A stretch of DNA of 64,000 nt from Jiangella ureilytica (GTDB lineage: Bacteria > Actinomycetota > Actinomycetes > Jiangellales > Jiangellaceae), in assembly GCF_004348545.1 (NCBI RefSeq), contig NZ_SMKL01000029.1, forward strand, positions 1 through 64,000, read 5' to 3'. Shown one piece after another: positions 1 to 64,000 of this stretch (the stretch's first letter is position 1; every line of letters begins with the position of its first letter). Under the pieces are notes generated by a model. It was not told where the DNA came from. It was given only the letters and a program-made list of their open reading frames with translations, and made no database searches. The position numbers and the translations under genes are program-made.

Positions 1-4
1 GGAC

Positions 5-1408
5 TCAGCCGGCCGTGGGCGGGCGGGTCATGCTCAGCACGTCCAGGGCCTGGTCGAGCTGTTCCTCGGTGAGCTGGCCGTTGACGACGTAGCCGCGCTC
101 GATGACGACCTGCCGGATGGTCTTGCGCTCGGCCAGCGCCTGCTTGGCCACCTTGGCCGCCTCTTCGTAGCCGATGTAGCGGTTGAGCGGCGTGACGATG
201 GACGGCGACGACTCCGCGTACTCGCGGCAGCGCTCCTCGTTCGCCTCGATGCCGGCGACGCAGCGGTCGGCGAACAGCCGCGCGATGTTGGCGAGCAGCC
301 GGATGGACTCGAGCACGTTGCGGGCCATGACCGGCAGCATCACGTTGAGCTCGAAGTTGCCCGCCGACCCCGCGAACGCCACGGCGGCGTCGTTGCCGAT
401 GACCTGTGCCGACACCATGCACATGGCCTCGGGGATGACCGGGTTCACCTTGCCGGGCATGATCGACGAGCCCGGCTGCAGGTCCGGCAGCGCGATCTCG
501 GCCAGGCCGGCACGCGGGCCGGAGCCCATCCAGCGCACGTCGTTGGAGATCTTGTAGAGCGAGACCGCGATGGTGCGCAACTGGCCGGAGAGCTCGACCA
601 GGCCGTCGCGGGCGCCCTGCGCCTCGAAGTGGTTGCGGGCCTCGGTGATGGGTAGCCCGGAGTCGGCGGCGATGCGGTCGATGACGGCGGCGGCGAACCC
701 GGGCGGGGTGTTGATGCCGGTGCCGACGGCGGTGCCGCCCAGCGGGACCTCGGCGACGCGCGGCAGCACGGCCTCGAGCCGCTCGACGCCGTAGGCGACC
801 TGCGCCGCATAACCGCCGAACTCCTGGCCGAGTGTGACCGGGGTGGCGTCCATGAGGTGCGTGCGGCCGCTCTTGACGACGGCGGCGAACTCGGCGGCCT
901 TGCGCGAGAGCTCGCGCTCGAGGTGCTGCAGCGCGGGGACGAGGTCGCGGACGACCGCCTGGGTGGCGGCGATGTGGATGGCCGACGGGAACACGTCGTT
1001 GCTCGACTGCGACGCGTTGACGTGGTCGTTCGGGTGCACCGGCTGGCCGAGCCGCTCAGTGGCCAGGGTCGCGATGACCTCGTTGGTGTTCATGTTGCTC
1101 GACGTGCCGGACCCGGTCTGGAAGACGTCGATGGGGAAGTGGTCGTCGTGGGCGCCGCTCGCGATCTCGGCGGCGGCCTCGTGGATCGCCTTCGCGAGGT
1201 CGGCGTCGACCACCCCAAGCTCGGCGTTGACCTGCGCCGCGGCGCCCTTGATCGAGGCCAGCGCATGGATGAGGGCACGCTCGATGCGCGTCCCGGAGAT
1301 CGGGAAGTTCTCGACGGCGCGCTGGGTCTGCGCGCGGTACTTCGCCGCCGCGGGAACCCGTACCTCGCCCATGGTGTCGTGTTCGATGCGGTACTCCTGG
1401 TCGCTCAT
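5..1408 (-). CDS. fumC: Class II fumarate hydratase
   Basis: 467-aa iron-independent fumarase that interconverts fumarate and malate in the TCA cycle; cytosolic and tetrameric in the family. The superfamily signature [11 protein letters not shown] lies at about residues 313-323, the THLMDATP loop with the catalytic His near residue 184, and the [13 protein letters not shown] stretch near residue 100. The ATG at 1408 is chosen because the usual N-terminus ([15 protein letters not shown]) begins right after it; the open frame extends to 1492 but that extension looks non-homologous. Full length for the family. It lies divergent to the ferritin-like gene at 1606. In several actinomycetes (from memory) fumC sits near glpX, DUF4245, xseBA and ispH; here the last four are present but about 11 kb away. 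Confidence 0.96.
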
Positions 1409-1493
1409 GGCCCCCATCATGGTGGGTCCTACGCCGGCCGGAGTAGCCGGGGTCAGGGCTGTATCAGGGGAAATCCGGGTGATCAGGGGCACA

Positions 1494-1523
1494 TTGCCCG
1501 GGCACTATGTGAGCAGGCATAAT
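1494..1523 (+). promoter_or_regulatory. Candidate promoter for the ferritin-like gene
   Basis: TTGCCC (1494-1499), an 18-bp spacer and CATAAT (1518-1523), in an AT-richer patch of an otherwise very GC-rich window. It points toward the gene at 1606 and implies a leader of about 75 nt. Inferred from sequence only. Confidence 0.45.
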
Positions 1524-1605
1524 CGAGCAATAAAGAATGAGCCTCCGTTTTACGAGGACCTAGGGAGGGACGGGGCGAGGACCCATCCCGGCGCCCCGGC
1601 ACGAC

Positions 1606-2403
1606 ATGGCCTTCGACATCCGCGACTACACCCGAACGTCCCGGGCCGTGCAGTGGCAGGACCTGCCGCTGGACGAGTTCCGGACGAACCCGCTTCCGCC
1701 CGACACCCTGCGCAGCCTCCGCTACATGTGCGACGTCGAGTACCACACGGTCTGCTACCTGCGCGACATGCTCGTGACGCCGTCGCACAAGGACCCGCAG
1801 GTCACCGCGTTCATGACGATGTGGAACATGGAGGAGTTCTGGCACGGCGAAGCGCTCGCGGCCGTGCTGGCGATGCACGGCGTCAGCGTCGACTACGACG
1901 AGCTCAAAGCCACCCGGCTCAAGCTCGGCTGGCGCGACAAGCTCGACCCGATCAAGCAGTCGCTGCTCGCCAATGTGGTCGGCCACGACTTCGTCGCCGT
2001 CCACATGATCTGGGGCGCGGCCAACGAGTGGTCGGCCATCACCGCCTACAACCGGCTGGCCCAGCTCGAGCAGCACCCCGTCCTGGCCGAGCTGCTCCAG
2101 CGCATCGCCAAGCAGGAGGCGCGGCACGTCGCCTTCTACGCCACCCAGGCCCGCGACCGGCTGGACCGCAGCCGCAAGGCGCAGCGGATCGCCCGGTTCG
2201 CGCTGCGGAAGTTCTGGGGGCCGGTCGGCTCCGGCGTCATGGCCGAGTCCGAGGTGCGGCACGTGCTGCGCCACCTCATGAGCGGCCCCGACGGACGGCG
2301 GGCGGCTCGCTCCATCGACGAGCACATCGCGAGGATGCCGGGACTCGAGGGCCTGCGCATCGTGCAGGACGCACTCGACGCCCGCGGCGTGCCCGCCACC
2401 TGA
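1606..2403 (+). CDS. Ferritin-like diiron protein (acyl-ACP desaturase-like fold)
   Basis: 265-aa soluble protein. It carries the carboxylate/histidine spacing of a ferritin-like diiron four-helix bundle: DVEYH (E45, H47), MEEFWHGE (E76/E77, H80), NEW (E141) and QEARH (E171, H174). The paired E...ExxH motifs suggest a diiron oxidase or oxygenase fold related to stearoyl-ACP desaturase and ribonucleotide-reductase R2-like proteins. The substrate cannot be read from sequence. No signal peptide or membrane segment. The ATG at 1606 is used although no good Shine-Dalgarno precedes it. It stands alone and converges on the methyltransferase at 2429 across a shared terminator. It could be a desaturase, an N-oxygenase or a ferritin-like protein of unknown role. 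Confidence 0.75.
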   Translation: MAFDIRDYTRTSRAVQWQDLPLDEFRTNPLPPDTLRSLRYMCDVEYHTVCYLRDMLVTPSHKDPQVTAFMTMWNMEEFWHGEALAAVLAMHGVSVDYDELKATRLKLGWRDKLDPIKQSLLANVVGHDFVAVHMIWGAANEWSAITAYNRLAQLEQHPVLAELLQRIAKQEARHVAFYATQARDRLDRSRKAQRIARFALRKFWGPVGSGVMAESEVRHVLRHLMSGPDGRRAARSIDEHIARMPGLEGLRIVQDALDARGVPAT

Positions 2404-2405
2404 CG

Positions 2406-2430
2406 AGGGGGTGTCTGACGGACACTCCCT
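2406..2430. terminator. Bidirectional hairpin terminator
   Basis: Ten-base-pair stem (one G-T pair) AGGGGGTGTC / GACACTCCCT around a 5-nt loop, placed between two convergent genes. The distal arm contains the stop codon of the minus-strand methyltransferase gene. Confidence 0.6.
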
Positions 2431-3190
2431 AGTGGCGCCGCGCGACGTAGACGTGGTAGTCCACGTCGCGGTACTCGCGCCGCACCGTCCGCACCACCTG
2501 CTCGACCGGGCCGACGGTGTCGGCCAGCGCGTCCGCGAGTGCCGGCGCGGGCGCCGCCGACCAGACCGCGAGCAGGCCGCCCGGCCGCAGCGCTCGCGCG
2601 GCGGCGGTGAGCAGCGGCCGTTCGTACACGTCGGCGTTGGTCCGGTGCACGAGGAAGTGCGGGCCGTTGTCGACGTCGAGCAGGATGCCGTCGTACGCCG
2701 ACGGAGCCAGCCCCGGCAGGACGGCGCGCACGTCGTCGATCACCACGTGCACCCGCGGGTCGCCGACGACGGCGTCGAGGCCCGGCACCAGCCCTCGCCG
2801 CAGCACGTCGACGAGCGCCGGCTCGAGCTCGACGACGTCGACCCGCAGCACCCGGGCGTCGGCCAGCAGCGACGCGACGGTGCAGCCGAACCCCAGCCCG
2901 GCGACCAGCACCGTCGCCGGCTCGGGATGGCCGCCGAGCAGCACCTCGGCCAGCAGCCGCTCCGTCGACGTCTCGGCGGTGTCCATGAGGAAGGTGCCGT
3001 TGACGATCAGTTCGTAGACCGGTCCGGACGGCGACGAGCGCCGCCTGACGACCACCTCGCCGTCGACGCCGTCACGTCGGGCGAGTGTCTCCGGGGTGTC
3101 GAACACGAGATGAGGGTATGTCCTCGACCGAGGGCACTCGATGTCGTAGGTTCGACTCACACTCTGACGCTCCGATGACGCAGCGGTCAC
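2429..3190 (-). CDS. Spermidine-synthase-like methyltransferase-fold protein
   Basis: 253 aa as drawn. The central region has a class-I SAM-type nucleotide-binding motif (VLVAGLGFGCTVASLL, residues about 93-108), an acidic strand end (VDVVELEP) and LLDVDNGPHF where polyamine synthases normally have a D-S/T-DPxGP loop. The fold is therefore SpeE-like, but the aminopropyl-acceptor loop is altered and a true spermidine synthase role is doubtful. The start is uncertain: GTG at 3106 (VFDTPETLARRDG) gives a more typical length, while the ATG at 3190 leaves only 32 nt before the divergent lpqY start. Convergent with the ferritin-like gene. Confidence 0.75.
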   Translation of the reverse strand: MTAASSERQSVSRTYDIECPRSRTYPHLVFDTPETLARRDGVDGEVVVRRRSSPSGPVYELIVNGTFLMDTAETSTERLLAEVLLGGHPEPATVLVAGLGFGCTVASLLADARVLRVDVVELEPALVDVLRRGLVPGLDAVVGDPRVHVVIDDVRAVLPGLAPSAYDGILLDVDNGPHFLVHRTNADVYERPLLTAAARALRPGGLLAVWSAAPAPALADALADTVGPVEQVVRTVRREYRDVDYHVYVARRH

Positions 3191-3222
3191 CTGGGGGCGG
3201 CAGTCTGCTCCAGGGAGGCGAT

Positions 3223-4509
3223 GTGGGCAGAAGGACCGGCAGCGTTGCAGCGGCCGCCGTCGTGCTCGCCGGGTTGGCCGCGTGTGGGAGTGACGAATCC
3301 ACTCCCACCCTGACCTGGTACATCAACCCGGACAACGGCGGCCAGGTGGAGCTGGCCAGCCGATGTACCGAGGCCGCCGACGGCGCCTACACCATCAGGA
3401 CGTCGCTGCTGCCACGCGAGGCGTCGGCGCAGCGCGAGCAGCTGGCCCGGCGCCTTGCGGCCAACGACTCCTCGATCGACATCATCAGCCTCGACCCGCC
3501 GTTCATCCCCGAGCTGGCCGAGGCCGGCTACCTCGCCGAGATCCCCGACGACGTCGCCGAATCGGTCACCGAGAACGTCGTTCAGGGCGCCATCGACGGC
3601 GCCACCTGGCGCGACGAGCTCGTCGCCGTCCCGTTCTGGGCGAACACCCAGCTGCTCTGGTACCGCAGGTCGGTGGCCGAGGCGGCCGGACTCGACCCCG
3701 AGAACGAGGCGGTCACCTGGGAGCAGATCATCGAGGCGGCGCAGTCGCAGGACAAGTACCTCGGGGTCCAGGGCATCCGGGCCGAGGCGCTGACGGTGTG
3801 GATCAACGCGCTGGTCACGTCGGCCGGCGGCGAGATCCTCGACAACCCCGAGGCGCCGGCCGACGAGGTCCAGCTCGGCCTCGAGACCGACGCCGGCCGG
3901 GCCGCCGCCCAGATCATCGAGGACATCGCCCGCAACGGCCTCGGCGGGCCGGGCCTGGCCAACGAGGACGAGAACGCGTCCATGCTGCTCTTCCAAGGCG
4001 ACCGCGGCTCGTTCATGGTCAACTGGCCGTTCGTCTGGTCGGCCACGCTGGCCGGCGTCGAGGCCGGCGACCTCGACCAGTCGCTGGTCGACGACATCGG
4101 CTGGGCGCAGTACCCGGCGGTCGCCGAGGGCGAGGACTCGCGCCCGCCCTACGGCGGCATCAACCTCGGCATCGGCGCGTTCAGCGAGCACCCCGACCTC
4201 GCCCTCGAGGCCGCGCAGTGCATCGTCACGCCCGACAACCAGGCGTACTACATGGTCACCAACGGCAACCCGGCGTCCAACACCGAGGCCTACGACGACC
4301 CGGACGTCCAAGAGACCTTCCCGATGGCCGACCTCATCCGCGAATCGCTCGAGGCGGCGGCGCCCCGGCCGCAGACCCCGTACTACAACGAGGTCTCCAC
4401 CGGCCTGCAGAACACCTGGCACCCGCCGAGCTCCGTCACCCCCGACTCGTCCCCGGAGAGAGCCACGACGTTGATCACCGAGGTGCTGAAGGGGGAGAGG
4501 CTGCTATGA
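3223..4509 (+). CDS. lpqY: Trehalose-type ABC transporter substrate-binding lipoprotein (LpqY-like)
   Basis: 428-aa family-1 extracellular solute-binding protein. The GTG at 3223 is chosen because a strong AGGGAGG site lies 4 nt upstream and the product then opens with a short basic n-region, a hydrophobic core and the lipobox LAAC. Stretches such as LPREASAQREQLARRLAAND match mycobacterial LpqY closely (compared from memory: [20 protein letters not shown]). NTQLLWYR and NWPFVW are also LpqY-type. LpqY captures trehalose outside the membrane for SugA-SugB-SugC. The downstream gene order lpqY-sugA-sugB-sugC is the same as in mycobacteria. Its stop overlaps the sugA start. Substrate is inferred from homology and synteny; another disaccharide is possible. 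Confidence 0.88.
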   Translation: MGRRTGSVAAAAVVLAGLAACGSDESTPTLTWYINPDNGGQVELASRCTEAADGAYTIRTSLLPREASAQREQLARRLAANDSSIDIISLDPPFIPELAEAGYLAEIPDDVAESVTENVVQGAIDGATWRDELVAVPFWANTQLLWYRRSVAEAAGLDPENEAVTWEQIIEAAQSQDKYLGVQGIRAEALTVWINALVTSAGGEILDNPEAPADEVQLGLETDAGRAAAQIIEDIARNGLGGPGLANEDENASMLLFQGDRGSFMVNWPFVWSATLAGVEAGDLDQSLVDDIGWAQYPAVAEGEDSRPPYGGINLGIGAFSEHPDLALEAAQCIVTPDNQAYYMVTNGNPASNTEAYDDPDVQETFPMADLIRESLEAAAPRPQTPYYNEVSTGLQNTWHPPSSVTPDSSPERATTLITEVLKGERLL

Positions 4510-5486
4510 GCACGACATCGGCGGCGGCCGGCGAGGTCGGCCGGGCAGCCGGCGGCGGCGACGGCGACAACGGCGGCAAGGTCCCGCTCAGCGATCGCGC
4601 CCGGTCGGAACGGCGCCTCGGCTGGTACCTCGCCGGCCCGGCGTTCGTGGTGATGCTGCTGGTCACCGCCTATCCGATTCTGCAGGCCTTCTACGAGTCG
4701 CTATTCAAGTACCGGCTCACCGACCCCGACGCCCGCGAGTTCACCTGGCTGAACAACTACCTGGTGGTGCTGACCGACGGCGTGTGGTGGCGGGCGGTCG
4801 GCGTCACGGTGCTGATCACCGTCATCACCGTGGCCGTCGAGGCGGTGCTGGGCTTCGCGCTGGCGCTGGTCATGCACCGGGCGCTGAGGACGCTGCGGCC
4901 GGTCCTGCGCACGGCCATCCTCGTCCCGTACGCGATCATCACCGTGGTCTCGGCGTTCGCCTGGTTCTACGCCTTCAGCATCGACTCCGGGTTCGTGAAC
5001 TCCTGGTTCGCCTGGGTGCCGGGCATCAGCGAGAACACCAACTGGTTCGGGGAGTTCGGCACGTCGGTGTTCGTCATCATCGCGTCTGAGATCTGGAAGA
5101 CGACGCCGTTCATCTCGCTGCTCCTGCTGGCCGGCCTGGCCCAGGTGCCCGAGGACCTCCAAGAGGCGGCGAAGGTCGACGGCGCCACCTGGTGGCAACG
5201 GATGTACAAGGTCACGATCCCGAACATGAAGGCCGCGATCATGGTCGCGCTGCTGTTCCGGACCCTCGACGCGTTCCGCATCTTCGACAACGTCTTCATC
5301 ATGACCCAGGGCGCCAACAACACCGAGGTCGTCTCGTTCCTCGCCTACCGGCAGACGATCAGCCGGCTCGAGATCGGCCTCGGCTCGGCCGTCTCGGTCC
5401 TGCTGTTCCTCTGCGTCGTGCTGATCAGCTTCCTGTTCATCAAGTTGTTCAAGGTCGATCTGGCCAGCGCGAGAGGGGAGCGGTGA
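4506..5486 (+). CDS. sugA: Trehalose ABC transporter permease (SugA-like)
   Basis: 326-aa MalF-type permease of carbohydrate uptake family 1. The ATG at 4506 overlaps the lpqY stop (ATGA), with GGGGGAGAGG just upstream. A Gly/Asp-rich soluble N-terminus of about 40 residues precedes six predicted membrane segments. The EAA loop that contacts the ATPase reads [20 protein letters not shown]. Together with SugB it should form the membrane channel. The product ends [16 protein letters not shown]. Translationally coupled on both sides. Confidence 0.88.
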
Positions 5487-6334
5487 TGGACGAGAATCAG
5501 CTCTCGCGCGGCACCAAGGCCTGGTGGTGGGTGGCCGGCGTCGTCGTCATCGTCTACGCGCTGTTCCCGGTGGCGTGGATCGTGTCGCTGTCGTTCAAGA
5601 CGCCCAGCGACCTCGCGACACTGCAGTTCCTGCCGACGAACTGGGTCTGGGACAACTACGACAACATCCTGCGCGGCGACGCCCAGGATCTCTTCCTCTC
5701 GGCGCTGCGCAACTCCGTCGGCATCTCGCTGATCGCCACGTTCATCTCGGTGGTGCTGGCGACGTTCGCGGCCTACGCGATCGCCCGGCTCGACTTCCCC
5801 GGGAAGCGGCTGATCCTGACGACGGCGCTCGCGGTGGCGATCTTCCCGGTCATCTCCATCGTGACGCCGCTGTTCAACCTGTGGCGCAACATCGGCCTCT
5901 ACGACACCTGGCCGGGGCTGATCATCCCCTACCTCTCGCTGACGCTGCCCATCTCGATCTGGACGCTGTCGGCCTTCTTCCGTCAGATCCCGTGGGAGCT
6001 CGAGCAGGCCGCGCAGGTCGACGGCGCCACCACCTGGCAGGCGTTCCGCAAGGTGATCGTGCCGCTCGCGACGCCCGGCGTGTTCACCACGGCGATCATC
6101 TCGTTCTTCATCGCGTGGAACGACTTCGTCTACGGCATCTCGCTGACCTCGACCGAGGCGGCTCGGCCGGTCCCCGCGGCGCTGGCGTTCTTCACCGGCG
6201 CGTCGCAGTTCGAGGAGCCGACCGGGGCCATCGCGGCGGCCGCCGTGGTCGTCACCATCCCCGTCGTCATCCTCGTCCTGCTGTTCCAACGCCGGATCGT
6301 GTCCGGCCTGACCCAGGGCGCCGTCAAGGGCTGA
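5486..6334 (+). CDS. sugB: Trehalose ABC transporter permease (SugB-like)
   Basis: 282-aa MalG-type permease, six predicted membrane segments, with the EAA loop [20 protein letters not shown]. The ATG at 5486 shares its first base with the last base of the sugA stop (TGATG) and has a GAGGGGAG site just upstream. Partner of the SugA-like permease; the C-terminus ([14 protein letters not shown]) is typical of MalG-family proteins. A 25-nt gap with GGAGGAGA separates it from sugC. Confidence 0.88.
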
Positions 6335-6359
6335 CCCCGCTGCTACTGGAGGAGATCCC

Positions 6360-7667
<1,308 letters not shown>

Positions 7668-7674
7668 GGGGTGT

Positions 7675-7717
7675 CCCGGAGGTCTCCCCGATCCTTCCTC
7701 GGGGGTAGATCTCCGGG
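7675..7717 (+). terminator. Terminator of the lpqY-sugABC operon
   Basis: Nested hairpin: outer arms CCCGGAG (7675-7681) and CTCCGGG (7711-7717), middle TCT/AGA, inner arms CCCCGA (7686-7691) and TCGGGG (7699-7704) with a 7-nt loop. It begins 7 nt after the sugC stop. No long T-run, as usual in high-GC actinobacteria. Confidence 0.7.
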
Positions 7718-7750
7718 ATTTCTCCTCCGTCTGGACGGCCGGGTGATTGC

Positions 7751-7756
7751 TAAGGT
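7751..7756 (+). promoter_or_regulatory. -10 box of a likely leaderless promoter
   Basis: TAAGGT, 8 nt before the GTG at 7765. The spacing places the transcript start at or next to the start codon. No clear -35 box. Confidence 0.4.
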
Positions 7757-7764
7757 CATCTGTT

Positions 7765-8406
7765 GTGGACGAGACACACGACCAGCGGGCGATGCGGGCG
7801 TCCGATGCCGACCGCGAGCAGGTCGCCGACGTCCTGCGGCAGGCGGCGTCCGACGGCCGGCTGAGCCTGTCCGAGCTCGAGGAACGCATCGAGGCGCTGT
7901 ACGCCGCCAAGACGTACGCCGACTTCGAGCCGGTCATCCGCGACCTCCCCGGTCACCTGCCGCTGCCGCCGTCGGCCGCCATCGCGCGGCGGGTGGACTC
8001 CGCGCCGGTCCCGTCGCCGTCGACCTCCCCGTCGGCCCGCGTCGGCGGTGTCGCGTCGACGCGCAGCGCCAAGGTCGTGTTCAGCGGCATCCAGCGCCGC
8101 GGCGACTGGGTGGTCCCGCAGCACTACCGCATCAAGGCGGTCTTCGGCGGCGCCGACCTCGACCTGCGCGAGGCGACACTCGAGGCCGCCGAGGTCGAGA
8201 TCCACGTCAAGGCCGTGTTCGGCGGGGTCAACATCGTCGTGCCGCCCGACATCCGCGTCCAGGTCGACGGCGAGGGCGTGTTCGGCGCATTCAACGACGA
8301 CACCGCCAAGGGCGGCCGGCCCGACCCCGGCGCGCCGCTGGTCCGGGTCACCGGCAAGGCCGTCTTCGGCGGCGTCAACGTCGAGCGCAAGGCCCTGGGC
8401 CACTGA
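7765..8406 (+). CDS. DUF1707 / LiaF-like C-terminal domain protein
   Basis: 213-aa protein. Residues about 10-60 are a DUF1707 domain (RASDADREQVADVLRQAA...LSLSELEERIEA); residues about 100-210 are a beta-rich domain with three VFGG or VFSG repeats, like the cell-wall-stress domain of LiaF-type proteins. No signal peptide or membrane helix. The GTG at 7765 follows a TAAGGT box by 8 nt; TTG at 7747 and ATG at 7792 are alternatives. DUF1707 proteins are widespread in actinobacteria and have no established biochemical function; a link to envelope stress is inferred from the C-terminal domain. It overlaps its paralogue by one base (TGATG), so the two are co-translated. Confidence 0.8.
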   Translation: MDETHDQRAMRASDADREQVADVLRQAASDGRLSLSELEERIEALYAAKTYADFEPVIRDLPGHLPLPPSAAIARRVDSAPVPSPSTSPSARVGGVASTRSAKVVFSGIQRRGDWVVPQHYRIKAVFGGADLDLREATLEAAEVEIHVKAVFGGVNIVVPPDIRVQVDGEGVFGAFNDDTAKGGRPDPGAPLVRVTGKAVFGGVNVERKALGH

Positions 8407-9125
8407 TGAGCGAGGTCCCCGACCAGTCGAAACCGGCGCCCGACTCCGAGTATCCCGACGTCCGCAGCCCTGCCGACCTGCGCTGCTCCGACGTCGACCG
8501 CGAGCGGGTCGCCGAGGCCCTGCGCCAGGCCGCGGGCGACGGCCGGCTCACGCTCACCGAGCTCGAGGAGCGGCTCGAGGCGACGTTCAAGGCCCGCACC
8601 TACGGCGAGCTGCAGCCCATCACGCGCGACCTCCCGCAGGGCCCGTACCCGTTGCCGGGCGGCAACGCGGTGGCCACCTGGCAGCAGGGCCGACCCGCGG
8701 GCGCTGTGGCCGCGGCGGGTGTCCAGCCGCCGCTGCCGCCGTCGGCCGGACCCGTGCGCCGGACCGAGCGCATCACCAGCGTGCTGAGCAACGAGAAGCG
8801 CCAGGGCCGCTGGGAGGTCCCGGCCCGCATGGACGTCACGGCCGTGCTGGGCGAGGTCGTGCTCGACTTCTCCGAGGCGGTCGTCCGCACCCCCGAGGTC
8901 GAGATCCAGACGGCGATCGTGCTCGGCAGCCTCACCATGATCGTCCCCGAGGGCATCGAGGTCCGCCTCGACGAGGGCATCAACGTCCTGGGTGAGCGGA
9001 AGATGAAGCTGCGCGAGCCGGTCACCCCGGGTGGCCCGGTCTACCACGTGCGCGGCTTCGTGCTGCTGGGCGAGGTCACCGTCCGGCCGCCACGCGACCA
9101 GCGTCGTTCGCTTTTCGGTCACTGA
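8406..9125 (+). CDS. DUF1707 / LiaF-like C-terminal domain protein (tandem paralogue)
   Basis: 239-aa paralogue of the preceding gene. The DUF1707 domain sits at about residues 22-75 (CSDVDRERVAEALRQAAG...LTLTELEERLEA). A Pro/Gly linker follows, then a beta-rich C-terminal domain (VLGEVVLDFSEAVV...AIVLGSLTMIVPEGIEV). In this copy the VFGG repeats of its neighbour are replaced by VLGE and VLGS. The ATG at 8406 overlaps the previous stop. Two such proteins made from one message suggests they act as partners; that is inference. Confidence 0.8.
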   Translation: MSEVPDQSKPAPDSEYPDVRSPADLRCSDVDRERVAEALRQAAGDGRLTLTELEERLEATFKARTYGELQPITRDLPQGPYPLPGGNAVATWQQGRPAGAVAAAGVQPPLPPSAGPVRRTERITSVLSNEKRQGRWEVPARMDVTAVLGEVVLDFSEAVVRTPEVEIQTAIVLGSLTMIVPEGIEVRLDEGINVLGERKMKLREPVTPGGPVYHVRGFVLLGEVTVRPPRDQRRSLFGH

Positions 9126-9159
9126 CCGGCGGCCTGCACGACCCCGGGGATTCACCGTC

Positions 9160-9492
9160 GTGCACGACCGTTTCTCGGTGCGCCCTCTCCGTCCGCTGCG
9201 CCGCCTGCTCGTGGGACTCACCCTGGTGGTCGCCGTGGCGATGGGCGCCGGCGCCCCGGCCGCCGCGGAGCCCTGGCGGCCCGCAGCCGCGGCGAGCGTG
9301 ACGGTCTTCGTCCGGTCCGCCCCGGCGGCCGACCCGCCGCCGGCCCGCGTCGTTCCCGACGACGCCGACGACCGCGACGACTCCGGCTTCGGCTGGGGTC
9401 CGTCGGGCATCGTCTGGGCCGGCTTCGGCTGGCTCGGCCTCGTCCTCGTCGCCGCCCTCGTGCTCCGTCGCCGCGCCTCCCGCCGCCGCTGA
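9160..9492 (+). CDS. Small secreted or membrane-anchored protein, function unknown
   Basis: 110 aa from GTG at 9160, with GGGGA about 11 nt upstream. It has a basic n-region, a hydrophobic core (LLVGLTLVVAVAMGAGA) and a probable signal-peptidase site after AAA, then an Ala/Pro/Asp-rich middle, one C-terminal membrane helix (about residues 85-102) and a final RRRASRRR. This layout resembles a sortase-independent anchored surface peptide. No recognised domain. It lies 34 nt after the DUF1707 pair and could share its transcript. Whether it is translated is less certain than for its neighbours. Confidence 0.5.
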   Translation: MHDRFSVRPLRPLRRLLVGLTLVVAVAMGAGAPAAAEPWRPAAAASVTVFVRSAPAADPPPARVVPDDADDRDDSGFGWGPSGIVWAGFGWLGLVLVAALVLRRRASRRR

Positions 9493-9531
9493 CCCTTCGC
9501 CGTTCGACCGCGCCCCTCCCGCCGCGCAGAA

Positions 9532-9604
9532 GTCGATCGTGGAGAACGTGAGCCCGTCTTTCGGACATGTCGCCCGGCGATCGCCCCGGCACTCCACGAT
9601 CGAC
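9532..9604. repeat. Intergenic 13-bp perfect inverted repeat
   Basis: GTCGATCGTGGAG (9532-9544) and its exact complement CTCCACGATCGAC (9592-9604), separated by 47 nt. It lies between the small secreted protein and the molybdate regulator. It could be a long-loop hairpin, a terminator for the upstream genes, or paired binding sites. Confidence 0.6.
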
Positions 9605-9649
9605 GTCGCGCAGCGGGAGTTCCGGGCCCTCGATCCGCAGATGCGGGTC

Positions 9650-9655
9650 TATGCT
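9650..9655 (+). promoter_or_regulatory. -10 box of the molybdate regulator/modABC operon
   Basis: TATGCT, 7 nt before the GTG at 9663, consistent with a leaderless transcript covering the regulator and modABC. Confidence 0.5.
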
Positions 9656-9662
9656 TCACCTT

Positions 9663-10067
9663 GTGCCGCAGTTTCGGGTGTCCGACGCCGCTCGCCTTCT
9701 CGGGGTGAGCGACGACTCGTTGCGACGATGGGCCGACGCGGGCCGGCTGACGCTCGACCGCGACGATGCCGGGCGCATGGTCGTCGACGGGGCGGAGCTG
9801 GCCAGGGTGGCGCGCGAGATCATGCCCGACGAGGCCGCCCTGCCCACGCCGCGCGAGTCCGCGCGCAACCACTTTCCCGGCATCGTCGTCTCGGTGAAGA
9901 AGGACGGAGTGATGGCCCAGGTCGAGATCCAGGCGGGTCCGCACCGGGTGGTGTCGCTGATGAGCCGCGAGGCGGCGGACGAGCTCGGGCTCGAGGTCGG
10001 CGTCGCCGCCATCGCGTCGGTCAAGGCGACCAACGTCGTCGTCGACCTGCCGGCGGGCCGGGCGTGA
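9663..10067 (+). CDS. Helix-turn-helix/TOBE molybdate-responsive regulator or molybdate-binding protein
   Basis: 134 aa. The N-terminus is a MerR-like excisionase-type HTH (RVSDAARLLGVSDDSLRRW, followed by AGRLTLDRD). The C-terminus is a Mop/TOBE molybdate-binding domain (ARNHFPGIVVSVKKDGVMAQ...ASVKATNVVVDL). GTG at 9663 is preferred over ATG at 9651 because homologues start at FR(V/I)SEAA-type sequence and a TATGCT box lies 7 nt upstream. It overlaps modA by 4 nt (GTGA). The likely role is sensing cytosolic molybdate and controlling modABC; the regulatory role is inferred from the HTH and the context. Confidence 0.82.
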   Translation: MPQFRVSDAARLLGVSDDSLRRWADAGRLTLDRDDAGRMVVDGAELARVAREIMPDEAALPTPRESARNHFPGIVVSVKKDGVMAQVEIQAGPHRVVSLMSREAADELGLEVGVAAIASVKATNVVVDLPAGRA

Positions 10068-10876
10068 GCCGCCGCCCGCGCTTCGGCGCGATCGCCCTCG
10101 CCGTCACGGCGGCCGCCCTGCTCAGCGCCTGCGGGGACGACGGCGACGACGCCGCGGCACCGTCCGGCGTGGCGAGCGGGCCAGGCGACGACGCACCCGG
10201 CGGGACGGTCACCGTCCTGGCGGCCGCGTCGCTGACGGAGTCGTTCGAGACCCTCGCCGACCAGCTGGGCGACGACCATCCGGACCTCGAGATCGTGTAC
10301 TCCTTCGGCCCGAGCTCCGGCCTGGTCGAGCAGCTGCTCGCGGGCGCGCCGGCGGACGTGCTGGCCACCGCCGACACCACGACGATGGACGACGCCGTCG
10401 CCGGTGGGGTGGTCGACAGCGCGCCGGAGATCTTCGCCCGCAACACCCTCGCCCTGGCCGTCCCGGCCGGGAACCCTGCCGGCGTCACCGGGCTCGCCGA
10501 CCTCGCGAACCCGGACCTGCGCATCGCGATCTGCGAGCCGCAGGTGCCGTGCGGAAGCTCGGCGCAGCGGCTGCTCGACGCCGCAGGCGTCACCGCGGCG
10601 CCGGACACGCTGACCACGGACGTCAAGGAGGCGGCGTCACTGGTCGCCCTGGGCGAGGCCGACGCGGCGCTGATCTACCTGACCGACGCCGCGGCCGTGG
10701 GCGACGCCGTCGAGACCATCGACGTCCCCGAAGCGAACACCGTCGTCAACGAGTATCCGGTCGCCGTCCTCGCCGATGCCCCGAATCCCGAGGGCGCGCA
10801 GGCGCTCCTCGACGCCATCACGGGCGAGCCGGGCCGGAGCATCCTCGACGCGGCCGGCTTCCTGCCGGCCCAGTGA
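10064..10876 (+). CDS. modA: Molybdate ABC transporter substrate-binding lipoprotein
   Basis: 270-aa periplasmic-binding-fold protein. The signal peptide ends in the lipobox LSAC (about residues 20-23), followed by an Asp/Gly/Ala linker. The ModA hallmarks are AAASLTESF near residue 50, FGPSSGLVEQL, GAPADVLATAD and CGSSAQRLLDAAG. It binds molybdate or tungstate outside the membrane for ModBC. The GTG start overlaps the preceding stop (GTGA), and its own stop overlaps the modB GTG in the same way. Confidence 0.93.
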   Translation: MSRRPRFGAIALAVTAAALLSACGDDGDDAAAPSGVASGPGDDAPGGTVTVLAAASLTESFETLADQLGDDHPDLEIVYSFGPSSGLVEQLLAGAPADVLATADTTTMDDAVAGGVVDSAPEIFARNTLALAVPAGNPAGVTGLADLANPDLRIAICEPQVPCGSSAQRLLDAAGVTAAPDTLTTDVKEAASLVALGEADAALIYLTDAAAVGDAVETIDVPEANTVVNEYPVAVLADAPNPEGAQALLDAITGEPGRSILDAAGFLPAQ

Positions 10877-11679
10877 GCCGCACCCGTCGCCGGCAGGACC
10901 CGCGGGTCCCGGCAGTGCTGCTGATCCCGGCGGCGCTCGGCGTCGCGATCCTGGTCCTGCCCATGGTGGGCCTGGTCCTGCGCGCGCCCTGGGGCGGCCT
11001 CCCGTCGATCCTCACCTCCGACGAGGTCCTGACCGCGCTGCGGCTGTCGCTGGTCACGGCGACGGTGTCGACGGGGGTCGCGCTGGTGTGCGGCGTGCCG
11101 GTGGCCTGGCTGCTGGCCCGCACGCGGCTGCCCGGGCGGTCGGTGCTCCGGGGCCTGGTGACGGTGCCGCTGGTGCTGCCGCCGGTGGTGGGCGGCGTCG
11201 CGCTGCTCATGGTGTTCGGCCGGCGCGGGCTGGTCGGCGGCTGGCTCCATGACACGTTCGGGATCAGTCTGCCGTTCACCACCGAGGCGGTCGTGCTCGC
11301 GCAGGTCTTCGTCGCGATGCCGTTCCTCATCGTCGCCGTCGAGGGGGCGCTGCGCACGGCCGACCGCCGCTACGAGGACGTCGCGGCGACCCTCGGCGCC
11401 ACCTCGTGGACGACGTTTCGCCGCGTCACGCTGCCCGGCGTCGCGCCCGGGGTGCTGGCGGGCGCGGTGCTCTGCTGGGCCCGGGCGCTCGGCGAGTTCG
11501 GAGCCACGGTGACCTTCGCCGGCAGCTTCCCCGGCACCACCCGCACGCTGCCGTTGGAGGCCTACGTCGCCATCAACGCCGGCGACACCGAGGTCGCCAT
11601 CGTGCTCAGCCTGCTGATGATCGCGGTGTCGGTGACGATCCTCGTCGGGCTGCGCGACCGCTGGATCGGGACCTCATGA
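10873..11679 (+). CDS. modB: Molybdate ABC transporter permease
   Basis: 268-aa permease with about six membrane helices. The ATPase-contact loop reads YEDVAATLGATSWTTFRRVTLP and is followed by ALGEFGATVTFAGSFPGTTRTLP, which is characteristic of ModB. Start GTG at 10873 overlaps the modA stop by 4 nt. Works with ModA and ModC. Confidence 0.93.
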   Translation: MSRTRRRQDPRVPAVLLIPAALGVAILVLPMVGLVLRAPWGGLPSILTSDEVLTALRLSLVTATVSTGVALVCGVPVAWLLARTRLPGRSVLRGLVTVPLVLPPVVGGVALLMVFGRRGLVGGWLHDTFGISLPFTTEAVVLAQVFVAMPFLIVAVEGALRTADRRYEDVAATLGATSWTTFRRVTLPGVAPGVLAGAVLCWARALGEFGATVTFAGSFPGTTRTLPLEAYVAINAGDTEVAIVLSLLMIAVSVTILVGLRDRWIGTS

Positions 11680-12728
11680 GCCTCGACGCCGACCTCGCGC
11701 TGACCCGCGGCGACCTCGCGCTGCGCATCGGCCTCGCCGTCGGTCCCGGCGAGGTGGTGGCGCTGCTCGGCCCGAACGGCGCCGGCAAGTCGACGACGCT
11801 GCAGCTGCTGGCCGGCACGCTGGTGCCCGACGGCGGCCGGGTCGAGCTCGACGGGGTGACGCTCGACGACGCCGCCGCCGGCGTGCACGTGCGCCCGCGC
11901 GAGCGCCGCGTCGGCATGGTCGTCCAGGACTACCTGTTGTTCCCGAGGATGAGCGTGCTCGAGAACGTCGCGTTCGGGCTGCGCTCGCGCGGCCTGCCCC
12001 GAGACCGGGCACGGGCCGAGGCGCGCGGCTGGCTGGCCCGCATGGGGCTGGAGGGCTACGAACGACGGCGTCCGGCCGAGCTCTCCGGGGGGCAGGCCCA
12101 GCGGGTCGCGCTGGCCAGGGCGCTGATCGTGGAGCCGCGGCTGCTGCTGCTCGACGAGCCGCTGGCCGCCCTCGACGCCGGCACCCGGCCGGTGGTCCGG
12201 GCGGAGCTGCGCCGCCACCTCGCCGGTTACGGGGGCTGCACGCTCGTCGTCACGCACGACCCGCTCGAGGCGATGGTGCTCGGCGACCGCGTCGTCGTGC
12301 TGGAGCGCGGCCGCGTCGTCCAGCAGGGCCCGCCCGCCGAGGTTGCCCGCCGTCCGCGCACCGACTACGTCGCCCGGCTGGTCGGGTTGAATCTGCTGAC
12401 CGGCACGGCGTCGGGCCGCACCGCGGAGCTGCCGACGGGCGCCGTCGTCGCGCTGGCCCATGACGCCACCGGGCCGGTGCACATCGCATTCCCGCCGGTC
12501 GCGGTCACGCTCAGCCTGCGCCGGCCCGAGGGGTCGGCCCGCAACGCCTGGCCGCTGGTCATCGCCGACCTCGAGGCGCACGGAGACCTCGTCCGGGTGA
12601 CGGCCGACGGTGCGGTGCCGGTGCTGGCCGACGTCACCCCGCTCGCCGTCGCCGACCTGGGGCTGGAGCCCGGCGGGCAGGTGTGGGCGTCGGTCAAGGC
12701 CAGCGAGATCAGCGTGTACCCGGCGTGA
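11676..12728 (+). CDS. modC: Molybdate ABC transporter ATP-binding protein
   Basis: 350-aa ATPase with Walker A GPNGAGKST (about residues 31-39), signature LSGGQAQRVALARAL, Walker B LLLLDEPLAALD and switch VVTHDP. A C-terminal Mop/TOBE-like molybdate-binding domain lies at about residues 285-350 and may sense intracellular molybdate. The ATG at 11676 overlaps the modB stop (ATGA). Last gene of the regulator-modABC operon; DUF4245 follows only 4 nt later and might be partly read through. Confidence 0.92.
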   Translation: MSLDADLALTRGDLALRIGLAVGPGEVVALLGPNGAGKSTTLQLLAGTLVPDGGRVELDGVTLDDAAAGVHVRPRERRVGMVVQDYLLFPRMSVLENVAFGLRSRGLPRDRARAEARGWLARMGLEGYERRRPAELSGGQAQRVALARALIVEPRLLLLDEPLAALDAGTRPVVRAELRRHLAGYGGCTLVVTHDPLEAMVLGDRVVVLERGRVVQQGPPAEVARRPRTDYVARLVGLNLLTGTASGRTAELPTGAVVALAHDATGPVHIAFPPVAVTLSLRRPEGSARNAWPLVIADLEAHGDLVRVTADGAVPVLADVTPLAVADLGLEPGGQVWASVKASEISVYPA

Positions 12729-12732
12729 CACC

Positions 12733-13272
12733 ATGCTGTCCGTGGCCACCTCGACCCGCGGAAACCCGTCGCTGGGCGACATCCTGCGTAGCGTCGGCGT
12801 CCTCGCCGGCGTCATCGCCGCGATCGCCATCGTGTTCAACCTGCTCAACGACCCCGAGCCGCGGCTGCCCGAACCCGTCGACTACCAGCCGGCGCTCGAG
12901 GTGGCCCGCGCCGAGTTCGGCTACGACGTGCTGGCGCCCGAGCCCGTCCCCGACGGCTGGCGCGCCACCAGCATGGACTTCGCACAGGAGAGCAGCGGCG
13001 ACCGCTGGCGACTCGGCTTCCTCATCGACGGCGAGCAGTTCGTCGGCATCGAGCAGACCGACGGCGAGATCGAGAGCTACCGCGACGACCGTCTCGGCGG
13101 CTTCGTGCCCGACGGCGAGAGCAGCATCGACGGCGCCACCTGGGAGCGCCTGGTCGAGGACGACGACGCCCCCGACCGCGCCCTGGTCCGGGTCGACGGC
13201 GGCGCGCTCACCATCGTCCGCGGGACGGTCCCGTACGAGGACCTCGAGGAGTTCGTGACGCTGCTGCGCTGA
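12733..13272 (+). CDS. DUF4245 membrane-anchored protein
   Basis: 179 aa. One N-terminal membrane helix (ILRSVGVLAGVIAAIAIVFNLL, about residues 16-37, shown here in two parts: ILRSVGVLAGV and IAAIAIVFNLL) and an extracellular beta-rich domain typical of DUF4245 (PEPVDYQPALEVARAE; PDGWRATSMDF; SIDGATWERL). Function unknown. In actinobacteria this family often lies beside glpX, fumC, xseBA and ispH, as here. ATG at 12733 is used; GTG at 12742 is a plausible alternative. It sits 4 nt after modC, but that adjacency looks accidental rather than functional. Confidence 0.82.
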   Translation: MLSVATSTRGNPSLGDILRSVGVLAGVIAAIAIVFNLLNDPEPRLPEPVDYQPALEVARAEFGYDVLAPEPVPDGWRATSMDFAQESSGDRWRLGFLIDGEQFVGIEQTDGEIESYRDDRLGGFVPDGESSIDGATWERLVEDDDAPDRALVRVDGGALTIVRGTVPYEDLEEFVTLLR

Positions 13273-13347
13273 TCGGCCGCCGGAGGGGTCTTGCCGACGG
13301 CGGCGGTGCGCGGCATCCTGGGTCGCGTCCCGACCAGGGAGGCTGCC

Positions 13348-14181
13348 ATGAGCGCGCCCGACGACTCCGCCGCGATCCCCGTCGACCAGCTCAAACGGGG
13401 TCAACGAGCGTTGTGGGCGGCCGGGGACTACGCGTCGGTCGCCGAGAAGATCGCCGCCGTCGGCCGCCGGATCGTCGACCGGGTCGGCGTCGGGCCGGGC
13501 GACGAGGTGCTCGACGTCGCCTGCGGGACCGGCAACGCCGCGATCCCGGCCGCGGTCGCCGGGGCGCGGGTCACCGGCGTCGACCTGACGCCCGAGCTGT
13601 TCGCGGCGGGCCGCGACGCGGCGGCGGCCGCCGGGGTCACCGTGGACTGGCGCGAGGGCGATGCTGAGGACCTGCCGATCGCCGACGGAACGCAGGACGT
13701 CGTGCTGTCGACCTTCGGCGCCATGTTCGCGCCGCGGCACGAGGTCACCGCCCGCGAGCTGGCCCGGGTGCTGCGCCCCGGCGGCCGGCTGGGTCTGTGC
13801 AACTGGCGGCCCGACGGCACGATCGGCGGCTTCTTCGCCACGGTCATGGGGCACGTGCCGCCACCGCCGCCGTACGCGTCGCCACCGCCGATGTGGGGCG
13901 ACCCGGATCACGTGCGGCGGCTGTTCGACGGCGCCGGCCTCGAGCTGGAGTTCGAGGACGACGTGGTCGAGCTGCCGTTCGGCTCGGTCGCGGAGATCCT
14001 CGAGTTCTACTCGACCCGGTTCGGCCCGATCGTCGCGGCGCGCGGGCTGCTGAAGCCACAGGGCCGCTGGCCGGCGCTGCACGACGATCTGCGGGCCTAC
14101 TTCGAGCGGGCGACGACGGCGCGCGACGGCGGCATCGTCTGGGCGCTGGAGTACCTGGTGGTGCTGGGACGGAAGACCTGA
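13348..14181 (+). CDS. Class I SAM-dependent methyltransferase
   Basis: 277-aa methyltransferase-11-type protein. Motif I VLDVACGTGNAAIPAA lies at about residues 53-68, followed by VTGVDLTPEL, GDAEDLP (motif II region) and VLRPGGRLGLCNW. A strong AGGGAGG sits 5 nt before the ATG at 13348. A proline-rich loop (VPPPPPYASPPP) lies in the substrate region. Substrate unknown; the sequence resembles UbiE-like or small-molecule methyltransferases. It ends immediately before the convergent xseB. Confidence 0.82.
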   Translation: MSAPDDSAAIPVDQLKRGQRALWAAGDYASVAEKIAAVGRRIVDRVGVGPGDEVLDVACGTGNAAIPAAVAGARVTGVDLTPELFAAGRDAAAAAGVTVDWREGDAEDLPIADGTQDVVLSTFGAMFAPRHEVTARELARVLRPGGRLGLCNWRPDGTIGGFFATVMGHVPPPPPYASPPPMWGDPDHVRRLFDGAGLELEFEDDVVELPFGSVAEILEFYSTRFGPIVAARGLLKPQGRWPALHDDLRAYFERATTARDGGIVWALEYLVVLGRKT

Positions 14182-14397
14182 TCAGCCGGCCGCGCCGCCG
14201 TCGGGCTCGGCCTTGCTCGCGGCGTCGAGCCTCTCGCGCGCGCCGTCGAGGTACTTCTCGCACAGCGCCGCGAGCTCCTCGCCGCGCTGCCAGAGGGCCA
14301 GCGACTCCTCGAGCGTGGTGCCGCCGGCCTCGAGCGTCGCGACGATCTGGATGAGCTCGTCGCGGGCCTCTTCGTAGCTGGGTTCGGCGGCCTGCAT
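14182..14397 (-). CDS. xseB: Exodeoxyribonuclease VII small subunit
   Basis: 71 aa. The family pattern SYEEARDELIQIVATLEAGG...LEESLALWQRGEELAALCEKYL spans almost the whole protein and forms the short helical pair that binds XseA. It lies 11 nt downstream of xseA on the same strand. The start is the ATG at 14397. The Ala/Gly-rich C-terminal tail is typical. Confidence 0.93.
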   Translation of the reverse strand: MQAAEPSYEEARDELIQIVATLEAGGTTLEESLALWQRGEELAALCEKYLDGARERLDAASKAEPDGGAAG

Positions 14398-14408
14398 GGG
14401 CAGCCAAC

Positions 14409-15614
14409 CTACCTGATGGTCGCGGAGATCTCGCCGCCGGACACCAGGAGGCGCACGTGGTCGCCGGCCGCGACGTCGGCGGGCCGGCGCACGACGGTGC
14501 CGTCGTCCTTCTGCACGACGGCGTACCCGCGCTCGAGCGTGGCGGCGGGGGAGAGCGCCCGGATACGGGCCCGGGTGTGGTCGACGTCGACGGCGGCGCG
14601 GTCGAGCAGGTGCCGCACGGTGCGCCGGGCCCGCTGTACCAGCGCGTCGACCTCTTGGGCGCGCAGCCGCAGGCCGTGGTGCGGGTCGGCCAGCGCCGGG
14701 CGCGAGCGCAGCGACGCGAGGCCGTGGCGCTCGCGGTCGAGACGGTGCCGGACGGCGGAGCGGATGCGCTCGCGGGCCCGGGCGACCCGGTCGGCCTCTT
14801 CGGCGACGTCGGGCACCACACGCTTCGCGGCGTCGGTGGGCGTGGACGCCCGCACGTCGGCCACGAGGTCGAGCAGCGGGGTGTCGGCCTCGTGCCCGAT
14901 GGCGCTGACCACCGGAGTGGTGGCCGCGGCGACCGCGCGCACCAGCGCCTCGTCGGAGAACGGCAGCAGGTCCTCGACCGATCCGCCGCCGCGGGCGATG
15001 ATGACGACGTCGACCTCGGGGTCGCGGTCGAGCACCCGCAGCGCGTCCATGACCTGGCTGACGGCGTTCAGCCCCTGCACCGCGACCGTCTCGACCCGGA
15101 ACCGCACGCCGGGCCACCGGCGCCGGGCGTTCTCGAGGACGTCGTGCTCGGCCTTGGAGTCGCGGCCGCAGATCAGCCCGACGACCCGCGGCAGGAACGG
15201 CAGCGGGCGCTTGCGCGAGTCGGCGAAGACGCCCTCGGTGGCCAGGATCTTGCGCAGCCGCTCGACCCGGGCCAGCAGGTCGCCGAGCCCGACGGTGCGC
15301 AGCTCGTCGGCGGCCAGCGAGAGCGTCCCGCGGGTGAAGTACCACGACGGCTTGGCGTGCACGACCACCCGGGCGCCGTCGGCCAGGGGCACCTGGAGCG
15401 CATCGAGCAGCCCCACCGGACAGGTCACCGTCAGCGACACCTCGGCGTGCGGGTCGCGCAGCGTGAGGAACGCCGTCGACGTACCCGGACGGCGGGAGTA
15501 CTGCGCCACCTGCCCCTCGACCCAGACCGGGCCGAGCCGGGCCACCCACTGGCCGATCAGCTGGGAGATGACGCGGACCGGTGCGGGCTTCTCCGGGGAT
15601 GTGTCGAGGGCCAC
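14409..15614 (-). CDS. xseA: Exodeoxyribonuclease VII large subunit
   Basis: 401 aa from GTG at 15614. An N-terminal OB domain (residues about 10-100, including [14 protein letters not shown]) is followed by the exonuclease domain ([59 protein letters not shown]) and a coiled-coil C-terminus ending [13 protein letters not shown]. It degrades single-stranded DNA bidirectionally with XseB. GTG at 15614 is preferred because TACGGT lies 7 nt upstream, suggesting a leaderless message; the frame stays open to 15653. Divergent to ispH, with start codons only 53 nt apart. Confidence 0.94.
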
Positions 15615-15621
15615 GATGGGC

Positions 15622-15627
15622 ACCGTA
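15622..15627 (-). promoter_or_regulatory. -10 box of xseA
   Basis: TACGGT on the minus strand, 7 nt before the GTG at 15614. Confidence 0.5.
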
Positions 15628-15654
15628 GCCGATGGGACCGGCGGTGTCGGCACC

Positions 15655-15660
15655 TACCAT
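15655..15660 (+). promoter_or_regulatory. -10 box of ispH
   Basis: TACCAT, 7 nt before the ATG at 15668. GGAGG is also present 2 nt before the ATG, too close for a normal Shine-Dalgarno site, so leaderless initiation is favoured. Confidence 0.5.
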
Positions 15661-15667
15661 GGAGGAC

Positions 15668-16648
15668 ATGACTGTTTCGGGACGAGTCCTCCTGGCCGCC
15701 CCGCGGGGCTACTGCGCGGGCGTCGACCGCGCCGTTGTCACCGTCGAGAAGGCGCTGGACCACTACGGCCCGCCGGTCTACGTCCGCAAGCAGATCGTGC
15801 ACAACAAGCACGTGGTCGAGACGCTCGAGCAGCGCGGCGCCGTCTTCGTCGAAGAGCTGTCCGAGGTGCCCGAGGGCGCCCTGGTGGTCTTCTCCGCGCA
15901 CGGCGTGTCGCCCATGGTGCACGCCGAGGCCGGCGAGCGCGGGTTGCGCACCATCGACGCCACCTGCCCGCTGGTCACCAAGGTGCACAACGAGGCCCGC
16001 CGGTTCGCCAAGGACGACCTCGACATCGTGCTCATCGGCCACCACGGGCACGAAGAGGTCGAGGGCACCGCGGGCGAGGCGCCCGAGCACATCCAGCTGG
16101 TCGAGAGCCCCGACGACGTCGACAAGGTGCAGGTCCGCGACCCCTCGCGGGTGGTGTGGCTGTCGCAGACCACGCTGTCGGTCGACGAGACCTACGAGAC
16201 CGTGGGCAAGCTGCGCGAGCGGTTCCCGGCGCTCATCAGCCCGCCCAGCGACGACATCTGTTACGCCACCCAGAACCGCCAGGTCGCGGTCAAGGAGATC
16301 GCCCGCGAGTCCGAGCTGGTGCTGGTGGTCGGATCGGCCAACTCCTCCAACTCGGTGCGTCTGGTCGAGGTCGCGCTCGATGCCGGAGCCGACGCCGCGT
16401 ACCGCATCGACAACGCCGGCGAGATCGACGAGGCCTGGCTCACCGGTGTGTCGACGGTGGGCCTGACCAGCGGCGCGTCAGTGCCCGAAGAGCTGGTCGA
16501 CGGCGTCGTCGCGTACCTGGGCGAGCGCGGGTTCCCCACCGTCGAGGAGCACCGCACCACCGAGGAGTCGCTGATCTTCTCGCTGCCGCGCGAACTGCGC
16601 CGCGACCTCAAGGCGCCGACGGCGTCCGCTCCGGTCTCGTCTGACTGA
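15668..16648 (+). CDS. ispH: 4-hydroxy-3-methylbut-2-enyl diphosphate reductase
   Basis: 326-aa iron-sulfur enzyme of the last MEP-pathway step, making IPP and DMAPP. The three cluster cysteines lie in [16 protein letters not shown] and [11 protein letters not shown]. The diphosphate-binding [11 protein letters not shown] and the HGV and HHGHEE motifs are present. Length is normal. The ATG at 15668 is chosen (ATG at 15659 is in frame but overlaps the putative -10 box). Divergent from xseA. Confidence 0.96.
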
Positions 16649-16667
16649 GGGCGATCCGCCCGGCGGG

Positions 16668-17117
16668 TCAGCCCTTGCCGCCGTCGCGCTTGCCGAAGGC
16701 GGCGGCCAGCAGGATGAGTCCCCAGATGCCGATCGGGAAGATCGGCCAGAACCGCTGCAGCTCGCCCGACGCGATGCTGCTGATGGCCCAGATGCCGATC
16801 ATGATGACGGCGCCGCCCAGCCACGACTGCCACTCGTCGAGGTACTCGCGTACCTCGCGTCTCTTGCGCTCGGCGACCGCCTGGTGCTGTTCCGCCTCGG
16901 CCTGCCGCTGCACACGCTGCAGCGGCTGCGGCAGGTCGGCGGTGAGGCGGTCGAGCTCGCCGTAGGTGCGGGCCTCCCAGACCGCCTGCAGGCGGCGCTC
17001 GTACTCGTCGTCGTCGAGCCGTCCCTCGGTGAACGCGTCGCGTAGATCCTCGGCCACGAGATCGCGATCGGAGTCGGCGGCGCGCTGCTCTGGGCGGCGC
17101 GCGGGCAGATCGTTCAT
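16668..17117 (-). CDS. DUF1707 protein with two C-terminal membrane helices
   Basis: 149 aa. DUF1707 domain at about residues 13-65 (ADSDRDLVAEDLRDAFTEG...LDDDEYERRL), a charged coiled-coil-like stretch (residues 70-95), then two hydrophobic segments (WLGGAVIMIGIWAISSIA; FWPIFPIGIWGLILLAAAF). The ATG at 17117 has GGGAGGGGA just upstream. This is the third DUF1707 protein in the window; unlike the 7.7-9.1 kb pair it is membrane-anchored and lacks the LiaF-like domain. Function unknown. Confidence 0.85.
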   Translation of the reverse strand: MNDLPARRPEQRAADSDRDLVAEDLRDAFTEGRLDDDEYERRLQAVWEARTYGELDRLTADLPQPLQRVQRQAEAEQHQAVAERKRREVREYLDEWQSWLGGAVIMIGIWAISSIASGELQRFWPIFPIGIWGLILLAAAFGKRDGGKG

Positions 17118-17464
17118 CGCATCCCCTCCCGTCGGCGTGCCCGCAGCAAGGATACGACCAGCGTGGCCGTGCTCCCGTCGGCCCGGTGCGGCGTGCGCAT
17201 GACGTGGTGCTGACAACCGGTCACGACCCCTTGGCAGGATGGAACGCTTCTGCTAACTTTCTTTCCAATTCGATTCGAGCCCATTCCGGCGCCTTGTCCA
17301 GAAGGCTGGGAGTCATCGCGATTCTCACGCTGCGTCGGCGAGTCACCTCCTCAGTCAACGCGGCGCGTGAGCCTGCGCGCCCTCGTGGAGGTGATGCGAA
17401 CCCGCGATCGGATCCCCGGGATCCGAGCCCCGTCACGGACTTCCATCATGCGAGGAGTCAGCCC
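17118..17464. other. Intergenic region carrying the chitinase promoter
   Basis: 347 nt between the divergent DUF1707 gene and the chitinase. It contains an AT-rich island (about 17240-17285), unusual for this genome, a good sigma-70-like promoter and a leader of about 200 nt. A minus-strand open frame inside it (17221-17436) was not accepted as a gene. Confidence 0.6.
17231..17259 (+). promoter_or_regulatory. Chitinase promoter
   Basis: TTGGCA (17231-17236), 17-bp spacer, TAACTT (17254-17259), followed by TCTTTCCAATTCGATTC. The AT-rich sequence around the -10 box is a plausible operator, but I cannot name the regulator; no clear DasR-type TGGTCTAGACCA site is visible. Confidence 0.55.
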
Positions 17465-20254
17465 ATGAAGACTCGATGGCGTACCGCGGTGGCGTACGGC
17501 GCCGCCGCGGGTCTGCTGGCCACGAGCGTCGCGGCGGCGTTCGCCGGCCCCGCGTCGCTCCCGGAGGACGACCCGGCGGCGACGACGGCGACGGCTGCGG
17601 CGCACGTCCGCGCGACCGCCACCGCCGAGAACGGCTACCGCAACGTCGGCTACTTCACCCAGTGGGGCATCTACGCCCGCGACCACCTGGTCCAGGATCT
17701 CGACCTCACCGGCGCGGCGGCCGACCTCACCCACCTCAACTACGCGTTCGCCAACATCCACCCGGACACGCTGACCTGCTTCGCGGCGAACAGGCCGAAC
17801 GGGCCGAAGGACTCGCCGGCCGAGGGCGACTATGCCGGCGACGCCTGGGCCGACTACGGCCGCGGCTTCACCGCCGCCGAGTCCGTCGACGGCGTCGGCG
17901 ACACCTGGGACCAGCCTCTGGCCGGCAACTTCAACCAGATCAGAGAGCTGAAGGCGAAGTACCCGCACCTCAAGGCGCTGGTCTCGATCGGCGGCTGGAC
18001 CTGGTCGCGGCACTTCTCGCGGGCGGCCGCCACGGCGGAGTCGCGCGAGCGGTTCGTGTCGTCGTGCATCGACCTGTTCCTGCGCGGCAACCTGCCGGTG
18101 ATCGACGGCCGTGGCGGACCGGGCTCCGGCGCCGGCGTCTTCGACGGGTTCGACATCGACTGGGAGTGGCCCGGCGTGCCCGAGGAGCTGCAGCACCCCG
18201 GCAACCACTGGTCGGCGAACGACAAGGAGAACTTCACCGCGCTGCTGGCGGAGTTCCGCCGCCAACTCGACGCGTACGGAGCGCAGACGGGTTCGTCGTA
18301 CGAGCTGAGCGCGTTCCTGCCGGCGAACCCCGTCCTCATCGACGCCGGCTGGGACGTCACGCAGATCTTCGACTCGCTCGACTTCGGCAACGTGCAGGGC
18401 TACGACCTGCACGGCACCTGGCGGCCGGACCTCGCCGGGCACCAGGCCAACACCTACGACGACCCGGCGAACCCGCTCGAAGAGGCGCAGCGGTTCAGCG
18501 TCGACGCGGCGATGAGCTACTACGTCGACCGCGGTGTGCCGCCGTCGCAGCTCACCGTGGGCATCCCGCTGTACGGCCGTGGCTGGACCGGGGTCACGGA
18601 CGGCGGCTCGCACGGCGCGTGGCAGCCGGCGACGGGCGCGGCGCCGGGCGAGTTCGCAGAGGAGCCGGGGACCGATCGCTACCGGAACCTGCGCGGGGGT
18701 CAGATCTTCCACGACGAGGAGGTCCTGGCGTCCTGGTCCTACGACGGCACGGAGTTCTGGTCCTTCGACGACCCCTGGCTGGTCGACAAGAAGGCCGACT
18801 ACATCACCGCCGGCGGCTTCGGCGGCGCGATGTGGTGGGACCTGGCCGGCGACCACCAGAACGAACTGGTCGGACTCATGGGTTCGCGGCTGGCGACCGG
18901 GGGTCCCGGCGATCCGGGCGGTGGTGACGAGTCGGGAGGTGACGTCTCCGGCGGTGACGTCTCCGGTGGTGACGTCTCCGGTGGTGACGTCTCCGGTGGT
19001 GACGTCTCCGGTGGTGACGTCTCGGGCGGCGACGACGGCGAGCCGCAGGCCTGCTCGGCCCCGCCCTGGGAGCGGACCACCGTCTACGTCGGTGGCGACC
19101 GGGTGTCGTACAGCGGGCACCACTGGACGGCCCGGCACTGGACCCAGGGCGACACCCCGGCACCGAGCGAGTGGGGTCCCTGGCGCGACGACGGCCCGTG
19201 CTCGGGCGGCGGTAGCGAGTCGGGTTCGGACACGGGCGCCGACTCCGGCTCCGACGACGGCGCCGACGACGGCGCCGACGACGGCGCCGACGACGGCGCC
19301 GATGCGGGTTCCGAGTCCGGGTCGGAGACCGGCACCGAGGATGGCGATCCCGGCGACCCCGGTGACCCGCTCGGCCACCGCTGGCTGACCGGCTACTGGC
19401 ACAACTTCGACAACGGGTCGACGGTGCTGCGGGTCTCGCAGGTGCCGGCGGCGTACAACTTGCTGGCCATCGCGTTCGCCGACAACCAGCCGGGCACGCC
19501 GGGCGGCATCACGTTCACTCTCGACTCCGGCGGGCTCGGCGGCTACACCGTCGCCCAGTTCAAGGCCGACGTCGCCGCCCGCCAGGCCGCAGGCGGCACC
19601 GTCGTCATCTCTGTCGGCGGACAGAACGGCCATGTCAACGTGACCAACGCGTCCGAGGCCGCCAACTTCGCGCAGAGCACCTATGCCTTGATGCAGGAGT
19701 ACGGCTTCGACGGCGTCGACATCGACCTGGAGCACGGGATCAACGCGACGTACATGGAGCAGGCGCTTCGGCAGCTGCGTGCCCTGGCCGGCTCCGGCCT
19801 GATCGTCACGATGGCCCCGCAGACGATCGACTTCCAGGCGCCGACGTTCGAGTACTACAAGCTGGCGCTGGCCATCCGCGACATCCTCACCATCGTCAAC
19901 ATGCAGTACTACAACTCCGGCACGATGCTGGGCTGCAACCAGCAGGTGTACGCGCAGGGCACGGTCGACTTCCTGACCGCGCTGGCGTGCATCCAGCTGC
20001 AGGCCGGGCTGGCGCCGCACCAGGTGGGCCTCGGCCTGCCCGCGACGTCGCAGGCCGCGGGCGGCGGCTACCAGTCGCCGTCGAACGTCACCGCGGCGCT
20101 GGACTGCCTGGCGACGGCCACGCGGTGCGGTGGTTTCGTCCCGCCGAATCCGTGGGGACCGATCGGCGGGGCGATGACCTGGTCGGTCAACTGGGACGCG
20201 GCGAACGGCTACCAGTTCGCGAACACGCTGGGCGCCTATCTCGGCACCGGCTGA
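17465..20254 (+). CDS. Secreted bifunctional chitinase: GH18 - CBM5/12 - GH18
   Basis: 929 aa with a Sec signal peptide (residues 1-28). The first GH18 domain (about 57-475) has the catalytic DxxDxDxE as DGFDIDWE (acid E234) plus SIGGW and YDLHG. A linker of six GGDVS units (491-520) leads to a chitin-binding CBM5/12 module (about 527-578, with WERTTVYVGGDRVSYSGHHW). An acidic linker with four DDGA units (597-612) leads to a second GH18 domain (about 636-929) of chitinase-D-like type with DGVDIDLE (acid E756). Both active sites look intact, so the enzyme may combine two cleavage modes on chitin. ATG at 17465 follows GAGGAGTCAGCCC. It is transcribed alone from the promoter at 17231. Confidence 0.93.
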   Translation: MKTRWRTAVAYGAAAGLLATSVAAAFAGPASLPEDDPAATTATAAAHVRATATAENGYRNVGYFTQWGIYARDHLVQDLDLTGAAADLTHLNYAFANIHPDTLTCFAANRPNGPKDSPAEGDYAGDAWADYGRGFTAAESVDGVGDTWDQPLAGNFNQIRELKAKYPHLKALVSIGGWTWSRHFSRAAATAESRERFVSSCIDLFLRGNLPVIDGRGGPGSGAGVFDGFDIDWEWPGVPEELQHPGNHWSANDKENFTALLAEFRRQLDAYGAQTGSSYELSAFLPANPVLIDAGWDVTQIFDSLDFGNVQGYDLHGTWRPDLAGHQANTYDDPANPLEEAQRFSVDAAMSYYVDRGVPPSQLTVGIPLYGRGWTGVTDGGSHGAWQPATGAAPGEFAEEPGTDRYRNLRGGQIFHDEEVLASWSYDGTEFWSFDDPWLVDKKADYITAGGFGGAMWWDLAGDHQNELVGLMGSRLATGGPGDPGGGDESGGDVSGGDVSGGDVSGGDVSGGDVSGGDVSGGDDGEPQACSAPPWERTTVYVGGDRVSYSGHHWTARHWTQGDTPAPSEWGPWRDDGPCSGGGSESGSDTGADSGSDDGADDGADDGADDGADAGSESGSETGTEDGDPGDPGDPLGHRWLTGYWHNFDNGSTVLRVSQVPAAYNLLAIAFADNQPGTPGGITFTLDSGGLGGYTVAQFKADVAARQAAGGTVVISVGGQNGHVNVTNASEAANFAQSTYALMQEYGFDGVDIDLEHGINATYMEQALRQLRALAGSGLIVTMAPQTIDFQAPTFEYYKLALAIRDILTIVNMQYYNSGTMLGCNQQVYAQGTVDFLTALACIQLQAGLAPHQVGLGLPATSQAAGGGYQSPSNVTAALDCLATATRCGGFVPPNPWGPIGGAMTWSVNWDAANGYQFANTLGAYLGTG
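18935..19024 (+). repeat. Six 15-bp tandem repeats in the chitinase linker
   Basis: Six in-frame units of consensus GGTGGTGACGTCTCC encoding GGDVS, differing only at the third base of the first Gly codon and at the last base. The near-identity at DNA level implies recent slippage or expansion. Confidence 0.9.
19253..19300 (+). repeat. Four 12-bp tandem repeats in the second chitinase linker
   Basis: Four identical copies of GACGACGGCGCC encoding DDGA, forming the acidic linker before the second GH18 domain. Confidence 0.9.
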
Positions 20255-20271
20255 CCTGGTCAGGAGACGGG

Positions 20272-20916
20272 TCAGCGTCTGCCGGAGCTGCGCCGGTAGA
20301 CGCTCACCCATCGTGGGGCGAGCACGCCTGCGGCCGCCGTGACGGCGACACCGAGCGCCGCCCACGCGAGCACGTCGTGCGGGTAGTGCACCCCGCCCGC
20401 GACCCGCGCCACAGCGACCGCGGCCGCGGCCGGCACCACCAGCGGCCAGAGCCTCGGCGCGACGAGCAGGCACGCGGTCGCGAGGGCGGCGGCGATCGTG
20501 GCGTGGTTGCTCGGCCAGGACCAGTCGCCGTGCGGCGGGCAGCCGAGGACGATGTCGACGCCTGCCGTCATGCACGGTCGTTCCGCGGTGACCGTCGCCT
20601 TGAGCAGCTCGCTGGCGCCGTAGGAGAGCACGGTCCCGATGCCCGCCGCGACGGTCAGCAGGAACCGGTCGCGCTCTCCCCGCACCGCTGTGCTCAGCGC
20701 CACCAGCACCGCCGTCGCCACGAGGACGAGCAACCCCTGGCCGGCCACCAGGTCGACCAGGGCGCGCAGTGGTGACGGCGCGTCGGCCGCGGTGCCCGCG
20801 ACCGTGCGGTAGAGGTCGTCGTGTGCGAGGGAGGTGGTGGCGCTGAAGGTGGCCAGCCCTGCGGCGACGGCCGCCGCCCGGCGGCGCGTCGTGGTGTCGA
20901 TCACGGCGTGGGTCAT
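20272..20916 (-). CDS. PAP2-family membrane phosphatase
   Basis: 214 aa with about five membrane helices. The three PAP2 motifs are present: KATVTAERP (KxxxxxxRP), WPSNHATIAA (PSxH) and ARVAGGVHYPHDVLA (xRxxxxxHxxxD). Such enzymes dephosphorylate lipid phosphates such as undecaprenyl diphosphate or phosphatidic acid on the outer face. The ATG at 20916 is preceded 8 nt upstream by TAGCGT, suggesting a leaderless transcript. It converges on the chitinase with only 17 nt between stop codons, and a candidate operator lies upstream. Confidence 0.87.
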   Translation of the reverse strand: MTHAVIDTTTRRRAAAVAAGLATFSATTSLAHDDLYRTVAGTAADAPSPLRALVDLVAGQGLLVLVATAVLVALSTAVRGERDRFLLTVAAGIGTVLSYGASELLKATVTAERPCMTAGVDIVLGCPPHGDWSWPSNHATIAAALATACLLVAPRLWPLVVPAAAAVAVARVAGGVHYPHDVLAWAALGVAVTAAAGVLAPRWVSVYRRSSGRR

Positions 20917-20924
20917 GCCGTTCA

Positions 20925-20930
20925 ACGCTA
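20925..20930 (-). promoter_or_regulatory. -10 box of the PAP2 gene
   Basis: TAGCGT on the minus strand, 8 nt before the ATG at 20916. Confidence 0.4.
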
Positions 20931-20940
20931 GGAATTCCCT

Positions 20941-20990
20941 GGTCAGAGAACATCTGACCGTGGTCGGCCGCTGCCCTACGACCGTGGTCG
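20941..20990. promoter_or_regulatory. Operator-like repeats upstream of the PAP2 gene
   Basis: GGTCAG (20941-20946) and CTGACC (20954-20959) form a perfect dyad with a 7-nt spacer over the expected -35 position. Next come two copies of GACCGTGGTCG (20956-20966 and 20980-20990), each containing GACC-N2-GGTC, with a 24-nt period. This looks like a cluster of transcription-factor sites; the regulator is unknown. Confidence 0.45.
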
Positions 20991-21050
20991 CACGGCGGCC
21001 GCCGCCTCCTCCAACGCAGGGTGTGACCCGGCGCGGCGCGGCCGTCGGAA

Positions 21051-22250
21051 CTACGCCTCCGGCCCGGGGCGGGCGTCGCGGGGACGGAGGTACTCGCGTG
21101 CGCGGTCGAGTGAATAGATGCTCGACGCGGTCATGGTCTCGATCGACATACGCGCTTCCAGTTCCAGGCCGTGGAGCGGAACGAACTCGATGCGCGGTCC
21201 GCTCGTGTGGTCGGACTCCCAACTTCCTCGGGCGCTGAGCTTCACCTCGCGCGCGTACTCAGGCGAGGTGAATTGGGCTAGCACGGCGAGGACCAGGCTG
21301 CCGTCAAGGACGTCGATGGCTGCTCCCGTGCAGCGCAGCAGTATTCGTCCGGCGTCCACTTCGTCGACCAGTCGCCGTCCATGTTCGGTCCGGAAGATCC
21401 AGTCCGGGTGGGCTCCGGCTGGGTGGTCGCCGGCCCGAGTCAGCTCCGGCTCGTCGAAGTACTCCTCGAGGATCTCTTTGAGGACGTTGTACGTGACGAT
21501 TCCGAATCGGCTCGTGGCACGGCCGATGACGTTGGATTCGAGCCCGAAGACCGGCGCGGCGGCGTACATCCCGCGCGCGACGACGACCTGCGGGGAGCGA
21601 CGTTGGATGGCCGTCTCGAGTCCGCCGCTCCCGTCGTCGAAGACGCAGGTCGCGGTGGCCGCGATGACGAGGGGCCGGATGACGCCGCAGATGGCGTCGT
21701 CGAACGTGCGCAAGCTGCCGAGTAGGTACGGCTTCTCTCCTTTCGGCTTGTCGGACTCGCGCAGTACCCGGTGGCAAAGGTCGACGTACGCGAAGTAGTT
21801 GCAGACGCCGACGGGAAGTGCGCCGTCCAGCGGGCCGTCGTTGACCGAGTACAGGAGCGAGCCGTCCCAGAGCTCTACGCCTCCCCGTCGCATCTGCTCG
21901 ATCACAGCTTGGTCGTAGGGAAAGTCGACGCGGTCGGGTTCTGTCAGCCGTAGCGGCCCGTCGGAAGCGGCTGGGAGATCGCCGACGAACCGGTGGGCCG
22001 CGTCGTGGACGAGTGGGAGTGGTGCGGTGTCCTGCGTGGTCGCGGGGCGGAAGAGGTGGTCCGCCAGACCGTGGCGCCCAAAGATCTCGCCGAGGTTCGC
22101 CGCATGCCTCACCGGGTCGGTTGCCGTTGCCAATCTGCGGCGAACCGTTCCCTGACGGCGTGAGTCGAGCCGCTTTTTCACGAATGCGTAGCCCTCGTCG
22201 CCGGCGATTCCGAGCACCACACCGAGCAGGATCAGCGCGACCTCACCCAC
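21051..22250 (-). CDS. Membrane-anchored protein of unknown function
   Basis: 399 aa, not recognised. The N-terminus (GEVALILLGVVLGIAG) is a single membrane segment followed by a basic stretch, so about 375 residues face the cytoplasm. The soluble part has no motif I can assign. A segment at about residues 210-275 (AIQRRSPQVVVARGMYAA...VTYNVLKEILEEYFDE) faintly recalls degenerate NUDIX-like modules of some regulatory or defence proteins; that is weak. Base composition is visibly lower in G+C than both flanks, and codon choice is less biased, suggesting acquisition. GTG at 22250 lacks a strong Shine-Dalgarno site. Monocistronic, downstream of rmuC on the same strand. Confidence 0.65.
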   Translation of the reverse strand: MGEVALILLGVVLGIAGDEGYAFVKKRLDSRRQGTVRRRLATATDPVRHAANLGEIFGRHGLADHLFRPATTQDTAPLPLVHDAAHRFVGDLPAASDGPLRLTEPDRVDFPYDQAVIEQMRRGGVELWDGSLLYSVNDGPLDGALPVGVCNYFAYVDLCHRVLRESDKPKGEKPYLLGSLRTFDDAICGVIRPLVIAATATCVFDDGSGGLETAIQRRSPQVVVARGMYAAAPVFGLESNVIGRATSRFGIVTYNVLKEILEEYFDEPELTRAGDHPAGAHPDWIFRTEHGRRLVDEVDAGRILLRCTGAAIDVLDGSLVLAVLAQFTSPEYAREVKLSARGSWESDHTSGPRIEFVPLHGLELEARMSIETMTASSIYSLDRAREYLRPRDARPGPEA

Positions 22251-22298
22251 GCCAAGCCCGCCACAACCGGCGTCCTGCTTCTGGCACCATCACGTGTC

Positions 22299-23777
22299 TC
22301 AGCCGTCGGTGCCGTTCCGGCGCCGGGACCGGGACCCTTTGCCGGCGGCCGGGCCGAGGCCGAAGCGCGGGTCGACCTGGATGTCCTCGAGCGCGATGAG
22401 GGCGTCGTCGACCATCTCGGGCGCCTGGAGCTGGCGGGCGACCCGCTCGACCTGCGGCGGCGCCTCGATCTCTTCGTCGACCACCTTGAGGTCGGCCATC
22501 TTGCGGGCGCTGACCAGGACCCGGCTCTCGAGCGAGCTGACGCCGTCGTTGTAGGCCTTGACCGCGCCGTCGAGCTGGCGGCCGAGCCGGGCGAGATGAC
22601 CGCCCATGGTGGCGAGCCGGGAGTGCAGTTCGCGGCCGAGGTTGAGCACCTCTTGCGCGTTCTGCGCCAGCGCCTCCTGCCGCCAGGTGTAGCCGACCGT
22701 GCGCAGCAGCGCCACCAACGTGGACGGCGTCGCGATGACGACGTTGCGCTCGAAGGCGTGCTCGAACAGCGTGGGGTCCTGCTCCATGGCCGCGTTGAGG
22801 AAGACGTCGGACGGCACGAACATGACCACGAACTCGGGCGTGGGCGCGAACTGCTCCCAGTACTGCTTGCCGGCCAGCGAGTCGATGTGCGTCTTGAGGT
22901 GCCGGGCGTGCGCTGCCAGCCGCTTGTCGCGGGTGGCCTCGTCGCGCGCCTCCATCGCCTCGAGGTAGCCGTTGAACGACACCTTCGCATCGACCACGAC
23001 CTTCTTGCCGCCGGCGAGGTTGACCAGGAGGTCGGGGCGGAGCTTGCCGTCGCTGGTGTCGGCGGTGGCCTGCTCGGCGAAGTCGACGTGCTCGACCATG
23101 CCGGCGGCCTCGACGACCCGGCGCAGCTGCAGCTCGCCCCAGCGGCCGCGCACCTGGGGCGCCCGCAGCGCCGTCACCAGCTGCTGGGTCTCGAGGCGCA
23201 GCTGCTCGGAGCTCTTGCCCATGGTCTCGAGCTGCGTGCGGAGCTCGCCGTAGGCCGTGGCGCGGGCCTTCTCGAGCTGGTGGGCGTGGGTGGTGACCTT
23301 CTCGAGCTGGTCGTTCAGCGGCTTGACCATGGCCTCGACCGCCTGGCGGCGGTGCTCGAGCTCGGTCTTGACCCGCTCTTCGGAGCCCTTGAACTGTTCG
23401 GTCGCCAGCTCGAGGAACTCGGTGCGGTTCTGCCGCAGCGCATCGGCCGACAGCCGCTGGAACTCCTGCGTGAGCCGCTCCTGCTCGGCCCGCAGCAGGG
23501 CCAGCTTCTCCTCGCCGCTGGTGCGGGCGTGCGCGAGCTCGGTCTCGAGCCGGGTCTGCTCGGCCTGCGCGTCGAGCATGCGCTCGCGGTCGACCTCGCG
23601 CTCGGCGATGAGGGCCTGCTTCTCGCGCCGGACGGTGTCGAGCTCTGCCCGCGCCGCGTCGCGCTCGGCGGCCACCGTGGCCGTGGCCGCGGCGGTGCGG
23701 ACCCGGACCAGGAGCGCGCCCACGGCACCGCCCAGAACGAGGGCGGTCAGCGCGACGAGGATGGCGGAAGCGTTCAT
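22299..23777 (-). CDS. rmuC: DNA recombination protein RmuC
   Basis: 492 aa. An N-terminal membrane helix (ASAILVALTALVLGGAVGAL; about residues 3-22) is followed by a long charged coiled coil (about 30-200) and the RmuC nuclease-like domain (RGRWGELQLRRVVEAAGM; KVVVDAKVSFNGYLEAM; VVMFVPSDVFLNAAM; VVIATPSTLVALLRTV). In E. coli RmuC limits inversions at short inverted repeats; the fold belongs to the PD-(D/E)xK group, matching the D and K of VVDAKV. The C-terminal tail is basic and low-complexity. Divergent from ychF by about 130 nt. Confidence 0.92.
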   Translation of the reverse strand: MNASAILVALTALVLGGAVGALLVRVRTAAATATVAAERDAARAELDTVRREKQALIAEREVDRERMLDAQAEQTRLETELAHARTSGEEKLALLRAEQERLTQEFQRLSADALRQNRTEFLELATEQFKGSEERVKTELEHRRQAVEAMVKPLNDQLEKVTTHAHQLEKARATAYGELRTQLETMGKSSEQLRLETQQLVTALRAPQVRGRWGELQLRRVVEAAGMVEHVDFAEQATADTSDGKLRPDLLVNLAGGKKVVVDAKVSFNGYLEAMEARDEATRDKRLAAHARHLKTHIDSLAGKQYWEQFAPTPEFVVMFVPSDVFLNAAMEQDPTLFEHAFERNVVIATPSTLVALLRTVGYTWRQEALAQNAQEVLNLGRELHSRLATMGGHLARLGRQLDGAVKAYNDGVSSLESRVLVSARKMADLKVVDEEIEAPPQVERVARQLQAPEMVDDALIALEDIQVDPRFGLGPAAGKGSRSRRRNGTDG

Positions 23778-23892
23778 GAGGGCTACTCTGCCGGGGACCT
23801 CCGACAAAGTCGGGGAGGCACGGCGAGAACGGGCCCGGATCAGGTGTTTCGTCCGATCGTGAGATCCACTTCTCCCGCGCGGGCGGGGCACG

Positions 23893-23898
23893 TACCCT
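23893..23898 (+). promoter_or_regulatory. -10 box of ychF
   Basis: TACCCT, 8 nt before the GTG at 23907; consistent with a leaderless transcript. Confidence 0.45.
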
Positions 23899-23906
23899 TG
23901 GCACCT

Positions 23907-24980
23907 GTGAGTCTCACCATCGGCATCGTCGGCCTGCCCAACGTCGGCAAGTCCACGATGTTCAACGCCCTGACGAAGAACGACGTGCTGGCCGCGAACT
24001 ACCCGTTCGCCACCATCGAGCCGAACGTCGGTGTCGTCGGCGTGCCCGATGCGCGGCTGGGCAGGCTGGCCGAGATCTTCGACTCCGCGCGTCAGGTGCC
24101 GGCCACCGTCAGCTTCGTCGACATCGCCGGCATCGTGAAGGGCGCCTCCGAAGGCCAGGGGCTGGGCAACAAGTTCCTCGCCAACATCCGCGAGGCCGAC
24201 GCGATCTGCCAGGTCATCCGCGTCTTCAACGACCCCGACGTCGTCCACGTCGACGGCCGCGTCGAGCCGAAGGCCGACATCGAGACCATCAACACCGAGC
24301 TCATCCTCGCCGACCTCCAGACCATCGAGAACGCGCTGCCGCGCCTGGTCAAGGAGGCGCGGATGGCCAAGGAGAAGCAGGAGATCGTCGCCGCCGTCGA
24401 GCGGGCCAAGGACGTTCTCGACGGCGGGCAGACGGTCTTCGCCGCCGGTCTCGACCTCGAGCCGCTGCGCGACCTGCACCTCCTCACCGCCAAGCCGTTC
24501 CTCTACGTCTTCAACATGGACGACGAGGAACTCTCCGACGACGCGTTGAAGGCCGACCTGCGCGCGCTGGTCGCGCCGGCCGAGGCGATCTTCCTCGACG
24601 CCCAGATCGAGGCCGAGCTCTCCGAGCTCGACGACGCCGAGGCGCTCGAACTGCTGCAGTCGATGGGCCAGGAGGAGTCCGGCCTCGACATGCTCGCCCG
24701 GGTCGGCTTCGACACGCTGGGGCTGCAGACCTATCTCACCGCCGGTCCCAAGGAAGCGCGCGCCTGGACCATCCGCAAGGGCGCCACGGCCCCCGAAGCG
24801 GCCGGTGTCATCCACACCGACTTCCAGAAGGGCTTCATCAAGGCCGAGGTCGTCTCGTTCGACGACCTGGTCGCGACCGGCTCGATGACGGAGGCGCGCT
24901 CGAAAGGCCTGGTCCGCATGGAGGGCAAGGACTACGTCATGGCCGACGGCGACGTCGTCGAGTTCCGCTTCAACGTCTGA
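23907..24980 (+). CDS. ychF: Redox-regulated ATPase YchF (OLA1 family)
   Basis: 357 aa. G1 motif GLPNVGKST at residues 8-16, switch region [20 protein letters not shown], and a C-terminal TGS domain ([37 protein letters not shown], cited in part as [19 protein letters not shown]). YchF binds ATP rather than GTP and associates with ribosomes. The highly conserved ending [16 protein letters not shown] is complete. GTG at 23907 is chosen; the motif begins only a few residues in. Housekeeping gene. Confidence 0.95.
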
Positions 24981-25080
24981 CCCGGCTCAGCTGAGCAGTC
25001 CCGGACCGATCCGGCTCACGGGGGCTCGGTGGCAACCGGAGCGGCAGACCGATCGTCGTCGGGGTTCCGCACGTGCTCCT

Positions 25081-25425
25081 TCAACGAGTGACGGCACGGC
25101 TGATCTCGACCTGCCGGACGAGGAAGGCCTGTTCGTCCAGCTTCTTGCGGCGCATCCACGTGGTGACCTCGACGTTGCACTTGCTCGCGTTGCACGAGCG
25201 GCAGGCGGGCACCACATTCGTGAGCGTGTAGCGGCCACCGCGCGAGATGGGCAGCATGCAGTCCTTCTGCAGCCTCGGCTGCGTCTCGGGAGCGCCGCAG
25301 TAGGCGCAACCGCCCCAGGCGGCGACGAGGGCCGACCACTGGTCGTCGGTCAGGTCGTGATCGACCTTGCCCATGCGGCGCTTCCGGCGACGCGCGTAGG
25401 TCGCTGCTCGGCTGCGGGACGGCAC
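25081..25425 (-). CDS. HNH-nuclease-fold protein with altered active-site histidine
   Basis: 114 aa. A basic N-terminus is followed by two zinc-type pairs, CAYC and CRSC, framing PISRGGRYTLTNVVPACRSC, which is HNH-fold sequence. Where active HNH enzymes have DH, this protein has DC (QKDCMLPISRGG), so the general-base His appears replaced by Cys. It may be an inactive or variant nuclease. GTG at 25425 is chosen because TACGCT lies 6 nt upstream. It stands alone on the minus strand, after ychF. Confidence 0.75.
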   Translation of the reverse strand: MPSRSRAATYARRRKRRMGKVDHDLTDDQWSALVAAWGGCAYCGAPETQPRLQKDCMLPISRGGRYTLTNVVPACRSCNASKCNVEVTTWMRRKKLDEQAFLVRQVEISRAVTR

Positions 25426-25431
25426 GCTCCG

Positions 25432-25437
25432 AGCGTA
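25432..25437 (-). promoter_or_regulatory. -10 box of the HNH gene
   Basis: TACGCT on the minus strand, 6 nt before the GTG at 25425. Confidence 0.45.
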
Positions 25438-25488
25438 TGGCCGGCGGCCACTCGATCCGGGTATTGACGCGTGGCCCGGCCGGGCCGC

Positions 25489-25896
25489 CTACACGTCCTC
25501 GACGTCGAGGTCGGGTGGGGGGAGGAGGCCGATGACCTTCAGCAGCTGGGCGACGGTCTCCTCGACGAAGACGTCTCCGGGCTCGTCGCCGTCGGGGGAG
25601 GCGAGGAAGGGGATGACCTCCTCCGAGGCCACCAGCACGCCGGTCACGTCCGCCGCCCAGGCGATGAGCGCATCGGTCTCGGCCACCACGTCGACCGGAT
25701 CGCTGGCCGAGGGGTCCTCGAAGTAGTGCCGGGGCTCGTAGCCGAGATAGAGGAGGCCACGAGCGGGCGACTCCGCCGGCGCGAACCGGAGGGTCGCGAT
25801 GTCGCTGTCGTGGATGTCGATCGAGAGGAACCGCTCGGAGGCGCCGTGATCGTCCCATCCGCCGTCGCTGTAGACGAAGGTCGCGAAAGTACCCAC
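25489..25896 (-). CDS. Conserved-looking hypothetical protein
   Basis: 135 aa from GTG at 25896 (GTFATFVYSDGGWDDHG...). Acidic, no signal peptide, no membrane segment. The aromatic and acidic N-terminal half (FLSIDIHDSDIATLRFAPA; LLYLGYEPRHYFEDP) looks like a small beta-rich domain, and the C-terminal half is helical. I do not recognise a family. The start was chosen because TAGGCT lies 8 nt upstream; the frame is open to 25929. Confidence 0.68.
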   Translation of the reverse strand: MGTFATFVYSDGGWDDHGASERFLSIDIHDSDIATLRFAPAESPARGLLYLGYEPRHYFEDPSASDPVDVVAETDALIAWAADVTGVLVASEEVIPFLASPDGDEPGDVFVEETVAQLLKVIGLLPPPDLDVEDV

Positions 25897-25904
25897 GGCC
25901 GGCA

Positions 25905-25910
25905 AGCCTA
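25905..25910 (-). promoter_or_regulatory. -10 box of the hypothetical gene
   Basis: TAGGCT on the minus strand, 8 nt before the GTG at 25896. Confidence 0.45.
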
Positions 25911-26038
25911 GCGACCATAGACGGACCAATCACGTGAAATGACCGCGACGCAGCACCGGTGTGGGACTGCGCCGCGGCCGACCGCATCACAGGTGGTGGA
26001 AGCACCTCCGCCGGCACCATCCAGCATAGCCCCAACCG

Positions 26039-26611
26039 TCAGGACGGCACGCGCTGACGGTGGCCGCGCACCTTGGCGAGGTTGCCGCAGCGCTGCATCG
26101 AGCACCACCGCCGCCGGCCCGGGCGGGAGGTGTCGACGAGCAGCAGCCCGCAGTCCGCGGCGGCGCAGACCCGGATGCGCCCGGCCAGCGGCCCGCCGAA
26201 CAGATCGATCGCGTCGCGGGCGAGGGTGGAGAGAGCGGCAGGCGCCGTCGGCGCGGCGAACGACACCCCCGGGGTCGACGGCGTCAGCTGCGGCACCAGC
26301 GGAGGCACGGTGGCCGCCGCGTTCAGCACGGCCACGTCGGCGGCGGACACGGAACCGCCCGCGGCCAGTGACCGGGCCCCGACGGCGATGGCCATCCGCA
26401 CCGGCCGCATCGCTGCCAGATCGCCCGGCCCCACCGCCACATCGTCGACCGACAGGATCACCCCGAGCCAGTGCGCCAGGTCGGCGGGCGTGTGGAGGAT
26501 CTCCCACACCGCCCAGTCGCCGTCGCCGCCGGTGTGGCTGAAGTCGAGTGAGACGCGGCCGGTGAGGAAGCGGCGCCGCACGTCGAGGGGAAGCTCTGCC
26601 CGTCCTTGCAT
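26039..26611 (-). CDS. CGNR zinc-finger/ABATE-domain regulator
   Basis: 190 aa. An N-terminal ABATE-like domain (FLTGRVSLDFSHTGG...LAHWLGV) is followed by a C-terminal CGNR-type zinc ribbon (VCAAADCG...WCSMQRCGNLAKVRGHR), where the motif reads CGNL. Such proteins are predicted DNA-binding regulators, often next to small metabolic enzymes. It is divergent to ridA with start codons only 30 nt apart. The ATG at 26611 follows a consensus TATAAT by 6 nt, so the message is probably leaderless and the regulator could control both promoters through the dyad at 26611-26633. Confidence 0.83.
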   Translation of the reverse strand: MQGRAELPLDVRRRFLTGRVSLDFSHTGGDGDWAVWEILHTPADLAHWLGVILSVDDVAVGPGDLAAMRPVRMAIAVGARSLAAGGSVSAADVAVLNAAATVPPLVPQLTPSTPGVSFAAPTAPAALSTLARDAIDLFGGPLAGRIRVCAAADCGLLLVDTSRPGRRRWCSMQRCGNLAKVRGHRQRVPS

Positions 26612-26635
26612 GAAACCATTATAACAGGTTACAGT
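26606..26635. promoter_or_regulatory. Overlapping divergent leaderless promoters with dyad
   Basis: Minus strand: TATAAT (26623-26618), 6 nt before the ATG at 26611. Plus strand: TTGCAT (26606-26611), 18-bp spacer, TACAGT (26630-26635), 6 nt before the ATG at 26642. A dyad at 26611-26633, TGAAACC-N9-GGTTACA (6 of 7 positions paired), spans the minus-strand -10 box and reaches into the plus-strand one. Markedly AT-rich for this genome. Confidence 0.65.
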
Positions 26636-26641
26636 CTCACT

Positions 26642-27040
26642 ATGACGCACATCACACACATCAATCCCGAGTCCATGCACTCCAACCCCGCGTTCTCGCA
26701 GGTCGTGCGGGTCGCGGCGGGAAGCGACCTGGTGTTCGTCGGCGGGCAGAACGGCGTCGACGCCTCTGGGCAGGTCGTCGGACCGGACCTCGCGAGCCAG
26801 ACCCGGCAGGCGGTCACGAACCTGCTGACCTGCCTCGACGCCGCTGGCGCGCAGCCCGAGGACGTGGTGAAGTGGACCATCCTCATCCAGGCCGGCGAGT
26901 CGGTCGAAGAGGGCTTCGCCGCGTTCGGCGAGGTGTGGGGTCAGCGCCCGAACCCGCCCGCCATCACCGCCGCGTTCGTGGCCGCGCTCGGAGTGCCCGG
27001 CGCCCTCGTCGAGATCGAGGCTGTCGCCGCCGTCGGCTAG
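26642..27040 (+). CDS. RidA-family (YjgF/YER057c) protein
   Basis: 132-aa RidA-like protein. Family features are QVVRVAAGSDLVFVGGQNGVD, NLLTCLDAAGAQPEDVVKWTI and PPAITAAFVAALGVPGALVEIEAVA. The Arg that hydrolyses reactive enamines and imines in true RidA (usually in xR near residue 105) is not evident; the position reads PPAIT, so it may belong to another Rid subfamily. The ATG at 26642 is leaderless with TACAGT 6 nt upstream. Paired divergently with the CGNR regulator. Confidence 0.85.
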   Translation: MTHITHINPESMHSNPAFSQVVRVAAGSDLVFVGGQNGVDASGQVVGPDLASQTRQAVTNLLTCLDAAGAQPEDVVKWTILIQAGESVEEGFAAFGEVWGQRPNPPAITAAFVAALGVPGALVEIEAVAAVG

Positions 27041-27043
27041 CGT
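27038..27043 (+). promoter_or_regulatory. -10 box of the DinB gene
   Basis: TAGCGT, 7 nt before the ATG at 27051. The box includes the TAG stop codon of the upstream RidA gene. Confidence 0.45.
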
Positions 27044-27050
27044 GACGGCC

Positions 27051-27635
27051 ATGCCGGACGAGAAGGACACCCTCAAGCGCTACCTGCAGGCCCAGCGCGA
27101 CGCGCTGCTGTGGAAGCTCGACGGGCTGGGCGAGCGCGACGCGCGCTGGCCCATGACGCCCACCGGCACCAACCTGCTGGGGCTGGTCAAACACGTCGGC
27201 AGCATGGAGTACGACTACTTCGGGCTGGTCTTCGACCGTCCCAAGCCCGAGCCGATGCCCTGGCTCGACGACGACGCCGAGGCGAACGCCGACCTCTGGG
27301 CGACGGCGGACCAGTCGATCGAGTGGGTGGTCGGGTTCTACCGTCGCGCCACCGCGCACGCCGACGCCACCATCGACGCGCTAGCGCTCGACGACACCGG
27401 CTCGGTGCCGTGGTGGCCCGAGGAGGGACGGCAGGTCACCCTGCACCAGATCCTCGTGCACATGATCGCCGAGACCGCCCGGCACGCCGGCCACGCCGAC
27501 ATCGTCCGCGAGACCATCGACGGCGCCGCCGGCCTGCGCGACGGCGTCTCCAACCTGCCCGACCAGAACGCGCAGTGGTGGGCCGACTACGTCGAGAGGC
27601 TGAAGCGCACCGCCGAGGAGGCCGCGCGCGACTGA
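27051..27635 (+). CDS. DinB-family (DUF664) four-helix protein
   Basis: 194 aa. DinB/YfiT-like metal-dependent fold: LLGLVKHVGSMEYDYFGLVF gives the first His ligand and LVHMIAETARHAGHADIVRE gives the HxxxH-type pair on the last helices. Members include thiol S-transferases (mycothiol- or bacillithiol-dependent) and uncharacterised proteins; in an actinomycete a mycothiol link is plausible but not shown. ATG at 27051 is chosen over GTG at 27042. Convergent with the ABC exporter gene, 10 nt apart, with no obvious terminator. Confidence 0.85.
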   Translation: MPDEKDTLKRYLQAQRDALLWKLDGLGERDARWPMTPTGTNLLGLVKHVGSMEYDYFGLVFDRPKPEPMPWLDDDAEANADLWATADQSIEWVVGFYRRATAHADATIDALALDDTGSVPWWPEEGRQVTLHQILVHMIAETARHAGHADIVRETIDGAAGLRDGVSNLPDQNAQWWADYVERLKRTAEEAARD

Positions 27636-27645
27636 CGGCGGCCGG

Positions 27646-29412
27646 TCACGCCTGCGCCGTGCCGTGCCACGAGGCCCAGAGCGCGGCATAGGCGCCGCCC
27701 GCGGCGACCAGCTCGTCGTGCGAGCCCAGTTCGACGATCCGCCCGGCCTCCATGACGGCGATCCGGTCGGCGTCGTGGGCGGTGTGCAGGCGGTGCGCGA
27801 TCGCGATCACCGTCCGCCCCGCCAGCACCGCCGCCAGCGACCGCTCCAGGTGCCGCGCCGCCCGCGGGTCCAGCAGCGACGTCGCCTCGTCGAGGATCAG
27901 CGTGTGCGGATCGGCCAGCACGAGCCGGGCCAGCGCCAGCTGCTGTGCCTGCGCGGGCGACAGCTCCACCCCACCGGTACCGACCGCCGTCGACAACCCG
28001 AGAGAAGACGCCCAGGACCACGCGTCGACGGCCCGCAACGCCGATTCCACTGCGGCATCCGAGGCCGACGGCCGCCCCAGCAGCACGTTGTCGCGCAGCG
28101 AGGCGCGGAACACGTGGTGCTCCTGCGTCACCAGCGCGACCTCGGCGCGCAGCTCCTCCAGCGAGAGCGCTCCCACTGGGACGCCGCCGACGGTGATGGT
28201 GCCGGCCCGCGGCGCGTGGATGCCGGCGATCAGCTTCCCGAGCGTCGACTTCCCGGCCCCGGACGGCCCGACGACGGCGAGCCGCTCGCCGGGCGCGATG
28301 CCGAGCGAGACGTCGTGGAGCACGTCGTGTCCGGCCCGGTAGGCGTGGCTCACCCCGCGCAGCTCCACCGCGGCGGACCCAGCGACGACGGCGTCGGCCC
28401 GCGGACCGCGGGACTCACCCGAGGCCGCCGCCGGGGACCGGCCGACGCCGCGCAGCCGGGCCATCGCCGCGCCACCGATCTGCACCTCGTTCAGCCAGAA
28501 CAGCAGCGTGTCGACCGGGATCAGCAGCTGCTGCGTGTACAGCGTCGCGGCGGTCACGGCGGCCAGCGACGCCATGCCGTCGAGGTACAGCAGCCCGCCC
28601 ACGACCAGCGTCGCGACCACCGGCAGCACGAACGCGACGTCGATGGTCGGCAGGTACACCGTGCGCAGGCGCATGGTGTAGTGCTCGGCCGCGGACGACG
28701 CCGCGATGTCGTCGTCGACCCGGGCCGCCCGCCGCCCGCCCAGCCGCAACGCCTCCACCGTCCGGGCGCCGTCGACGGTCTCCGCCAGGCCCTCGGCGAG
28801 CCGCGAGTACGACGCGTTCTCGCGCAGGTAGCCGTCGCGCGCCCGGCGCAGGTACCAGCGCGTCGCCGCCCACAGGATCGGCACCGCGACCAGGCAGGGC
28901 AGCGCCAGCAGCGGCCCGAGCAGCACCAGCCCGCCGAGCGTCAGCACGATCGTCACCGCGCTGATCAGGGTGTCCGGGATCGCGTACCGCACGGCGCGGG
29001 CCAGCAGGTCGACGTCGCGGGTGGTGCGGGTGACGAGGTCGCCGGTGCCGGCCTCCTCGACCGTCCCGAGCGGCAGGGCGAGGACGCCGTCGACGAACTC
29101 CTCGCGCAGCCGGGCCAGCACCCGTTCACCGAGCCGCGCCGACACGAACATCGCCAGCCCGGTCAGCACGGCCTGTGTGGCGACGAAGACGCAGATCAGC
29201 GCGGTCACGCGGCCCACGTCGTCGACGCCGGCGCTGACGGCCTCGACCAGCCGGCCGATCAGCCACGGCCCGGCCAGCCCGGACGCCGCGCCGAGCGAGT
29301 GCAGCGCGACGGCGACGGCCAGCTCCCGCCGGTGCCGCAGCGCCAGCCGGCGGGCGTGGCGGCGCACCTCCCGCACCGACGCGACCGGCAACCCGGGAGA
29401 CGCCTCGTTCAC
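27646..29412 (-). CDS. ABC exporter half-transporter with intact Walker motifs but degenerate signature
   Basis: 588 aa: six membrane helices (about 30-310) and a nucleotide-binding domain (about 345-580). Walker A GPSGAGKST and Walker B TLILDEATSLLD with catalytic Glu are intact, and the switch His is in AIAHRLH. The signature, normally LSGGQ, reads LSPAQ. The partner gene overlaps upstream by 4 nt. In a heterodimer this subunit would supply the nucleotide-binding half of the single competent site, with the partner supplying SGGQ. Substrate unknown; possibly lipids, drugs or a peptide. GTG start at 29412. Confidence 0.88.
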   Translation of the reverse strand: MNEASPGLPVASVREVRRHARRLALRHRRELAVAVALHSLGAASGLAGPWLIGRLVEAVSAGVDDVGRVTALICVFVATQAVLTGLAMFVSARLGERVLARLREEFVDGVLALPLGTVEEAGTGDLVTRTTRDVDLLARAVRYAIPDTLISAVTIVLTLGGLVLLGPLLALPCLVAVPILWAATRWYLRRARDGYLRENASYSRLAEGLAETVDGARTVEALRLGGRRAARVDDDIAASSAAEHYTMRLRTVYLPTIDVAFVLPVVATLVVGGLLYLDGMASLAAVTAATLYTQQLLIPVDTLLFWLNEVQIGGAAMARLRGVGRSPAAASGESRGPRADAVVAGSAAVELRGVSHAYRAGHDVLHDVSLGIAPGERLAVVGPSGAGKSTLGKLIAGIHAPRAGTITVGGVPVGALSLEELRAEVALVTQEHHVFRASLRDNVLLGRPSASDAAVESALRAVDAWSWASSLGLSTAVGTGGVELSPAQAQQLALARLVLADPHTLILDEATSLLDPRAARHLERSLAAVLAGRTVIAIAHRLHTAHDADRIAVMEAGRIVELGSHDELVAAGGAYAALWASWHGTAQA

Positions 29413-31115
29413 GCCGCCCCCTCCTCACGGGCGACCAGCCCGCGGTAACGCGGGTCGGCCAGCAGCGACGCGTGGGTGCCGACGGCGACCGCTCGGCCGC
29501 CGTCGACGAGCACCACCTCGTCGGCGTGGTCGAGCAGGATCGGGCTGGTGGCGAAGACGATGGTGGTCCGCCCGGCCCGGGCGGCGGCCAGGCGGGCGGC
29601 GATGCGGGCCTCGGTGTGGGCGTCGACGGCGCTGGTCGGGTCGACCAGCACCAGCACGTCGGGCGAGGTCAGCACGGCCCGGGCCAGCCGGAGCCGCTGC
29701 TGCTGGCCGCCGGAGAACTCCTTGCCGCCCGCGGTCACGACGGTGTCGAGGCCGTCGGGCAACGCCTCGAGCACGTCCGCCGCCGACGCGACCTCGATGG
29801 CCGCCAGCAACCGCGAGTCATCACCAGCGACAGCGCCGTCCGCCGTCAGCTCCGCCCGCAGCGGCCCGGCGAACAGCTTCGCCTCGTTGCCGGCCACGAG
29901 GATGCGCCGCCGCACCTCGTCCAGCGCCGCGTCGCCCAGCGGCACCCCGCCCCAGGTCACCTCGGACGGGACGTACCGCCCCAGCCGGTCGGCCAGCTCG
30001 GCCGCGTCGGCGGGCGCCGTGCAGGCCACGCCGGTGAACCCGCCAGCCTTCACGACCAGCTCGGACGCCGGGTCCACGAGGTCGCCGCCCACGGGCGGCG
30101 CCGCCGAGCCGCCGCCGTCGATCGACGGCGTCAGCGCCAGCAGCGCGACCACCCGCCGCGCCGCCACGTAGCCCTTCGTCACCGCGCTCGCGAAGACCGT
30201 GATCCGCCGCACCGGCGTCCCCAGGAACACCGCGTAGCCGTAGAACGCGACCAGCTGGCCGGCGGTGAGGTCGCCGGCCAGCGCCGACCGCGCGCCGAGG
30301 AACACGACCAGCGCGACCAGCAGCCCGGGCAGCAGCATCCGCGCGCTCTCGAACACCGCCTCGGCGGCCGCGAGGCGCACGCCGGCGTGCCGGACCCGCT
30401 GGGACTCCGCGTGGAAGCGGCGCGCGAACAGCTCCTCGCCGCCGATGCCGCGCAGGACCCGCAGCCCGCCGACGATGTCGACGGCGTGCGCGCTCAGTTC
30501 CGCCTGCTGGTCGCGCAGCCGCGCCTGCCGGTCGTGCATCGGCCGCAGCAGTGCCCCGACCGCCCAGACCATGACCGGCACCCCGGCCAGGACGACCAGC
30601 CCGAGCTCCCACGACGTCGCGAGCATGACGGCGGCCACCACGCCGATCGCGACGACGGAGCCGATGCCGCGCGAGCTGAGGTCCAGCGCCCGGCCGAGTT
30701 GCAGCACGTCGGCCACACCGACGCTCATGACCTCGCCGGCCGACGTCTTCCGCGGCAGCGTCGCGCCCAGCCGGGCCGCCTGCCGCGTGACCAGCTGCAA
30801 CGTCCGGTACCGCGCCCCGAGCGCGTTGGTCAGCGCGCACCGGTCCTGCAGGATGCCGGCCGCCGCCTGGAGCACTCCCAGCGCCAGCACCACGCCGGCC
30901 CAGAGCAGCAGGTCGCCGCGGTCGCGCCCGGTGAGACCGTCGTCGACGGCGCGGCCCACGGCGTACGGCATCAGCGCCTGCGCCGTCGGCCAGAGACAGC
31001 CGTAGAAGGCGCCCAGCAGGACCACGCCCAGCTGGGTACGTGCCAGCCAGAGCAGGTAGTGGCCGGGGGTCAGGCGGCTCGGCTCACCGGGGTCCGCGTC
31101 GGGGAAGCGCCGCAC
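29409..31115 (-). CDS. ABC exporter half-transporter lacking Walker A and catalytic Glu
   Basis: 568 aa from GTG at 31115 (frame open to 31262). Six membrane helices occupy the first 310 residues. The nucleotide-binding domain has intact signature FSGGQQQRLRLARA, but the Walker A position reads GVACTAPADAAELADRLG with no GxxGxGKS/T, and Walker B reads VLVLVDPTSAVDA, with Pro where the catalytic Glu should be. It therefore cannot hydrolyse ATP by itself and must depend on the 27646 partner, which has the opposite defect. The stop overlaps the partner's start. A TTGCCG-N17-TAGAGT promoter lies just upstream. Confidence 0.88.
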   Translation of the reverse strand: MRRFPDADPGEPSRLTPGHYLLWLARTQLGVVLLGAFYGCLWPTAQALMPYAVGRAVDDGLTGRDRGDLLLWAGVVLALGVLQAAAGILQDRCALTNALGARYRTLQLVTRQAARLGATLPRKTSAGEVMSVGVADVLQLGRALDLSSRGIGSVVAIGVVAAVMLATSWELGLVVLAGVPVMVWAVGALLRPMHDRQARLRDQQAELSAHAVDIVGGLRVLRGIGGEELFARRFHAESQRVRHAGVRLAAAEAVFESARMLLPGLLVALVVFLGARSALAGDLTAGQLVAFYGYAVFLGTPVRRITVFASAVTKGYVAARRVVALLALTPSIDGGGSAAPPVGGDLVDPASELVVKAGGFTGVACTAPADAAELADRLGRYVPSEVTWGGVPLGDAALDEVRRRILVAGNEAKLFAGPLRAELTADGAVAGDDSRLLAAIEVASAADVLEALPDGLDTVVTAGGKEFSGGQQQRLRLARAVLTSPDVLVLVDPTSAVDAHTEARIAARLAAARAGRTTIVFATSPILLDHADEVVLVDGGRAVAVGTHASLLADPRYRGLVAREEGAA

Positions 31116-31125
31116 AAGACACCGG

Positions 31126-31154
31126 ACTCTATCCGCGCAACCACCCGGCGGCAA
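31126..31154 (-). promoter_or_regulatory. Promoter of the ABC exporter operon
   Basis: Minus strand: TTGCCG (31154-31149), 17-bp spacer, TAGAGT (31131-31126), 10 nt before the GTG at 31115; transcript leader only a few nucleotides. Confidence 0.55.
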
Positions 31155-31215
31155 TGCGATTTCGCCCGCACGCGCCCTTGACCGGCACCGCGCCGACCAC
31201 GGACGATCGACAGCG

Positions 31216-31440
31216 ATGAAGATCACGCGCTGGCCGATCGAGTCGTCCGCGGTGCGGACCATGGGCTACGACGCCGAGTCGTCGACGCTGGAGGTCGAGT
31301 TCAGCTCCGGCGACGTGTACCGCTACTACAGCGTCGCTCCCGCGGACGTCGAGGGCCTCATCCTGGCCGACAGCAAGGGCACCTTCATTAACCAGGTCAT
31401 CAAGCCCCGGTACCGGTTCCGTCAGGTCGGCGGGTCCTGA
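31216..31440 (+). CDS. KTSC-domain protein
   Basis: 74 aa, essentially one KTSC domain: SSAVRTMGYDAESSTLEVEF, SGDVYRYYSVAP and SKGTFINQVIKPRYR. KTSC domains bind nucleic acid or accompany lysyl-tRNA-synthetase-like proteins; stand-alone copies are of unknown role. ATG at 31216, with no clear Shine-Dalgarno site. Divergent from the ABC exporter. Confidence 0.82.
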   Translation: MKITRWPIESSAVRTMGYDAESSTLEVEFSSGDVYRYYSVAPADVEGLILADSKGTFINQVIKPRYRFRQVGGS

Positions 31441-31447
31441 CGCCGGC

Positions 31448-31630
31448 TCAGAGGGCGACGAGCGCGTCGAGGGCAGGTTGCTCATCCACAGCAGCGGCTC
31501 GGCCCGTGCCAGCCGCAGCCGCTCCAGCGCCGCGACCGGTCCGATCCCGAACCGCCGCTGGAACGCCCCGGCACAGGGTCGAGACTGACACCGCGGCGGC
31601 GGCCGCGAGCCGCTCCAGCGGCGCGGATGC
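31448..31630 (-). pseudogene. Remnant of an AraC-family regulator
   Basis: In one minus-strand frame APLERLAAAAAVSVSTL (first helix-turn-helix), and in the neighbouring frame AFQRRFGIGPVAALERLRLA and AEPLLWMSNLP, together rebuild the typical AraC C-terminal DNA-binding sequence. At least one frameshift near 31575 and a truncation (the second helix-turn-helix is missing) make it non-functional. It lies directly upstream of, and divergent to, the LacI regulator, so it may be a decayed earlier regulator of that locus. Confidence 0.6.
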
Positions 31631-31708
31631 GACGTCTTGACGGTTCGTGAAGCGTCCGCGTACTCTCGACGCCACCGCATCTAATACGTATGAACGGAGA
31701 AATGGGAC

Positions 31709-32791
31709 GTGCCACCCCAGGGGCGACGACGGCGGCCGACGCAGGTCGACATCGCGCGCCGCGCCGGCGTCTCTCAGGCCACCGTCTCGCTGGTCATCAG
31801 TGGCGGTGCGGCCAGCGACCAGATCGCCGAGTCGACGCGGCAGGCCGTCCTCGCGGCCGCGGCGGAGCTCGGCTATGCGGCCAACGTCGCGGCCCGCAGC
31901 CTCAAGGGCGGGCGCAACCGCCTGCTCGGCCTCTACACGTTCGAGCCGGTGTTCCCGACCGACCGGCGCGACTTCTACTACCCGTTCCTCCTGGGGGTGG
32001 AGGAGGAGACCGCGGCCCAGGGCTACGACCTGCTGCTGTTCAGCTCGGTCACCTCGTCGCCCGACCGGTCCATCTACGCCGGCGGCGCCAACCGGCTCAA
32101 GCTCGCCGACGGCTGCGTCCTGCTCGGACGCAACGTCCGCCGCGAAGATCTGAACGCGCTGGTCCATGAGGACTTCCCGTTCGTCTTCATCGGCCGCCGC
32201 GAGGTCGACGAAGGCGAGATCAGCTACGTCGGGGCCGACTACGTCGCCGCCACCAGGGCCATGGTCGCCGAGCTTCACCGGCTCGGTCACCGGCGCATCC
32301 TCTACCTGCGTGCCATCGAGGACACCGAGCCGACCCGCGACCGCGAGCAGGGCTACCGCGAGGGCCTGGCCGCTGCCGGCCTCGAGGTCGACGAGCGGCT
32401 CATCCAGGGCCTCGCCGACCCCGCCGACCTGTCCGCCGAGCACGTCCGGCACTGGATCGGCGCCTACGGCGTCACCGCGATCCTGGTCGAGCCGACCGAG
32501 GACAACCGGCTGGTCGACGCGCTGACGGCGATGACCGACGGCGAGCGGGTGCGCTTCCCCGAGGACTGCTCGATCGCCCTCCTCGGTGAGCCGTCGTCGT
32601 GGACCCCGGAGCCGCGCGACTGGACCCGGTTCTCGCTGCCGCGTGCCCAGATGGGCCGCGAGGCGGTCCGCATGCTGGTCGACCTGCTCGGTGACGCGCA
32701 GTCCACGTCGCGGCAGGTCAGCATCCCGTGCACGTTCGTCCCCGGCGACTCCATCGGCCCGGCCCCCCGCACCGGGGGAGCAAACGCATGA
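31709..32791 (+). CDS. LacI-family transcriptional regulator
   Basis: 360 aa. The N-terminal helix-turn-helix is TQVDIARRAGVSQATVSLVI (about residues 11-30), followed by the hinge (RSLKGGRNRLLGLY) and a periplasmic-binding-like effector domain. GTG at 31709 with GGAGA about 9 nt upstream. An ATACGTAT palindrome at 31684-31691 in the leader is a possible autoregulatory site. Its stop overlaps the ATG of a small broken ORF that in turn overlaps the hydrolase gene, so it heads the 31.7-39.1 kb sugar cluster and presumably represses it until a sugar binds. Confidence 0.92.
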   Translation: MPPQGRRRRPTQVDIARRAGVSQATVSLVISGGAASDQIAESTRQAVLAAAAELGYAANVAARSLKGGRNRLLGLYTFEPVFPTDRRDFYYPFLLGVEEETAAQGYDLLLFSSVTSSPDRSIYAGGANRLKLADGCVLLGRNVRREDLNALVHEDFPFVFIGRREVDEGEISYVGADYVAATRAMVAELHRLGHRRILYLRAIEDTEPTRDREQGYREGLAAAGLEVDERLIQGLADPADLSAEHVRHWIGAYGVTAILVEPTEDNRLVDALTAMTDGERVRFPEDCSIALLGEPSSWTPEPRDWTRFSLPRAQMGREAVRMLVDLLGDAQSTSRQVSIPCTFVPGDSIGPAPRTGGANA

Positions 32792-32942
32792 TCCGCGTCG
32801 GCCTCCGGCGGCCGCTCATCGGGGTCTTCGTCATGGGGGGCTCGCGAACCTGCGGGACACCCGGCTCGACCGCGCATCCGGATGGAGGGCGCGTCGTGAC
32901 GCCGCGCTCGACCTCGACGAGGCCGGGTCGGTGACCCGATGA
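32788..32942 (+). pseudogene. Small ORF split by a frameshift at a G tract
   Basis: The ATG at 32788 overlaps the lacI stop (ATGA). As sequenced, that frame runs to 32934 (48 aa). At the G6 tract 32835-32840, adding one base moves into a frame that reads LANLRDTRLDRASGWRARRD and ends with TGA at 32940-32942, overlapping the next gene's ATG (again ATGA). Coupling at both ends makes a 51-codon gene plausible, with a frameshift by mutation, sequencing error or programmed slippage. No family recognised. Confidence 0.4.
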
Positions 32943-34909
32943 CCACTCCTGCGCCCACCGGCTGGAACACCTGGGACGTCCGCACCCACACCGGCATGAC
33001 CCACCTCCCCTCGGGCCGGCGAGTCCGGTTCGGCCTGCTCGGCGGGGACGGGACGCCCGTGTTCGACGGCTTCACCTGGCGGCACGGGCTGGTCCGGATC
33101 GGGCACCACACCGTCGACGGCTCGTACGCCGAGGTCACCGTCGAGGTCGACGGCGTCGAGCTGCGGCTGGTCATGGCCGGCGGCCCCGGCGACGAGCTGT
33201 ACGTGCGCGCGGAGTCCGCCGGCACCGTCGTCGTCGACTGGCCCGACGACACCGGCTGGCGGTTCGAGCGCGACGGCGACGACGTGCTCATCGCCCCGGC
33301 CGGCTCGACGGCCTCGGTGCAGGACACGAGCGCCGTCGTCGAGGAGCACCGGGCCGCGGCCGACGCCGTGCGGCCCCGGTCGTGCGGCTGGTACCGGACC
33401 GCCGCCGACGCGCTGACCCGCGCCGTCACCTGGAACACCATCCACGCGCCGGACCTCGACCGCGTCCTGACGCCGACGTCGCGCGACTTCGTCAGCGTCG
33501 AGCGGCAGGGGTTCTACGGCAGCTGGGCGCTGCACGCGTGGGACACCTTCTTCACCGGCCTGGTGGCGAGCCTGGTCGACCGCGACTACGCGCGCGGCAT
33601 CCTCGGCCAGATCCTGCCGTTCGCCGACGCCAGGGGGATGATCCCGAACCGCGTCAGCGACGAGCGCGGCACCACGTGGGACCGGTCGCAGCCGCCGGTG
33701 GGCGCGTTGACCGTGCTGTCGGCGTACCTCGCCGGCGGGCTGTCCGACGAAACCCGTGACCGGCGCCTGCTCGAGGAGACCTTCCCGGGCCTGCTGGCCT
33801 GGCACGACTGGTGGCCGGCGCATCGGCGCGGCCCGCACGGGCTGCTCGCGTGGGGCTCGGACCCGATCGACGGCGACCCGGAGTCGGCCACGCTCGACCG
33901 CACCAAGCGCGAGTCCGGGCTGGACGACTCACCGATGTACGACGATGCGACGTACGACCCGGCGACGCACACGATGGACCTCGCCGACGCCGGGCTGAAC
34001 GCGCTGCACGTCGCCGATGCCGAGGCGCTGGCCACCATCGCGGGCATCCTCGGCGACGACGCCACCGCCGCCCGGCTCGCGGCCGAGGCCCAGGACGCGC
34101 GTGCCGTCGCCGCGACGCTGTTCTGGGACGACGACGCGCACGGCTACCGCAACCTGCGCGCCGACGGCAGCCACGACCCGCACGTCTCGCCGACGCTGCT
34201 GTACCCGCTGCTCGGCGGCTTCCCGTCCGCGGAGACCGCGCGCGAGATCGCCGACGCGCTGCTGCGGCCCGGCATCCTCGGCGGCGACCGGCCGCTGCCC
34301 AGCGTCGCGCGCGACGACCCCGGCTTCGCCGCCACCTACTGGCGCGGCCGCATCTGGGCGCCCATGGCCTATCTCGCGGTCCAGGGGCTGCGCCGCTACG
34401 ACCTGCGCGACCACAGCCGCGCCGTCTGCGGCGCCCTGCTCCAGCTGTTCCTCGCCGAGTGGGAGACCCACAGCGCGGTCCGCGAGAACTACCCGGCGTT
34501 CGACGGCGAGGACCTCACCGGCTTCCAGCAGCGCTCCGACGGGCTGATGGCCTGGGGCGGGCTGCTGGCGCACCTCGCCTTCGGCGAACTGGCCGAGGCG
34601 CGCGCCGACGGCTGGCGCTTCGCCCATCCCGGCGAGCCGGCCGAGCTGGCCAACCTGCCGCTCGGCGACGGCCGGCTGACGGTGACGGCCGGCGACCGGC
34701 TGGTCGTCGCGCTCGACGGCGTCGTCCTGCTGGACGCCGGCCCGGGCGTCGTCGTCACCGCGTACCGGCGCACGGCCGACGAGGTCAGCGCCGTCGTCAC
34801 CGGCACGGGTGACATCCGCATCACCGATACGCAAGGCGAGCCGCAAGCCGTCACCGTCGACGGCGGCACCCGGCCCGTCCAGCTCGTCAGAGAGGGATCC
34901 CCCGCGTGA
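32939..34909 (+). CDS. GH63-like (alpha/alpha)6-barrel glycoside hydrolase
   Basis: 656 aa, no signal peptide, so cytoplasmic. An N-terminal beta-domain (about 1-140) leads into an (alpha/alpha)6 barrel with GH63-type motifs: GFYGSWALHAWDTFF near 191, ESGLDDSPMYD near 325-335 carrying the expected catalytic Asp, and YWRGRIWAPMAYLA near 460. A Glu in ENYPAFDGE may be the second catalytic residue. Relatives include bacterial GH63 alpha-glycosidases and mannosylglycerate/glucosylglycerate hydrolases, so it probably releases a sugar from a small imported glycoside. A C-terminal beta domain follows. ATG at 32939; stop overlaps the next GTG. Confidence 0.8.
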   Translation: MTTPAPTGWNTWDVRTHTGMTHLPSGRRVRFGLLGGDGTPVFDGFTWRHGLVRIGHHTVDGSYAEVTVEVDGVELRLVMAGGPGDELYVRAESAGTVVVDWPDDTGWRFERDGDDVLIAPAGSTASVQDTSAVVEEHRAAADAVRPRSCGWYRTAADALTRAVTWNTIHAPDLDRVLTPTSRDFVSVERQGFYGSWALHAWDTFFTGLVASLVDRDYARGILGQILPFADARGMIPNRVSDERGTTWDRSQPPVGALTVLSAYLAGGLSDETRDRRLLEETFPGLLAWHDWWPAHRRGPHGLLAWGSDPIDGDPESATLDRTKRESGLDDSPMYDDATYDPATHTMDLADAGLNALHVADAEALATIAGILGDDATAARLAAEAQDARAVAATLFWDDDAHGYRNLRADGSHDPHVSPTLLYPLLGGFPSAETAREIADALLRPGILGGDRPLPSVARDDPGFAATYWRGRIWAPMAYLAVQGLRRYDLRDHSRAVCGALLQLFLAEWETHSAVRENYPAFDGEDLTGFQQRSDGLMAWGGLLAHLAFGELAEARADGWRFAHPGEPAELANLPLGDGRLTVTAGDRLVVALDGVVLLDAGPGVVVTAYRRTADEVSAVVTGTGDIRITDTQGEPQAVTVDGGTRPVQLVREGSPA

Positions 34910-36519
34910 GCAGTGCGACGGCAACGACGACCGACATCCTCGTGGTGGGCGGCGGGCTGGGCGGCGTCGCCGCGGCCCTGGCGGCACTGCGGCGAGGCAG
35001 GTACGTCCTGCTCACCGAGGAGACCGACTGGATCGGCGGCCAGCTGACCAGCCAGGGCGTCCCGCCGGACGAGCACGCCTGGATCGAGCAGTTCGGCAGC
35101 ACCCGCACCTACCGCGAGCTGCGCGAGAACATCCGCGCCTACTACCGCACCTGGTACCCGCTCACCGACGAGGCGCGCACCGCCCGCGCCCTCAACCCCG
35201 GCCAGGGCCGGGTCAGCCGGCTCTGCCACGAGCCGCGGGTCGGCGCCGCCGTGCTCGAGGCCATGGTGGCGCCGTGGATCGCGGCCGGCCGGCTCACCAT
35301 CCTGTACCGGCACCGCCCGGTGGCCGCCTCCGTCGACGGCGACCGCGTCACCGCCGTCGTGGTCGAGGGGCCCGACGGCGTCCGGGTAGAGCTCCGCGCC
35401 CCGTACGTCCTCGACGCCACCGAGCTGGGCGACCTGCTGCCGCTCACCGGCACCGAGCATGTCACCGGGTTCGAGTCGCGGCACGACACCGGCGAGCCGA
35501 GCGCGCCCGACGAGGCGCAGCCGGACAACATGCAGGCGTTCTCGTGGGTCTTCGCGGTCGAGCATCGCGCCGGCGAGGACCACACGATCGACCGGCCGGC
35601 CGGGTACGCCTCGTGGCGCGAGTACCAGCCGCCGAAGTGGCCGAACCCGCTGATCAGCCTGCGCGCGCCGGACCCGCGCACGCTCGAGCCGTTCGAGCGG
35701 GCGTTCCTGCCCAACGGCGACACCGGCCCCGTCGTCGCCGACCAGAGCAAGGATCCCGGCGACCGCGAGCTGTGGGCGTTCCGCCGCATCGTCGCGCGCT
35801 CGGTGTTCCGGCCCGGTTTCGCCGCGAGCGACGTCACCGTCGTCAACTGGCCGATGATCGACTACCTGCCCGGCCCGCTCATCGGGGTCAGTGACGAGGA
35901 GCGCGAGAAGCACCTCGCCGGCGCCCGCGAGCTGTCGATGTCGATGCTCTACTGGCTGCAGACCGAGGCGCCGCGGCCCGACGGCGGCACCGGCTGGCCG
36001 GGGCTGCGGCTGCGGGGCGACGTCATGGGCAGCACCGACGGGCTGGCGAAGGCGCCGTACATCCGCGAGTCGCGCCGCATCGTCGCCCGCCGCCGCATCG
36101 TCGAGCAGGACCTCTCGCTCGCGGTCCGCGGCGACGCCGGAGCGGTGCGGTACCCCGACTCCGTCGGCGTCGGCATGTACCGCATCGACCTGCACCCGTC
36201 GACCGGCGGCGACACCTACATCGACGTCGCCAGCAGCCCGTTCCAGATCCCGCTCGGCGCGCTGTTGCCCGTGCGGCTGCGCAACCTGCTGCCGGCCGGC
36301 AAGAACATCGGCACCACCCACATCACCAACGGCAGCTACCGGTTGCACCCGGTCGAGTGGAACGTCGGCGAGGTGGCCGGCGCGCTGGCGGCGCACTGCC
36401 TGGCCGGCGGGCTGGAGCCGGGGCAGGTGCACGAGTCCGGTGACCGGCTGACGGCATTCCAGGACGAGCTGGCCGCCGACGGCGTCGAACTCGCCTGGCC
36501 CGAGATCAAGGGGTACTGA
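34906..36519 (+). CDS. FAD-dependent oxidoreductase (FAD_oxidored type)
   Basis: 537 aa. An N-terminal dinucleotide-binding fold (DILVVGGGLGGVAAALAALR, residues 10-29) is followed by TEETDWIGGQLTSQGVPPDE, typical of the FAD-dependent oxidoreductase family found in polysaccharide-utilisation loci and sometimes annotated as xanthan-lyase-associated. A C-terminal FAD-contact motif lies near residues 465-480 (KNIGTTHITNGSYRLHP). No signal peptide. Probably oxidises a sugar or sugar-derived hydroxyl group; substrate unknown. GTG at 34906 overlaps the hydrolase stop (GTGA), and its stop overlaps the next ATG (TGATG). Confidence 0.82.
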   Translation: MSSATATTTDILVVGGGLGGVAAALAALRRGRYVLLTEETDWIGGQLTSQGVPPDEHAWIEQFGSTRTYRELRENIRAYYRTWYPLTDEARTARALNPGQGRVSRLCHEPRVGAAVLEAMVAPWIAAGRLTILYRHRPVAASVDGDRVTAVVVEGPDGVRVELRAPYVLDATELGDLLPLTGTEHVTGFESRHDTGEPSAPDEAQPDNMQAFSWVFAVEHRAGEDHTIDRPAGYASWREYQPPKWPNPLISLRAPDPRTLEPFERAFLPNGDTGPVVADQSKDPGDRELWAFRRIVARSVFRPGFAASDVTVVNWPMIDYLPGPLIGVSDEEREKHLAGARELSMSMLYWLQTEAPRPDGGTGWPGLRLRGDVMGSTDGLAKAPYIRESRRIVARRRIVEQDLSLAVRGDAGAVRYPDSVGVGMYRIDLHPSTGGDTYIDVASSPFQIPLGALLPVRLRNLLPAGKNIGTTHITNGSYRLHPVEWNVGEVAGALAAHCLAGGLEPGQVHESGDRLTAFQDELAADGVELAWPEIKGY

Positions 36520-37436
36520 TGACCGATGGACGCGCCCTGCTCCGCGGCGTGATGGTTCCGCTCGTGACGCCGATGAGCGCGCCGGGGGAGCCGTCCGCCG
36601 CCGCGGCGTACGACCTGCTCGCCGCGCTGGCCCGGGCCGGCGTGCGCAGCCTCATGCTGTTCGGCAGCAACGGCGAGGGCGCGCTGCTGCCGGCCTCCGC
36701 CCTGACGGAGTTCGCGGCCGGGGTCGCGGCGCGCTGGCGGGAGCTGACCGCCGCCGGGCCGGTGCTGGTCAACGTCACGGCCGCCGGCACCGCCGAGGCG
36801 CTGGAGCGGGCGGCCGCCGTCCGCCTGGCCGAGCCCGACGCCGTCGTCGTCAGCCCGCCGATCTACTACCGGCACCGCGACGACGAGGTGGTCGCCCACT
36901 TCGCCGCGTTCGCCGGCATCGGCGTGCCGGTGGTCGCGTACAACGTCCCGGGCTACAGCGTGCCGATGACGCCCGCGGTGCTCGACGAGGTGCTGGCGAT
37001 GCCGCACGTCGTGGGCATCAAGGACAGCTCCGGCGACCTCGCGCTGCTCGGCCACATGGTCACGGCGGCCCGGCGCCGTCCCGACGCGGGGGTCAGTCAA
37101 GGCTCGGAGACGCAGCTGGTCGCCGGGCTCGAGGCGGGCGCCGACGGCATCGTGCCCGGCATCGTCAATCTCGCTCCCGGGCTCTGCGCGGAGCTGTACG
37201 ACGCGTTCCGGTCCGGGCGCGTGGCCGCGGCCGACGCCGCCCAGGAGATCGCCGACCGCGTGGTCGCGCTGCACACCGTCCGGCCCGGCGTCCCCGCCGT
37301 CAAGGCCGTCCTCGCCGCCCGCGGCCTCTGCCCGCCGCACGTCGCGGCGCCGTTCGTGCCCGCCACGCCGGCCGAACGCGCCGGCCTGCTCGACCTGCTC
37401 GCCCCGCTCGACGCCCACCTGATCACCCCCCGCTGA
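36519..37436 (+). CDS. DapA/NanA-family class I aldolase
   Basis: 305-aa TIM barrel. The signature loop reads GSNGEGALL (residues 49-57), the catalytic Tyr is Y141 (YNVPGYS), and the Schiff-base Lys is K168 (GIKDSSGD). The family covers dihydrodipicolinate synthase, N-acetylneuraminate lyase, KDG aldolase and related 2-keto-acid aldolases. Next to a sialidase-like gene a 2-keto-3-deoxy sugar acid lyase role is most likely; lysine synthesis is unlikely in this setting. ATG at 36519. Confidence 0.85.
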   Translation: MTDGRALLRGVMVPLVTPMSAPGEPSAAAAYDLLAALARAGVRSLMLFGSNGEGALLPASALTEFAAGVAARWRELTAAGPVLVNVTAAGTAEALERAAAVRLAEPDAVVVSPPIYYRHRDDEVVAHFAAFAGIGVPVVAYNVPGYSVPMTPAVLDEVLAMPHVVGIKDSSGDLALLGHMVTAARRRPDAGVSQGSETQLVAGLEAGADGIVPGIVNLAPGLCAELYDAFRSGRVAAADAAQEIADRVVALHTVRPGVPAVKAVLAARGLCPPHVAAPFVPATPAERAGLLDLLAPLDAHLITPR

Positions 37437-37457
37437 TCCCGTTTTGAAGGAGAGCCC

Positions 37458-39116
37458 GTGGAACGCACCCCGATCAGCCGCCGCACGCTCGTGCTCGGCG
37501 CCGCCGCCGGCACCGCCGCGGTCGGCGCGCTTGCGACCGCCGCGCCGGCCGGAGCCACCCGATCCGTCACGACGGCGGCCGCCGCGGGCGACTTCCATGA
37601 GTCGCTGGTCTTCCGGGCCGGCGACGACGGCCTGGCCGTCTTCCACGTGTTCGGCCTGACGACGACGGTGGCCGGCTCGGTCCTCGCGTTCGCCGAGGCC
37701 CGCATCACGCAGCACGACGCCGATCCGCACCACCTGGCGGTGCGCCGCAGCCGCGACGGCGGCCGGACGTGGGAGCCGCTGCGCTACGTGCGCCGTTCCG
37801 ACGGCACGCAGTCGCTGGTCAACCCGACGCCCGTGGTCGACCGGTCGACCGGGCGGATCTTCCTCTTCCACGCCGAGTGCTTCCGCGACCCCGGCAACAC
37901 CGGCGGCTCGCCCGACAGCTCCCGGCTCTCTGTCGTGAGCAGCGGCGACGACGGCCAGACATGGTCGGAGCCGGTCGAGCTGACGCACCTGTTCGACGGC
38001 GACCCCACGAACCGCCGCATGCACATGCCCGGCCCCGGCCACGGCATCCAGCTCTCCGACGGGCGGCTGATGCTGCAGGTCTGGCACCGGCGCGAGATCG
38101 CCTTCCCCGCGGCCGAGCGGCAGTACGGCGTCTCGGTGATCGTCAGCGGCGACGGCGGCGCGACCTGGCAGGCGGGCGGCGAAGTGCCGCTCGATCCCGC
38201 GTACCCGCTGAACGAGGCGCGGCTCATCGAGCGGCCGGACGGCGCGCTGGTGGTGCTCGGCCGGTACGCCTCGGGCGGCACGCACCCACGCATCGCGTCG
38301 GTCAGCACCGACGGCGGCACCACCTGGTCGCCCGCCGTGCTGGACGCGGCGGCGCGGCCGGTCAACGCGATCGACACCGGCGTCACCCGGCTGACCGGGC
38401 TGGGCGAGCGCGAGGACAGCCGGATCGTCTTCTCGCGCACCGACTCGCCGACTCGCCGCAACATGACCGTCTCGATCTCCTACGACGAGGGCATGAGCTG
38501 GCCGTACAGCCGGGTCCTGACCGAGGGCCCGGCGTCGTACTCCGACACCGTCGCGCTGCCGGACGGGCGGATCGGCGTGCTCTACGGCCGCGAGCACCAG
38601 CCGGGTGTCACGACCAGCTTCTCGCGTGACGTCGTGTTCGCGACGTTCGACCTCGCCTGGCTGACCGGCGGCGCCGACACCGGCCGGCGCGGGCCGGCGA
38701 CCCGGCTCTCCTTCGAGGTCGAGGACCTGCCGAGGACGACGTCGCCCGGTCTCACCGTCGTCCGGACGCCGGACCCGGCGGCCAGCGGCGGCGCCGTCGT
38801 CGAGGTGCGCGCCACCGACTACGCCCAGTACCTCGAGGCCACCGTCGAGATCACGCGCGGCGGGCCGTACGACCTCTACGCGCGGTTCCGGCACCAGGCG
38901 AACAGCGGCGTCGTGGTGGTCGACGTCGACGGATCGCGGCTGGGCGGCCCGATCGACACGTCGACGGTGTCGGTGCGCTCGTTCCGGACCGAGCGGGTCG
39001 GCCGGGTCGAGCTGGGCCGGGGCACGCACACAGTCCGGTTCACCGTCGTCGACAAGCACGTCGACTCCACGGGCGTGCGGTTCAGTCCCGACCTCATCGG
39101 GCTGGTGCTCGCGTGA
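37458..39116 (+). CDS. Tat-exported sialidase-like protein with atypical RIP motif
   Basis: 552 aa. Tat-type signal SRRTLVLGAAAG at residues 7-18. A six-bladed sialidase propeller carries five Asp-boxes: SRDGGRTW (98-105), SGDDGQTW (162-169), SGDGGATW (230-237), STDGGTTW (283-290), SYDEGMSW (341-348). The catalytic pair is plausible: Glu in LNEARL (E253) and Tyr in SYSDTVALPDG (Y361). The RIP-motif Arg that binds the sialic carboxylate is replaced (FHVFGL, H63). A C-terminal carbohydrate-binding-like beta domain follows (about 415-552). GTG at 37458 follows GAAGGAGAG. It could act on Kdn, Kdo or another ulosonic acid rather than Neu5Ac. Confidence 0.82.
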   Translation: MERTPISRRTLVLGAAAGTAAVGALATAAPAGATRSVTTAAAAGDFHESLVFRAGDDGLAVFHVFGLTTTVAGSVLAFAEARITQHDADPHHLAVRRSRDGGRTWEPLRYVRRSDGTQSLVNPTPVVDRSTGRIFLFHAECFRDPGNTGGSPDSSRLSVVSSGDDGQTWSEPVELTHLFDGDPTNRRMHMPGPGHGIQLSDGRLMLQVWHRREIAFPAAERQYGVSVIVSGDGGATWQAGGEVPLDPAYPLNEARLIERPDGALVVLGRYASGGTHPRIASVSTDGGTTWSPAVLDAAARPVNAIDTGVTRLTGLGEREDSRIVFSRTDSPTRRNMTVSISYDEGMSWPYSRVLTEGPASYSDTVALPDGRIGVLYGREHQPGVTTSFSRDVVFATFDLAWLTGGADTGRRGPATRLSFEVEDLPRTTSPGLTVVRTPDPAASGGAVVEVRATDYAQYLEATVEITRGGPYDLYARFRHQANSGVVVVDVDGSRLGGPIDTSTVSVRSFRTERVGRVELGRGTHTVRFTVVDKHVDSTGVRFSPDLIGLVLA

Positions 39117-39128
39117 TCTGATGGGTGT

Positions 39129-39713
39129 ATGGCGAAGCCCACACGCTGGCTGTCCGAGACCGAAGAGGGCCACTCGCAGTGGTACATCGAGCGGTTCCGG
39201 AGGCTCGCGGCCGACGGCGCCGACCTCACGGGTGAGGCCCGGCTGGTCGACGCCATGCTGCCGCGCGGCGCCCGGGTCCTCGACGCCGGCTGCGGCACCG
39301 GGCGCATCGCCGCGGCGCTGCACGAGCGCGGGCACACCGTCGTCGGCGTCGACGTCGACCCGGAGCTGATCGAGGCGGCGCGGACCGACCATCCGGGCCC
39401 GCGTTACCTCGTCGGCGACCTCAGCGAGCTCGACCTCCGCGAGACGTTCGATGCCGCGGTGCTGGCCGGCAACGTCATGGTGTTCGTCGCGCCCGGCACC
39501 GAGGCCGACGTGCTGCGGCGGGTGGGCGGGCACGTGGTGCCGGACGGCTTCGTCGTCGCCGGCTTCCACGTGAACCGCAACCTCGCCCTGGCCGACTTCG
39601 ACGCGGCCGTGGGCGAGGCGGGCCTGCGGGTCGAGCACCGGTTCGCCACCTGGGACCTGCGCGCCTGGCACGACGACGCCGACTTCGCGGTCAGCGTGCT
39701 GCGGCACCGCTGA
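39129..39713 (+). CDS. Class I SAM-dependent methyltransferase
   Basis: 194 aa. Motif I VLDAGCGTGRIAAAL lies at about residues 49-63, then HTVVGVDVDPELIEAAR and GDLSELDLRETFDAAVLAGN. The N-terminal SETEEGHSQWYIERFRRLA is typical of small actinobacterial methyltransferases of unknown substrate. ATG at 39129, 12 nt after the sialidase-like gene, with no good Shine-Dalgarno site; it could have its own promoter. Ends 7 nt before the convergent SDR gene. Confidence 0.8.
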   Translation: MAKPTRWLSETEEGHSQWYIERFRRLAADGADLTGEARLVDAMLPRGARVLDAGCGTGRIAAALHERGHTVVGVDVDPELIEAARTDHPGPRYLVGDLSELDLRETFDAAVLAGNVMVFVAPGTEADVLRRVGGHVVPDGFVVAGFHVNRNLALADFDAAVGEAGLRVEHRFATWDLRAWHDDADFAVSVLRHR

Positions 39714-39720
39714 CCGGCGG

Positions 39721-40479
39721 CTACAGCTGGATGCCGCGGGTCAGCGCGCCGTCCACCACGAGGTTGGTGCCGCTGATCCGGCTCGCAACGGGGCTGGCGA
39801 GGAAGACCACGGGCGCGGCGACCTCCTGCGGCGTGCCCATGTGGCCGGTGGGGTTGAGGCCCACCGCCGTGCGGTACAGGTCCGGGTTGCCGGTCTCGAT
39901 GCTCGCCCAGACGCCGCCCTCGAAGTACGTGTTGCCGGGCGACACGGTGTTGGCGCGGATGCCCTTGTCGGCCAGCTGCAGGGCCAGCCCGCTGATGTAG
40001 CCGATGATGGCGGTCTTGGCCGTGCCGTACGGGCCGGACGCGAAGTCGGACTCGCGCCCGGACACGCTCGAGATCGCGATGATCGACGGCGCCGGCGACC
40101 GCTCGAGGTGGGGCAGGGCGGCGCGGACCAGCCGGACGGTGTGCATGACGTCGACGTTCAGGCTCAGCTGCCAGTTCTCTTCGGTGTCCGGGATCGCCAG
40201 CGCGCTGACGTTGGCCACCACGGAGTCGAGACCGCCGAACGCTGCCGCCGACGCGTCCACCCAGGCGGCGAGGGCCTCACCGTCGCCGACGTCGACCACC
40301 GTGCCGGTGACGGCGCCGCGGTCACCGAGCGCCTCTTCGGTGGCGCTCACCGCGTCGGCGGTGCGTCCGCAGAACCCGACGGTGGCCCCTTCGTCGAGGA
40401 ACGCCTCGACGATGGCCCGGCCGATGCCGCGGGTGCCGCCGGTGACGAGGACGCGAGAGCCGCTGAGCTGCAGATCCAT
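39721..40479 (-). CDS. Short-chain dehydrogenase/reductase
   Basis: 252-aa classical SDR. Cofactor motif TGGTRGIG (residues 14-21), a variant of the NNAG motif (VANVSA), and catalytic SSVSGRESDFASGPYGTAK giving Ser, Tyr and Lys. The substrate is not deducible. It is 27 nt downstream of the acetamidase-like gene and probably co-transcribed. ATG at 40479 with a GAAAGG site about 6 nt upstream. Confidence 0.88.
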   Translation of the reverse strand: MDLQLSGSRVLVTGGTRGIGRAIVEAFLDEGATVGFCGRTADAVSATEEALGDRGAVTGTVVDVGDGEALAAWVDASAAAFGGLDSVVANVSALAIPDTEENWQLSLNVDVMHTVRLVRAALPHLERSPAPSIIAISSVSGRESDFASGPYGTAKTAIIGYISGLALQLADKGIRANTVSPGNTYFEGGVWASIETGNPDLYRTAVGLNPTGHMGTPQEVAAPVVFLASPVASRISGTNLVVDGALTRGIQL

Positions 40480-40506
40480 GGCCGGCCTTTCGTAGGGGAG
40501 AAGAGG

Positions 40507-41505
40507 TCAGAGCGTGGCGGCGCGGGCGCGGAGGTCGGCGTGGATGCCGCCGAACGCGTCGGCCGCCGGCAGCAGCGACTTCGCCGCCTTGACCACGACG
40601 CTGTAGTTGGCGTCGACGACGTTCGCGACCGGCACCTCGGCGAGCTGCGAGCACAGCTGGTACGCGTCCATGACGTGCAGGCCGTAGAGCTCGGCGACCC
40701 AGTGGACCAGCTCGGCGTTGCCGATGCGCCACGCGTCCTCGAGCGGTCGGCTGGAGCCGACCGTCATCCAGTGGGTGTCGTCCTCGAGGCGGGGCCAGCC
40801 CGGCGCCCCGCCCTTGACGAGGTCGACGATGAGGGTCGTCGTCATGGCGCCCTCGACGGCGGTGCCGCAGGCCTCGCCCTCGCCCTGGCGGTAATGGCCG
40901 TCGCCGACGGAGAACAGGGCTCCCTCGACGTTCACGCCGAGGAAGACCGTCGTGCCGGCTCGCATCTGCGGGGTGTCCATGTTGCCGCCGAAGCGGTCGG
41001 GCACCAGCGAGGAGCGCACCTCGCCGCCGGCGGGCGCCACCCCGACCGTGCCGAGCATGGGCGCGACGGGCAGCTCGATGCGGTGGTCGCTGTGCCGGGC
41101 TGCGAAGGCCACCGTGTTGCGGTCGCGGTCCAGCTCGTAGATCCACGTGGTGTCCGGCAGCGGATCCTGCAGGGTGACGACGCGGTCGGTGCTGGTCATG
41201 CCGCCGAAGAACGGGATGGCCGCCGAGGCGCCCCAGTCGCGGGCCGGCGTCAGGTCGGCCAGGTGCAGCACCAGGGTGTCGCCGGGCTCGGCGCCCTCGA
41301 CGTAGAACGGCCCGGTCTGCGGATTGACGAACCGGAGGTCGACCTTCGCGCTGGAGAGGTCGTCGACCGAGCGCAGGACGCCGCCGAACGCGTCATCGGA
41401 CCAGAGCCGCAGTGCGGTGCCCGGCGTCACGCGCAGCGCGGCAGCGGCGCCACCGAAGGTGTAGGCGTACTGATCGCGCGTGGGCGTGTAGTCGATGACA
41501 TCCAT
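40507..41505 (-). CDS. Acetamidase/formamidase family protein
   Basis: 332 aa, FmdA_AmdA family. Diagnostic stretches are FGGVLRSVDDLSSAKVD, FYVEGAEPGDTLVLHL and FSVGDGHYRQGEGEACGTAVEG. Family members hydrolyse formamide or acetamide to ammonia and the carboxylate, but many homologues have unknown substrates. Upstream partner of the SDR gene on the same strand. ATG at 41505. Confidence 0.9.
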   Translation of the reverse strand: MDVIDYTPTRDQYAYTFGGAAAALRVTPGTALRLWSDDAFGGVLRSVDDLSSAKVDLRFVNPQTGPFYVEGAEPGDTLVLHLADLTPARDWGASAAIPFFGGMTSTDRVVTLQDPLPDTTWIYELDRDRNTVAFAARHSDHRIELPVAPMLGTVGVAPAGGEVRSSLVPDRFGGNMDTPQMRAGTTVFLGVNVEGALFSVGDGHYRQGEGEACGTAVEGAMTTTLIVDLVKGGAPGWPRLEDDTHWMTVGSSRPLEDAWRIGNAELVHWVAELYGLHVMDAYQLCSQLAEVPVANVVDANYSVVVKAAKSLLPAADAFGGIHADLRARAATL

Positions 41506-41525
41506 GTCCGGAAGCTATCGCAGGA

Positions 41526-41825
41526 TCAGCCCCGCGCACCGTGCCGGTCGGCGATCTCGGTGATGGTGCCGGCGAGGTCGACGTCCTTCTGGGTCACGCC
41601 GCCCTCGGAGTGGGTGGCCAGCGTGAACGTCACCTTGGTCCAGCGGATGTCGATGTCGGGGTGGTGGTCGGCCGCCTCGGCCGCCGCCGCGACGTCGTCG
41701 ACGATGCGGATCCCCGTGGAGAAGTCCGGCGCCTCGACGGTGCGGGTGATGGCGGACGGGTCGCCGGACCATCCGGGCAGCCCCTCGAGGGCCGCCCGGA
41801 CGCCGTCGTCGTCGAGCAGAGTCAT
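41526..41825 (-). CDS. 4a-hydroxytetrahydrobiopterin dehydratase family protein
   Basis: 99 aa, pterin-4a-carbinolamine dehydratase family. The core VAAAAEAADHHPDIDIRWTK contains the conserved HHPD and the downstream W-T-V/K-T pattern. In bacteria this recycles pterin cofactors or serves a moonlighting role. ATG at 41825 with AAGGGA about 5 nt upstream. It lies 46 nt after sdhB and 20 nt before the acetamidase gene. Confidence 0.9.
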   Translation of the reverse strand: MTLLDDDGVRAALEGLPGWSGDPSAITRTVEAPDFSTGIRIVDDVAAAAEAADHHPDIDIRWTKVTFTLATHSEGGVTQKDVDLAGTITEIADRHGARG

Positions 41826-41871
41826 GCGAATCCCTTCACGGCTGCGCGTCCCCGTCGGGGGGCCGCTGCGC

Positions 41872-42660
41872 TCATTCTGCTCGCGATTGCGGGACCTGCG
41901 CCTCCTCGAGCTGGTCGCGGCGGAAGATCTTGCGGCCGAGCCAGGTGACGGGGTCGAAGGACCGGTCGACGACGCGCTCCTTCATCGGGATGATCGCGTT
42001 GTCGGTGATGTGGATGCCCTCGGGGCACACCTCGGTGCAGCACTTGGTGATGTTGCACAGCCCGATGCCGGCCTGCTCGCGGGCCAGCTGCCGGCGGTCG
42101 TTGGTGTCCAGCGGGTGCATCTCGAGCTCGGCGTAGCGCAGGAAGAACCGCGGGCCGGAGAACTGCGGCTTGTTCTCCTCGTGGTCGCGGATGACGTGGC
42201 ACACCGTCTGGCAGAGGAAGCACTCGATGCACTTGCGGAACTCCTGGCCCCGCTCGACGTCGACCTGCTGCATGCGGTAGGCGCCGTCGGCCGGGCGGGG
42301 CTCCGGCGCGAACGCCGGGATCGTCTCGGCGACCTTGTAGTTGTACGACACGTCGGTGACGAGGTCGCGGATGACGGGGAAGGCGCGCAGCGGTGTCACC
42401 GTCACCGTCTCGCCGTCCTCGAACGTCGACAGCCGGGTCATGCACGCCAGCCGCGGCTTGCCGTTGATCTCGGTGCTGCACGAGCCGCACTTGCCGGCCT
42501 TGCAGTTCCACCGCACGGCGAGGTCGCCGGACTGCGTCGCCTGGATGCGGTGCAGCGCGTCGAGGACCACCTCGCCCTCCTCGACGGGGACGGTGTAGTC
42601 CACCAGCTCCCCGCCGGTGGCGTCGCCACGCCACACCTTCATCTGCAGGTCGTATCCCAC
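41872..42660 (-). CDS. sdhB: Succinate dehydrogenase iron-sulfur subunit (Sdh1 type)
   Basis: 262 aa. [2Fe-2S] ligands lie in NCKAGKCGSCSTEINGKPRL plus a following Cys, and the C-terminal ferredoxin domain holds RKCIECFLCQTVCH and LCNITKCCTEVCPEGI for the remaining clusters. It transfers electrons from the flavoprotein to the quinone site. Last gene of sdhC-sdhA-sdhB. Start GTG at 42660, with AGGAGG upstream. Actinobacterial Sdh1-type spacing (compare mycobacterial Rv0247c, from memory). Confidence 0.94.
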   Translation of the reverse strand: MGYDLQMKVWRGDATGGELVDYTVPVEEGEVVLDALHRIQATQSGDLAVRWNCKAGKCGSCSTEINGKPRLACMTRLSTFEDGETVTVTPLRAFPVIRDLVTDVSYNYKVAETIPAFAPEPRPADGAYRMQQVDVERGQEFRKCIECFLCQTVCHVIRDHEENKPQFSGPRFFLRYAELEMHPLDTNDRRQLAREQAGIGLCNITKCCTEVCPEGIHITDNAIIPMKERVVDRSFDPVTWLGRKIFRRDQLEEAQVPQSRAE

Positions 42661-42688
42661 TTCACGCCTCCTCGGCGGTCACACGTCG

Positions 42689-44476
42689 CTAGTTGAAGAG
42701 CTCACGCAGCTCGTCGGGCATCTGGGGGAGCGGCTCGGGGGTGATGCCCACGCCGTCGCCGTCGATCCGGCAGTGCAGGTTGACCCTGCCCCAGGAGTCG
42801 TCGGTGGCGGGGTAGTCGTCGCGGGTGTGCCCGCCCCGGCTCTCGGTCCGCTCGAGCGCCGCGCGTGCGATGCACTCGGAGACCCGCAGCATGTTGTGCA
42901 GGTCCAGCGCCAGGTGCCAGCCCGGGTTGTACTGCCGGTGCCCCTCGACGCTGAGCCGCGTGATCCGCTCCCAGAGGCCGGCGAGGTCGGTGAGCGCCTG
43001 CTCCATCTCGTCGGCGGTCCGGATGATGCCGACCAGGTTGTGCATGACCTCCTGCAGGTCTTGCTGGACGGCGTACGGGTTCTCGCCGCCCTCGATGCCG
43101 AACGGCGCCAGCGCGTGCTCGGAGGCCGCGCGGATGTCGTCGTCGCCGACCTCGGGGCGCCGGCGCAGCCGGGCCGCCGCGTAGGCCGCGTTGAGCCCGG
43201 TTCGCCGGCCGAAGACCAGCAGGTCCGACAGCGAGTTGCCGCCCAGCCGGTTGGCGCCGTGCATGCCGCCGGCCACCTCGCCCGCGGCGTACAGGCCCTG
43301 GACCGCCGACTCGCCGGTGTCGGGGTCGACGGCGACGCCGCCCATGACGTAATGGCAGGTCGGGCCGACCTCCATCGGCTCGGCCGTGATGTCGACGTCG
43401 GCCAGCTCCTTGAACTGGTGATACATGGAAGGGAGTCGGCGCCGGACGTATTCAGGGCTGCGGCGCGAGGCGATGTCGAGGAACACGCCGCCGTGGGGTG
43501 ACCCGCGCCCTGCCTTGACCTCGGCGTTGATGGCCCGGGCGACTTCGTCGCGGGGGAGCAGCTCCGGTGGCCGGCGGTTGTTCGTCTTGTCCTCGTACCA
43601 GCGGTCGGCCTCGTCCTCGGAGTCCGCCGTCTCGGCCTTGAAGAACTCGGGGATGTAGTCGAACATGAACCGGCGGCCCTCGCTGTTGCGCAGCACGCCG
43701 CCGTCGCCGCGCACCGACTCGGTGACGAGGATCCCCTTCACCGACGGCGGCCAGACCATGCCCGTCGGGTGGAACTGCACGAACTCCATGTTCACCAGGC
43801 TCGCGCCGGCCTCGAGCGCCAGCGCATGGCCGTCGCCGGTGTACTCCCACGAGTTCGACGTCACCTTGTACGACTTGCCGATGCCGCCCGTGGCCAGCAC
43901 CACCGACGGCGCGTCGAAGGCGATGAACCGGCCGGACTCGCGCCAGTAGCCGAAGGCGCCGGCGATGCGGCCGTCGCCCTTCACCAGCTTGGTGATCGTG
44001 CACTCCATGAACACCTCGATGCCGAGGGCCACGGCGCGCTGCTGCAGTGTGCGGATCAGCTCGAGGCCGGTGCGGTCACCGACGTGCGCCAGCCGGGCGT
44101 AGCGGTGCCCGCCGAAGTCGCGCTGCGAGATCAGGCCGTCGGGGGTGCGGTCGAACAGCGCGCCCCACTCCTCGAGCTCGCGGACGCGGTCGGGCGCCTC
44201 CTGCGCGTGCAGCTGGGCCATGCGCCAGTGGTTGAGCATCTTGCCGCCGCGCATGGTGTCGCGGAAGTGCACCTGCCAGTTGTCCTCTTTCCACACGTTC
44301 GCCATGGCGGCGGCGATGCCGCCCTCGGCCATGACGGTGTGGGCCTTGCCCAGCAGCGACTTGCAGACGATGCCGACCTTCGCCCCCGCGTCGTGGGCCG
44401 CGATGGCCGCGCGCAGTCCGGCGCCGCCGGCTCCGACCACGAGGACGTCGAAGCGGTGCCGTTCGATTTCAGCCAT
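42689..44476 (-). CDS. sdhA: Succinate dehydrogenase flavoprotein subunit
   Basis: 595 aa. FAD-binding VLVVGAGGAGLRAAI (residues 11-25), the covalent-FAD His region LGKAHTVMAEGGIAAAM (H46), QFHPTGMVWPPS and the GG-rich C-terminal FAD segment GEVAGGMHGANRLGGNSL are intact. It oxidises succinate to fumarate, feeding fumC at the left of the window. ATG at 44476 lies 16 nt after sdhC; GAGGAGC is just upstream. Confidence 0.96.
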   Translation of the reverse strand: MAEIERHRFDVLVVGAGGAGLRAAIAAHDAGAKVGIVCKSLLGKAHTVMAEGGIAAAMANVWKEDNWQVHFRDTMRGGKMLNHWRMAQLHAQEAPDRVRELEEWGALFDRTPDGLISQRDFGGHRYARLAHVGDRTGLELIRTLQQRAVALGIEVFMECTITKLVKGDGRIAGAFGYWRESGRFIAFDAPSVVLATGGIGKSYKVTSNSWEYTGDGHALALEAGASLVNMEFVQFHPTGMVWPPSVKGILVTESVRGDGGVLRNSEGRRFMFDYIPEFFKAETADSEDEADRWYEDKTNNRRPPELLPRDEVARAINAEVKAGRGSPHGGVFLDIASRRSPEYVRRRLPSMYHQFKELADVDITAEPMEVGPTCHYVMGGVAVDPDTGESAVQGLYAAGEVAGGMHGANRLGGNSLSDLLVFGRRTGLNAAYAAARLRRRPEVGDDDIRAASEHALAPFGIEGGENPYAVQQDLQEVMHNLVGIIRTADEMEQALTDLAGLWERITRLSVEGHRQYNPGWHLALDLHNMLRVSECIARAALERTESRGGHTRDDYPATDDSWGRVNLHCRIDGDGVGITPEPLPQMPDELRELFN

Positions 44477-44492
44477 GGTGTCGCTCTGCTCC

Positions 44493-45290
44493 TCAGAAGA
44501 ACCGCGGGTCGGACCAGGTGCCGGACGCGACCATCCAGATGTAGAAGTCGGTGAACGCGACCCACACCAGGGACGCCCACGCGAGCTGCGCGTGCCGGCC
44601 GTTGAGCACCGACACCATGCCCCAGGCGCGGTAGCGCACCGGGTGCTTGGAGAAGCTGCGCAGCCGGCCGCCGATGATGTGCCGGCACGAGTGGCACGAC
44701 AGGCTGTAGAGGCCCAGCAGCACGGCGTTGACGACGAGGATCAGCGTGCCCAGGCCCATGTGCCCCCACTCGCCCTCGGGCGACTTGAACGCCATGACCG
44801 CGTCATAGGTCAGCAGCACGTTGTAGGCCAGCGCCAGGTACAGGGCGTAGCGGTGGATGTTCTGCAGGATCAGCGGGAACCGCGTCTCGCCGGTGTAGCG
44901 GCGGTGCGGCTCGGCGACGGCGCAGGCCGGCGGCGACATCCAGAACGACCGGTAGTAGGCCTTGCGGTAGTAGTAGCAGGTGAGCCGCAGGCTCAGCGGG
45001 ATCACGAGGATCAGCACCGCCGGCGACAACGGCCACCAGTCGCCCACCCAGGTGCCGAGGTGACTGGAGCCCTCGACGCACTCGGTGGTGACGCACGGTG
45101 AATAGAACGGCGTCAGGTACGGCTCGGCGAAGTAGTGCTCGCCGACGAAGGCCCGGTAGGTCGCGTACGCCACGAAGGCGAGCAGCACCAGCGCCGTGAA
45201 CGTGGGGTAGAGCCACCAGCGGTCCGTGCGCAGCGTGCGGGCGGCGATGCGGGCCCGGGTCGGAGACTTGATTCCGGTAGGGGCGGCCAT
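44493..45290 (-). CDS. sdhC: Succinate dehydrogenase membrane anchor (single-subunit, Sdh1 type)
   Basis: 265 aa with about five hydrophobic segments (about 25-45, 88-105, 145-165, 180-200, 235-255). Aromatic and His-rich sequence (LQNIHRYALYLALAYN; SLSCHSCRHIIGG) could provide heme and quinone contacts. A single larger anchor preceding sdhA and sdhB is the actinobacterial Sdh1 arrangement (compare Rv0249c-Rv0247c, from memory). First gene of the operon. ATG at 45290. Confidence 0.88.
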   Translation of the reverse strand: MAAPTGIKSPTRARIAARTLRTDRWWLYPTFTALVLLAFVAYATYRAFVGEHYFAEPYLTPFYSPCVTTECVEGSSHLGTWVGDWWPLSPAVLILVIPLSLRLTCYYYRKAYYRSFWMSPPACAVAEPHRRYTGETRFPLILQNIHRYALYLALAYNVLLTYDAVMAFKSPEGEWGHMGLGTLILVVNAVLLGLYSLSCHSCRHIIGGRLRSFSKHPVRYRAWGMVSVLNGRHAQLAWASLVWVAFTDFYIWMVASGTWSDPRFF

Positions 45291-45403
45291 ATCTCTTGTG
45301 CGCTCTTTTCAGAGGACGGGGGGACGGGGACGAACGGGCCTCACGCGACGGCGGGTTCGGGGTAGCCGAAGTACGCTTCTCAGCTGAGGCTCAGGAGGCC
45401 CGC

Positions 45404-45691
45404 TCACGGGGCGCGCCGGTCGGGGGCACCCAGGCCCTCGTCCTCCGCGCCGGCCCACATGCTGGGGTCGTACGGCTCGTCGGGCACGACCTCCAGTTGC
45501 CGAACCGGATACGGCCCATGGCCGGGCTGGGGGTCGCCGAGCTCGTCGAGGTCGTCGCCGAGCCGCGCCACGTCGCTGACCAGCCGCCGAACGCCGAGGG
45601 TGTCGCCGTAGTGCAGGCGCAGGGTGGCCACGGCCGCGTCCAGTGCGGACACGGCTTCGGCCACGGCGGCGCGGCTCTCGTGCACTCCCAT
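45404..45691 (-). CDS. Small acidic hypothetical protein
   Basis: 95 aa, cytoplasmic. The helical N-terminus (SRAAVAEAVSALDAAVATLR) is followed by LVSDVARLGDDLDELGDPQPGHGPYP and an acidic C-terminus (VPDEPYDPSMWAGAEDEG). Not recognised, but codon use and a GGGAGG site 5 nt before the ATG at 45691 support a real gene. It lies upstream of sdhC on the same strand, 113 nt away, so it could share its transcript. Confidence 0.65.
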   Translation of the reverse strand: MGVHESRAAVAEAVSALDAAVATLRLHYGDTLGVRRLVSDVARLGDDLDELGDPQPGHGPYPVRQLEVVPDEPYDPSMWAGAEDEGLGAPDRRAP

Positions 45692-45841
45692 CACAGCCTC
45701 CCGCGAGCGTCGGTGGTCGCGATAGGCCGCAGCCTGGCACGGGTCCCGGCGCGAATCCAGGGGTTGGCGGCGATGGGATCAACGTCACATGGCCGCACCC
45801 TTGATTTTCCGGACGGTCATGTTGTCAAATTCGCGCGGCTA

Positions 45842-45884
45842 TGCAAAGGCATGGTTGCAAAGAAATGTTGGGAAGCGCTACGGT
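45842..45884 (+). promoter_or_regulatory. Promoter and operator-like repeats of the ArsR/MFS operon
   Basis: TTGCAA (45855-45860), 18-bp spacer, TACGGT (45879-45884), 6 nt before the ATG at 45891: a likely leaderless promoter. TGCAAAG occurs at 45842-45848 and again at 45856-45862, a direct repeat with 14-bp period covering the -35 box; probable autoregulation site. Confidence 0.55.
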
Positions 45885-45890
45885 CCTGAC

Positions 45891-46487
45891 ATGCCCGAAG
45901 CGCCCCGGCGCCGCATCGACGCGACCACCCTCCGCGGCCTGGCGCACCCGCTGCGGGTGCAGCTCTACGACGCGCTGGTCACCTACGGCCCGGCGACGGC
46001 GACCCTGCTGTCCGAGCGGTTCGGTGAGAGCAGCGCCTCCACCAGCTACCACCTGCGCCAGCTGGCCAAGCACGGCTTCGTCGAGGAGGACCCGGCCCGC
46101 GGCGTGGGCCGCGAGCGGTTCTGGCGCGCCTACCCCGGCGGCAGCGAGCTGGACCGCTACGACCTCTCCGACGGCGCCAACGGCGAGGCCGCCCGGCTCG
46201 TGGTCGACGAGTTCCAGCGAGCGCAGTCCGCCCGGCTCGAGCACTGGCTCGCGGTCGGGTACCAGCAGGTGCCGCGCGAGTGGGGCGAGGCGACCATGAA
46301 CTCCACGGCGCACCTTCGCCTGCTGCCCGAGGAGCTGGCCCGGCTCAGTGCCGAGCTCACCGCCGTCGTCGACGCCTGGCGCGACACCGTGGCCGAGCGC
46401 GAGAGCGTGGGCGACCCCGCCGACGGGTCGAGGATCGTCGAGGTGCAGGTCCGCACGTTCCCCGTCGCGGCGCAGGACGTCCCGTGA
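45891..46487 (+). CDS. ArsR-type winged-helix regulator
   Basis: 198 aa. Winged helix at about residues 10-80: LRGLAHPLRVQLYDALVTYG, then ATLLSERFGESSASTSYHLR, then KHGFVEEDP. The C-terminal part is helical and may bind a ligand. No metal-binding Cys motif, so a drug or metabolite sensor is more likely than a metal sensor. ATG at 45891 follows TACGGT by 6 nt. It overlaps the MFS gene by 4 nt (GTGA), a standard repressor/efflux pair in actinobacteria. Confidence 0.88.
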   Translation: MPEAPRRRIDATTLRGLAHPLRVQLYDALVTYGPATATLLSERFGESSASTSYHLRQLAKHGFVEEDPARGVGRERFWRAYPGGSELDRYDLSDGANGEAARLVVDEFQRAQSARLEHWLAVGYQQVPREWGEATMNSTAHLRLLPEELARLSAELTAVVDAWRDTVAERESVGDPADGSRIVEVQVRTFPVAAQDVP

Positions 46488-47719
46488 CGGTCGAGGCCGC
46501 GCGGGACCGGCGGCTCGGCCCGTCGTTCACCCGGCTCTGGGGCGCGGCCATCGGCAGCAACCTGTCCGACGGGTTCGCCGCCACCGCCGCGCCGCTGCTG
46601 GCCGCCACGCTGACCCGCGACCCCGTCCTCATCTCCCTGGTCGGCGTCGCGCAGTTCCTGCCCTGGCTGCTCCTCGGCGTGCTGTCCGGCAGCGTCGTCG
46701 ATCGCTACGACCGGCGCCGGGTCGCCGCCGTGGCCTGCGCGGTGCGGGCCGTGGTCGCCGCCGGGGTCTGCGTGCTGGTCGCGACCGACACCATGGTCAT
46801 GGCCGTGCTCGTCGCCGCGGTGCTCGTGTTCGGCGCGTTCGAGACCGTGGCCGACGGGTCGATGCAGGCCATGGTGCCGTCGATCGCCGGCCGCGACGGC
46901 GACGGCGCCCGGCTGGTGCGGGCCAACAGCCGCCTGCAGGGCACCGAGGTCGTGGCACAGAACTTCGTCGCCGCCCCGCTGGCCGGCGTGCTGTTCGCGG
47001 TGGCGGCGGCGCTGCCGTTCGTCGCGCACTCGGCCGGTTACGTGCTGGCGGCCGTGCTCGTCCTCATGCTGCCGATCGGCGCCGGGCGGGCGCATCGCGG
47101 TGACCAGCCGAAGGAGAAGGTGACCCGCCGCTCGCTGGCCGAGGGCATCAGGTTCCTCGCCGGCCACCCGGTGCTGAGCCGGCTGTGGGCGCTCAACATC
47201 GTGCTCGCGATGCTCAACGCGCTGGCCCAGGCGGTGTTCGTCCTCTACGTCCTCGAGCTGCTGGACCTGCCCGAGGCCGTCTACGGCGTGTTCGCCATGG
47301 CCGCCGCCGTGGGCGCGGTGCTCGGCGCGCTGGTCGCGCCGCGGCTGATCCGCCGGCTCGGCCGCGGCCGGGTGATGCTCGGGTCGGTACTGCTGACCGG
47401 GACGTCCTATGCGCTGTGCGGGTTCGTCCCGCACGTCGCCGCCGCGAGCGCCGGCCTGGTGATCGTCGGCGGCAGCGTGGCCGCCTGGAACATCGTCAGC
47501 ATCACCGTCCGGCAGGAGCTGGTGCCGGACCGCTTGCTCGGCCGTGTCCACGGGGCCTGGCGGACCTTCGGCTGGGGGCTGATGCCGGTGGGCACGCTCC
47601 TCGGCGGACTGCTCGGCAGCATCGACCTCCGGCTGCCCTTCATCGTCGGCGGAATGGGCATCGCGGCCGGGGGATTGTTACTGGGCAGGACGCTTTCTGT
47701 CCTGTCCAAGACGGATTAG
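46484..47719 (+). CDS. MFS transporter (MFS_3/enterobactin-exporter-like)
   Basis: 411 aa with about 12 membrane helices. GSVVDRYDRRRV between helices 2 and 3 is the MFS loop motif. FVAAPLAGVLFAVAAALPF and VRQELVPDRLLGRVHG are typical of MFS_3 exporters. Probably exports a drug or metabolite sensed by the upstream ArsR-type repressor. GTG at 46484 overlaps that gene's stop. Confidence 0.88.
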   Translation: MTVEAARDRRLGPSFTRLWGAAIGSNLSDGFAATAAPLLAATLTRDPVLISLVGVAQFLPWLLLGVLSGSVVDRYDRRRVAAVACAVRAVVAAGVCVLVATDTMVMAVLVAAVLVFGAFETVADGSMQAMVPSIAGRDGDGARLVRANSRLQGTEVVAQNFVAAPLAGVLFAVAAALPFVAHSAGYVLAAVLVLMLPIGAGRAHRGDQPKEKVTRRSLAEGIRFLAGHPVLSRLWALNIVLAMLNALAQAVFVLYVLELLDLPEAVYGVFAMAAAVGAVLGALVAPRLIRRLGRGRVMLGSVLLTGTSYALCGFVPHVAAASAGLVIVGGSVAAWNIVSITVRQELVPDRLLGRVHGAWRTFGWGLMPVGTLLGGLLGSIDLRLPFIVGGMGIAAGGLLLGRTLSVLSKTD

Positions 47720-47734
47720 ACAGGAGGATTTCCG

Positions 47735-47754
47735 GGAACGTTCGTGTCCGTTCC
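47735..47754 (+). terminator. Small hairpin after the MFS gene
   Basis: GGAACG (47735-47740), 8-nt loop, CGTTCC (47749-47754), 15 nt after the MFS stop; short but correctly placed. The remainder of 47755-47901 should hold the promoter of the binding-protein gene; I see no convincing -35/-10 pair. Confidence 0.4.
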
Positions 47755-47901
47755 GTTGTGATTTCGTAGCCTGCCGTCCCAGTTGGGTTTCAGGTCAGTA
47801 ACAGCGCGCCCTGCCACCTTGTGTGTACGTCAGTAGCGGTGATGGTGTTAGCCCACTCTCATTCTGCGATCCTTGCGATCCGACACACGAGGAGTCAGAC
47901 C

Positions 47902-49662
47902 TTGACCACCAAGCGCAGGGGTATGGCGGTCTTCGCCGTCCTCACGGCAGGGGCGCTGGCGCTCTCTGCTTGTGGCGGCGGCGACGACGACAGCAACGAG
48001 TCCGGCGGCGGCAACACTGAGTCCCCCGCCGAGTCGGGCGGCGACCCCATCACGGTCGCGTCCGACGCGGAGTTCACGTCGTACAACGGCAACTCCGAGA
48101 CCGGCAACGGCACGTGGAACGCGTTCGTCCTCAACGGCGTCCAGGACGGCTTCTGGGACTACGGCCCGCAGGGCGAGATCGTCCGCAACGAGGCGTTCGG
48201 CACGTACGAGGTGACCTCCGAGGACCCGCTGACCGTCCGCTACACCTTCGCCGAGGACGCCACCTGGTCCGACGGCGTGGCGATCGACTGCGACGACCTC
48301 CTGCTGGAGTGGGCGACCCAGGGCGCCGGCTACGAGACCGCGGAGATCGGCGAGGACGGCAACCCGATCCCGCTGTTCCGGGTCCCCGGCACCACCGGTT
48401 ACGACCTGGTGGCCAAGCCGACCTGCCAGCCCGGTGACAAGGAAGTCGAGTTCGTCTACTCCGAGCCGTTCGCCGACTGGCAGCAGGTGACGAACACCAA
48501 CATGCTCCCGGCCCACATCGTGGCCGAGCAGGCCGGCATCACGCCGGAGGACCTCGTCACCGCCATCCAGAACGACGACCTCACGGCGCTCGCACCGGTC
48601 GCGGAGTTCTGGAACACCGGCTGGGACATGGAGCCCGGCGCTCTGCTCGACCCGGCCGTGCTGCCCTCCTCGGGTCCGTACGTGATCGACAGCTGGGAGG
48701 CGGGCCAGTCGCTGACGCTCGTCGCCAACGAGAACTACTACGGCGACCCCCCGGCGACCGACACCATCGTCATCCGGTTCATCCCGCAGGACCAGCAGGT
48801 CCAGGCGCTGGCCAACGGCGAGGTCGACGTCATCGCCCCGCAGGTCAACGTCGACCTCGTGGCCTCGCTCGAGGCGCTGGGCGACCAGGTCACCATGATC
48901 ACCGGTGACGAGATGACCTGGGAGCACCTCGACTTCAACCAGACGCCGGGTGCGGTCATGGCCGACCCGAACCTGCGCCAGGCGTTCGCCATGTGCGTCC
49001 CGCGCCAGCAGATCGTCGACAACCTCATCGCCCCGGCCAACCCCGAGGCGGTCGTCATGAACCTGCGCGAGTTCTTCCCGTGGGACCCCGAGTACGACCA
49101 GGTCGTCGGCGAGGCCTACGGCGGCGAGTACGACGAGCCCGACATCGAGGGCGCTGCGGCGCTGATCGAGGCGGCCGGCGCCACCGGCACCCAGGTCCGC
49201 ATCCTGCGGTCCGACCCGAACCCGCGTCGCGCCGACACCGTGGCGGCCATCAAGGCCTCCTGCGACCAGGCCGGCTTCGAGATCGTCGACACCCCGACCC
49301 CCGACCTGGGCGCGGGCATCACCGACGTGACCAGCTACGAGGTCGCGCTGTTCGCGTGGGCCGGCTCCGGTGTCATGACCTCCGGCGCCTCGCTCTACCG
49401 CACCGCCGAGGGTCAGAACCCGTACGGCTACTCCAACCCGGCCGTCGACGCGGCCTGGGACGAGCTGGTCGTGACGACCGACGAGGCTCGCCAGGTGGAG
49501 CTGCTGACCGAGATCGAGACCCACCTCTGGGCCGACCTGTTCAGCATCCCGCTGTACGCGCACCCGGGTGTCACGGCGCACGCGCCCGACGTCACGGGCG
49601 TCCAGCAGAACGCCGCCCAGACCCAGGTGTCGTTCAACATGGAAGAGTGGTCGCGCTCCTGA
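47902..49662 (+). CDS. Peptide-type ABC transporter substrate-binding lipoprotein (family 5)
   Basis: 586 aa. TTG at 47902 is chosen: GAGGAG lies 7 nt upstream and the product then starts with a basic n-region (TTKRRG), a hydrophobic core and lipobox LSAC, followed by a Gly/Asp/Glu linker. Family-5 features: DLLLEWATQGAGYE, AEFWNTGWDMEPGALLDPA, GPYVIDSWEAGQSLTLVANE and PNLRQAFAMCVPRQQI. It binds oligopeptides or a similar solute for the permeases and ATPases at 49839-54588. Two strong hairpins separate it from the permease gene, which should leave the binding protein in excess. It is only distantly related to the two binding proteins at 57088 and 61012. Confidence 0.9.
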   Translation: MTTKRRGMAVFAVLTAGALALSACGGGDDDSNESGGGNTESPAESGGDPITVASDAEFTSYNGNSETGNGTWNAFVLNGVQDGFWDYGPQGEIVRNEAFGTYEVTSEDPLTVRYTFAEDATWSDGVAIDCDDLLLEWATQGAGYETAEIGEDGNPIPLFRVPGTTGYDLVAKPTCQPGDKEVEFVYSEPFADWQQVTNTNMLPAHIVAEQAGITPEDLVTAIQNDDLTALAPVAEFWNTGWDMEPGALLDPAVLPSSGPYVIDSWEAGQSLTLVANENYYGDPPATDTIVIRFIPQDQQVQALANGEVDVIAPQVNVDLVASLEALGDQVTMITGDEMTWEHLDFNQTPGAVMADPNLRQAFAMCVPRQQIVDNLIAPANPEAVVMNLREFFPWDPEYDQVVGEAYGGEYDEPDIEGAAALIEAAGATGTQVRILRSDPNPRRADTVAAIKASCDQAGFEIVDTPTPDLGAGITDVTSYEVALFAWAGSGVMTSGASLYRTAEGQNPYGYSNPAVDAAWDELVVTTDEARQVELLTEIETHLWADLFSIPLYAHPGVTAHAPDVTGVQQNAAQTQVSFNMEEWSRS

Positions 49663-49668
49663 CCGTTG

Positions 49669-49699
49669 CCGGTCCGGCCGGGAATCCCGGCCGGACCGG
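49669..49699 (+). terminator. Intercistronic hairpin 1
   Basis: Perfect 14-bp stem (CCGGTCCGGCCGGG / CCCGGCCGGACCGG) with a 3-nt loop, 6 nt after the binding-protein stop. Partial terminator or mRNA 3'-end stabiliser. Confidence 0.75.
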
Positions 49700-49705
49700 C
49701 CCGCT

Positions 49706-49743
49706 GGTTCGGGCCAGGGGCGCCAACGCCCCTGGCCCGAACC
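49706..49743 (+). terminator. Intercistronic hairpin 2
   Basis: Perfect 17-bp stem (GGTTCGGGCCAGGGGCG and its complement) with loop CCAA, directly after hairpin 1. About 95 nt then separate it from the permease ATG. Confidence 0.75.
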
Positions 49744-49838
49744 TTGCGCCGATGCCCGCACCCACCACGTCGGGCGGAGGTGTGAGACCTTACGAGGGTT
49801 GGACCTGATCTGATGACTGTCGACGGGCTGGTGTAGCC

Positions 49839-51371
49839 ATGCTGGTCTTCATCGTGCGCAGGGTGATCATCTCCTTCTTCATCCTGCTGGCCGCGACGTT
49901 CGTGATGTACCTCCTCACGGCCAACTCGGGTAATCCCCTGGGTGACCTGCAGGAGTCTCGGGCGCCGAACCGCGAGGCCCTGATCGAGGCGCGCATCCGG
50001 CTGCTGAACCTGGACACCCCGGCGCCGCTGCGCTACTTCATCTGGCTCAAGGGCGCGGCCGGCTGCCTCGTGCCGTTCGCGCTCGAGTGCGACCTCGGCC
50101 AGAGCATCCAGGGCCAGGACGTCAGCGCACTGCTCGGCGTGGCATTCACGCAGACCCTGCAGCTGGTCGTCGCCGCCACCGTCCTGGCCATGATCCTCGG
50201 CATCACCGTCGGCATCGTCACCGCCCTGCGGCAGTACAGCGGGCTGGACTACACCGTCACGTTCAGCGCCTTCCTCTTCTTCTCGCTGCCGATCTTCTGG
50301 GTCGCGGTGCTGCTCAAGGAGTACGGCGCGATCCGGTTCAACGACTGGCTCGCCGACCCGACCGTCCCCATAACGGTGGCGGTGGTTCTCGGGGCCATCA
50401 GCGCCCTGTTCTGGATGATCGTCATCGCGGGCGACCGGAACCGACGCATCACCACGTTCGTCGCGGCCTTCGTGGCCTCCGCCGGCGCCCTCTGGCTGCT
50501 GTCTGAGACCCAGTGGTTCGCCGACCCCGGCCTGGGCGTCGTCGTCATCGCCGTCACCGCCGTCGGGCTGGCGTTCCTGACCACCGCCGTCGTGGCCGGG
50601 TTCACCTATCGCAACGTGCTGTACTCCGCCCTCGCGTCGGCCGCCGTCGGCATCGTCTGCCACTTCGCGCTGGGCCCGGTCCTCGACGACCCCAGCAGCC
50701 TCACCATCCTGCTGCTGGCGCTGGTGACCGTCGGCGTCGGCGTGGGCATCGGCTACGCCCTCGGCGGGCTGCAGCGCCGGCAGGCCATCCAGGCCGCGGT
50801 GTTCACCGGTCTCGGCACCGGCGCGCTGCTCTTCCTCGACCGGCTGCTGGGCGCCTGGGACAGCTATTCCGACCGCGTCAACGGCCGCGTCATCGCGACC
50901 ATCGGCGCCCGCACCCCGAACTTCGAGGGCACGTTCTGGGAAGAGGGGCTGGACCGCGCCACGCACCTGGTCCTGCCCACCATCGCCATCGTGCTGATCT
51001 CGTTCGCCACGTACACCCGGTACACCCGGTCGAGCATGCTCGAGGTGCTGAACCAGGACTACGTGCGCACCGCCCGGTCCAAGGGCCTCGCGGAGCGCGG
51101 GGTCATCGTCAAGCACGCGTTCCGCAACGCGATGATCCCCATCACGACCCTCATGGCGTTCGACTTCGCCGGCGTCCTGAGCGGTGCCGTCATCACCGAG
51201 AACGTCTTCGGCTGGACCGGTCTCGGCAGACTGTTCACCGACTCACTGCGAGCCGTCGACCCGAACCCGGTCATGGGCTTCTTCCTGATCGCCGGCACCG
51301 CAGCTGTCGTGTTCAACATGCTGGCCGACATCGCCTACGCGTTCCTCGATCCGCGCATCCGGTTGTCGTGA
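49839..51371 (+). CDS. Peptide-type ABC permease with large membrane insertion
   Basis: 510 aa; DppB/OppB-type proteins usually have 310-340. The N-terminal core (first helix, then VAFTQTLQLVVAATVLAMIL; FSLPIFWVAVLL) and C-terminal core (LVLPTIAIVLISFATYTRYT; NQDYVRTARSKGLAERGVI, the ATPase-contact loop; ENVFGWTGLGRL) are standard. Between them residues about 172-345 insert roughly six extra hydrophobic segments of unknown role. ATG at 49839, weak Shine-Dalgarno. It follows two hairpins after the binding-protein gene and precedes the second permease by 13 nt. Confidence 0.88.
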   Translation: MLVFIVRRVIISFFILLAATFVMYLLTANSGNPLGDLQESRAPNREALIEARIRLLNLDTPAPLRYFIWLKGAAGCLVPFALECDLGQSIQGQDVSALLGVAFTQTLQLVVAATVLAMILGITVGIVTALRQYSGLDYTVTFSAFLFFSLPIFWVAVLLKEYGAIRFNDWLADPTVPITVAVVLGAISALFWMIVIAGDRNRRITTFVAAFVASAGALWLLSETQWFADPGLGVVVIAVTAVGLAFLTTAVVAGFTYRNVLYSALASAAVGIVCHFALGPVLDDPSSLTILLLALVTVGVGVGIGYALGGLQRRQAIQAAVFTGLGTGALLFLDRLLGAWDSYSDRVNGRVIATIGARTPNFEGTFWEEGLDRATHLVLPTIAIVLISFATYTRYTRSSMLEVLNQDYVRTARSKGLAERGVIVKHAFRNAMIPITTLMAFDFAGVLSGAVITENVFGWTGLGRLFTDSLRAVDPNPVMGFFLIAGTAAVVFNMLADIAYAFLDPRIRLS

Positions 51372-51384
51372 GGAGGACGAAACG

Positions 51385-52383
51385 ATGAGCAACCCCACGA
51401 CTCCGGACCCCGGGCCCGTTCCCGCCGCGGACGCGGCCACCGACGCCCAGGGCATGACCGTCGTCGCCCGGACCCAGGCCCAGATGGTCCGGCGCCGGTT
51501 CTTCCGGCACCGCGCCGCCATGGGCGGCCTGATCGCGCTGGTGCTGATCGTGCTGCTGGCGTTCAGCTCCATCGGCTTCGCCAGCGTTCCCGGCTGGTGG
51601 GACAAGGACTACTTCTCCATCGCCACCGTCGAGAACGGCGGCCGGCCGACGCTCAGCGTCGTCCCGACCTGGCTCGGCGGCAGCGGCATGCACCTCGGCG
51701 AGCACCCGTTCGGCCAGGACAACGTCGGCAAGGACTACTTCGCGCTCACCATGCGCGGTGTGCAGCAGTCCCTCACGATCGCGTTCATCGTCGGCCTCGT
51801 CGGCACGGTCATCGGCACCCTGATCGGCGCCACCGCCGGCTACTTCCGGGGTCGCATCGAGGCCGTGCTGATGCGCTTCACCGACGTCATGATCACCATC
51901 CCGCTGCTGGTCGTCGCCGCCGTCCTCGGCCGCCGCTACGGCGACTCGGGCATCGTCGTCCTGGGCCTGGTCATCGGCCTGGTCACCTGGACCGGCCTGG
52001 CCCGGCTGGTGCGCGGCGAGTTCCTGTCGCTGCGCGAGAAGGAGTTCGTCGAGGCGGCCCGCGCGGCCGGCACGTCGGCGCGGCGCATCATCGTCAAGCA
52101 CATGCTGCCGAACATCGTCGGCGTCATCATCGTCGCGGCGACGCTTGCCATCGCCGCGGCCATCCTGCTCGAGGCCGCGCTGTCCTTCCTGGGCTTCGGC
52201 GTGCAGGACCCGGACACGTCACTGGGCAAGCTGATCAGCACCTACCAGACGGCGTTCTCCACCAGGCCCTGGCTGTTCTGGTTCCCCGGCGTGTTCATCA
52301 TCGCGATCGCCCTGTCGGTGAACTTCATCGGCGACGGGTTGCGCGACGCCTTCGACCCTCGACAGAACCGGGTGCGTGACTGA
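51385..52383 (+). CDS. Peptide-type ABC permease (DppC/OppC-like)
   Basis: 332 aa. A soluble N-terminus is followed by one helix, an external segment (residues about 65-115, including HPFGQDNVGKDYFALTMRG) and the permease core. The ATPase-contact loop reads EKEFVEAARAAGTSARRII and the C-terminal motif SFLGFGVQDPDTSLGKLIS. ATG at 51385 follows GAGGAGGA. Its stop overlaps the ATG of the ATPase gene (TGATG). Confidence 0.9.
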   Translation: MSNPTTPDPGPVPAADAATDAQGMTVVARTQAQMVRRRFFRHRAAMGGLIALVLIVLLAFSSIGFASVPGWWDKDYFSIATVENGGRPTLSVVPTWLGGSGMHLGEHPFGQDNVGKDYFALTMRGVQQSLTIAFIVGLVGTVIGTLIGATAGYFRGRIEAVLMRFTDVMITIPLLVVAAVLGRRYGDSGIVVLGLVIGLVTWTGLARLVRGEFLSLREKEFVEAARAAGTSARRIIVKHMLPNIVGVIIVAATLAIAAAILLEAALSFLGFGVQDPDTSLGKLISTYQTAFSTRPWLFWFPGVFIIAIALSVNFIGDGLRDAFDPRQNRVRD

Positions 52384-53546
52384 TGACGAATCCGAGCATG
52401 CCGATCGGCGCCCCGCTGCCCGGCCCCGCCGCGGGCGGGGGCCTCGACCAGCCCGCCGTCACCGAGTCCGCAGCCGAGGTGCACGTCGCCACCAAGCTCG
52501 AGGAGACCGCCGGCCCCGGCGAGAAGGAGGTCCTGCGCGTCGAGGACCTCACCGTCTCGTTCCCCACCGACGACGGCCTGGTCCGCGCCGTGCGGGGCGT
52601 CTCGTACGCCGTCCACGAGCGCGAGGTCCTGGGCATCGTCGGCGAGTCCGGATCGGGCAAGTCGGTGTCGTCCATGGCGGTCATGGGGCTGCTGCCCAAG
52701 TCCGCCCGCATCGCCGGCAAGATCCTGTACCGTGGCGACGACCTGCTGAAGAAGTCGGCGAAGCAGCAGCGCGCCCTGCGGGGCAAGAAGATCGCGATGA
52801 TCTTCCAGGACCCGATGACCGCGCTGAACCCCGTCTACTCCATCGGCGACCAGCTGGCCGAGGCGGTGCTCTCGCACGAGATCATGCCCCGCAAGAAGGC
52901 GCTGGCCCGGGCCGAGGAGATGCTGGCCCTGGTCGGCATCCCGCAGCCGAACCGGCGCCTCGACAACTACCCGCACGAGTTCTCCGGCGGCATGCGGCAG
53001 CGCGCGATGATCGCCATGGCGGTCATCAACAACCCCGACGTCATCATCGCCGACGAGCCCACCACGGCCCTCGACGTCACCGTCCAGGCGCAGATCCTCG
53101 AGACGCTGGTCCAGGTGAAGGACCAGGTCAACGCCGCCATCGTGCTCATCACGCACGACCTCGGCGTGGTCGCCGGCATGGCGCACCGGGTGCTCGTCAT
53201 GTATGCGGGCAAGCCGGTCGAGATCGCCGAGACCGACCGCGTCTTCTACCAGCCGCGGATGCCGTACACCGCCGGCCTGCTTGGCTCGATCCCGTCGCTG
53301 GAGGGCAACGGCGCCGGCTCGCGGCTGCGGCCCATCGTCGGGACGCCGCCGTCGCTGATCAATATGCCGACGGGCTGCCCGTTCTCACCGCGCTGCCCGC
53401 TCGCCACCGGCATCTGCCGCGAGGTCGAGCCGCCGCTGGCGCCCACCGACGAGCTCGGCCACGTCGCGGCGTGCCACCATTGGGACAAGCTCGCCGAGGT
53501 CGACGACCCGACGGTGTTCTTCCGCACTGAGAGCGAGGCGGTCTGA
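52383..53546 (+). CDS. Peptide-type ABC ATPase (DppD/OppD-like)
   Basis: 387 aa. Walker A GESGSGKS near residue 90, signature [14 protein letters not shown], Walker [13 protein letters not shown] and switch LITHDL. The C-terminal oligopeptide-transporter domain contains [15 protein letters not shown], a Cys pattern that in this family can bind a [4Fe-4S] cluster. A 50-residue Pro/Ala-rich extension precedes the ATPase domain. Overlaps the upstream permease by one base and lies 1 nt before the next ATPase. Confidence 0.92.
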
Positions 53547-53547
53547 C

Positions 53548-54588
53548 ATGGCGACGTCCACGGAAACCTCGCCGCAGGCGGCGTCCGAGGCCGGCACCGG
53601 GCAGCACCTCCTCGACGTCACCGACCTGGTCATGCACTTCCCGGTCTACGGCGGCGGCCTGCTGCGCCGCGTCGTCGGCCACGTGCAGGCCGTCACGGGC
53701 GTCTCTCTGCACGTCGACGCGCGCGAGACCCTCGGGGTCGTCGGCGAGTCCGGCTGCGGCAAGTCGACCACCGGCCGGGCCATCCTGCAGCTGCACAAGC
53801 CGACGTCGGGCTCCGTCGTGTTCCAGGGCAAGGAGCTGACCAGCCTCGACGCCCGCGGCATGACCGAGGTCCGGCGCGACCTGCAGATCGTGTTCCAGGA
53901 CCCGTACGCGTCGCTCAACCCGAAGATGCCGGTCAACGACATCATCGCCGAGCCGCTCAAGGTGCACGGCCGGTGGCGCGGCGGCGGCAAGAAGCGGGTC
54001 GCCGAGCTGCTCGAGCTCGTCGGTCTCAACCCCGAGCACGGCAACCGCTACCCGCACGAGTTCTCCGGCGGCCAGCGCCAGCGCATCGGCATCGCCCGGG
54101 CGCTCGCCCTCGAGCCCCGCCTGCTGGTCCTCGACGAGCCGGTGTCCGCGCTCGACGTGTCGGTCCAGGCCGGCGTGGTGAACCTGCTCGAGGACCTGCA
54201 GGACGAGCTCGGCCTGGCGTACATCTTCATCGCCCACGACCTCTCGGTGGTCCGGCACATCTCCGACCGGGTCGCCGTCATGTACCTGGGCAAGATCGTC
54301 GAGACCGGCACCCGCGACGAGGTCTACGAGCGGCCGGCGCACCCCTACACCCAGGCGCTGCTCTCGGCCGCTCCGGCCGCCGACCCGGTCGAGGAGCGCC
54401 GCCGCGAGCGCATCATCCTCTCCGGCGACGTCCCCAGCCCCCTCGACCCGCCGAGCGGCTGCCGGTTCCGGACCCGCTGCTGGAAGGCCCAGGACATCTG
54501 CGCCACCACGGAGCCGCCGCTCATCGACACCGGTGTCGGCCACCCGGTCGCCTGCCACTTCGCCGAGGTCAACACCCGCGTCGTCTGA
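53548..54588 (+). CDS. Peptide-type ABC ATPase (DppF/OppF-like)
   Basis: 346 aa. Walker [10 protein letters not shown] near residue 66, signature [14 protein letters not shown], Walker [13 protein letters not shown], switch FIAHDL and the C-terminal Cys pattern [16 protein letters not shown]. Last gene of the first peptide-transporter operon. Its close relatives at 57-64 kb show no ATPase gene within the window; those systems either have their own beyond 64 kb or share this pair. Confidence 0.92.
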
Positions 54589-55030
54589 CCTCACCCCGGA
54601 GACGTTCCGGCCGAGGTCACCCGGCACGCCGTCGTCGGCCGGTGAGAACCGCTGCCTCGACCTCGACCACCACGTGGGCATCGTGCCCGGCAGCCCCGGG
54701 ATGGGCGAGCCTGGGTGGCGAGGACGGCAGGACTGCGCGCACCGGCTGCCGTGGGCTCGACGGACCGGTGGGGGTCGCGACCACACCCTTCGCCGGCCGC
54801 TGCCGGCGCCGCCCGGAACCGAGCGCGTGGCGGATGCTCTCGGGCGTCATGTCGCCGGCCACCGGTCGCCTCCCCGGTGACCAGGCCGTCCTGACGTGCC
54901 GCCGGCCGCACCACCTCCTCGGGGGACATCGGGGCTGTGGACGGCGGCGCGGGGTGCGCGATGCGGGGGAGCGGGGCGGCAGGCCGTAGGATTAGGCGTC
55001 ATCTCCCCCATTCAGGAACGAGTTCTCCGC
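54589..55030. other. Intergenic region before typA
   Basis: 442 nt. No convincing gene: several long open frames exist on both strands, but none shows a family match, a ribosome-binding site or coding-like composition. Imperfect inverted repeats just after the ATPase stop (TCACCCGGC near 54617, GCCGGTGA near 54639) may terminate that operon. The typA promoter lies at the right end. Confidence 0.5.
54987..54992 (+). promoter_or_regulatory. -10 box of typA
   Basis: TAGGAT, giving a leader of about 32 nt before the ATG at 55031. No clear -35 box. Confidence 0.4.
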
Positions 55031-56890
<1,860 letters not shown>

Positions 56891-56913
56891 CGCGATGACC
56901 TGCTGCTCAGGAA

Positions 56914-56986
56914 GTCACAGTCCTGTTGCGAGTGGTGAGGCGGCGAGGCTCAGGACTTGCCCTGGGAGGCGAACGGCGCATAGAAA
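56914..56986 (+). promoter_or_regulatory. Conserved promoter block of the second peptide-transporter locus
   Basis: Motif GTCACAGTCCTGTTGCG (56914-56930), 26 nt, TTGCCC (56957-56962), 18-bp spacer, TAGAAA (56981-56986). The same order, spacing and nearly the same sequence occurs upstream of the third locus at 60820-60890 (motif identical at 16 of 17 positions). Probable -35/-10 plus an upstream regulator site. Confidence 0.65.
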
Positions 56987-56999
56987 GTGACGGGCACAT

Positions 57000-57017
57000 A
57001 TCGGCCGAACGGCCGAT
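57000..57017 (+). repeat. Leader hairpin
   Basis: Perfect 8-bp inverted repeat ATCGGCCG-AA-CGGCCGAT in the leader, 14 nt after the -10 box. It may be an operator or an mRNA hairpin. Confidence 0.5.
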
Positions 57018-57087
57018 GGTGGCAATGAAGCCGGCCGGGTCCGCAGCAGCCACGTCACGCCTCGGGCAGATCCCAGGAGGAAATCCC

Positions 57088-58728
57088 ATGCCAGTCTCGC
57101 GCCGCACGTCGGTGGTGCTGGGAGCCGTCGCACTCGCCCTCACGCTGGGTGCCTGCGGCGGTGGTGACGACCAGAGCGGCGCCGCCGCCGACGGGGGCAA
57201 CACCGTCTCCGTCCGTGGCTGCAACCCGCAGAACCCGTTCGTCCCGGCGAACACCAACGAGGTCTGCGGTGGTGACGTCCTCGACCAGATCTTCTCCTTC
57301 CTGGTGAGCTACAACCCCGAGACCGGCGCGCCCGAGAACGAGATCGCCGCCGACATCAGCTCCGAGGACAACCTCGTCTGGACCATCACGCTCGAGGAGG
57401 GCTGGACGTTCCACGACGGCAGCCCGGTCACGGCGAGCAGCTTCGTCGACGCCTGGAACTGGGCCGCGTTCGGCGGCAACGCCACGCTGAACAGCTACTT
57501 CTTCGAGCCGATCCAGGGCTACGCCGAGGTCCAGGGCGAGCTCGACACCGAGGGCAACTACATCGACGGCTCCGGGCCCGAGACCATGTCCGGCCTCGAG
57601 GTCGTCGACGAGCGCACGTTCACCGTCACGCTCACCCAGGCCGAGTCGCAGTTCCCGATGCGCCTGGGCTACACGTCGTTCGCCCCGCTGCCACAGTCGT
57701 TCTTCGACGACCCCGAGGCGTTCGGCCAGCACCCCATCGGCACCGGGCCGTTCCAGTTCGACTCGTGGGAGCCGAACATCGACATCCGGATCTCCGCCTA
57801 CGAGGACTACAACGGCGAGGTCAAGCCCAGCATCGACGGCGCGATCTACCGCATCTACGAGAACGACGACGCCGCCTACAACGACCTGCAGGCCGACCAG
57901 CTCGACATCATGCCGCTGCTGCCGACGTCGGCCCTGGCCGGCGACACGTACAAGATCGACCTCGGCGACCGGTTCGTCGAACGCACGACGGGCGTCCTCG
58001 ACACCATCACGTTCGCGCCCGAGTCCAAGGACCCAGCGTTGGCCGATCCGGATCTTCGGCACGCCATCTCGATGGCGATCAACCGGGATGAGATCGTCGA
58101 CAAGATCTTCTCCGGCGCCCGGACCCCGGCCACCGGCTGGGTCTCGCCGGTCGTGCCCGGCTTCCAGGAAGGCGCCTGCGGGACGTTCTGCCAGTACGAC
58201 CCGGTCGCCGCGAAGGCGCTGTTCGACGAGGCCGGCGGCTACGACGACACTCTCACGCTCGCGTACAACAGCGACTCCGACCACAAGGCCTGGGTCGACG
58301 CCGCCTGCAACTACATCAGCACGGCGCTGGAGGTGCCGTGCGTCGGACAGGGAGAGGTCGACCTCGCCACGTTCCGCGACAAGATCACGAACCGCGAGAT
58401 GACGGGCATGTTCCGCACCGGCTGGCAGATGGACTACCCGGCGCAGGAGAACTTCCTGGTGCCGATCTTCGCCACCGGCGCCTCGGCGAACGACGGCGAC
58501 TACGAGAATCCCGAGTTCGACACCGCGGTCAGCGAGGCGGCCACCCTCGACGGCGACGCCGCCATCGCGAAGTACCGCGAGGCCGAGGCGATGCTGGCCG
58601 AGCGGATGCCGGCCATCCCGCTCTGGCACCGCGTGAGCATCGGCGGCTACTCCACCCACGTCGAGAACGTGAACATCACGGTGTTCCAGACCGTCGACCT
58701 GGTCTCCGTGCGGACGACCAACGGCTGA
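57088..58728 (+). CDS. Peptide-type ABC substrate-binding lipoprotein (second locus)
   Basis: 546 aa. Signal peptide with lipobox LGAC at about residues 20-23 and a Gly/Asp linker. Family-5 pattern: GWTFHDGSPVTASSFVDAWN, GTGPFQFDSWEPN, LRHAISMAINRDEIVDKIFS, and PAIPLWHRV at the C-terminus. ATG at 57088 with AGGAGG 7 nt upstream. Clearly paralogous to the 61012 gene (shared TNEV, GWTFHDG and ETMSGLEVVD segments). A hairpin separates it from its permease gene. Confidence 0.92.
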   Translation: MPVSRRTSVVLGAVALALTLGACGGGDDQSGAAADGGNTVSVRGCNPQNPFVPANTNEVCGGDVLDQIFSFLVSYNPETGAPENEIAADISSEDNLVWTITLEEGWTFHDGSPVTASSFVDAWNWAAFGGNATLNSYFFEPIQGYAEVQGELDTEGNYIDGSGPETMSGLEVVDERTFTVTLTQAESQFPMRLGYTSFAPLPQSFFDDPEAFGQHPIGTGPFQFDSWEPNIDIRISAYEDYNGEVKPSIDGAIYRIYENDDAAYNDLQADQLDIMPLLPTSALAGDTYKIDLGDRFVERTTGVLDTITFAPESKDPALADPDLRHAISMAINRDEIVDKIFSGARTPATGWVSPVVPGFQEGACGTFCQYDPVAAKALFDEAGGYDDTLTLAYNSDSDHKAWVDAACNYISTALEVPCVGQGEVDLATFRDKITNREMTGMFRTGWQMDYPAQENFLVPIFATGASANDGDYENPEFDTAVSEAATLDGDAAIAKYREAEAMLAERMPAIPLWHRVSIGGYSTHVENVNITVFQTVDLVSVRTTNG

Positions 58729-58740
58729 CGCCCGCGCCGT

Positions 58741-58775
58741 CCGGCCCGCCGTCCGCGCACCTGGCGGCGGGCCGG
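58741..58775 (+). terminator. Intercistronic hairpin in the second locus
   Basis: Perfect 11-bp stem CCGGCCCGCCG / CGGCGGGCCGG with a 13-nt loop, 12 nt after the binding-protein stop and 66 nt before the permease ATG. Confidence 0.65.
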
Positions 58776-58841
58776 CCCGCGACGCCGTACAGTCTGACCC
58801 GGCGCGCGCAGGGCAGCGCTGCTGATCGCTGAAGGAAGGTC

Positions 58842-59762
58842 ATGGGCCGGTACGTCGTCCAGCGCCTCGGCCAGATGGTGCCGGTGGTCATCGGGACCAC
58901 GTTCCTCATCTACGCCCTGGTGTGGGCGCTGCCGGGCGACCCGTTCGCCGGCAAGTGCGGCGACCGGCCATGTCCGGAGAACTACGTCCAGCGCATGACG
59001 GCGGCCTACAACCTCGACGACCCGCTGCCCGTGCAGTACGTGAAGTACATGGGCAGCCTGCTCACCGGCGACTTCGGCCAGACCTTCACCGGGGCGTCCG
59101 TCGCCGACGAGCTGCTGAGCCGCTACCCCACGACCCTCAAGCTGACGCTTCTGGCCATCGCGGTCGAGGTGGTCGTCGGCATCGCGGCCGGGGTGCTGGC
59201 CGGGATCCGCCGCGGCGGGTTCCTCGACAACCTGGTCCTGGTCAGCACGCTGGTGCTGGTGTCGGTCCCGGTGTTCGTCACCGGGCTGCTGGCGCAGGCG
59301 ACGTTCGGCGTGCGCCTCGGCTGGTTCCCGGTGACCTTCGACGGCACGTTCTTCTCGCTGGTCCTGCCCGCCGTGGTCCTGGGCAGCCTGTCACTGGCGT
59401 TCGTGGCCCGGCTGACCCGGGCGAACCTGGTCGAGAACCTCCGCGCCGACTACGTCCGCACCGCGATCGCCAAGGGCCTGCCGCGCCAGCGCGTGGTCGG
59501 CGTGCACACCCTGCGGAACTCGCTGATCCCCGTGGTGACGTTCGTCGGGGCCGACCTCGGCGGGCTGCTCGGCGGCGCCGTCGTCGTCGAGGGCATCTTC
59601 AACATCCCCGGTGTCGGCGACATGATCTTCCGCGGGATCAACGCCCACGAGGGCGGCACCGTGACCGCCGCCGTCACCGTCCTCGTCCTCGTGTTCCTGA
59701 TCGTGAACCTGCTGGTCGACCTCCTGTACGCGGTGCTCGACCCGAGGATCCGTCATGCATGA
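58842..59762 (+). CDS. Peptide-type ABC permease (DppB/OppB-like, second locus)
   Basis: 306 aa, normal family length, six membrane helices. N-terminal VVIGTTFLIYALVWALPGDP and ATPase-contact loop RADYVRTAIAKGLPRQRVV. Two Cys in GKCGDRPCPENY are shared with the 62810 paralogue and probably form an extracellular disulfide. ATG at 58842 follows GAAGGAAGG. Its last bases overlap the next permease by 8 nt. Confidence 0.92.
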   Translation: MGRYVVQRLGQMVPVVIGTTFLIYALVWALPGDPFAGKCGDRPCPENYVQRMTAAYNLDDPLPVQYVKYMGSLLTGDFGQTFTGASVADELLSRYPTTLKLTLLAIAVEVVVGIAAGVLAGIRRGGFLDNLVLVSTLVLVSVPVFVTGLLAQATFGVRLGWFPVTFDGTFFSLVLPAVVLGSLSLAFVARLTRANLVENLRADYVRTAIAKGLPRQRVVGVHTLRNSLIPVVTFVGADLGGLLGGAVVVEGIFNIPGVGDMIFRGINAHEGGTVTAAVTVLVLVFLIVNLLVDLLYAVLDPRIRHA

Positions 59763-60681
59763 CCGACGACGGAGCCGGCGGCGGGGCCGGCGCGGGGGCG
59801 GCCACGCGGCGAGCGCGCCCCGGTCGCTGGCCGGCGACGCCTGGCAGGACCTGCGCAGCAGCCCGCTCTTCGTGATCTCGGCCGTCATCATCGTCGTGCT
59901 GATCGCCATGGCCGTCGTGCCCGGGTTGTTCACCAGCCGCGACCCGCAGGACTGCGACCTCGCGCTCTCGCGCCAGGCGCCGAGCGCCGGCGCCTGGTTC
60001 GGCTACGACCTGCAGGGCTGCGACCTCTACACGCGGACGGTCTACGGCGCCCGCGCCTCGATCCTGGTCGGCGTGCTGACGACGGTCGGCGTCGCGGTCG
60101 TCGGCAGCGTGGTCGGCATGCTGGCCGGCTACCACGGCGGCCGCCTCGACGCCGTGCTGTCGCGCGTCACCGACATGTTCTTCGCCGTCCCCATGCTGCT
60201 GGGCGCGATCATCGTGCTGGCCACGTTCCCGTCGACCGTCGACACGCCGGCCTGGCAGACCATCGGGAAGGTGGTCCTGGCGCTGGGCCTGCTCGGCTGG
60301 ACGACGGTGGCCCGGCTCATGCGCTCGACCGTGATCCAGGTCAAGCAGGCCGACTTCGTCAACGCCGCGCGGGGGCTCGGCGCGGGGTCGCGGCGGATCC
60401 TGCTGCGCCACGTCGTCCCCAACGCCATGGCGCCGGTCATCGTCTACGCGACGATCGTCCTCGGCGTGTTCGTCGTCCTCGAGGCGACGTTGTCGTTCCT
60501 GGGGATCGGCCTGCAGGCGCCGGTCATCTCGTGGGGCATCGCGATCAGCGAGGCCCGTACGTACGTGCGCCAGTCGCCGCACATGCTGTTGTTCCCGAGC
60601 GTCTTCCTGTCGGCGACGGTGCTCGCGTTCATCATGCTCGGCGACGCCGTCCGCGACGCCTTCGACCCGAAGCTGCGCTGA
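59755..60681 (+). CDS. Peptide-type ABC permease (DppC/OppC-like, second locus)
   Basis: 308 aa. The N-terminus is unusually Arg-rich (HDRRRSRRRGRRGGG), then SLAGDAWQDLRSSPLFVISA and the permease core; contact loop QADFVNAARGLGAGSRRIL and C-terminal SFLGIGLQAPVISWGIAISE. Start ATG at 59755 parallels the ATG of the third-locus paralogue at 63729 relative to the preceding stop. The extracellular loop has DPQDCDLALSRQAPS...DLQGCDLYTR, again with paired Cys. Translation of the first 15 codons in another frame also looks coding-like, so an old frameshift there is possible. The stop is followed by 330 nt of non-coding DNA. Confidence 0.87.
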   Translation: MHDRRRSRRRGRRGGGHAASAPRSLAGDAWQDLRSSPLFVISAVIIVVLIAMAVVPGLFTSRDPQDCDLALSRQAPSAGAWFGYDLQGCDLYTRTVYGARASILVGVLTTVGVAVVGSVVGMLAGYHGGRLDAVLSRVTDMFFAVPMLLGAIIVLATFPSTVDTPAWQTIGKVVLALGLLGWTTVARLMRSTVIQVKQADFVNAARGLGAGSRRILLRHVVPNAMAPVIVYATIVLGVFVVLEATLSFLGIGLQAPVISWGIAISEARTYVRQSPHMLLFPSVFLSATVLAFIMLGDAVRDAFDPKLR

Positions 60682-61011
60682 ACGGGGTGTGACCCCGGAC
60701 ACCCGTGTGACCGGCGCCACGGCAATGCCGCAAACATCACGTTAACGGACTGGTCTGGCCGAAGATTCCGCAGCTCACGCGGCTGTGAGGCGGCAGGATC
60801 ACAGCAATCAGCCAGTATGGTCACAGTCCGGTTGCGTTGTGAGTCGCCGGTGCGGTCAGGCTTGCCCGCAGGAGAGCCCGGGTTTAGAAATGAGGGCGCG
60901 GATCGGGATCGCGACCGTACCCGGCTGCGCGCGGATCCGCACCACTGTGGCGAGGCCGATCGGCCACGCCCTTGAACACCACAGGGCGCAGGCCCGTTTG
61001 AGGAGGATTCC
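60682..61011. other. Intergenic region before the third peptide-transporter locus
   Basis: 330 nt with no gene. It contains a weak hairpin after the permease stop (GGGTGT at 60685-60690, ACACCC at 60699-60704), an AT-richer patch, the promoter block at 60820-60890 and a palindrome GGCCGATCGGCC (60954-60965) in the leader. Confidence 0.6.
60820..60890 (+). promoter_or_regulatory. Conserved promoter block of the third peptide-transporter locus
   Basis: Motif GTCACAGTCCGGTTGCG (60820-60836), 25 nt, TTGCCC (60862-60867), 17-bp spacer, TAGAAA (60885-60890). Matches the block at 56914-56986 in order, spacing and sequence. Confidence 0.65.
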
Positions 61012-62694
61012 ATGCGAGGCTCTGCCCGCAGAGGATTCGCGGTCGCAGCAGTAGGTCTGACCCTCGTGCTCGCCGCGTGCGGCGGCGACGACGGCGGCGA
61101 CGACAGCGGTTCGGGCGGCGACGGCGGTTCCGGCGATGGCCCGACCGGCTCGGTGTCGATCAACAGCACCCAGCCGGAGAACCCGCTGATCCCGACCACC
61201 ACCAACGAGGTCGGTGGCGGCAACATCGTCGACGCGATGTGGACCGGCCTGGTCTCCTACGACTCCGAGACCGGCGAGCCCGGCCTCGCCGTCGCCGAGT
61301 CCATCGAGCCGAACGAGGACTTCACGCAGTTCACCATCACCATCGGTGACGGCTGGACCTTCCACGACGGCACGCCGGTCACGGCGCAGAGCTTCGTCGA
61401 CGCGTGGAACTTCGGTGCGGCCGGCGCGAACGCCCAGCTGAACCAGTACTTCTTCGGCCCCGACGGCGCGAACATCGCCGGCTTCGACGAGGTAGCCGGC
61501 CAGACCGACGACACCGGCGCGTTCGTCCCGGGCTCGGCCACGGCCGAGACCATGAGCGGCCTCGAGGTCGTCGACGACACCACGTTCACCGTGACCCTGG
61601 GCGCGCCGAACTCGCTGTTCGAGACGATCATCGGCTACTCGGCGTTCTACCCGATGCCCGAGAGCTTCTTCTCCGACCAGGAGGGCTTCATCGCCCACCC
61701 GATCGGCAACGGCCCGTTCGAGTTCGTCGAAGAGGTGCCGAACCAGTCGATCACCCTGCAGGCGTACGCCGACTACGCCGGCGACCCGAAGCCGCAGGTC
61801 GAGACGGTCGAGTACCGCATCTATGCCGACCTCGACGCCGCCTACGCCGACGTCGTCTCCAACCAGCTCGACATCCTCGACAAGATCCCGCCGGTGGGTC
61901 TGGCCGGCGACGTCTGGAAGACCGACCTCGAGGGCCGGTCGGCCTCGGAGCCGCTGTCGACCCGGTTCACCAGCCTCACCTTCCCGCTGACCAACACCGA
62001 GGCCTGGGCCGACGCGAACCTGCGCAAGGCCATCTCGAGGGCCATCGACCGCGAGGCGGTCATCGCGGCGGCCTACGGCCCGGGCAACTACGTGCCGGCC
62101 AACAGCTGGGTCCCGCCGGGCAACGACGGCTACGTCGAGGGCACCTGCGGCGAGTGGTGCGAGTTCGACGCGGCGGCGGCGCAGGAACTCTACGCGCAGA
62201 CGGCCGGAGTCCAGGGCACGCTGCTGATCTCCAGCAACGCCGACGGCGGCCACCGCGAGTGGGTCAGCGCAGCTTGCACCTCGATCACGAACACTCTGGG
62301 CATCGACTGCCAGGGCGACTTCAACCCCGACTTCGGCTCGTTCCGCGCCCGGGTCAACGCCAACGAGATCACCAACCCGTTCCGTACGGGCTGGGTCGCC
62401 GACTACCCGTCGATCCAGAACTTCCTGGCGCCGCTCTACACCTCGAACGGCTCGGCGAACGACGGCGGGTACTCCAACCCGCAGTTCGACGAGCTCATCC
62501 GTCAGGCCGCCGGCCTCGAGGGCGAGGAGGCGCTCGCGCTGTACAACGAGGCCGAGACGCTGCTGGCCGAGGACATGGCGATCATTCCGCTCTGGTACGA
62601 CAACGGCCAGCGCGGCTGGTCCGAGAACGTCAACGAGCCGGGCTTCACCTGGAAGGGCTACGTCGACCCGCTGTCGATCTCGGTGAAGAACTGA
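61012..62694 (+). CDS. Peptide-type ABC substrate-binding lipoprotein (third locus)
   Basis: 560 aa. Signal peptide with lipobox LAAC and an Asp/Gly/Ser linker. Family-5 segments GWTFHDGTPVTAQSFVDAWN, IGNGPFEFVEEVPN and AIIPLWYDNGQRGW. Paralogue of the 57088 gene. ATG at 61012 follows GAGGAGG. Two Cys (CGEWCEFD and ACTS) fall at the same places as in the paralogue, suggesting a shared disulfide. A long hairpin separates it from the permease gene. Confidence 0.92.
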   Translation: MRGSARRGFAVAAVGLTLVLAACGGDDGGDDSGSGGDGGSGDGPTGSVSINSTQPENPLIPTTTNEVGGGNIVDAMWTGLVSYDSETGEPGLAVAESIEPNEDFTQFTITIGDGWTFHDGTPVTAQSFVDAWNFGAAGANAQLNQYFFGPDGANIAGFDEVAGQTDDTGAFVPGSATAETMSGLEVVDDTTFTVTLGAPNSLFETIIGYSAFYPMPESFFSDQEGFIAHPIGNGPFEFVEEVPNQSITLQAYADYAGDPKPQVETVEYRIYADLDAAYADVVSNQLDILDKIPPVGLAGDVWKTDLEGRSASEPLSTRFTSLTFPLTNTEAWADANLRKAISRAIDREAVIAAAYGPGNYVPANSWVPPGNDGYVEGTCGEWCEFDAAAAQELYAQTAGVQGTLLISSNADGGHREWVSAACTSITNTLGIDCQGDFNPDFGSFRARVNANEITNPFRTGWVADYPSIQNFLAPLYTSNGSANDGGYSNPQFDELIRQAAGLEGEEALALYNEAETLLAEDMAIIPLWYDNGQRGWSENVNEPGFTWKGYVDPLSISVKN

Positions 62695-62730
62695 TCGGTT
62701 CACTGGTGGTCTAGAGTCGCAGCGGTCGGT

Positions 62731-62773
62731 TGCGGGGCGTTCATCTCGTGGCATGCGAGATGGACGCCCCGCA
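62731..62773 (+). terminator. Intercistronic hairpin in the third locus
   Basis: 18-bp stem (arms 62731-62748 and 62756-62773, one U-G pair) with a 7-nt loop. It lies 36 nt after the binding-protein stop and 36 nt before the permease ATG. Confidence 0.7.
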
Positions 62774-62809
62774 CGCTGGCGCAAACCGTTGCGCACGGAA
62801 AGGTGGGTC

Positions 62810-63736
62810 ATGGGCCGGTACGTCGCGCGCCGCCTGCTCCAGATGATCCCGGTGGTCATCGGCACGACGTTCATCATCTACGCCCTGGTGTGGGCGCTGC
62901 CCGGCGACCCGTTCGCCGGTCGGTGCGGCGCCCGGCCGTGCCCGGCGGCGTATGTCGCGGAGATGACGGACAAGTACAACCTCGACGACCCGCTGCCCAT
63001 CGCGTACATCCAGTACCTGGGCAATCTGATCCGCGGTGACTTCGGCGAGACGTTCCAGGGTCTCTCGGTGGGCGAGGAGCTGCTGCGGGCCTACCCGACC
63101 ACGGTGAAGCTGGCGCTGGTCGCCATCGTCTTCGAGATCCTCATCGGCATCGGCGCCGGCATCCTGGCCGGGCTCCGCCGCGGCAGCTACATCGACAATC
63201 TCGTCCTGGTGTCGACGCTGGTCGTGGTCTCGATCCCGGTCTTCGTCATCGGCTCGGTGCTGCAGCTGTTCCTCGGGATGCGCTGGGGAATCTTCCCGGC
63301 CACCGTCGGCAGTGATGACAGCTTGTACAACCTGATCCTGCCGGGCTTCGTGCTCGCCGCGCTCTCCCTCGCCTACGTGGCGAGGCTGACCAGAACCAGT
63401 CTGGCCGAGAACCGCCGAGCCGATTACGTCCGCACGGCGGTGGCGAAGGGCTTGCCGCAGCGCCGGGTCATCGGCATCCACACGATGCGCAACTCGCTGA
63501 TCCCGGTCATCACCTTCATCGGCGCCGACTTCGGCGCGCTGCTCGGCGGTGCCATCGTCACCGAGGGCATCTTCAACGTCCCCGGCGTGGGGAACCTCAT
63601 CTTCCGTTCCGTCACCAGCAGGGACGGTGTCATGGTCACCGGCGCGGTGACCGTCCTGGTTCTCGTGTTCCTCCTGGTGAACCTGCTGGTCGATCTCATC
63701 TACGGCTGGCTCGACCCGAGGATCAGTCATGGCTGA
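62810..63736 (+). CDS. Peptide-type ABC permease (DppB/OppB-like, third locus)
   Basis: 308 aa, six helices; close paralogue of the 58842 gene (GRYVxxRLxQMxPVVIGTTF; WALPGDPFAG; contact loop RADYVRTAVAKGLPQRRVI). The extracellular Cys pair is GRCGARPCPAAY. ATG at 62810 with GGAAAGGTGGG upstream. Its stop overlaps the next permease by 8 nt, exactly as in the second locus. Confidence 0.92.
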   Translation: MGRYVARRLLQMIPVVIGTTFIIYALVWALPGDPFAGRCGARPCPAAYVAEMTDKYNLDDPLPIAYIQYLGNLIRGDFGETFQGLSVGEELLRAYPTTVKLALVAIVFEILIGIGAGILAGLRRGSYIDNLVLVSTLVVVSIPVFVIGSVLQLFLGMRWGIFPATVGSDDSLYNLILPGFVLAALSLAYVARLTRTSLAENRRADYVRTAVAKGLPQRRVIGIHTMRNSLIPVITFIGADFGALLGGAIVTEGIFNVPGVGNLIFRSVTSRDGVMVTGAVTVLVLVFLLVNLLVDLIYGWLDPRISHG

Positions 63737-64000
63737 CCCCACACCCCCCGTCGTCGCCGAGGCCGAGGCGCCCCGGACGGCGGTCCGCTCGCTGGGCCGC
63801 GACGCGTTGCACGACCTCGTGCGCAAACCGACCTTCCTCGTCTCGGCCACCCTGTTCGTGGTCTTCGTCGTCATGGCGATCGCGCCAGGGCTGTTCACGT
63901 CGCTGACTCCGAACTCCTGCGACCTGGCACTCAGCCGGCAGGGTCCCAGCGGCTCGGCCTGGTTCGGCTACGACAACAACGGCTGCGACGTGTACACGCA
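63729..64000 (+). CDS. Peptide-type ABC permease (DppC/OppC-like, third locus), cut by window end
   Basis: First 90 codons only. ADPTPPVVAEAEAPRTAV, then LVRKPTFLVSATLFVVFVVM (first helix) and FTSLTPNSCDLALSRQGPSG, parallel to the 59755 gene including the Cys residues before the second helix (DNNGCDVYT). The ATG at 63729 overlaps the upstream stop. The rest, and possibly ATPase genes, lie beyond the window. Confidence 0.88.
   Translation, partial: MADPTPPVVAEAEAPRTAVRSLGRDALHDLVRKPTFLVSATLFVVFVVMAIAPGLFTSLTPNSCDLALSRQGPSGSAWFGYDNNGCDVYT

Follow-up and report, generated by a model that had tools for sequence, protein, structure and literature searches.

How completely can one of the two composite ATP sites of a heterodimeric ABC exporter be dismantled while the pump itself is kept? 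The question is raised by two adjacent genes in the window, the 64,000-nucleotide stretch of Jiangella ureilytica contig NZ_SMKL01000029.1 analyzed here, one of which encodes a half-transporter with a signature motif and no Walker A. For asymmetric ABC exporters, a 2020 review refers to "unclear functional advantages" (PMC7756269), and a recent model describes the second, non-hydrolysing ATP as glue (PMC12038006). We argue that the products of the two genes probably form an obligate heterodimeric ABC exporter, related to TM287/288 and Rv1273c-Rv1272c, in which one composite ATP site is kept and the other is dismantled.

Motif architecture of the two halves

Both genes, termed A and B here, lie on the minus strand at the coordinates given in the initial annotation, and the start of A overlaps the stop of B by 4 bases. 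They encode separate half-transporters with the TMD first, as each product matches PF00664 (ABC_membrane) and then PF00005 (ABC_tran) above cut-off, the match of B to PF00005 beginning at profile position 42 of 137. An alternative upstream B start at 31262 (617 aa) was excluded from the alignments. Many further ABC NBDs are encoded in the same genome, which also has several exporter halves and a second stripped pair.

31115..29409, minus strand: B half, GTG start, 568 aa; six-TM domain and stripped NBD; predicted signature donor
30042..30080, minus strand: B residues 346-358, which lack the A-loop strand seen in a normal NBD
29997..30023, minus strand: former P-loop CTAPADAAE, B residues 365-373; modelled as a two-residue turn into a helix
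29985..29987, minus strand: B Arg377, in 122/126 B halves; Leu in 8/8 classical first halves
29703..29714, minus strand: B signature SGGQ, residues 468-471; predicted to be donated to the complete site
29640..29654, minus strand: B Walker B LVLVD, residues 488-492; Val for the Asp and Asp for the Glu
29622..29633, minus strand: B D-loop SAVD, residues 495-498; Asp in 126/126
29541..29549, minus strand: TSP at the B H-loop, residues 523-525; Ser524 in 126/126; Arg in 8/8 classical first halves
29412..27646, minus strand: A half, GTG start, 588 aa; complete Walker A and B, Q- and H-loops; degenerate signature
28243..28269, minus strand: A Walker A GPSGAGKST, residues 382-390
27949..27963, minus strand: A former signature LSPAQ, residues 484-488
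27886..27900, minus strand: A Walker B LILDE, residues 505-509
27787..27801, minus strand: A H-loop IAHRL, residues 538-542

The motif assignments of the initial annotation hold for A, in which GPSGAGKST and LILDE are intact, along with TQE and AHR, and the signature reads LSPAQ, and they hold for the SGGQ and the missing Walker A of B, as GxxxxGK[ST] is absent throughout that protein. The further claim that Pro replaces the Walker B Glu of B proved to be a register slip, with LVLVDPTSAVD in B standing against a canonical LVLDEPTSALD. Pro is often the residue that directly follows the Walker B Glu, and the Pro of B is that residue; in the alignment the canonical hhhhDEPTSALD pairs with B VLVLVDPTSAVD, placing Val at the Walker B Asp and Asp at the catalytic Glu. 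In window B the H-loop His is also gone (T523), as are the A-loop strand and the Q-loop Gln, and the D-loop Asp is retained.

The predicted structures mirror these differences. In the B monomer model (pLDDT 92.8), the P-loop position is occupied by a strand, a two-residue turn and a helix with no phosphate loop, while in the A model a strand at 377-381 leads through a loop of six residues into a helix that begins at 388; modelling thus supports a B half built without a P-loop. The A-loop strand is missing in 7/7 main-branch B halves aligned. Foldseek returned chain A of MsRv1273c/72c as the top match of B, and in a profile search the half-transporter chains that scored best were BmrC (YheI) and TM287, with the homodimer BmrA and chain A of MsRv1273c/72c close behind. 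All of these except BmrA are presumably the degenerate halves of their respective transporters, in part as judged from chain length.

Conservation of the reciprocal losses

To survey the family, we assembled 126 distinct B halves, window included, and 123 A partners. A similarity search gave 58 matches, of which 10 genus paralogues were left out and 47 were fetched, making 48 B halves with the window. A further 80 named loci were kept of 580 found by patterns over the signature and D-loop, so that conservation of these two motifs is partly built into the named loci, while the 48 similarity-found B halves are free of this bias. Two duplicate rows and the L144 partner, which is the wrong protein, were dropped, and the entropy of A and the mirror-tree counts exclude L144 and L093. 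All of the 80 named loci and 9 plasmid records are actinobacterial, and matches at E <= 1e-118 occur in 178/393 genomes of the class.

No B half carries a Walker A (0/126, with GxxxxGK[ST] sought over each whole protein), whereas every A half does (123/123), a contrast far beyond chance. The H-loop His is likewise found in 0/126 B halves and the Q-loop Gln in only 2/126, while SGGQ is present in 125/126 and the D-loop Asp in all 126; among the 48 B halves from the similarity search, which used no signature pattern, the counts are 48/48 for SGGQ and 0/48 for Walker A. LSGGQ is absent from the A halves (0/123), although L102 (LSAGQ) and L130 (LSDGQ) are a single residue off canonical. The Walker B Glu position behaves differently, being Glu in 115/126 B halves and Asp in 11/126, with the Asp-Glu pair retained in 36/126; loss of the Glu is therefore not family-defining.

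These losses are shared by gene pairs: 123 of the 126 B loci have an adjacent A partner, and the other 3 are interrupted by contig ends. Estimated gaps between A and B run from -35 to 50 bases in 111/123 pairs; in two split pairs the halves lie about 11 kb apart, flanking an NRPS-type frame. Each of the 126 B halves is one open frame spanning the profile nearly end to end. Apparently broken copies were seen for A in L093 and L109 and for the whole pair in L203.

Sequence constraint follows the motifs that each half retains. Entropy in B is among the lowest at the signature and D-loop (0.24 and 0.25 bits) and above average at the former Walker A (2.15 bits); in A, the Walker A is highly conserved (0.30 bits) and the former signature is about average (1.64 bits). 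The distances of A and B correlate at r = 0.947 (mirror tree, 122 pairs), a correlation that shared species history would in part produce by itself. B is under purifying selection, with a median dN/dS across 12 genus members (66 pairs) of 0.32 in the TMD, 0.37 in the NBD and 0.20 from signature to D-loop. Within the genus even the former motifs are constrained rather than drifting, with dN/dS of 0.27 for the former P-loop of B and 0.14 for the former signature of A.

Origin and comparison with known exporters

In a tree built with a quick support method and a midpoint root, the stripped B halves form one clade (100), as do the stripped A halves (100), and each clade adjoins the matching classical half (support 90 and 89), placing the stripped clades, with moderate confidence, as sisters of the classical halves. 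Given the single clade of stripped halves, loss of the Walker A looks like one event. We fetched 20 further loci, of which 12 are members without a Walker A in B and 8 are classical pairs that fall outside the clade and have a Walker A. The nearest Walker A-bearing relatives found are classical degenerate-site heterodimers with identical gene order, and the degenerate half keeps its Walker A in 8/8 classical first halves examined, in agreement with what the initial annotation had said of such transporters. As far as sequence comparison reaches, we regard as established that the motif losses are reciprocal and conserved, that the halves are paired and that the stripped halves form one clade.

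TM287/288, BmrCD, TmrAB and MsRv1273c/72c likewise consist of two halves, with a consensus composite site and a degenerate one. The present family resembles the classical TM287/288 type in its degenerate partner signature, with one site complete and the other impaired, but differs from it in the Walker A missing from every degenerate half. According to the MsRv1273c/72c paper, the Glu position of MsRv1273c is occupied by Asp and its H-loop His is replaced by Gln, and the degenerate site binds ATP through the MsRv1273c Walker A (PMC12038006); in contrast, the degenerate half here lacks P-, Q- and H-loop residues, and window B the A-loop strand as well. One NBD of the human ABCB5 beta isoform is described as having no Walker A region (PMC3029322), but ABCB5 beta is an isoform carrying two NBDs, whereas the present losses are matched between two partners of a conserved gene family. 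For Atr29 of atratumycin biosynthesis, conserved motifs are described (PMC6835768). In the literature covered, which leaves most subscription journals outside, we found no bacterial exporter family without a Walker A in one half and no biochemistry on any family member; following up RamA/RamB and StrV/StrW in it yielded no such case.

Proposed one-nucleotide mechanism

The initial annotation paired the halves into one complete site and one that had lost Walker A, Glu and signature, and this division into a complete and a dead site stands, apart from the loss of the Glu, which is Asp in window B and Glu in most relatives. Site 1 would be complete, combining the Walker A, Walker B Glu, Q- and H-loops of A with the SGGQ and D-loop of B, while site 2, formed by the Walker A/B, Q- and H-loop positions of B and the signature of A, would hold no ATP. 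Because neither half should complete a site with itself, heterodimerisation would be enforced. In each cycle one ATP would be bound and hydrolysed at site 1, and this hydrolysis alone would drive the TMDs and expel a small molecule. At the dead side, the NBDs would be joined by protein contacts and not by a retained glue ATP, perhaps involving the newly conserved B residues Arg377, Arg513 and Ser524. One idea is a putative pairing of Arg377 with the Walker B acid; a Glu kept in so many B halves is odd for a nucleotide-free site and may be structural. On balance we lean toward a widespread family of one-nucleotide exporters, in which the second site was dissolved and replaced by an NBD contact made by protein alone, through these three residues.

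Alternatively, the pair may work as classical degenerate-site exporters do, with site 2 binding a non-hydrolysed ATP as glue through replacement residues. The lineage branches next to such exporters, and the common Walker B Glu and the new Arg377 could contact phosphates. Pdr5 offers a precedent, in that its deviant site binds ATP despite a Walker A Lys to Cys change (PMC7756269, PMC8421411). Pdr5 has been called the most extreme case, yet it still binds ATP at this site, and the loss proposed here goes further; moreover, although Pdr5 and its PDR relatives also have one active site, they are full-length NBD-TMD proteins with the Walker A present, in contrast to the separate, TMD-first halves here. 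With the P-, Q- and H-loop residues gone from B, the facing signature of A altered, the A-loop strand missing from the aligned main-branch B halves, and a former Walker A region that is less conserved than the family average and modelled without a phosphate loop, we consider ATP glue at site 2 unlikely.

It is less likely still that B is a regulatory or scaffold subunit outside the active pump, with A powered alongside another half-transporter. The lack of a Walker A in B speaks for this reading, and the genome's other NBDs, exporter halves and second stripped pair could supply partners, but an A half without a canonical signature needs a donor, and B conserves exactly that signature, retains a full transmembrane domain, and is encoded by a closely adjacent gene that co-varies with A.

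Local decay, a pseudogene or a sequencing error in the B gene, as the disappearance of several catalytic motifs from a single gene might suggest, is scarcely credible and was rejected, since the loss recurs in each of the 126 B halves, always in one open frame, with purifying selection on B within the genus and a conserved neighbour gene in 11/11 genus loci. Homologues with a normal Walker A, which the initial annotation had named as the sign of decay, were found neither among the 126 nor among the 12 further members, and its view of a stable specialised pair is supported by this uniform absence, the co-varying halves and the motif-specific conservation.

Genomic context and significance

The six window neighbours with a match among those scanned encode an L-PSP endoribonuclease, a mycothiol-S-transferase, a LacI protein, a glycoside hydrolase, an FAD oxidoreductase and a DHDPS, with no siderophore gene among them (6/6). 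Across the main branch, a Pfam scan of 73 neighbours of named loci, drawn from 118 listed with short ones already excluded and with genes called by a GC-codon heuristic, gave no shared operon partner or cargo clue, the commonest family being MarR_2 (5/73).

The side branch differs, with a siderophore-type gene at 10/12 loci scanned. Two of its loci are arranged as A half, NRPS-type frame, B half and esterase, and in one of these (G386) the esterase, an N-hydroxylase and siderophore-type uptake genes were identified. The side-branch pairs most likely export hydroxamate-type siderophores. The layout of the two loci resembles that of the coelichelin cluster with its exporters CchG/CchI; the window pair, in contrast, belongs to the main branch, with no siderophore gene seen beside it.

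A Walker A lost and a pump kept across many actinomycete families would amount to a natural experiment on the need for a second ATP, and the side-branch pairs, next to siderophore genes, would offer an assayable cargo. If the one-nucleotide reading is true, these proteins would be one-ATP ABC exporters, and the ATP glue at the degenerate site would be dispensable for transport.

Architecture and motifs of the exporter pair

The two half-exporters are encoded by minus-strand genes that overlap by four bases, B preceding A:

31115..29409, minus strand: B half, 568 aa, half-exporter with a stripped nucleotide-binding domain (NBD)
29412..27646, minus strand: A half, 588 aa, its partner

Both have TMD-NBD half-exporter architecture (PF00664 and PF00005 in each), and no NCBIfam model reached its cut-off among the 25 matches listed for each. 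A carries GPSGAGKST, TQE, LILDE and AHR, with LSPAQ at the signature position, while B carries SGGQ and the D-loop SAVD and has no P-loop. These readings bear out the initial annotation, which described B as having SGGQ without Walker A, A as having good Walker A and B motifs but an LSPAQ signature, and the dimer as having one complete and one defective composite site. The A motifs, B SGGQ and B D-loop make up the predicted complete site; the B remnants and A LSPAQ form no predicted complete site, and we refer to this second position as the dead site. The proline said to replace the Walker B Glu of B reflects a register off by one: LVLVDPTSAVD, against the reference LVLDEPTSALD, has Val for Asp and Asp for Glu, and the proline is the ordinary one.

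Downstream of the pair, on the opposite strand (convergent), lies a mycothiol-S-transferase gene (27042-27635; PF04978, DinB superfamily) that adjoins the pair in 11/11 genus loci, a possible hint at mycothiol-conjugate export, though the gene is on the other strand. The genome also holds a second stripped pair (L038, contig C108; 47% identity to B and 57% to A), with which mixed heterodimers could in principle form.

Distribution and invariance of the motif losses

A search of 60 related genomes gave 58 matches at E ≤ 1e-60 in 38 of them. Among the 48 examined, the window included, B halves have Walker A in 0/48 and SGGQ in 48/48, and their partners have Walker A in 47/47 and LSGGQ in 0/47, the single missing A lying beyond a contig end. 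A scan of named genomes returned at least 580 relatives, and the best 80 of these are actinobacterial without exception (Streptomyces, Micromonospora, Nonomuraea, Actinoplanes, Nocardioides, Kribbella, Cellulomonas and others). In a class sample, 178 of 393 genomes have a match at E ≤ 1e-118, a threshold in the gap between stripped (≥417 bits) and classical (≤378) scores; this is a count by score rather than by reading each motif, and it misses fragments (a truncated member scores about 360).

Pooling with 2 duplicates removed gave 126 B halves, counting that of the window, together with 124 partner calls. At L144 the called protein is an unrelated ABC protein encoded on the opposite strand, the true partner being lost at a contig end. 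Walker A, whose normal presence in B homologues would by the initial annotation have told against its reading, occurs in 0/126 B halves. The H-loop His is likewise found in 0/126, the Q-loop Gln in 2/126, the D-loop Asp in 126/126 and SGGQ in 125/126; the Walker B pair is Val-Glu in 73, Asp-Glu in 36 and otherwise in 17. A halves have Walker A in 123/123 and LSGGQ in 0/123, the nearest signatures being LSAGQ (L102) and LSDGQ (L130). In L102, a Nocardioidaceae MAG, both signatures are changed in one pair, with SGGE in B, the sole exception to SGGQ, and near-canonical LSAGQ in A. The A halves of L093 and L109 are partial or split, with Walker A still present, and the L203 pair is broken across several frames; these are either broken genes or draft errors.

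Conservation, structure and apparent rebuilding of the dead site

Mean weighted entropies (126 B and 122 A sequences) are reciprocal between the halves. In B, the signature (0.24 bits) and D-loop (0.25) lie far below the whole-protein value of 1.80, and the former Walker A (2.15) and Q-loop (2.11) above it; in A, Walker A (0.30), Walker B (0.40) and the H-loop (0.15) lie below the overall 1.68, and the former signature is at 1.64. Within the genus (66 pairs), median dN/dS in B is 0.32 for the TMD, 0.37 for the NBD, 0.27 for the former P-loop and 0.20 from signature to D-loop, and in A 0.34, 0.22 and 0.14 for TMD, NBD and former signature; the low values at the former P-loop and former signature indicate that the motif remnants are also constrained. 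Between the two halves, pairwise distances are strongly correlated (r = 0.947, 122 pairs; 500 shuffles all lower, maximum 0.107), and shared species history contributes to this.

In the B model (pLDDT 92.8, 60-row alignment), the expected P-loop is a two-residue turn between strand 360-365 and helix 368-379, and in the A model (pLDDT 86.4) six loop residues connect strand 377-381 to a helix that starts at 388. All seven main-branch B halves displayed in a joint alignment are without the strand that carries the A-loop aromatic, and the linker across that position is ≤44 residues in 100/122 main-branch B halves, against 47-48 in four B halves of a side branch of stripped pairs (S) and ≥47 in A. 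The best fold match to B was MsRv1273c/72c chain A, then TM287/288, MsbA, EfrCD, TmrAB and others; VIA-align rows differ by no more than about 2 Z units and give no ranking of families. Among half-transporter chains, a profile search placed BmrC best, followed by TM287, BmrA and MsRv1273c/72c chain A at close intervals; ABCB1-type full transporters outscored these chains, over two stretches.

Among the 126 B halves, Arg377 is present in 122/122 main-branch members, the window included, versus 0/4 S members, and Arg513 and Ser524 in 126/126 B halves versus 0/8 classical first halves. Because these residues are newly conserved, the dead site looks rebuilt rather than merely eroded. Its catalytic Glu position (B residue 492, window 29640-29642) is Glu in 115/126 B halves versus Asp in 8/8 classical first halves.

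Origin and genomic context

The nearest Walker A-bearing relatives found are eight classical pairs (L210-L212, L214-L218), whose first gene has SGGQ, a P-loop and an LDDATSAVD-type Walker B and whose second has a P-loop, a DEATSNLD-type motif and an LSAGE-type signature. In a 76-row tree (quick method, midpoint root), stripped first halves are monophyletic (support 100) beside classical first halves (90), and stripped second halves (100) beside classical second halves (89). On this topology, the second site was probably lost once, from a classical degenerate pair.

S comprises L081-L084 and most of the stripped loci in a further set of 20. Its B halves have lost the P-loop and A-loop turn and kept the strand, and its A halves, in the pairs examined, have a changed D-loop (EATAEAGS or DESTAEAG) that would serve the dead site. 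A siderophore-type gene occurs at 10 of the 12 S loci scanned (one to a few neighbours each; L206, L209 and L213 left out), L202 counting only via a formyltransferase and L083 and L204 having none. Two S B halves from two genomes of one genus (L208, L209) had no A partner inside 3 kb and seemed to be exceptions to pairing, but the partner lies about 11 kb off on the same strand. The split halves are separated by a giant open frame, 3661 aa in one genome and ending in adenylation and carrier domains in the other. Near the copy in genome G386 are an ornithine/lysine N-hydroxylase and a siderophore-type uptake ATPase (best NCBIfam matches, sub-cut-off), a Peripla_BP_2 protein and an enterochelin-esterase-like gene. 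At these split loci (L219/L220 and L222), the giant frame between stripped A and B is NRPS-type and the surroundings look like a hydroxamate siderophore cluster; the pair is likely the coelichelin-type exporter. The split layout agrees with the gene order of the coelichelin cluster, CchG-CchH-CchI.

Main-branch pairs have diverse neighbours. One, on a Streptomyces globosus plasmid (L195), adjoins dpgA-C, glycine amidinotransferase and RiPP radical-SAM genes. At L071, L116, L117, L118 and L131, a subgroup that takes in several named Streptomyces, the stripped pair is preceded on the same strand by another exporter pair, one whose Walker A motifs are intact; at the cut locus L111 just the second half of that other pair is covered.

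Implications for the transport cycle

The stripped pairs appear to be a variant of degenerate-site heterodimeric exporters and should share their composite-site logic, although the degenerate half of those exporters keeps its Walker A and stripped B does not. For MsRv1273c/72c, a cryo-EM study proposes degenerate-site ATP as glue (PMC12038006). The Pdr5 subfamily has been called the most extreme case, yet the deviant Pdr5 site still holds ATP (PMC8421411); the stripped family is more extreme by sequence. The simplest reading is that the stripped heterodimer would run a single-ATP cycle.
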